25,086 bases of DNA from Candidatus Poribacteria bacterium (GTDB taxonomy: Bacteria > Abyssobacteria > SURF-5). Location of the stretch: the NCBI GenBank assembly GCA_016215705.1, contig JACRIR010000081.1:1-25086 (forward strand), in the 5' to 3' direction. Below, piece after piece: positions 1 to 25,086 of the stretch. The notes beneath the pieces are model-generated. The model had not been told where the DNA came from. It searched no databases and saw only the letters and a list, made by a program, of their open reading frames with translations. The position numbers were made by a program, and so were the translations under genes. Numbering within the stretch: position 1 is the stretch's first letter; the number at the start of each line of letters is the position of its first letter.

Positions 1-243
1 CGTCGGGTCGAGAAAAATGAGGTTCGCGCCGTTATCAATACGGGTCAGATTATTGCGGAGTACCCGAACGACAATCCGTTTCCCAGTTGCCTCATGCTCG
101 CCACGGTAAGGGGCCGTCCACTTCATGTCGTGGTGGCTGTGGCTAACAAGAATAGACGTTGTCACATCGTTACCATCTATGTTCCCGACCCGGCTAAGTG
201 GAGCGACGATTTCAAGACGAGGAGAAGACCATGGAATGTGTGA
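1..243 (+). CDS. DUF4258-type toxin, C-terminal part (5' end outside window)
   Basis: The first frame is open from base 1 and stops with TGA at 241-243, giving 80 residues with no start inside the window. The stretch includes RGRPLHVVVAVAN followed by IVTIYVPDPAKW. This is the pattern of DUF4258 proteins: a G-R-P-L-H-hydrophobic strand, then a strand ending in Y-x-P-D-P-x-x-W. DUF4258 proteins are small and are often found as the toxin half of type II toxin-antitoxin pairs, presumably acting on RNA. The stop codon lies inside the next gene, a zinc-finger antitoxin, so the two genes overlap by 13 bases and are probably translationally coupled. The family call rests on pattern recognition only. 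The molecular target is unknown. Confidence 0.72.
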   Translation, partial: RRVEKNEVRAVINTGQIIAEYPNDNPFPSCLMLATVRGRPLHVVVAVANKNRRCHIVTIYVPDPAKWSDDFKTRRRPWNV

Positions 244-455
244 TCTGCAGGCACGGAGAGACTCACGCCGGCGTTATTACGACGACATTGACGCGTGGTG
301 AGAGCACCATCATCTTCAAGGGTGTTCCCGCCGAGGTCTGCGAGAATTGTGGCGAGTATTACCTATCAGAGTCGGTTACGGAACAATTGCTCGTTCGAGC
401 GGAGAAGGCAGTGGAAAACGGCGCCGAAGTTGAAATCGTCCGGTTTGCCGCATAG
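231..455 (+). CDS. YgiT/MqsA-type zinc-finger antitoxin
   Basis: A 74-residue protein starting at ATG 231, preceded by the Shine-Dalgarno-like GAGGAGA; the same frame is open further upstream, but that would lie fully within the toxin gene. Two CxxC pairs (C3/C6 and C37/C40, in VCENCGEYYL) form the zinc ribbon typical of YgiT-type antitoxins, and the tail GAEVEIVRFAA is also typical. Many MqsA proteins have a C-terminal helix-turn-helix; this one has none, so it is the short form and may not bind DNA alone. It overlaps the DUF4258 gene upstream, the usual order of toxin then antitoxin. It should neutralise that toxin, by inference from family and arrangement. Confidence 0.8.
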   Translation: MECVICRHGETHAGVITTTLTRGESTIIFKGVPAEVCENCGEYYLSESVTEQLLVRAEKAVENGAEVEIVRFAA

Positions 456-692
456 GATTGACGCTCTTCGCTAAAATCCGCGTCCGTCAGCATGGCTGAG
501 CCTGTCTTCCAGGCGAAGTCCCGCGCTTCGAGGGATTCAATCCGAAATCCGCAATCTGCAATCAGTTGACTCGCGACGCGAGACTCTCTTCCCCTTTTAC
601 CTCTTTCCCCGTTTCCCCAAAGATTGATTTATTCGTGCCATTCGTCCCATTCGTGATCCAACTCTTCTTCTTTTTCATTTTTCTTTTGCCTC
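456..692. other. Intergenic DNA without a recognisable gene
   Basis: Between the antitoxin and the lexA promoter. It holds low-complexity pieces such as CCGAAATCCGCAATCTGCAATC and pyrimidine-rich runs (590-690). Open frames here, including one of 86 codons from 566 that runs through the promoter, show no codon pattern or family resemblance and are not called. Confidence 0.6.
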
Positions 693-721
693 TTGACAAG
701 TATACAAATGTATACTATAAT
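693..721 (+). promoter_or_regulatory. Consensus sigma70 promoter of the lexA cassette
   Basis: TTGACA at 693-698 and TATAAT at 716-721 are separated by exactly 17 bases, a full consensus match in both boxes. Transcription would start near 728, leaving a leader of about 220 bases before lexA. The spacer is almost completely filled by an 18-bp palindrome (separate entry), so a bound repressor would block RNA polymerase. Confidence 0.85.
699..716. promoter_or_regulatory. Putative LexA operator (18-bp perfect palindrome)
   Basis: AGTATACAAATGTATACT has 8-bp perfect arms (AGTATACA / TGTATACT) around a 2-base centre. It occupies the promoter spacer and the first base of the -10 box, upstream of lexA. 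LexA normally represses its own gene, so this is the natural operator candidate. It is neither the E. coli CTGT-N8-ACAG nor the Bacillus GAAC-N4-GTTC sequence, although its spacing resembles the latter. No second full copy was seen in the window. Confidence 0.65.
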
Positions 722-906
722 TCCAGAGAGGGGCAAGACGAAAGGAACAAGACGAAAGGAAACCACCAAGAGAGTGCGAAGCGTCTAAAGTGTTCGACAG
801 TGCCTAAAGTGTCTAAAGCAAGCTAAAGTTCGGAAAAAGGATAAAGCCCTGCTGAAATCCGCAGATTGCGCAGAAAAATCAGTGAGAATCTGCGAATAAA
901 AAGAGA

Positions 907-932
907 GATTCTTCGCTTCGCTCAGAATGACA
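907..932. repeat. 26-bp dispersed repeat, copy 1
   Basis: Starts GATTCTTCGCTTCGCTCAGA and continues ATGACA; an identical 26-base copy lies at 3699-3724. It ends only 19 bases before the lexA start, so the lexA translation initiation region abuts the repeat. Confidence 0.75.
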
Positions 933-951
933 GAGAAAGAGAGAAACCATC

Positions 952-1722
952 GTGCGGACAGAGTTGACGGACCGGCAGAAGGAAATATTGGATTTCATAA
1001 GGGATTTCACGCATGGGAACGGCTATCCGCCCACAATGCGGGAGATCGGGGGCCACTTCGGATTCATGCCCCGGGCAGCGACAAATCATGTGAATGCTCT
1101 GGTACGGAAAGGATACATCTCAAAACAACCGCTGAAATCGCGCTCGCTGACAGTGGCCGGACACGACGCTGGGTCGAGGACGCAGCCCCGACTAGGCGGG
1201 GCGCCCCTACAAAAGGGACTAAAATCTCGGTCGATGATAGTGGCTGATCACGGTCGCGCTGATTTCGACCACGCCAATTCAAACAACCTCGGCCTGGACA
1301 AGCACGGCTTCGCCCGGCGTGGCTGGGACAAGGGCGATCTGCGCAAAGTGCCGATAGTCGGCCGCGTCGCCGCCGGCGAACCTATCCTCGCGGTCGAGAA
1401 CATCGAGGGGGCGGTCATGCTGCCCGCAGGATGGGCGCAGGCCGACGATTGTTTTCTGCTCCGTGTCGAGGGCGACAGCATGGTGGACGCACATATCTGT
1501 TCCGGCGACTACGTGCTCGTCAAGCGCCAGCCCATAGCCGAAAGCGGCGAAATCGTGGTCGCCCTGCTGGGCGACGAGGCGACAGTCAAACGATTCATTA
1601 TCAAAAAAGACCGGATTGTGCTGAAGCCCGAAAACAAGAATATGGAACCGATTCATGTCAAGAGCGGAGATAAATCGTTCCGGATTATTGGGAAAGTAAT
1701 CGGCGTGTGGAGAAGTATATAG
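952..1722 (+). CDS. lexA: LexA repressor with hinge insertion
   Basis: SOS repressor and self-cleaving serine protease, 256 residues against about 200 in the usual family. The GTG start at 952 is chosen because MRTELTDRQKEILDFI is the normal LexA N-terminus; the ribosome site (AGAGAG) is weak. The N-terminal winged helix-turn-helix spans about 1-65. Self-cleavage is expected at Ala141-Gly142 in GRVAAGEPI, with catalytic Ser176 in GDSM and Lys213 in ATVKRF; their spacing of 37 equals that of E. coli Ser119-Lys156. The hinge at about 66-130 is enlarged: LKSRSLTVAGHD (61-72) recurs as LKSRSMIVADHG (90-101), with repeat-like DNA between the copies. All catalytic residues are present, so it should be RecA-cleavable. 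It heads a cassette with a RecA-like protein and a family B polymerase, implying damage-inducible control of those genes. Confidence 0.93.
   Translation: MRTELTDRQKEILDFIRDFTHGNGYPPTMREIGGHFGFMPRAATNHVNALVRKGYISKQPLKSRSLTVAGHDAGSRTQPRLGGAPLQKGLKSRSMIVADHGRADFDHANSNNLGLDKHGFARRGWDKGDLRKVPIVGRVAAGEPILAVENIEGAVMLPAGWAQADDCFLLRVEGDSMVDAHICSGDYVLVKRQPIAESGEIVVALLGDEATVKRFIIKKDRIVLKPENKNMEPIHVKSGDKSFRIIGKVIGVWRSI
1168..1218. repeat. Repeat-derived insert in the lexA hinge
   Basis: 51 bases between two diverged 36-base direct repeats (1132-1167 and 1219-1254, 26 of 36 identical by eye). Its right part, ending GGGGCGCCCCTACAAAAG, resembles the end of the paired-palindrome element at 5930-5999 (GGGTCGCCCCTACAAAG). 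The duplication plus insert adds 87 bases, that is 29 codons, in frame. Confidence 0.55.
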
Positions 1723-2067
1723 CAACCACGGATTACACGGATTTGGGGAAAAGAAAAAGAAACACTATTAACCACAGATGAACACAGATTAACACAGATT
1801 CTTGGAAAAAAGCAAAAAGAAACGAAAGGGCAGTGTTAACTCACTATGAATGCAGAACGGGAAGAAGAACAGAAGAAAATCTGTGTCTATCTGTGTGCAT
1901 CTGTGATTCCCCGTTGCTTTTTCTTCTTTTGCTTCGGCTCTGAGAACTCGGCGCTCTCTGTGGCTTAAGAAGGTCGTGGGTATATGGAAAACCATATAAA
2001 AAACGAAACGGCAAATCCCCCTCTTTCCCCCTTTGCAAAGGGGGACGAAGGGAGATTTAAGAAAAGC
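1723..2067. repeat. Intergenic DNA with inverted decamer arrays
   Basis: 345 bases between lexA and the RecA-like start. Three decamers of ACACAGATNA type (about 1771-1800) face three of ATCTGTGTNN type (about 1878-1907) in inverted orientation, so the transcript could fold into a long hairpin. Further along lies a C-rich inverted-repeat element (separate entry). No promoter or terminator was recognised, so read-through from the lexA promoter is possible. Confidence 0.6.
2013..2058. repeat. C-rich inverted-repeat element, short copy
   Basis: Begins AAATCCCCCT and ends AGGGAGATTT, a 10-bp terminal inverted repeat with one mismatch, with an inner TTTGCAAA core. It is a 46-bp relative of the 76-bp elements in the polymerase gene. 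It lies in an open frame continuous with the RecA-like gene and would read NPPLSPFAKGDEGRF. Confidence 0.7.
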
Positions 2068-2733
2068 ATGGCTTGTCCAGAAAACAGTGCTATCGAGAGA
2101 ATCTGCGCCGACTTAAGGACGCCTGTGCCGCCGGCCAATATCGTATTGGCTTACGGTAAACCCGCGTACTCGGTGACGTATCTTGCGCTTCACATGGCAT
2201 TTGCGGGGATTGCCCGCGAAAAACCGGTGGTGTTTCTCGACGGCGCAAACTCATTCGACCCGTTTCTTATATCGAAAATTGCGCGCAAGACCGGGCTTGT
2301 CCCCGAGGAACTACTGGGCCGACTCTACATATCGCGCGCGTTCACGTGCCACCAAATGCAGGCGCTCGTGGTGGAACGCCTGGCGGGCGCATTTCGCAGA
2401 TTCAAGACGAACGTCGCGATAGTGTCGGGTCTGCTCAGCACGTTTTACGGCCAGGATGTGCCGTTCAATGAAGCGTACGATTTACTCAAGGCCATAACGA
2501 CCGAGTTCGTTCGGCTGGCAGGTGAAGGCGCCCACATTCTGATTGCCTGTCCTGATACGCATCTCCCTCTCGAATCAAGACAGCGGCAGTTCGTGGGTCT
2601 TCTCAAGAATATCTCCAACAGGGTGCTTCGAAGCGAGGGAAGCAACGGAAGGACAGGCTTCATTTTGGAGCGCCCGTACAGGAAAGAGTATGAATTGATC
2701 GAGATTCCTCAGTTTTCCCAAACATGGAGATAA
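2068..2733 (+). CDS. RecA/RadA-like protein with degenerate ATPase motifs
   Basis: 221 residues from ATG 2068. The frame is open back to ATG 1984, but those 28 extra residues are mostly encoded by the C-rich repeat, so the inner start is preferred; neither has a strong ribosome site. The fold pattern is RecA-like: a strand and P-loop position at IVLAYGKPAYSVTYLALHMA, then VVFLDGANSFDP (compare RecA IDAEHALDP), then VAIVSGLLSTFY at the Walker B position. Aligned by eye, the Walker A Gly and Lys, the catalytic Glu and the Walker B Asp are all replaced, so ATP hydrolysis is unlikely. RecA-like proteins of this kind (ImuA/SulA-related) accompany ImuB and DnaE2 in SOS mutagenesis cassettes. Here it lies between lexA and a family B polymerase, so an accessory role in recruiting or regulating that polymerase is inferred. 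It is not a second RecA. Confidence 0.7.
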   Translation: MACPENSAIERICADLRTPVPPANIVLAYGKPAYSVTYLALHMAFAGIAREKPVVFLDGANSFDPFLISKIARKTGLVPEELLGRLYISRAFTCHQMQALVVERLAGAFRRFKTNVAIVSGLLSTFYGQDVPFNEAYDLLKAITTEFVRLAGEGAHILIACPDTHLPLESRQRQFVGLLKNISNRVLRSEGSNGRTGFILERPYRKEYELIEIPQFSQTWR

Positions 2734-3275
2734 AAAGAGGGAATCCGCAGATTGCGCTGATTAACACTGATTTAAAGGAAAATGAAGAAAAAAAAGATAT
2801 AAAACCGCAGCGCGGCAGGGCCGCAACCAAACGGCACACGTTGGGCGCGATGAATCGCGCCCCTACGGGGCTTTTGGTTCGACCCTGTAGGGGCGCAATT
2901 CATTGCGCCCGCATTAGTTCCATGCGACATGTCAACGGAATCATGACACAGTTTCAAGAAAACAACAGTTAGTAGTACAGAGCACACGGCGCAGCACAGC
3001 CGCAACCAAGCAAAGAAGAAAAAGTTTGGATCACGAATTATACGAATACAACTTCCTGAGTGTCATTCCTGCGAAAGCGGGAATCCATTTTGTGACAACG
3101 ACTTATATGAGGACTTTGCCAAAAATCACGACGGAAATCAAAGAAAATACAATGGAGTAGTACGGAGATCATGAAGAGGGAGAACAAGCAGCAAAAAGGA
3201 ATGATTAGGCGCTCTCCGTGGTTTAAGAAGTCTTTTTAATCTGCGAAATCTGCGGATTAAGAAAAGGTGACGCTT
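2734..3275. repeat. Repeat-rich intergenic DNA
   Basis: 542 bases without a credible gene. It contains pieces of AATCCGCAGATTGCGCTGATT type (about 2742), the paired-palindrome element at 2843-2910, a piece TGTCATTCCTGCGAAAGCGG (about 3060), and AATCTGCGAAATCTGCGG just before the next gene. All are dispersed intergenic repeat types. Confidence 0.6.
2843..2910. repeat. Paired-palindrome element, copy A (68 bp)
   Basis: Two palindromes, GGGCGCGATGAATCGCGCCC (2843-2862) and GGGCGCAATTCATTGCGCCC (2891-2910), each with 9-bp arms. They are joined by a spacer bordered by CCTAC on the left and GTAGG on the right. The layout matches 12693-12761 and is the inside-out form of 5930-5999. Confidence 0.85.
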
Positions 3276-3620
3276 ATGGGAAGAACAGTATTGCCCATTG
3301 CGCAGGTCATACAGCAAGAACGCGAGGAATGGTCGAAGTTCCGGCGCGTGCTCAGAAAAGAGGACCAGGCGGCGTTCGATGAGATGTTCGACAGCGCGAA
3401 ATATCATTCGGCCGCATGCGCATATGCGTCGCGTCCTGTGCCGATGGAATCGATTTTCATGGCCGTTCTGCTCGAGCACCAGAAGACGATTGCGGCGCTG
3501 CGCGAGCAGATTAAAAAACTGGAAACCTTTACCACGGGGAACACGGGGAGCACGAGGGAAAGAGAAAAAACAAAAAGAGAAAAAGACTCAAAAGAAGAAA
3601 AAGAAACAGATTACAAATGA
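3276..3620 (+). CDS. Small protein of unknown function beside PolB
   Basis: 114 residues from ATG 3276, chosen because AAGGTGA ends five bases upstream and MGRTVLP looks like a conserved start; GTG 3267 would add three residues. Residues 1-80 look like a compact helical, charged domain (EEWSKFRRVLRKEDQAAFDEMF, AACAYA, VLLEHQKTIAALREQ) ending in a short coiled coil. I recall similar small proteins starting MGRT from archaea (possibly DUF8156), but cannot verify this. The last 30 residues are low complexity, rich in Lys, Glu and Arg, and come from DNA like the CACGGGGA-type intergenic repeats, so the original C-terminus probably ended near residue 85. Its position immediately before the polymerase suggests an accessory or adaptor role. 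No enzymatic motif is visible. Confidence 0.65.
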   Translation: MGRTVLPIAQVIQQEREEWSKFRRVLRKEDQAAFDEMFDSAKYHSAACAYASRPVPMESIFMAVLLEHQKTIAALREQIKKLETFTTGNTGSTREREKTKREKDSKEEKETDYK

Positions 3621-3959
3621 CCGAATCACACAAATAAATGGTATGTGAAAAGGGAGTAAGAGAAGCTTCCGCAAAAGTCGCAGCCATTCGGGGGATTAGA
3701 TTCTTCGCTTCGCTCAGAATGACAACAGTAGAGTCATGGGTTGCGAGTCGCAAGTCATCCTATTTTGGATTCTGAATTTTAGATTTTGGAGTAGAACCCC
3801 GTGCTCCCGTGGTGGAGCATAGGTTTGCGGTTTATCGTCGAAGTCGGAATTCGTGTAATTAGTGTAATTAGTGTTCCAAGAAGTTCTTTTCTTTGCGCTC
3901 TTTGCGTCTTTGCGGTGAGATTTTATCTGAGAAAATCAGTGAAATCTGCGGATAAGAAA
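3621..3959. repeat. Repeat-rich leader of the polymerase gene
   Basis: 339 bases holding the second 26-base repeat copy (3699-3724), GATTCTGAATTTTAGATTTT, a CCCCGTGCTCCCGTGG piece, CTTTGCGTCTTTGCGGTGAG, and AAATCAGTGAAATCTGCGG. The polymerase frame is open back to 3801, but this part encodes only repeat-derived sequence. Confidence 0.6.
3699..3724. repeat. 26-bp dispersed repeat, copy 2
   Basis: Identical over 26 bases to 907-932, which precedes lexA. Here it lies between the small gene and the polymerase gene. Confidence 0.75.
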
Positions 3960-6900
3960 ATGTTTCGTGGTTGGCTATTCGACATATATTCCGGCGAACG
4001 CGGCATGACGCTGTGGCTGATAGGAACCGACGGCAGGCGCGTCCGTCTCGAAGCCCCGTATAGACCTTCATTTTTTGTCGCCGGCACAAATTACGTACTG
4101 GAACGCGTGAAAGGAATATTTCGCCAGAGGAATGAGCAAGCGCCGTCTTATGCCCCACGCAACACGCAAGACGTAACACGCGATACGCAACACGTAATAC
4201 GTAATACGGAACACGCGATACGTAACACGCCCCACGCGCCCGTATCATTTTCCATGACGGAACAGCGTGATTTCTGGTCCGGCCGCGCCGTACCGGTCTT
4301 GCGCGTAACCACAAGCGTGCGGAATTTTCATTCAACCGTTAAACAGATTGCCAAAATCAGCGGCGCGGAGTTGTACAACTGCGATATTCCGCCCGAGCAA
4401 ATGTACCTGTATGAGACGGGTCTTTTTCCGTTGGCGCTCTGCGAGGTGGAAATCGCCGATGACGGAACCGTCGCATCCATTCGCGCATGTGATTCGCCCT
4501 GGGATATCGATTACTCACTGCCGCCACTGGAAATTTTCAAGCTTTCCATAAGCGGAAATGGCGCCAACCCGAACTATGGGGGAAAAGGGCATGGCCTGAA
4601 AGTGGAGGTTGACGGCACGGAGTATCTCTTGGAGGAGAGCGAGTTGCTCGATACGCTCGATGATATGCTCAAACGGTATGACCCCGACCTGCTACTGACT
4701 GAATGGGGCGACTCATTCATAATCCCGCGCCTCACTCTGATGGCCGAAAGGCAGGGACATCCTCTCTCGCTCAACCGCGAGCCGAAGCGCTCAACTGCAA
4801 CCCGCCGGGGCTCTTCGTATTTCTCCTATGGACGCATAATTTATCGTGCGCCCTCGCGAACCCTGTTCGGTCGCTGGCACATAGACGTGGAAAACTCATT
4901 CATAGCGTCGGAAACCGGTCTCGATGGACTATTCGAGCTTGCGCGTCTGACGAAGATTCCGATACAGCGTCTCGCGCGGACGTCCCCCGGCACAGGCATC
5001 TCCTCGATGCAACTCGATATGGCGATACACGACGGCGTGCTGATTCCCTGGCGGAAGCGGATGCCGGAAGATTTCAAGACAGGACTCGAGCTTCTTGTCA
5101 GCGATAAGGGCGGGCTCGTATATCTTCCGAAACCGGGCGTGTACGAGAACGTCATGGAGATAGATTTCGCCTCGATGTATCCGGCGATCATGGTGAATCA
5201 TAACATCTCGCCTGAGACGATAAACTGCTCATGCTGCGAGGGTAACCATCACGATGAGAAGTTGTCTCAAGATTCTGTTGGCGCCAATTTGTCCGCACGG
5301 CCAGAGCAAGAACAGGATGGAGTTAATGTGCGAATAAATTCGCACCTACAGAAGGGCGAAATCCCCCTCTCTCCCCCTTTGCAAAGGGGGAGTTTTAATA
5401 TCCCCTTTTATCAAAGGGGGATGAAGGGGGATTTACCTGACTCGAGCGCTCAATTACAGGACAATCACGGAGGAAAACCTCACGAAGGCAAGTTCGCGGC
5501 TGAACATCCTGTGGGCGAGCCCGTGCCGGAGATCGGGCATCATGTCTGCCGGAAGCGAAGGGGACTGGTCCCGCGAGTGCTCGAGCCGATTCTGGAAAAA
5601 CGGCGGATTTATAAAGAGATTGCAAACACAAATCCCCCCTTGCCCCCTTTTGACAAAGAGGGGGAAAACAAAAAGGCGAAAGGGAAGGAACAAATTGAGG
5701 AAAAAGCCGAAATTCCCCTCTTTCCCCCTTTGCAAAGGGGGAGCCTTGATTTCCCCCTTTATCACAGGGGGATGAAGGGGGATTTAGGAAACGGCGAAAA
5801 GCGAAATAGAGAACCAGGGGCAAGACAAAAAATGAATCCCACGCCTTGCAGGACAAAAGAAAAAGAGAAAGAGATTACAGGAGAATGTGAATCCAGCCAA
5901 CAATCTCTGAAAGGAGATTCAGATGATTCTGTAGGGGCGACCCGGTGGGTCGCCCAAGAACCGTCCTCTCAACGCGCGACCCGCCGGGTCGCCCCTACAA
6001 AGAATTGCCGGATGGATTCTGAAAAAGAACTTAGCGAACAAATTCGAGACCTAAAAGCATCATGCAAGAAGCGGCAAAACGCGCTCAAATGGATGTTGGT
6101 TACCTGCTTCGGGTATCTCGGCTATAAGAATGCTCGGTTCGGGCGGATCGAAGCGCATGAAGCAGTCACTGCGCTGGGACGCGAGAAGCTTCTTCAAGCA
6201 AAGGAAATAGCCGAGCGCAGAGGATTCGAGCTGGTGCACGCCATTGTGGACTCACTGTGGGTCAGCAAGACTCCCAAAGAAGAGGAAAGACGAAAGGGCC
6301 AAAGGGAGCAAAGAGATAATTCGGGGACACCTTGCCGCAAGGTGTCCCCGAATTATCGGGCGAAAAGGGGAAACGGCGAAAAGGGAAAAGTCAAAGAAGA
6401 AGAAAAGGACCAGCAAGGGCTCCTCCGCGAGATATCCGAATCTGTCGGCATTCCTATCGCACTCGAGGGGAATTACCGCTGGATCGCGTTTGTGCCTTCG
6501 CGCACTGCGCCGACCGTCGCCGTCGCAAACAGATATTTCGGCCTGTTCGACAATGGCGAGATGAAGATGCGGGGGCTCGAGGTGCGGCGGTCCGATATTC
6601 CGCCGATTGTCCGGAGAATGCAGGCGGAGATGCTCAAGGTTCTTTCCTCAACTTCGACAGCGGAAGAATTCGCGCGAAAGGCGCCCGAAATACTGGAAAT
6701 CCTGAAGCGCTACCTCGCGCGGCTCAGGAGTGGCGAGGTACAGGCCGCGGACCTGGTCATTTCACAAAAACTCTCAAAGAATCCGTCCGAGTATAAGACG
6801 AATACAGCAATGGCCGCAGCCGCCGGCACGTTATTAGCCTCGGGAATCAAACCTCAGCCGGGCGAGAGAGTAGAATTGATACTTGTGGACTCGAAAGCCC

Positions 6901-7055
6901 ATGGGCAGGCAACAAAAGCGATACCTTACACTGCCAGTGTCGAAAACATAGACGCCTACGACGTCGAAAAATATTCTGAACTGCTCATCAGAGCCGCCGA
7001 AACCGTTTTGCTCAGACGGCTTGAGAAAAAAGACATCGAGGAGGAACTCCTGTAG
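3960..7055 (+). CDS. Family B DNA polymerase (PolB2/Dpo2-like, proofreading motifs lost)
   Basis: 1031 residues from ATG 3960, where MFRGWLFDIYSGERG begins; 53 further open codons upstream are repeat-derived. Polymerase motif A is EIDFASMYP with Asp402. Motif B is KWMLVTCFGYLGYKN, residues 710-724. Motif C is HAIVDSLWV with Asp764, replacing YGDTDS, so the first Asp of DTD is lost and the second, metal-binding one is kept. The exonuclease part (about 190-360) lacks the expected DxE of Exo I (KLSISGNG instead) and a clear Exo II or III, so proofreading is probably absent. This resembles the archaeal PolB2/Dpo2 group; Sulfolobus Dpo2 is reported as a damage-inducible mutagenic polymerase. Repeat elements enlarge the protein at about 67-94, 430-518, 556-690 and 772-817, between motifs and always in frame. 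The lexA and RecA-like neighbours suggest SOS-induced lesion bypass. Activity is inferred. Confidence 0.85.
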   Translation: MFRGWLFDIYSGERGMTLWLIGTDGRRVRLEAPYRPSFFVAGTNYVLERVKGIFRQRNEQAPSYAPRNTQDVTRDTQHVIRNTEHAIRNTPHAPVSFSMTEQRDFWSGRAVPVLRVTTSVRNFHSTVKQIAKISGAELYNCDIPPEQMYLYETGLFPLALCEVEIADDGTVASIRACDSPWDIDYSLPPLEIFKLSISGNGANPNYGGKGHGLKVEVDGTEYLLEESELLDTLDDMLKRYDPDLLLTEWGDSFIIPRLTLMAERQGHPLSLNREPKRSTATRRGSSYFSYGRIIYRAPSRTLFGRWHIDVENSFIASETGLDGLFELARLTKIPIQRLARTSPGTGISSMQLDMAIHDGVLIPWRKRMPEDFKTGLELLVSDKGGLVYLPKPGVYENVMEIDFASMYPAIMVNHNISPETINCSCCEGNHHDEKLSQDSVGANLSARPEQEQDGVNVRINSHLQKGEIPLSPPLQRGSFNIPFYQRGMKGDLPDSSAQLQDNHGGKPHEGKFAAEHPVGEPVPEIGHHVCRKRRGLVPRVLEPILEKRRIYKEIANTNPPLPPFDKEGENKKAKGKEQIEEKAEIPLFPPLQRGSLDFPLYHRGMKGDLGNGEKRNREPGARQKMNPTPCRTKEKEKEITGECESSQQSLKGDSDDSVGATRWVAQEPSSQRATRRVAPTKNCRMDSEKELSEQIRDLKASCKKRQNALKWMLVTCFGYLGYKNARFGRIEAHEAVTALGREKLLQAKEIAERRGFELVHAIVDSLWVSKTPKEEERRKGQREQRDNSGTPCRKVSPNYRAKRGNGEKGKVKEEEKDQQGLLREISESVGIPIALEGNYRWIAFVPSRTAPTVAVANRYFGLFDNGEMKMRGLEVRRSDIPPIVRRMQAEMLKVLSSTSTAEEFARKAPEILEILKRYLARLRSGEVQAADLVISQKLSKNPSEYKTNTAMAAAAGTLLASGIKPQPGERVELILVDSKAHGQATKAIPYTASVENIDAYDVEKYSELLIRAAETVLLRRLEKKDIEEELL
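4157..4240 (+). repeat. Heptanucleotide array (12 units) inside polB
   Basis: Twelve consecutive 7-base units, most of the form ACGNRAY, for example ACGCAAC, ACGTAAT and ACGCGAT. Because 7 is not a multiple of 3, three units make a 21-base period and the protein shows four heptapeptides: RNTQDVT, RDTQHVI, RNTEHAI, RNTPHAP (residues 67-94). Confidence 0.88.
5359..5434 (+). repeat. 76-bp inverted-repeat element inside polB, copy 1
   Basis: Ends are AAATCCCCCT and AGGGGGATTT, a perfect 10-bp terminal inverted repeat. Inside are CCCCCTTTGCAAAGGGGG and a second CCCCTTTTATCAAAGGGG hairpin. It encodes EIPLSPPLQRGS then IPFYQRGMKGDL in the polymerase, between motifs A and B. Confidence 0.88.
5631..5666 (+). 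repeat. Partial C-rich element inside polB
   Basis: A shorter relative (AAATCCCCCCTTGCCCCC facing AAAGAGGGGGAAAA) that encodes NPPLPPFDKEGE. It lies between the two full-length 76-bp copies. The same peptide pattern NPPL-PF-K-G is encoded by the element before the RecA-like gene. Confidence 0.65.
5710..5785 (+). repeat. 76-bp inverted-repeat element inside polB, copy 2
   Basis: Same length and layout as 5359-5434, 351 bases (117 codons) downstream, so the same reading frame is used: EIPLFPPLQRGS then FPLYHRGMKGDL. Ends are AAATTCCCCT and AGGGGGATTT, with one mismatch. Confidence 0.88.
5930..5999 (+). repeat. Paired-palindrome element inside polB (70 bp)
   Basis: A 14-bp perfect terminal inverted repeat, TGTAGGGGCGACCC and GGGTCGCCCCTACA, with a GACCC-GGGTC palindrome at each end. 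It encodes VGATRWVAQ and ATRRVAPT (residues 658-680). It is the outside-out form of the elements at 2843 and 12693. Confidence 0.85.
6315..6357 (+). repeat. 43-bp perfect palindrome inside polB
   Basis: Arms of 20 bases (GATAATTCGGGGACACCTTG and its reverse complement) around CCG. It is translated as DNSGTPCRKVSPNY, in a Lys/Glu-rich insert after motif C. A GGGGACACCTT core is typical of REP-like palindromes in many bacteria. Confidence 0.88.
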
Positions 7056-7068
7056 GGGCTGTTCTTTT

Positions 7069-7096
7069 CATTCATCATTCATCACTCATCATTCCT
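7069..7096. repeat. Heptamer repeat (4 units), left of the SDR gene
   Basis: CATTCAT, CATTCAT, CACTCAT, CATTCCT. It shares an exact 17-base string TTCATCACTCATCATTC with 8107-8123, in the same orientation, so the SDR gene lies between direct repeats. Confidence 0.75.
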
Positions 7097-7136
7097 GCAT
7101 AATTCTCCCGTTTCCCCTTTTACCCTTTTCCCCCTC

Positions 7137-7922
7137 CTATACGCTCCCCATCAGTTCCTCGTAGTCCACGCCGCGCAATCCCTGGCCGCCATCTACAAAG
7201 AACACCTGGCCGGTCACCCAGTCCGAGCGGTCGCTCGCAAGGAAAAGCGCCATTTCAGCGACGTCGCCTGTCTCCCCCATTCGTCTCAGCGGCGTTTCAC
7301 GCACGACGAGTTCTTTCCAGCCCGGCTGGTCGAGATGCCGCTGAATAAGCGGCGTCATGGTTTCACCCGGAGCGATCGCGTTGACGCGTATCTTGTGCTT
7401 GCCTAATTCGACGGCGGCAACACGGGTAACCATGTTGACCGCGGCCTTGGCAGTGCAGTAGCCGATTGCGCCCCCAAGTGGCACACGCGAAGCGGCAGAC
7501 GACAGAGTAACTATCTTTCCACCCGTTTTCTGTTTGACCATCTGTCGCGCCGCGGCCCTGATTCCGTAAAATGCGCCGTGCAGCATTACGTCTATGAGCA
7601 TGTGCCAATGCTCATCGTCGATATCCAACAGCCTGCCGGCGTAATTCAGTCCGGCGCCGTTCACGAGAATGTCGAGTTTGCCAAATCGGCGGGCTGCCTC
7701 TTCAACAGCGGCGTCAACCATTTCGCTCCGGGTGACATCGGCCACAAAAGAATGCACGTGCCCCGGGCCTTGAAACTCGCGCGCAGCCTTCTTCAGGGCG
7801 TCCTCGTTTCGGTCAACCAAAAGCAACTGGGCGCCTTCTCGATGGAAGACACGCGCTATCTCGAGGTCGATGCCCGATGCGGCGCCGGTAATAAGCGCCA
7901 CCTGATTCTCCAACTCTGCCAT
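7137..7922 (-). CDS. Short-chain dehydrogenase/reductase (FabG-like)
   Basis: 261 residues on the minus strand, with Shine-Dalgarno AAAGGAG nine bases before the ATG. A classical SDR fold: cofactor loop TGAASGID near residue 13, NGAG at the usual NNAG position, catalytic Ser in LSSAAS, and Tyr and Lys in YCTAK. The Asp in LLVDRNED, at the end of strand 2, favours NAD(H) over NADP(H). The C-terminal FFVDGGQGL is typical of FabG-like members. The last Gly of the TGxxxGxG loop is Asp here, an unusual change next to the cofactor phosphates. The substrate cannot be told: oxoacyl-ACP, sugar and other alcohol reductases look alike. It converges with polB and has no operon partner. Family assignment is sure; the reaction is not. 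Confidence 0.9.
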   Translation of the reverse strand: MAELENQVALITGAASGIDLEIARVFHREGAQLLLVDRNEDALKKAAREFQGPGHVHSFVADVTRSEMVDAAVEEAARRFGKLDILVNGAGLNYAGRLLDIDDEHWHMLIDVMLHGAFYGIRAAARQMVKQKTGGKIVTLSSAASRVPLGGAIGYCTAKAAVNMVTRVAAVELGKHKIRVNAIAPGETMTPLIQRHLDQPGWKELVVRETPLRRMGETGDVAEMALFLASDRSDWVTGQVFFVDGGQGLRGVDYEELMGSV

Positions 7923-8268
7923 TTGTCTAGACTCCTTTGTATTTCCGGTTCTTCAAAAATAATGGAATTCCGCCGGCAGAATCCCCCTTGCATTCCGCTT
8001 TGCCAAGGGGGGAAAAAGCGATGGCCGGATTCTATCAGAGTTCCCATGTAGGGTCAAGCATAACTGGAGGCGCACACAACACCCCTTTCTTATTCATCTT
8101 TCATCTTTCATCACTCATCATTCAGGAATAATCACGCTTTGCAAAGGGTAGAAGGGACGACAGGACCAGAATCATTGTTCCGGTGTGTTACTACCCCCCC
8201 CTTGCAAAGGGGGGCCAGGGGGATTTACTCTTTGCAAAGGGGATTTGCATCCGGAATGCCCATTATTA
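7923..8268. repeat. Repeat-rich intergenic DNA between the SDR and fdh genes
   Basis: Contains two C-rich element relatives, about 7980-8016 (AATCCCCCTTG facing CCAAGGGGGG) and about 8193-8247 (CCCCCCCCTTGCAAAGGGGG, then GGGGGATTT and TTTGCAAAGGGGATTT), plus the heptamer array at 8095-8122. No gene is supported here. Confidence 0.6.
8095..8122. repeat. Heptamer repeat (4 units), right of the SDR gene
   Basis: CATCTTT, CATCTTT, CATCACT, CATCATT. Same family and orientation as 7069-7096. Confidence 0.75.
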
Positions 8269-8274
8269 TATAAT
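8245..8274 (+). promoter_or_regulatory. Candidate promoter of the formate dehydrogenase gene
   Basis: TATAAT at 8269-8274, within the AT palindrome ATTATATAAT, with a weak TTGCAT 18 bases upstream. Transcription would start near 8281, giving a leader of about 158 bases. The -10 box is strong and the -35 box poor. Confidence 0.4.
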
Positions 8275-8297
8275 ATTTGTAGTCGCAAAAGTGAGGC

Positions 8298-8374
8298 AGG
8301 AACATTGGGTTCGGATGTTCCTCGCAGGCAGCGCGCACGCAGAGCACCCCTTCAAACAATTCTGCAGCGCGTGC
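8298..8374 (+). promoter_or_regulatory. Structured leader of the fdh mRNA
   Basis: Two predicted hairpins: AGGAACAT (8298-8305) with ATGTTCCT (8315-8322) around a 9-base loop, and GCACGC (8335-8340) with GCGTGC (8369-8374), extended inside by AGA/TCT. A molybdenum-cofactor riboswitch would fit the downstream gene, but I do not recognise its conserved bases. Confidence 0.3.
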
Positions 8375-8438
8375 CCGAAAGCGAAGTGAAACATCAGCCG
8401 AAGGGAATGCTTTTGTCACATATTCAAAGAGAGGACTT

Positions 8439-11400
8439 ATGTCAACTGTCAGCGTAGAAGACAAGATCACATTGGCAAAAATAACTATCGATGAGCAGCA
8501 AGTTCTCGCGAACAGCGAGCGTACGATCCTGGAAACTTGCAGAGAGAACAATATCACCATCCCTACGCTTTGCCACGACGAGCAACTGAATCCGCTTGGG
8601 TCGTGTCAATTGTGTGTAGTTGAACTCGAGGGCCACGGGCTCGTCACCTCATGCAACACACGCGTAGCCGACGGGATGGAAATCCGCACAGACAGCGCCA
8701 AAGTCATCGCCTCCCGCAAGAAGATATTGAAGACGCTGCTCGCCGAACACTACGGCGATTGCGTCGCGCCATGCCAGAAGGCATGCCCTGCCGGAATAGA
8801 TATCCAGGGCTACCTCGCGCTGATTGCGCGCGGGGCATTCACCGAAGCTGTCGGGCTCATCAAGGAAAGGCTTCCAATACCGGCAACCATCGGCCGCATA
8901 TGCCCCCACCCGTGCGAGCAGGCATGCCGCAGAAATCTTGTTGACGAACCCCTGTCCATTTGCTCGCTGAAACGTTTTGCGGCCGATCAGGAAATGTCCG
9001 GCGTACGCAAGTTCGTGCCGACTCTCAAGCCCGCAAGCGGCCTCAAAGTCGCAATCGTGGGTGGCGGACCTGCCGGCCTTTCCGCGGCCTATTATCTTGC
9101 CCGAGAAGGACACGCCGCCACCATTTTCGAAACGCTCCCGAAAGCAGGCGGCATGCTGCGCTACGGAATACCTGATTACCGCCTGCCACAAAATATCCTC
9201 GACAAGGAAATCGACTCGATCAAGAACATGGGCGTGAAAATACTGACCGGCAAGTCGCTCGGGAAGGATTTCACGGTGAAGAGCCTTTTGGCGGAAGGCT
9301 ACAATGCGGTGTTCCTTGCCATCGGCGCGCACCAAAGTCAGAAGATGAGGGTCGAAGGCGAAAAACTCCAGGGAGTTCTGCCCGGCATCGATTTCCTTCG
9401 CAATGCGGCGATGGGGAAAGAAACAGGCATGGGCAAACGAGTCGCCGTTGTGGGTGGAGGCAATACAGCCATTGATGCGGCCCGCGTGTCGCTGCGGCTC
9501 GGCGCAGAAGAAGTCACCATCATATACCGTCGCTCGCGAACCGAGATGCCGGCCACCGATTGGGAGGTCGAGGAAGCCGAAGAGGAAGGCGTCAAGCTGC
9601 GTTTCCTCGCGGCCCCCGAAAAAATCATAGGCGAAAACGGAAAAGTCAAAGCCATTGAGTGCATCAAAATGGCGTTGGGCGAACCGGACGCCAGCGGTCG
9701 CAGGCGGCCTGAGCCGGTGGCTCGTTCGCAATTCATCCTGAACGTTGACACTGTCATCGCGGCAATCGGCCAGAAACCGGAACTCTCCTCTCTCAATTCA
9801 GGCGCGGACGTGATGGCGCCCCTATCCCCCGTATCCGAACAAGACGCAATCGCAGTCGAGCGCGGCAACATCACCGCCCACTCCGAGACACTCCTCACCA
9901 ATATGAAGGGTGTCTTTGCAGGCGGCGACTGTGTGACGGGCGCGGCCACCGCAGTCGAGGCCGTCGCAGCAGGAAGAAGAGCCGCAATGGCGATTGACCG
10001 TTTCCTGAAGGGGGAAGACCTCGCGGAGCCCGAAAAACCATTCGAGATCACCAAGGGCAAGCTGGATGAAGTGAACGAAACCGAGTTCGCACACTTCGAG
10101 CGCAAGCCGCGCGCAAAGATGCCGAAGCTCCCGGAGCATGATCGCTTAAAAGGCTTCCCTGAGGTCGAGTTGGGCTTCCCCGAAGAAGTTGCGCGAAAAG
10201 AAGCGTCTCGATGCCTCGAGTGCGGCTGCAAAGCTCAAGATGACTGCGATCTTCGAGACCTCGCAACTGAATACGAACTGGATTCGATGACCGCAACGCG
10301 GAATCTCCGGCTTTTCCCGCGTGATTTGACGCATCCGTTTGTCGAGCGCGACCCCAATAAGTGTATTGCCTGCTCGAAGTGCGTTCACATATGCCAAGAA
10401 GTTCAAGGGGTCGGCGCGCTGAGCCTCGGCTACCGCGTGACACCGGTTGGCACAAGCCTGTCGCTAATGGACACAACGTGCGTCTCGTGCGGACAATGCG
10501 TCGCCACGTGTCCGGTTGGCGCGCTCGTCCGCAAGAAGGGGCTCAAACCTGCTCGCGAGGTCAAGACAATCTGCCCATATTGCGGCGTTGGCTGCGGCAT
10601 CTATCTCGGCGTTCGCGGCGATTTCGTTGTGGACGCGCGGGCGGATTTCGATAATCCTGTCAGCCGTGGCAACCTGTGCGTCAAGGGGCAGTTCGGTCAC
10701 GAATTCATCAATCATCCGGACCGATTGAAGACGCCTCTGATTAAGAAGAACGGCAAGTTTGTTGAGGCAAGCTGGGATGAGGCGCTCGGCCTCATCGCAG
10801 CCAAACTTCCGCAGTACAAAGGCGACCATTTCGCCGCGCTCTCATCGGCGAGGTGCACGAACGAAGACAACTATGTCTTCCAAAAATTCGTAAGGGGGGT
10901 GATGGGCACAAACAACGTAGACCACTGTGCCCGTCTCTGACACTCCCCCTCTGTGGCCGGTCTGGCCACAGCATTCGGCAGCGGCGCCATGACTAATTCC
11001 ATCAATGAAATCGAATCGGCTGCCTGCATCTTGACCATTGGAACAAACACTACATACAATCATCCCGTTATCGGGCTGCGAATCAAGAAGGCAGTCAGAA
11101 ACGGCGCAAAACTGATCGTAGCCAATCCCCGGCGCATACGGCTGTGCCATTTTGCAGACCTCTGGCTGCGGCAACGGCCTGGCACTGACCTGGCGCTTCT
11201 TATGGGCATCATGCGTGTAATCGTCGACGAGCGTCTGTATGATGAAGCCTTTATTTCCGGGCGCTGCGAGAACTTCGACGCATTCAAGAAGTCGCTTGCC
11301 GACTTCGACCTTGATACCGTCGAGAAAATCACCGGCGTGCCGCGCGAACAGATAAAGAAAGCGGCGAGGATGTACGCCGGCACAAAGCCGGCCACACTCC

Positions 11401-12593
11401 TGTATGCTATGGGCATCACGCAACACGCTCACGGAACCGACAACGTGCTCGCCGTCGGCAATCTGGCGATGCTTACCGGCAACATCGGCAAGCCCTCGAG
11501 CGGTGTGAATCCGCTGCGAGGCCAGAACAACGTGCAGGGCTCCTGCGATATGGGCGCTTTGCCGAACGTACTGACCGGCTATCAGCAGGTGGCGGATGAG
11601 GCATCCCGCGACAAGTTCGAAAAAGCGTGGCAGACGAAGCTGTCGCCCAAGCCGGGCATCACGCTCATGGAAATCATGGAAGGCGCAATCGAGGGAAAGA
11701 TTCGCGCCATGTACATCATGGGTGAGAATCCGGCCCTCTCGGACCCGGACAGCAATCACGTCCGCAAGGCGCTCGACAGCCTTGATTTCCTCATCGTGCA
11801 GGACATATTCCTCACCGAGACAGCACAACTCGCCCATGTCGTGTTGCCGGCAGTCTCATTCGCGGAGAAGGACGGAACCTTCACGAATACGGAGCGACGG
11901 GTGCAGAGAGTTCGGAAAGCCATCGAGCCGATCGGCTCAGCGCGACCTGACTGGCAGATAGTCTGCGACATTGCGACCCGTATGGGGCATCCGGGCTTTT
12001 CATTCAACTCCGCCGAAGAAGTATTCGACGAAATCAGAAAACTGACGCCGCAATATGCAGGCATTACATATCAACGATTGGACGAGGCCGGCATCCAGTG
12101 GCCGTGTCCTACTACGGACCATCCGGGCACGCCGATTCTGCACATCGGGAAATTCAGCCGCGGAAAAGGTCACTTCTCCGCGCTTGAATACAAACTATCG
12201 GCCGAAACTCCGGATGAGCAGTATCCGCTCATTCTGGTGACTGAACGCGCACGCTATCACTACCATACGGGCACAATGACTCGTCGCGTCGAGGGTCTTA
12301 ACATACTGCGAGACCAGGAACTCGTCGAGATGAACTCGAAGGATGCTTCCGCCCTTGGAATCGGCGATGGGGAAATGGTGCGCGTGGTTTCCCGGCGTGG
12401 AGAGGTCACAGCGCGCGCTAAGGTCACTGAGGATTCACCGCTCGGCGCGATCTCGATGACATTCCATTTTGTCGAGAGCCCGACGAACGTGCTAACGAAC
12501 CCCGCGCTCGACCCGGTCGCCAAGATTCCGGCTCTCAAAGTCTGCGCAGTGCGCGTGGAAAAACTGACGCAGACAAAAGCCGCCAAATCGTGA
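8439..12593 (+). CDS. fdhA: GltD-fused formate dehydrogenase alpha subunit, selenoprotein
   Basis: One 1384-residue protein read through TGA 10938-10940 as selenocysteine 834, in CARLUHSPSVAGL; ribosome site AGAGAGGA. Domains in order: 2Fe-2S ferredoxin (C45, C56, C59, C72); a GltD-type cluster region (C108, C112, C116, C155, C159, C163); FAD and NAD(P) Rossmann loops (GGGPAGLSAAY near 208, VVGGGNTAIDAAR near 337); an extra Cys group (C592-C603); two 4Fe-4S sites (C642-C652, C681-C691); the FDH cluster (C712, C715, C719, C747); the molybdenum or tungsten bis-MGD domain with U834-H835; and a C-terminal MGD-binding domain from about 1260. It should interconvert formate and CO2, with electrons passing through the clusters to the flavin domain and NAD(P). 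No separate diaphorase subunit is nearby, which the fusion may explain. Function as CO2 reductase or formate oxidase cannot be told. A read as two broken genes is rejected. Confidence 0.95.
10938..10971 (+). promoter_or_regulatory. UGA selenocysteine codon and SECIS hairpin
   Basis: The in-frame TGA (10938-10940) is followed after 10 bases by CTGTGGCC (10951-10958), loop GGTCT (10959-10963) and GGCCACAG (10964-10971), a perfect 8-bp stem. The E. coli fdhF SECIS also has GGUCU in its apical loop, read by SelB. The hairpin is itself coding (VAGLATA region). Confidence 0.92.
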
Positions 12594-12942
12594 AGCGACA
12601 CTGACGCTCGTGAAAAGAGGACATATTCAATCCTCGGATCACACAGCGCTGTACAACCGAAACCAGTGAACGGACAGGGCGAAGAGTAAACAGGGCGCGA
12701 TGAATCGCGCCCCTACAAGTTTTCTTGATTTATTTATGTAGGGGCGCAATCCATTGCGCCCTTGCGATTTGCATGCGAAAGGAACTGTGAATTTGTCCCG
12801 CAATTCCGCAAGTGCAAATGTATTCGCAGGCGAGATGCAGAAAGAGCGCAAAAATATTATGCGAATGAATTCGCACCCGCAGAGGCCTGTGCCGGTTTGA
12901 CAATTACTGGACAGACTCACAATTCTCATATTTGCGCTCGTA
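12594..12942. other. Intergenic DNA between fdh and transketolase
   Basis: No gene is supported. It holds the paired-palindrome element at 12693-12761. A 105-codon open frame from 12762 runs through the promoter and ribosome site of the next gene and is not called. Confidence 0.6.
12693..12761. repeat. Paired-palindrome element, copy B (69 bp)
   Basis: GGGCGCGATGAATCGCGCCC (12693-12712) is identical to the left palindrome of copy A; the right one, GGGCGCAATCCATTGCGCCC (12742-12761), differs by one base. The inner borders CCTAC and GTAGG are kept while the spacer differs. Confidence 0.88.
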
Positions 12943-12971
12943 TTGGAATTAGCGGCATGTTGGTGTATACT
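12943..12971 (+). promoter_or_regulatory. Candidate promoter of the transketolase operon
   Basis: TTGGAA (12943-12948) and TATACT (12966-12971), 17 bases apart. The start of transcription would be near 12978, about 90 bases before the first gene. Confidence 0.5.
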
Positions 12972-13069
12972 GGAAAATGCCAAAGGGCATCCGGATTCTA
13001 CGGTTTGGGACAAGAATCAATGGGCGGGCCCACCACGGAACCGGATGAAATAGGAGAAGGAGAGAGCGT

Positions 13070-13930
13070 ATGGCGTTGACTAAAGAGGAGAGGCAGAAGT
13101 TATATGCTCAGGCCAAACAACTGAGGAATGACATCGTTGACGTAACCAGTTGGGCCGGGGGCGCACACATCGGCGGAGGATTGAGTGTCATCGACATTCT
13201 GACCATCCTTTATTTCAAGTACCTGAGGATCGACCCGAAGAACCCGTGTTGGGAGGATAGGGACCGTCTCGTCTTGAGTAAGGGCCATGCCGCCGTGGCA
13301 TATGTGCCCGTCCTTGCAAGGCGCGGGTTTTTCAACGTAGAAGAGATGAAAACCTTCAACAAGTTCAAGAGTCCCTTCGGAATGCATCCCGATTCGAAAA
13401 AAGTGTGCGGTTGCGATGCTTCTACCGGCTCGCTGGGGCATGGTCTCCCTATGGCAGTGGGAATGGCTCTCGGCGCTCGCGTACTCGGCAAGGACATCAA
13501 GGTCTACTGCGTCCTGGGCGACGGCGAATGCAATGAAGGAAGCATTTGGGAAGCCTTGATGGCCGCCGCTCAATTCAAGCTCACCAATCTGATCACAATA
13601 ATCGACCGAAATCGGCTGATGATAGACGGACCGACGGAAAAAGTGATGGGAGTCGAACCGTTGCCGGATAAACTCAAGGCATTCGGAATGGAAGTGGTGA
13701 CAGTGGACGGGCATGACATGGACGGCCTGTCCGAAGGAATAGATAAAGCGCTCGCCGGCAAGGAAAAACCTGTCGTCGTCCTGGCCAATACGGTCAAGGG
13801 CAAGGGTGTCAATTTCATGGAAGATCAGGTCCCGTGGCACTATGGATCCATCGATGCAGCGCTGAAGGAAAAGGCCCATGGCTCGATAGAAAAGATGTAC
13901 GAAGCGATATTAAAAGGAGTGAGCTCATGA
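13070..13930 (+). CDS. Transketolase, N-terminal (TPP diphosphate-binding) subunit
   Basis: 286 residues with a strong ribosome site, GGAGAAGGAG. This half of a split transketolase binds the diphosphate of thiamine through GDGECNEGS and the downstream Asn in IIDRN. Other family marks are SKGHAAVA, GMHPDSK, TGSLGHGLPMAVGMALG and VLANTVKGKGV. Together with the next gene it should move two-carbon ketol units between sugar phosphates in the non-oxidative pentose phosphate pathway. The stop overlaps the next start as ATGA, so the subunits are translationally coupled. Split transketolases are common in archaea and in many anaerobic bacteria. A DXS-like or other ketol-transfer role is possible but less likely. 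Confidence 0.94.
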   Translation: MALTKEERQKLYAQAKQLRNDIVDVTSWAGGAHIGGGLSVIDILTILYFKYLRIDPKNPCWEDRDRLVLSKGHAAVAYVPVLARRGFFNVEEMKTFNKFKSPFGMHPDSKKVCGCDASTGSLGHGLPMAVGMALGARVLGKDIKVYCVLGDGECNEGSIWEALMAAAQFKLTNLITIIDRNRLMIDGPTEKVMGVEPLPDKLKAFGMEVVTVDGHDMDGLSEGIDKALAGKEKPVVVLANTVKGKGVNFMEDQVPWHYGSIDAALKEKAHGSIEKMYEAILKGVSS

Positions 13931-14943
13931 CCGAAGGAACCGGAACAACCTGGACATGCTACGATGCCGCTACCATGACGGCGCGCGAGATATATGGCCG
14001 CGTGCTCGCTGAGATGGGCAAAACGAATCCGAGTATCGTGGGCCTGTCGGCCGACCTGGCCAAATCCACCTCCATCTCGTTTTTCGAGAAGGCGCATCCA
14101 ACTCGCTTTTTCAACGTTGGCATTGCCGAACAGAACCTGATGGGCATTGCGGCCGGAATGGCAAAGATGGGGCTCATCCCGTTTGCCAGCACGTTTGCGG
14201 TCTTCGCAAGCATGAGGGCGGCCGAGCAAGTGCGAACCGACATATGCTATCAGAATCTGCCGGTGAAGATCATTGCCACGCACGGGGGAATAAGCTTCGG
14301 AGCGGCAGGCACAACGCATCATTGCACGGAAGATATCGCCATCATGAGAAGCTTCGCCAATATGACGGTTATCATCCCCGCTGACGGAACGGAAACAGCC
14401 AATGCCGTGCGGGCCTGCGTGGATTTGCCAGGGCCGGTCTATATCCGCGTCGGGCGCGGTTTCGAACCGCCTTTCTACGAGAGTGCGGATTACGGCTTTC
14501 AAATCGGAAAAGCCAAAACGGTGCAGGACGGGAGCGACCTGGCCATCATCACGTGCGGCATAGGAGTTCTCCAATCCGTGGAGGCCGCCCGGACTCTAAA
14601 AGAGGCTGACGGCCTTTCGGTCAGAGTTATCAATATGCATACAATTAAACCGATCGACAGTGACGCGATCATGAAGGCGCTAACTGATACCCGCAGGATC
14701 ATTACGGTCGAAGAGCACAATACCCTCAGCGGCTTGGGAAGCGCCGTCGCCGATGTTATCGCCGAAAGCGGAAAGGGGTGCGCCTTCCGGAAACTCGGGC
14801 TTCCCGACGTCTACAGCGAGGTCGGATATCCCGAAGACCTCTATGCGCACTACAAGCTCGACGCGAACGGAATTATCGATACGATCCGCGAGGTCATGAA
14901 GATCGAATTCGAAGAAGACGAAGACTGGGAAGACGAGGTATGA
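13927..14943 (+). CDS. Transketolase, C-terminal (pyrimidine-binding) subunit
   Basis: 338 residues from ATG 13927, which overlaps the previous stop (ATGA) and follows GGAGTGAGCTC; the frame is open further back to 13834, but only within the preceding gene. It contains the catalytic Glu in FFNVGIAEQNLMGIAAG, which activates the thiamine ring, followed by GLIPFASTFAVFA and TTHHCTEDIAIMR, then the C-terminal domain with ITVEEHNTLSGLG. The acidic tail (EFEEDEDWEDEV) is unusual and may mediate subunit contacts. It pairs with the upstream subunit to form one active site at the interface. The next gene starts one base after the stop, so all three genes are one operon. Confidence 0.94.
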   Translation: MTEGTGTTWTCYDAATMTAREIYGRVLAEMGKTNPSIVGLSADLAKSTSISFFEKAHPTRFFNVGIAEQNLMGIAAGMAKMGLIPFASTFAVFASMRAAEQVRTDICYQNLPVKIIATHGGISFGAAGTTHHCTEDIAIMRSFANMTVIIPADGTETANAVRACVDLPGPVYIRVGRGFEPPFYESADYGFQIGKAKTVQDGSDLAIITCGIGVLQSVEAARTLKEADGLSVRVINMHTIKPIDSDAIMKALTDTRRIITVEEHNTLSGLGSAVADVIAESGKGCAFRKLGLPDVYSEVGYPEDLYAHYKLDANGIIDTIREVMKIEFEEDEDWEDEV

Positions 14944-14944
14944 C

Positions 14945-15739
14945 ATGGCGACATCCGAACAAGATATCATGACCGCAAGGCTCTTCTTCAGAGCGGCGTT
15001 CCCGGTAATGAAAGTTCCTCTGAATGACGACCCGAAGATAAAGAAACTCTTCGCCAACGAAAGAGGAAAGGTCCAGTTTTCCGCAAACAACGGGGCGGAG
15101 AAAATAGGCGCTTACCTGACCTTCGATAGCGGGGAGTTCACGGCTGCAGAAGGAATCTGCGAGAATCCCGAAATCACTCTTCATTTCTCTTCTGTGCCAA
15201 AGATGAACGTGATGTTGACCGGAGGGACCGCGCTTCCAAGGATCAGGGGCGGACTCCGACACATAAGGCTGCTCATCAAGGTTCTCCAACTCCTGATGAG
15301 CCTGAAGTTGATGATGCCTAACGTCAAGCCGAAAGACCCGCAGAAGCAGTATCTCAAGGTGAAGATGTCCCTCTACATGATCACAACGGCCTTGAGCGCA
15401 TTCAACAAGTTGGGCGACAAACGGATGAAAGACTGGACGAGCAAACAGCCCGACAGAATCTACCAGTTCACAGTCGAGCCCTACGACGAAGAAAAGGGCA
15501 TAGCCGCCTATCTCCGCGTAAAGGCAGGCAGGACAAAGGCCGGGCGCGGAGTCTACAAACGCCGTCGCCCCTTCGTCCATTTCCGATTCAACAAAGTGGA
15601 CGGCGCCCTGAAAGTGCTCTTAAAGGAAGTCGAATTCGTGGAAGCAGTGGCCAAGAAATGCGTGTCCATCGACGGCGCCCCGGAATATGCCTCCCAACTC
15701 AACGATTTCATGGCCGTGCTTCAAGGAATGATGACATAA
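14945..15739 (+). CDS. Hypothetical protein of the transketolase operon, possibly SCP2-like
   Basis: 264 residues starting one base after the transketolase stop. No signal peptide, membrane segment or catalytic motif is evident. Residues about 35-110 show an amphipathic strand pattern (VQFSANN, GAYLTFDSGEF) followed by ENPEITLHFSSVPKMNVMLTGG and PRIRGGLRH, which resembles the core of SCP2 sterol-carrier domains with their hydrophobic lipid tunnel. The middle is basic and hydrophobic (LLIKVLQLLMSLKLMM). The C-terminal part is lysine-rich, with RFNKVDGALKVLLKEVEFVEAV. Its tight coupling to transketolase suggests a linked but unknown role. The SCP2 suggestion is by eye and weak; the gene itself is convincing from spacing and codon structure. 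Confidence 0.7.
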   Translation: MATSEQDIMTARLFFRAAFPVMKVPLNDDPKIKKLFANERGKVQFSANNGAEKIGAYLTFDSGEFTAAEGICENPEITLHFSSVPKMNVMLTGGTALPRIRGGLRHIRLLIKVLQLLMSLKLMMPNVKPKDPQKQYLKVKMSLYMITTALSAFNKLGDKRMKDWTSKQPDRIYQFTVEPYDEEKGIAAYLRVKAGRTKAGRGVYKRRRPFVHFRFNKVDGALKVLLKEVEFVEAVAKKCVSIDGAPEYASQLNDFMAVLQGMMT

Positions 15740-15791
15740 AGGCAGTCATAAGTAACTGAAGCACCTGAAACGCGAGGTTTGTTATCAATGG

Positions 15792-15816
15792 GGGCACAGC
15801 ATGCTGTGCCCTTTTT
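15792..15816 (+). terminator. Rho-independent terminator of the transketolase operon
   Basis: GGGCACAG, loop CATG, CTGTGCCC, then TTTTT: an 8-bp GC-rich perfect stem followed by a T run, 52 bases after the last stop of the operon. Confidence 0.85.
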
Positions 15817-15937
15817 CTTGCGAATCATTGGACAGTTTCTTTTTCTCCCTCGAACCGCCTTCCGAGCGAGTGGACGATTTCTTGTTGAAACAGCGAAAGT
15901 TGGTAGTGTGTTTTCTTGACGCAAATGAGGCACAGAC

Positions 15938-18900
15938 ATGAGAATATTGGTAGCAAATAGAGGTGAAATCGCAGTGCGCATACTGCGTGCCGCCGCTGAA
16001 CTGAATTTGGGCGCCGTAGCGATATTCTCGGAAGATGACGCACATTCGCTCCACACACGCATGGCAGACGAAAATCATCCCCTGGTGGGAAGAGGTATTC
16101 ACGCCTATCTCGACATCGAACAAATCCTGGCCGCCGCCAAGGAGCATCGTTGTGACGCGATACACCCGGGCTACGGTTTCTTGAGCGAGAACGCAAAGTT
16201 CGCCCGGCGATGCGCGGAGGAAGGGCTCACATTTATCGGGCCGTCCGCAGAGACGCTTGAGTTATTGGGCGACAAAGCTAGAGCGCGCGAGCTTGCTCAA
16301 CGCTGCGGCGTGCCTGTTTTACCGGGAACGATGCGGCCGACCGGTCTTCAGGAGGCTCGCGCATTTTTCATCTCTCTCGGCGAGGGAACAGCCATCATGA
16401 TAAAGGCCGTGGCGGGCGGCGGCGGGCGCGGCATGCGACCCGTGTTCCATCTCTCCGAACTCGACGAGGCCTACGGTCTCTGTCAGTCAGAAGCTCGCGT
16501 CGCATTCGGGAATGGAGATGTTTACGTCGAGCGCCTGATTCCCCGGGCTCGTCACATCGAGGTTCAAGTGGTCGGTGACGGCTCCGGCGAAGTCACTCAT
16601 CTCTGGGAGCGGGAATGCACCCTGCAACGACGTAATCAAAAAGTTGTCGAAATTGCGCCAAGTCCCACCCTCTCTATGGAACTGCGTGAGCGACTCACGT
16701 ATGCAGCGGTTCGGGTGGCCAAAGAGGTGAAGTGCCTCAGCCTCGGAACCTTCGAATTCCTCATCGATGCGGATGCTGAAGATGACGCCGCAGCTTTCTT
16801 CTTTATCGAGGCCAATCCGCGTTTGCAGGTGGAACATACCGTCACTGAAGAGACAATCGGCATCGATCTTGTGAAAACGCAACTCGAGGTGGCTGCCGAC
16901 CATTCACTTGCAGAACTTGGCCTTCGGCAGACGGACATAGCCCCGCCGCGCGGTTATGCAATTCAGTTGCGCGTCAACGCGGAAGAAATGATTTCGGATG
17001 GTCAAATCCGACCGTCAGTCGGTATACTCGCCGCATTCGATACGCCTTCGGGACCAGGCGTTCGCGTTGATACGTTCGTATACCCGGGTTACGTGATAAA
17101 TCCGAATTTCGACTCACTATTGGCCAAGCTTATCTGCCACTCGCGATCATCAGACTATGCCGACGTCGTCAGAAAGGCATATCGTACATTGTGTGAGTTT
17201 CGGATTGAGGGCATCGTCACGAGCATTCCCTTTCTGCAAAACCTGCTGAAACATACCTATGTGGCCGCTAATCGGGTGACGACGCGCTTCATCGAGGACA
17301 ACATCGAAAGTCTCACTGCTGTTGGTGAGGCTGACCATCATCAGTTATATTTCCCCGCATCCGATGCTCGCGACCCGAGCGAGAAGATTTCAGTAAATGC
17401 CGGCGTCGGAAATGATCTCGGGCCGACGAATACCATACCTGTCATGGCGGCGCTGCGTGGAACAGTGGTCGAGATTAACACCGTTGAAGGCGGCCTCGTG
17501 CATGAAGGTCAAACGGTCGCGATTATCGAAGCCATGAAAATGCAGCAGGCGGTCAAGGCGGCTGTGACTGGCATCGTCCGGCTCGTTTCTGTGCGAGAAG
17601 GCGACACGGTTCCCGAGGGGCAACCGCTGATGTTCATAGAACCGACAAACCTCGATGCGCCTGAAGTTGAAGAGGAGAAAGCCGCCGATCTGGACGCGAT
17701 TCGACCTGACCTTGCAGAAGTAGTCGAGCGCCATGAGATTGGTCTTGACGAAGCGCGTCCCGACGCCGTGGCGCGGCGCCGAAAAACCAAACAACGTACC
17801 GCCCGTGAAAACGTTGCGGACCTTGTTGATCCCGGCAGCTTTATAGAATACGGCTCCCTGGCGGTCGCAGCGCAGCGGCGCCGCCGCTCAATGGATGACC
17901 TGCTCAAGATGAGCCCTGCCGACGGTCTTATCGCGGGATTTGGCTCCGTTAACGGCCATCTGTTCGACGAATCCCGCTCGCGCTGCATGGTGATGGCCTA
18001 CGATTATACGGTCCTGGCAGGAACACAAGGCATGATGAATCACAAGAAAAAAGACCGTATGCTTCGACTTGCCGAGCAATGGCGACTGCCGGTTGTGCTG
18101 TTCGCCGAAGGCGGTGGCGGACGCCCGGGTGACGTGGACGTTCTCGAGGTGTCCGTTGCCGGACTCGACATAATGACCTTCAAACAATACGCGAAATTGA
18201 GCGGACTCGTCCCGCTCGTCGGCATCGTCTCGGGCCGCTGTTTTGCCGGCAACGCTGCGTTGCTGGGCTGCAGCGACGTGATTATCGCGACAAGAAACTC
18301 CAACATCGGTATGGGTGGCCCTGCAATGATCGAGGGTGGCGGACTTGGCGTCTGCAAGCCGGAAGATATCGGTCCGATTCACGTGCAGGCGCCAAACGGC
18401 GTGGTCGACATTGTCGTGGAGAATGAGACTGAGGCTGTGCGAACAGCCAAACAATACCTGTCCTATTTTCAAGGCCCCATCACGAACTGGGAATGCGCCG
18501 ACCAGCGTTTGTTGCGTCGAAGCATTCCTGAGAATCGCATGCGGGTTTATAGCGTCCGTTCGGTCATCGAAACGCTGGCCGACACAGGAACCGTCCTGGA
18601 ACTGCGACGAGAATTTGGAATCGGGATTGTTACTGCGCTGATCAGGATCGAGGGGCGACCATTCGGTCTGATTGCGAACAATCCGATGCACCTTGGCGGC
18701 GCAATTGATTCAAACGCGGCGGACAAAGCAGCCCGCTTCATTCAACTCTGCGATGCCTTCGACATTCCCATTCTCACTCTGTGTGATACACCCGGTTTCA
18801 TGGTTGGGCCCGACTCCGAGAAGACCGCCCAGGTTCGTCATTTCTCCCGCATGTTCGTGACTGGCGCGGGAGCCAGTGTTCCATTCTTCGCCGTAGTGTT

Positions 18901-19261
18901 ACGCAAAGGGTACGGGCTTGGCGCCCAGGCAATGGTCGGCGGCAGCTTTCATAACCCGGCTTTCATTGTATCGTGGCCGACAGGTGAATTCGGAGGCATG
19001 GGGCTTGAAGGCGCAGTGCGGCTCGGCTTCAGAAAGGAACTCGAAGCGGTCGAGGACCCCAAAGAGCGTCAAGCTTTGTTCGAGTCGATGGTCGCCATGG
19101 CCTACGAACATGGAAAAGCGATTAACATGGCCTCGATGCAGGAGATCGACGACGTGATCGATCCAGTGGAAACGCGGAACTGGATAATGCGCGGCCTGCG
19201 CTCTCTGCCGCCGCCCGAGCGACGCGCCTGCAAGAAGCGCCCGTTCATCGACACATGGTGA
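15938..19261 (+). CDS. Single-chain biotin-dependent acyl-CoA carboxylase
   Basis: 1107 residues, ribosome site TGAGG, combining all three carboxylase parts. Biotin carboxylase (about 1-450) starts MRILVANRGEIAVRI and has the ATP-grasp glycine loop KAVAGGGGRGM and EANPRLQVEHTVTE. The biotin carrier (about 490-565) has EAMKMQQ with biotinyl Lys534. The carboxyltransferase (about 600-1107) has GCSDVIIATRNSNIGMGGP, LCDTPGFMVGP and the C-terminal crotonase-like half. This order matches the one-chain long-chain acyl-CoA carboxylases known as homohexamers in mycobacteria. It carboxylates an acyl-CoA using ATP and bicarbonate; whether acetyl-, propionyl- or longer CoA is used cannot be read from sequence. 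A terminator separates it from the transketolase genes, so it is probably transcribed on its own. Confidence 0.93.
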   Translation: MRILVANRGEIAVRILRAAAELNLGAVAIFSEDDAHSLHTRMADENHPLVGRGIHAYLDIEQILAAAKEHRCDAIHPGYGFLSENAKFARRCAEEGLTFIGPSAETLELLGDKARARELAQRCGVPVLPGTMRPTGLQEARAFFISLGEGTAIMIKAVAGGGGRGMRPVFHLSELDEAYGLCQSEARVAFGNGDVYVERLIPRARHIEVQVVGDGSGEVTHLWERECTLQRRNQKVVEIAPSPTLSMELRERLTYAAVRVAKEVKCLSLGTFEFLIDADAEDDAAAFFFIEANPRLQVEHTVTEETIGIDLVKTQLEVAADHSLAELGLRQTDIAPPRGYAIQLRVNAEEMISDGQIRPSVGILAAFDTPSGPGVRVDTFVYPGYVINPNFDSLLAKLICHSRSSDYADVVRKAYRTLCEFRIEGIVTSIPFLQNLLKHTYVAANRVTTRFIEDNIESLTAVGEADHHQLYFPASDARDPSEKISVNAGVGNDLGPTNTIPVMAALRGTVVEINTVEGGLVHEGQTVAIIEAMKMQQAVKAAVTGIVRLVSVREGDTVPEGQPLMFIEPTNLDAPEVEEEKAADLDAIRPDLAEVVERHEIGLDEARPDAVARRRKTKQRTARENVADLVDPGSFIEYGSLAVAAQRRRRSMDDLLKMSPADGLIAGFGSVNGHLFDESRSRCMVMAYDYTVLAGTQGMMNHKKKDRMLRLAEQWRLPVVLFAEGGGGRPGDVDVLEVSVAGLDIMTFKQYAKLSGLVPLVGIVSGRCFAGNAALLGCSDVIIATRNSNIGMGGPAMIEGGGLGVCKPEDIGPIHVQAPNGVVDIVVENETEAVRTAKQYLSYFQGPITNWECADQRLLRRSIPENRMRVYSVRSVIETLADTGTVLELRREFGIGIVTALIRIEGRPFGLIANNPMHLGGAIDSNAADKAARFIQLCDAFDIPILTLCDTPGFMVGPDSEKTAQVRHFSRMFVTGAGASVPFFAVVLRKGYGLGAQAMVGGSFHNPAFIVSWPTGEFGGMGLEGAVRLGFRKELEAVEDPKERQALFESMVAMAYEHGKAINMASMQEIDDVIDPVETRNWIMRGLRSLPPPERRACKKRPFIDTW

Positions 19262-19297
19262 CACAATGGAATCCGTCAACCGCAGATGATACCTCCC

Positions 19298-19315
19298 GCA
19301 CCCTATATAGGGTGC
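19298..19315. promoter_or_regulatory. 18-bp palindrome after the carboxylase gene
   Basis: GCACCCTATATAGGGTGC is a perfect palindrome 37 bases after the stop. It could act as a weak terminator, although no T run follows, or as a protein-binding site for the next gene. Confidence 0.4.
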
Positions 19316-19357
19316 TTAACCACCGGGCCAACTGCTTCGCTCCGTTCTCACTCGATC

Positions 19358-19386
19358 TTGATATTCACATAATCAATTGATATACA
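19358..19386 (+). promoter_or_regulatory. Candidate promoter of the receiver-like gene
   Basis: TTGATA (19358-19363) and TATACA (19381-19386) are separated by 17 bases, about 110 bases before the next start. Confidence 0.45.
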
Positions 19387-19497
19387 GATACTTACGCCAT
19401 TTGCTCAAGGCGCCACCTGAAACCTGGCGAGGTGGTACACTTCTTGCCTTAACCTTCGCGAGACATACCAGTCAGTATCGGAATCTTTGGGGGGATC

Positions 19498-19920
19498 ATG
19501 GCAAGTCACGGCAGCGTACTACTTGTTTCATCCAATCCGGAACTGCATCAGGTGTTGGAAATCATCGCATCCACCTATAACCTAAAGTTCCTCGGCGCTG
19601 ACGCCGCTGGCGCCGGTGTGGACCTTTTCAAGTCAAAGACTCCCGAATGCGTGATTTTCGACCTTGAGACTTTGCGCGATAATCGGCAGAGGACATTGCT
19701 CAAGAAGAGACTCGGCGAGAGCGAGATTCCTGTGCTCTATCTCAACGATAATGGCAATGGCCACCAAGGTGGTCAGCAGAAATCGCTGAAGCTGGAGCCC
19801 ATCGTAAAATTTGTGGTCGACTGCCGAAACAGCATGGAGAAAGCCTCGGGCCGGGGTCTTATGACGCGGCTGCTCACACTTTGCAGATTGCGACGAGCCG
19901 AATGTTCCGTTGTCGAATAA
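19498..19920 (+). CDS. Degenerate receiver-like (CheY fold) protein
   Basis: 140 residues, with GGGGGAT just before the ATG. The first 85 residues follow the response-regulator receiver pattern: SVLLVSSNPELHQVLEIIAS (strand 1 and helix 1), CVIFDLETL (strand 3 with Asp at the phosphorylation position) and IPVLYLNDN (strand 4). The acidic pair after strand 1 is Ser-Ser instead of Asp-Asp, and the strand 5 Lys is not clear, so metal binding and phosphorylation are doubtful. The tail is basic (RLLTLCRLRRAE) with no DNA-binding domain recognised. No sensor kinase is nearby. It may be a pseudo-receiver acting by protein contact; the fold call is by pattern only. Confidence 0.6.
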   Translation: MASHGSVLLVSSNPELHQVLEIIASTYNLKFLGADAAGAGVDLFKSKTPECVIFDLETLRDNRQRTLLKKRLGESEIPVLYLNDNGNGHQGGQQKSLKLEPIVKFVVDCRNSMEKASGRGLMTRLLTLCRLRRAECSVVE

Positions 19921-19981
19921 ACTTGATGGGCAAATATCTTCGGGCAAATAGGGCGGGCAACCAACCAGTGACGGTTGATTG

Positions 19982-20638
19982 TTAGCGGAATCGTGAAGCA
20001 ACGCGCATTTTGGCAAAGCGCCGAAGTATGTCTTCGACGTCCCTGTCTTCAACCTGGTCAAACATCGTGTAAAACTGGCCGACTGCCATGAAGTCGAACG
20101 GCCTGTAAAGACAAACTACCTCATCAACCATGCCCTCGAGTTCCATGACCGAGTCGGGCGGGCCGACAGGAAGGGCAACTGCCACACTCTTCGGTCTGGC
20201 GGCCCTCACGCTTTGAATAGCGACTCGCATCGTCGCGCCCGTAGCAATACCGTCATCGGTGATAATCACCCTCCGACTTTCTAACGGTATCTTCGGATAG
20301 ATGCGGCGATAACACTCTGCCCTCGTTCGGATCACGGCCAGTTGCTGACGCCTCTCTTCCTCGATCGTTTCCTTGCCGACTCGCAGAACGCTCACAACCG
20401 ACTCGTTGAGATAGATATCCCCATTCTCATCGATTGAGCCCATGGCAAGCTCGGGATTCCCGGGACTTCGAAGCTTGCGGGTAAGAATCACATCCAGATC
20501 GCCGTCGAGTTCACGGGCAAGAATAGCGGCAACTACAACGCCGCCGCGAGGAACGCCGAGAACCAACGGGGACTTACCTTTGTATTTCTCAAGATGGGCC
20601 GCCAACTGCCGGGCCGCATCGGTTCTATCACGAAACAT
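19982..20638 (-). CDS. Phosphoribosyltransferase family protein
   Basis: 218 residues on the minus strand. The start at 20638 (MFRDRTDAARQLA) is chosen because homologs begin this way and GGGAG lies 11 bases upstream; an ATG at 20656 would add six residues. The PRPP-binding loop is VIITDDGIATGATM and the phosphate contact loop follows VLGVPRGGVVVAA. Proteins with this arrangement (FRDR start, LGVPRGG, a long middle with LDVILTRKL) form a distinct group of stand-alone phosphoribosyltransferases of unsettled substrate. Enzymes of this fold move ribose phosphate between PRPP and a base, or bind PRPP as a sensor. There is no purine or pyrimidine gene next to it, so its pathway is unknown. Confidence 0.88.
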   Translation of the reverse strand: MFRDRTDAARQLAAHLEKYKGKSPLVLGVPRGGVVVAAILARELDGDLDVILTRKLRSPGNPELAMGSIDENGDIYLNESVVSVLRVGKETIEEERRQQLAVIRTRAECYRRIYPKIPLESRRVIITDDGIATGATMRVAIQSVRAARPKSVAVALPVGPPDSVMELEGMVDEVVCLYRPFDFMAVGQFYTMFDQVEDRDVEDILRRFAKMRVASRFR

Positions 20639-20740
20639 GTCTGCAACCGCTCCCATTAATCAAGCTAGATATGAATGTTCTCTCCCTAGAATTATGCTCA
20701 TTTTTGCCCGAAACAAGCTATCTTCTTCTCGCCCAATCTT

Positions 20741-23104
20741 TCAGAGAGAGGAAACTGTCCGGCTGATAATCTCGTCTTGAGCTCGCTTGCTCAGGTTCGT
20801 GAAAAGAACACTGTAACCGGCTATGCGGACGACGAGGTCCCGGTATTTCTCCGGATTCGCCTGGGCATCGAGAAGCGTCTCCGTGTCCACCATATTGAAT
20901 TGCAGTTGCATGCCCCCAAGCGCGAAATAGGTCTTGATGAACGAGCACAATTTGGCGGGTTCCACGGAACGAGGATGGAATCTTAGAATCAATGTGTTGC
21001 CATTGGCGCTTTCAATCTGGCCGAGCTTGGCGGCGGACCTGGCTATTGCAGTCGGCCCGTTCAAAGCGGCGCCGGTTTGAGGCGTGATTCCATTTGCAAG
21101 AATCTCACTCATCCTGCGGCCGTCGGGCGTCGCCCCCGTGAATGCGCCCATGGCTATATGAAAGGCGACCGAGAATATTCCCATCAGAAACTGGCCGCCA
21201 CGGTAGGTTTTGTATTCGGCAAGCTCATCGGCAAAGTGTTTGACGAGATCGCGCGCGATCCCGTCAACCTCGTCGCTGTCGTTCCCGTACTTCGGAGCAC
21301 GTTTGAGAAGCATTTGACGCATAGGCTCGTAACCGCAAAAATCGCTGGCCATGGCTGCGGCAAGCTCACGGCTCGATACTTTAGATTCGTCAAAGACAAG
21401 TTTCTTTAACGCCGCCAGGGAATCCGCGACATTGGCGAGCCCCATGAACTGAACTCCCGTGGAGTTATACTTCGCGCCGCCGGCGGTCAAATCGCATCCC
21501 TTTTCAAAACACCCGTCTACCAGAGAGGAAGCAAAGGGCGCAGGTACAAGCTCTGCAATGGCCTTGTCCAGACACGTCATTGCTGCAGCCATTTTGCGAA
21601 CAAAATAGCTGACCTGTTTTTTGTATGCAGTCACGACCTCGGCATATGAGGAATAGTCCTGCAGGCTGCCGCACGATATGCCGTTTGGAAGCCCGAAAAC
21701 GGAGCACACGCCATTGTTGAGCGCAAACTCGAGGCATTTGGCCGCATTGAATTGAACGGCAAAAGTCGAGCCGAAAGTCTTGCCGTGAGAGTTGGGCTCA
21801 ACACAGCCGACGGCGCTATAATCGCGCGCATCCTCGAGTGAGCACCCTTTTCCCACAAGCGCAGGAATGATCGCGTCGTCATTGAAAAAATGAATAAGGA
21901 CACCTTCGCGGCTAAGCTCGCAAGCGCGCAGTAAAATGTCCTCCGGAGTGTTCGGGTTTATGCGGATTCCGAAATTGGGCTGGACGGTGCGCAAATCGGC
22001 ATAGGCTTCGATTATGAGGCGTGTCAATTCGTTCGAGTCATCCAGACCGTCGGATTTCACGCCGCCCACAATGACATTCTGCGTCGTCTTGCCTTCCGGC
22101 CCTTCGCCTCCCGGCAGGTATGCCTCCTCGAGCACGTTCCAAATCTCGCCCATCTTCAAGAACAGGCATTCAACGAGAATTCGCGCTTGCTCGGCATTGA
22201 TGGTCCCGCTTTCTTTATCGCGGACATAGAACGGATGCAGTATCTTGTCGATTCGTCCGACCGAGATTGAATTGCCCCCGCTCTCTATCTGGGCGATCAG
22301 TTGTATCAAATATAAGGATTGCACGGCCTCGTGGAAGGTGCGGGCAGGTTTGGCAGGCGCTCTTTCGCACGCAGCCGCTATCTCCCGGAGCTCGCGTCGG
22401 CGAACAGGATCGATCTCCTGCTCCGCCAGTCTTCGCGCCTCTGCTGCGTAACGGCCCGCAAACGCAATCGCCCCCTCACAAGCTATACGCGCTGCACGAA
22501 AGAACAGCGCTTTCTCGGAATCGCTCTCGGCGCGAGCCTCCTCTTCCCTCGCGCCCGCCATGACTGCCTCGAGTCCGCGTTCAAGAACCTGCGTGGTGTT
22601 CATTGTGAAGTGCCCGATTCCGTATGTGATCTCCATCATCATGGTGAAGACCATCTTGTTCATTTCGGCCTTGAGGTCGTCCGGCATGAGAGCATTCATG
22701 CGGTCCTCGACGCTTTTTCCACGCCAGTAGGGCAGGATTTCGTCCCGGAGCTCGCGCCTGTCATCAGCGGAAATTGAGACCCTCTGAAACTCGCGATTGT
22801 CGAGGCCGTCGATGTTTTCCTCGATCCATGCGCTCTTGTTTTCAGGATAGAGAGGGGCCCCTTTCAGCTTGCTTGTCCGGCAACCGACAATAAGCTCGCC
22901 TTCGCGGATAATAATGGGAATGTTCAGCAGAACGTGCTTGAGCGCTTTCGCAAAACGAATTACCTGGGGTTCGCCTTCCGTCTTCTTAAAAGATTCCGTC
23001 AAATACCGCACGCGCTCGATACAAATCTCATGAGGCGCATAGAGAAGCCTTTGCCGCAGTGTCTCGATTCGTGAATTCTTGGAAGCCATATCTTGCTTTC
23101 CCAT
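20741..23104 (-). CDS. Glycyl radical enzyme (PFL/diol dehydratase superfamily)
   Basis: 787 residues on the minus strand, with CAGGAG six bases before the ATG. The radical glycine is Gly763 in RIAGYSVLF. The active-site thiyl cysteine is Cys434, with the general base Glu436, in SAVGCVEPNSHG. The GCVE arrangement is shared by eliminating and decarboxylating members (glycerol and propanediol dehydratase, choline TMA-lyase, 4-hydroxyphenylacetate decarboxylase) and differs from the Cys-Cys of pyruvate formate-lyase, so PFL activity is unlikely. The substrate cannot be named. The enzyme needs a radical SAM activase, usually adjacent; none is present in the 20.7-25.1 kb part or anywhere else in this window. 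No microcompartment shell genes or N-terminal targeting extension are seen. The enzyme is oxygen-sensitive, supporting an anaerobic host. Confidence 0.93.
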   Translation of the reverse strand: MGKQDMASKNSRIETLRQRLLYAPHEICIERVRYLTESFKKTEGEPQVIRFAKALKHVLLNIPIIIREGELIVGCRTSKLKGAPLYPENKSAWIEENIDGLDNREFQRVSISADDRRELRDEILPYWRGKSVEDRMNALMPDDLKAEMNKMVFTMMMEITYGIGHFTMNTTQVLERGLEAVMAGAREEEARAESDSEKALFFRAARIACEGAIAFAGRYAAEARRLAEQEIDPVRRRELREIAAACERAPAKPARTFHEAVQSLYLIQLIAQIESGGNSISVGRIDKILHPFYVRDKESGTINAEQARILVECLFLKMGEIWNVLEEAYLPGGEGPEGKTTQNVIVGGVKSDGLDDSNELTRLIIEAYADLRTVQPNFGIRINPNTPEDILLRACELSREGVLIHFFNDDAIIPALVGKGCSLEDARDYSAVGCVEPNSHGKTFGSTFAVQFNAAKCLEFALNNGVCSVFGLPNGISCGSLQDYSSYAEVVTAYKKQVSYFVRKMAAAMTCLDKAIAELVPAPFASSLVDGCFEKGCDLTAGGAKYNSTGVQFMGLANVADSLAALKKLVFDESKVSSRELAAAMASDFCGYEPMRQMLLKRAPKYGNDSDEVDGIARDLVKHFADELAEYKTYRGGQFLMGIFSVAFHIAMGAFTGATPDGRRMSEILANGITPQTGAALNGPTAIARSAAKLGQIESANGNTLILRFHPRSVEPAKLCSFIKTYFALGGMQLQFNMVDTETLLDAQANPEKYRDLVVRIAGYSVLFTNLSKRAQDEIISRTVSSL

Positions 23105-23214
23105 TCTGCTCCTGGTTCCAAATATAATAGGGTGGTTGTGGATGACTTTTCTGAATCAATCATATCTATCATCTGTGGCGCGTGTCAAGACGTGCCCTAA
23201 CTTCATAATACGGC

Positions 23215-23244
23215 TGGACTTTAGGAAACCCCATATTGTATAAT
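23215..23244 (+). promoter_or_regulatory. Candidate promoter of the REC-PAS-GGDEF gene
   Basis: TATAAT at 23239-23244 with TGGACT 18 bases upstream. Transcription would start near 23251, which excludes the ATG at 23243 and favours 23252 (nearly leaderless) or 23276. Confidence 0.4.
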
Positions 23245-23251
23245 GACGCCG

Positions 23252-24631
23252 ATGGCGCCGACAAGAAAAAAACTAATGGAACAAAAGGCAAAACCCGGTT
23301 ATCGGGTGCTTATCGTCGATGACGAGGCCACCGTGCTCAGTATTCTTACCGCCAAACTCAAGGCGGAAGGCTACGTGTGTGAGACGGCGCCAAATGCGGA
23401 AACGGCCCTTACAACGGCGCGCGATGGGAATTTCGATCTTGTGATAACAGACCTGATGATGCCCGGGATAGACGGTTTTACGCTCACGGAGGTGCTAAAG
23501 GCAAAATACCCCACGCTTGGCATCATCGCAATCACCGGCATGGCTGACGTGGATAGCGCGGTTAGGGCCATGAAGATCGGCGCGGACGATTACATCACAA
23601 AGCCATTCAACCTCGAGCACATCGTCATCAGCGTCGAGCGAACACTCGAAAAGCAAAGACTAATCATCGAGAACGAGAACTACCAGCAGTTCCTCGAGCA
23701 GAGGGTGCGCGACGCCACCAAAGAACAGCAGAAAACTCTGATCGAGTTGAGACAAACCAAGGAATACCTCGAAAATCTTATCGAGAGTTGCGTCGACGCC
23801 ATAATATCGCTCGATACACGGGGCAACATCCAGTTCTGTAACCGGTGGACCGAAAACCTCTTCGGACTTCCTGTCAACGAAATACTGGGGCATCCGCTGG
23901 CCGACTTTTGCTCGCGCAAAAAGGAAGCCGCCGAGAAACTCATAGCAACAGTGCTTATTCAGGGAAAGGTTCAAAACTACGAGATCGAGCTTGCTTCCAA
24001 GAACAACCGACCGATAGTCGCCAGCATGTCCGCCTCCGTCCTGCAGGATGCGGAGGGCAAGAGAATCGGCATGATTGCCATCTTCAAGGACGTCACCGAC
24101 CAGAAGAAGCTGGAAGACGAGCTTCAGGAACTTTCCATAAAAGACAATCTTACTTCGCTGTTTAACCAACGGCATTTCTACCGCGTCCTCCAGAGAGAAA
24201 TGGCCCGGGCAGGCCGTCAGAAGCATCCCCTTTGTCTTCTGTTGCTCGACCTCGACAACTTCAAACAACTCAACGATACCAAAGGCCATCTCGCCGGCGA
24301 CCGCGTCCTCGAACAAGTCGGCGCAATCATCAAGGATTGCACTCGCGAACACGTAGACTTTGCGTTCCGCTACGGCGGCGACGAATTCACTATTATTCTC
24401 ACGGAGACCACCACCGAACAGGCTCTCGAGGTCGCTGAACGCATACGCCGCTCTTTGTCGCAATCCTTTAACGAAGGGCTGACCCTCAGCATCGGCCTTT
24501 CCGAGTTCCGCAAGTCACTCCGCATGGAAAACTTCATAAATAGCGCAGATAAGGCTATGTACGACGCCAAGAAGGCCGGCGGCAACCGCATCTCTCTGGC
24601 CAAAACATCCCACACTCCCTCAAAACCTTGA
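23252..24631 (+). CDS. Response regulator with receiver, PAS and GGDEF domains
   Basis: 459 residues from ATG 23252; 23243 and 23276 are alternative starts in the same frame and none has a clear ribosome site. The receiver is intact (VLIVDDEATV, phospho-Asp in LVITDLMMPGIDG, Lys in DDYITKPFN). A coiled coil follows (EQRVRDATKEQQKTLIELRQ), then a PAS domain (ENLIESCVDAIISLDTRGNI to GMIAIFKDVTDQKK), then a diguanylate cyclase with DLDNFKQLND and RYGGDEFTII. It should make cyclic di-GMP when phosphorylated. The usual RxxD inhibitory site before GGDEF is not in register (REHVD instead), so product inhibition may be missing. No partner histidine kinase is in the window. It is divergent from the glycyl radical enzyme gene, sharing a 147-base control region. 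Confidence 0.9.
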   Translation: MAPTRKKLMEQKAKPGYRVLIVDDEATVLSILTAKLKAEGYVCETAPNAETALTTARDGNFDLVITDLMMPGIDGFTLTEVLKAKYPTLGIIAITGMADVDSAVRAMKIGADDYITKPFNLEHIVISVERTLEKQRLIIENENYQQFLEQRVRDATKEQQKTLIELRQTKEYLENLIESCVDAIISLDTRGNIQFCNRWTENLFGLPVNEILGHPLADFCSRKKEAAEKLIATVLIQGKVQNYEIELASKNNRPIVASMSASVLQDAEGKRIGMIAIFKDVTDQKKLEDELQELSIKDNLTSLFNQRHFYRVLQREMARAGRQKHPLCLLLLDLDNFKQLNDTKGHLAGDRVLEQVGAIIKDCTREHVDFAFRYGGDEFTIILTETTTEQALEVAERIRRSLSQSFNEGLTLSIGLSEFRKSLRMENFINSADKAMYDAKKAGGNRISLAKTSHTPSKP

Positions 24632-24848
24632 CATCGCCTCCCTCTCCGCCCCCATGCCAAATCCGTCCATTCCGTCCACACCGTCCATTCCGTCCACTGA
24701 CATCGCCTCCCTCTCCGCCCCCATGCCAAATCCGTCCATTCCGTCCACACCGTCCATCCTGTCCATTCCGTCCACTGAACATCGCCTCCCTTCTCCGCCC
24801 CCATGCCAAATCCGTCCATTCCGTCCACTGACGTCGCCTTCCTCTCCA
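24629..24848. repeat. Tandem array with nested 9-base units
   Basis: Units begin TGACATCGCCTCCCTCTCC and contain CCCCATGCCAAAT followed by 9-mers CCGTCCATT and CCGTCCACA. Units are 69, 78 and 53 bases (24629, 24698, 24776) plus a partial fourth at 24829; the length differences reflect the number of 9-mers. The first unit starts at the stop codon of the upstream gene. There are no unique spacers, so this is not a CRISPR array. Confidence 0.88.
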
Positions 24849-25086
24849 TTCTTTCAGAATCCCTGCTGACCGCTCCGGGTGAGCAGAAAAAGGTTGGTAA
24901 TAAAACTTCATATAACACATTAACTTTAGTATCTTAACATCCCATATTTAAATTACTTACCTTCTATGATCATATTCACGGATTCTGCCTTTCCACCAAA
25001 CAGAATGAGTCCTTGTTCCAGCAGAAAACGATCAAACCCGACGCCTCAGTATCGGACTCTTTCACAAAAGCAAAAACGACATCTAA
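24849..25086. other. AT-richer DNA without a confident gene
   Basis: A plus-strand frame from ATG 24966 stays open to the window edge (40 codons). On the minus strand, 24953-25045 is open and reads FDRFLLEQGLILFGGKAES, which looks protein-like but lacks a start. It may be a gene remnant or the end of a broken gene. Confidence 0.4.

Follow-up and report, generated by a model that had tools for sequence, protein, structure and literature searches.

The window analyzed here, a stretch of 25,086 nucleotides, is one contig (C259) of the 270-contig, 5.47 Mb assembly of a Candidatus Poribacteria bacterium (GCA_016215705.1; genome G000). Within positions 952-7055 it carries four plus-strand genes, which encode LexA, the RadA-like protein iRadA, the small protein PPB2, and the family B DNA polymerase PolB2 (Table 1). 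An earlier note on this DNA had described lexA, a RecA-like gene, a small-protein gene, and a polB gene as running in one direction behind one consensus promoter with a palindromic operator, and our gene and profile matches confirmed this arrangement; the promoter is the single one to score 12/12 within positions 500-7400. A short-chain dehydrogenase gene on the opposite strand closes the cluster, and a search of the window against Rfam returned no matches.

Table 1. Features of the lexA-iRadA-PPB2-PolB2 locus (positions in the window).
Feature	Position	Strand	Remarks
Sigma-70-type promoter, TTGACA-17-TATAAT	693..721	+	12/12 match; layout unchanged upstream of the same lexA in G001 and G002
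Putative LexA operator, AGTATACAAATGTATACT	699..716	.	8-nt arms, 2-nt centre; fills the promoter spacer
lexA	952..1722	+	Winged helix-turn-helix and S24 autoprotease; AG cleavage site, Ser, and Lys kept
49-aa in-frame insert, LexA interdomain linker	1165..1311	+	Missing from relatives
iRadA, ATPase-dead RadA/Rad51 core	1984..2733	+	RadA families; Rad51/RadA fold; Walker A lost
24-aa in-frame insert near iRadA N-terminus	1990..2061	+	Palindromic repeat with CCCCCTTTGCAAAGGGGG
PPB2, arCOG07300-like, N-terminal MGRT arm	3276..3620	+	Identity to PPB2 of relatives; MGRT motif of PMC11791011
22-aa in-frame extra segment, PPB2 C-terminal tail	3525..3590	+	Alignment with relatives
PolB2 DNA polymerase	3960..7055	+	Core of 731 codons, with about 300 aa of inserts added
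33-aa in-frame repeat insert, PolB2 N-terminal domain	4140..4238	+	14-nt tandem-like units
91-aa in-frame insert after PolB2 motif A	5241..5513	+	Palindromic repeats; pLDDT under 50
12-aa and 123-aa in-frame inserts, PolB2 fingers before motif B	5628..6050	+	Palindromic repeats; pLDDT mostly under 50
8-aa and 32-aa in-frame inserts after PolB2 motif C	6264..6398	+	Longer one with a perfect 21-nt inverted repeat

The lexA product scored 203.7 bits against TIGR00498 (cut-off, 110.95) and contains LexA_DNA_bind and Peptidase_S24 domains, and the AG cleavage site and the Ser and Lys residues are invariant in its alignment with relatives. iRadA gave a weak RadA match (E, 2.4e-6), while its AlphaFold2 model (mean pLDDT, 75.6) matched RAD51, DMC1, and RadA chains with E values of about 1e-8 to 1e-10 and target-normalised TM-scores of about 0.5-0.7, at 11-21% identity, indicating a predicted RadA/Rad51 fold that lacks the N-terminal domain. 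Its P-loop segment, GKPAYSVTY, stands opposite GPESSGKTT of the RecA Walker A motif, as anticipated when the gene was first described as RecA-like without ATPase motifs, and none of the aligned iRadA relatives keeps a Walker A motif. The best start of PPB2 (MGRT..., 114 aa), which gives it the N-terminal MGRT arm, lies inside an ORF listed as GTG 3267-3620; the protein is 72% identical to the small protein of a same-family genome (G001) and 38% identical to that of a Nitrospirae genome. For the polymerase, the ORF extends over 3801-7055, and the GTG start at 3801 that had been proposed is about 53 codons too early, the relatives aligning from the ATG at 3960 (MFRGWLFDIY).

Alignment of PolB2 with archaeal family B enzymes revealed altered active sites. 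Specifically, the motif A Asp is kept (EIDFASMYP), while in motif C (HAIVDSLW) the segment AIVDS falls opposite IDTDG, such that the first Asp of DxD is gone and the second is kept. The ExoII segment of archaeal PolB, YNGDNFxFPYL, aligns with EWGDSFIIPRL in the window, and these replacements at ExoII support the earlier view of the polymerase as proofreading-deficient. A D(K/R) loop (SDKGGL) precedes motif A, with an Asp that is invariant among 12 PolB2s, and in structure comparison the predicted PolB2 model was matched to archaeal enzymes of family B.

The earlier note had named a conserved neighbourhood in other genomes as one of two points on which its interpretation would stand or fall, and the neighbourhood proved to be conserved. 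A single-sequence scan of genome contigs for relatives of the window PolB2 came back empty, its patterns lying partly on inserts, while an alignment-based query succeeded, recovering 17 loci among named genomes of Nitrospirota, Elusimicrobia, Aquificota, WOR-3, Omnitrophota, Thermoflexales, Methylomirabilota, Armatimonadetes, Nitrospinae, Thermodesulfobacteriota, and two archaea. In surveys of the phyla to which three of these loci belong, PolB2 genes were found in 6/147, 21/340, and 57/395 genomes, counts whose weakest matches may be related family B polymerases rather than PolB2. Among the 48 PolB2 loci that lie outside the window's family and have at least 1 kb upstream, PPB2 was present in 45, iRadA in 44, and a same-strand lexA in 33, with all three found together in 32. 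Within the family, G001 has a compact lexA-iRadA-PPB2-PolB2 operon, in which lexA runs 16 nt into iRadA and 6 nt separate iRadA from PPB2. In the window, the intergenic distances are 260-540 bp and the gaps hold repeats that include terminator-like hairpins (e.g., 2859-2871), and co-transcription of PolB2 is therefore less certain here than in G001.

A system of this kind is not new, as the lexA-iRadA-arCOG07300-PolB2 operon was published in 2014 and its complex was modelled in 2025. In the portion of the former account drawn on here (Makarova et al. 2014, PMC4104785), the last three genes are described as linked and, in some bacteria, as sharing a predicted operon with lexA, as in Leptospirillum ferriphilum LFML04_0990-0993, where the same four genes form one predicted operon, iRadA is inactivated, and the PolB2 motifs are changed; that portion reports no operator. 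Relative to the L. ferriphilum operon so described, the window copy comes from a different, little-sampled bacterial family, its genes lie far apart, and each of the four contains in-frame inserts. The latter account (Timinskas et al. 2025, PMC11791011) modelled a PolB2-iRadA-(PPB2)3 complex, found lexA enriched near bacterial polB2, and derived the bacterial operon from archaeal PolB2 through one transfer by phylogeny. The window shares with this PolB2 mutasome the iRadA-PPB2-PolB2 order on one strand, the MGRT arm, the DK loop, the xxD motif C, an iRadA without ATPase residues, and a nearby lexA, its gene content and order being the sole order reported for bacteria. It may differ in the beta-clamp motif that some members have in the C-terminus of iRadA or PolB2, none being apparent by eye at the C-terminal ends of the window proteins.

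Hence, the window operon is very probably a bacterial PolB2 mutasome operon, LexA-repressed and damage-induced, that encodes a translesion or mutagenic complex of PolB2, iRadA, and PPB2. This reading draws on gene content, order, and conservation, on protein motifs, on a conserved operator, and on intact reading frames, all features seen at the level of sequence. Functional precedent comes from Sulfolobus islandicus Dpo2, a PolB2 that is induced by damage, is required for targeted mutagenesis, and is alone responsible for it (PMC7390963). Dpo2 and the window polymerase are alike in polymerase family and motif changes and probably in damage response; they differ in that Dpo2 is archaeal and without LexA control, and the demonstrations of damage induction and of mutagenesis concern this archaeal PolB2 alone. 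The Dpo2 results, together with the LexA linkage of the bacterial operons, make it unlikely that the main task of PolB2 and its partners is to restart forks or control replication rather than to mutagenize, a role that follows the 2014 reading of arORC2 linkage in archaea, as given in the portion of PMC4104785 drawn on here. PolB2 is not the sole translesion candidate of G000, as the genome also encodes one Y-family polymerase.

The lexA-imuA-imuB-dnaE2 cassettes of bacteria, which carry out SOS-linked mutagenesis with a RecA-fold accessory, resemble the window operon by analogy. The earlier note had gone further and proposed a mutasome in which PolB takes the place of DnaE2. The best reading is still a LexA-controlled family B mutasome whose partners are a RecA-fold pseudo-ATPase and a small accessory protein, but the idea of an ImuAB-DnaE2-type cassette with a swapped polymerase, in which the RecA-like protein would be ImuA, appears highly improbable, even though the two share the logic of lexA linkage, a RecA-fold accessory, and a polymerase without proofreading. 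The cassettes use a C-family polymerase and ImuB, whereas the polymerase here is of family B and the operon contains no Y-family, ImuB-like gene; neither polymerase nor architecture is homologous. Further, iRadA matches RadA/Rad51 and not a bacterial ImuA family, and bacterial PolB2 represents one transfer from archaea in the published phylogeny (PMC11791011). E. coli Pol II offers a further comparison as an SOS-linked family B polymerase, differing in being a single subunit with active proofreading.

The promoter itself provides a further line of evidence for LexA control. Its spacer (AGTATACAAATGTATAC) holds the putative operator, an 18-nt palindrome (AGTATACAAATGTATACT) whose exact sequence occurs once in the 5.47 Mb genome. 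The palindrome is identical in G001 and a one-base variant in the second same-family genome, G002, in each case between the -35 and -10 elements of the same lexA and amid differing flanking DNA; this conservation in two other genera of the family argues against a chance palindrome. A role as a genome-wide SOS box in G000 was rejected, as a genome scan for AGTATACAAATGTATACT at two mismatches gave matches no better than the chance control; a partial match at C208:60090 (GTTATACAAATGTATTCT) lies upstream of a ferredoxin-like ORF and is probably due to chance.

Palindromes also occupy promoter spacers elsewhere, with TTGACAACTATACATTTGTATAGTATATT in WOR-3 operons and TTGACACCCTACATATGTAGGGTATAAT and variants in Elusimicrobia ones. 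Under a fixed rule, which required a palindrome with arms of at least 6 nt inside the promoter spacer, 11 of 37 lexA-first loci scored, against 0.07 expected from base shuffles, the 11 including two near-identical WOR-3 genomes and three from the window's family. Counting against this pattern, most Nitrospirota lexA-first loci fail the rule, although some of them have palindromes close by, for example GGTGAACATTTGTTCACC. The same promoter-palindrome design stands directly before iRadA in 6 of 12 lexA-less operons, where the box is CGAACnnnnGTTCG or ATCGAACnnnnGTTCGAT, the latter resembling the classical Gram-positive LexA box. An AC-N4-GT core recurs in most of these sites, and on that ground we take them for probable LexA operators whose half-sites change. 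The operator data add to the published accounts of the PolB2 mutasome, the words promoter, operator, and SOS box being absent from the text of PMC11791011. They lend sequence-level support, from several bacterial phyla, to a LexA control that was earlier inferred from the proximity of lexA, and they put names to concrete candidate operators.

G000 encodes three LexAs, one in the window operon, one on contig C228 near recN, and one on contig C208 upstream of recA, and the promoter of the recA-side lexA has a different palindrome, ACCGTCATTAGACGGT, at the same promoter position. Given these three LexAs, the single copy of the window operator, and the different palindrome at the recA-linked lexA, we tentatively suggest that the window LexA could be a private repressor of the mutasome, whose induction could then be separate from that of the main SOS regulon. 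Were this so, mutagenesis could be switched separately from recA in these bacteria. A single cassette-specific LexA lineage that travels with PolB2 was also considered and found unsupported; in a 45-row LexA tree, which is short, has long branches, and includes among its "other" rows some from genomes with PolB2 on another contig, the PolB2-linked LexAs do not form one clade, and supported branches force at least 4 changes. This suggests that lexA has probably been exchanged or re-recruited. In a Nitrospirae WOFB21 operon (L059 4566-5312), the repressor is of S24 type, is not a canonical LexA, and is divergent from iRadA.

In the mechanism that we propose for this organism, LexA would sit on the spacer palindrome in the undamaged cell and block RNA polymerase, as the layout suggests, thereby silencing lexA and the three genes downstream. 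Upon DNA damage, a RecA filament would promote the self-cleavage of LexA, for which the catalytic residues are present, and the operon would be expressed as part of an SOS response. PolB2, which retains the catalytic Asp in each of motifs A and C and has lost the proofreading site, would assemble with iRadA and a trimer of PPB2 in the manner of the PMC11791011 model, and the complex would extend primers past lesions and make mutations, as may be expected from archaeal Dpo2. The in-frame inserts in all four genes should form disordered loops that leave the core undestroyed.

These inserts are an odd feature of the window copy. Compared with relatives, its proteins have nine additional segments, 394 aa in all; PolB2 accounts for six of them, and LexA, iRadA, and PPB2 for one apiece. 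Several are dispersed palindromic repeats, and CCCCCTTTGCAAAGGGGG has 66 exact copies in G000 and none in the same-family genomes G001 and G002. One could suspect a decaying operon, in which PolB2 has been or is being broken by inserted repeats and nothing but the autoregulation of lexA still counts: about 300 aa of the 1031-aa PolB2 are inserts, some beside catalytic motifs, repeats fill the intergenic gaps, and in G002, which has lexA-iRadA, PolB2 was not found in the assembly. We consider such decay quite improbable. The reading frame stays open through all nine inserts, against 33 stops in the two alternative frames of this DNA, and dN/dS is about 0.1 for each of the four genes, albeit with dS near saturation. 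Further, the low-confidence stretches of the PolB2 model (65-91, 430-517, 560-685, and 788-807) match the inserts while the core is well predicted, and in G002 the contig breaks off about 200 bp past iRadA, so the absence of PolB2 there may be an assembly limit. From its frames and its predicted model, we thus take the insert-bearing PolB2 for a probably functional protein that tolerates its insertions and not for a pseudogene. As such, it would offer a natural test of how far a polymerase tolerates repeat insertion.

Several minor observations emerged alongside. The PPB2 C-termini of several phyla (L053, L054, L055, L061, and L062) end, by eye, in a short tail such as WLDL, GVDL, or GLDL, possibly a clamp-binding-like end. 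Upstream of the operon, a YgiT/MqsA-type zinc-finger antitoxin-like gene occupies 198-455, and the sequence preceding it may encode a partner cut by the start of the window. Downstream, the frame of a formate-dehydrogenase-like gene (8439-12590) is broken by a TGA at 10938-10940, for which translation table 11 gives two ORFs and whose context, DHCARL-TGA-HSPSV, fits a selenocysteine codon.
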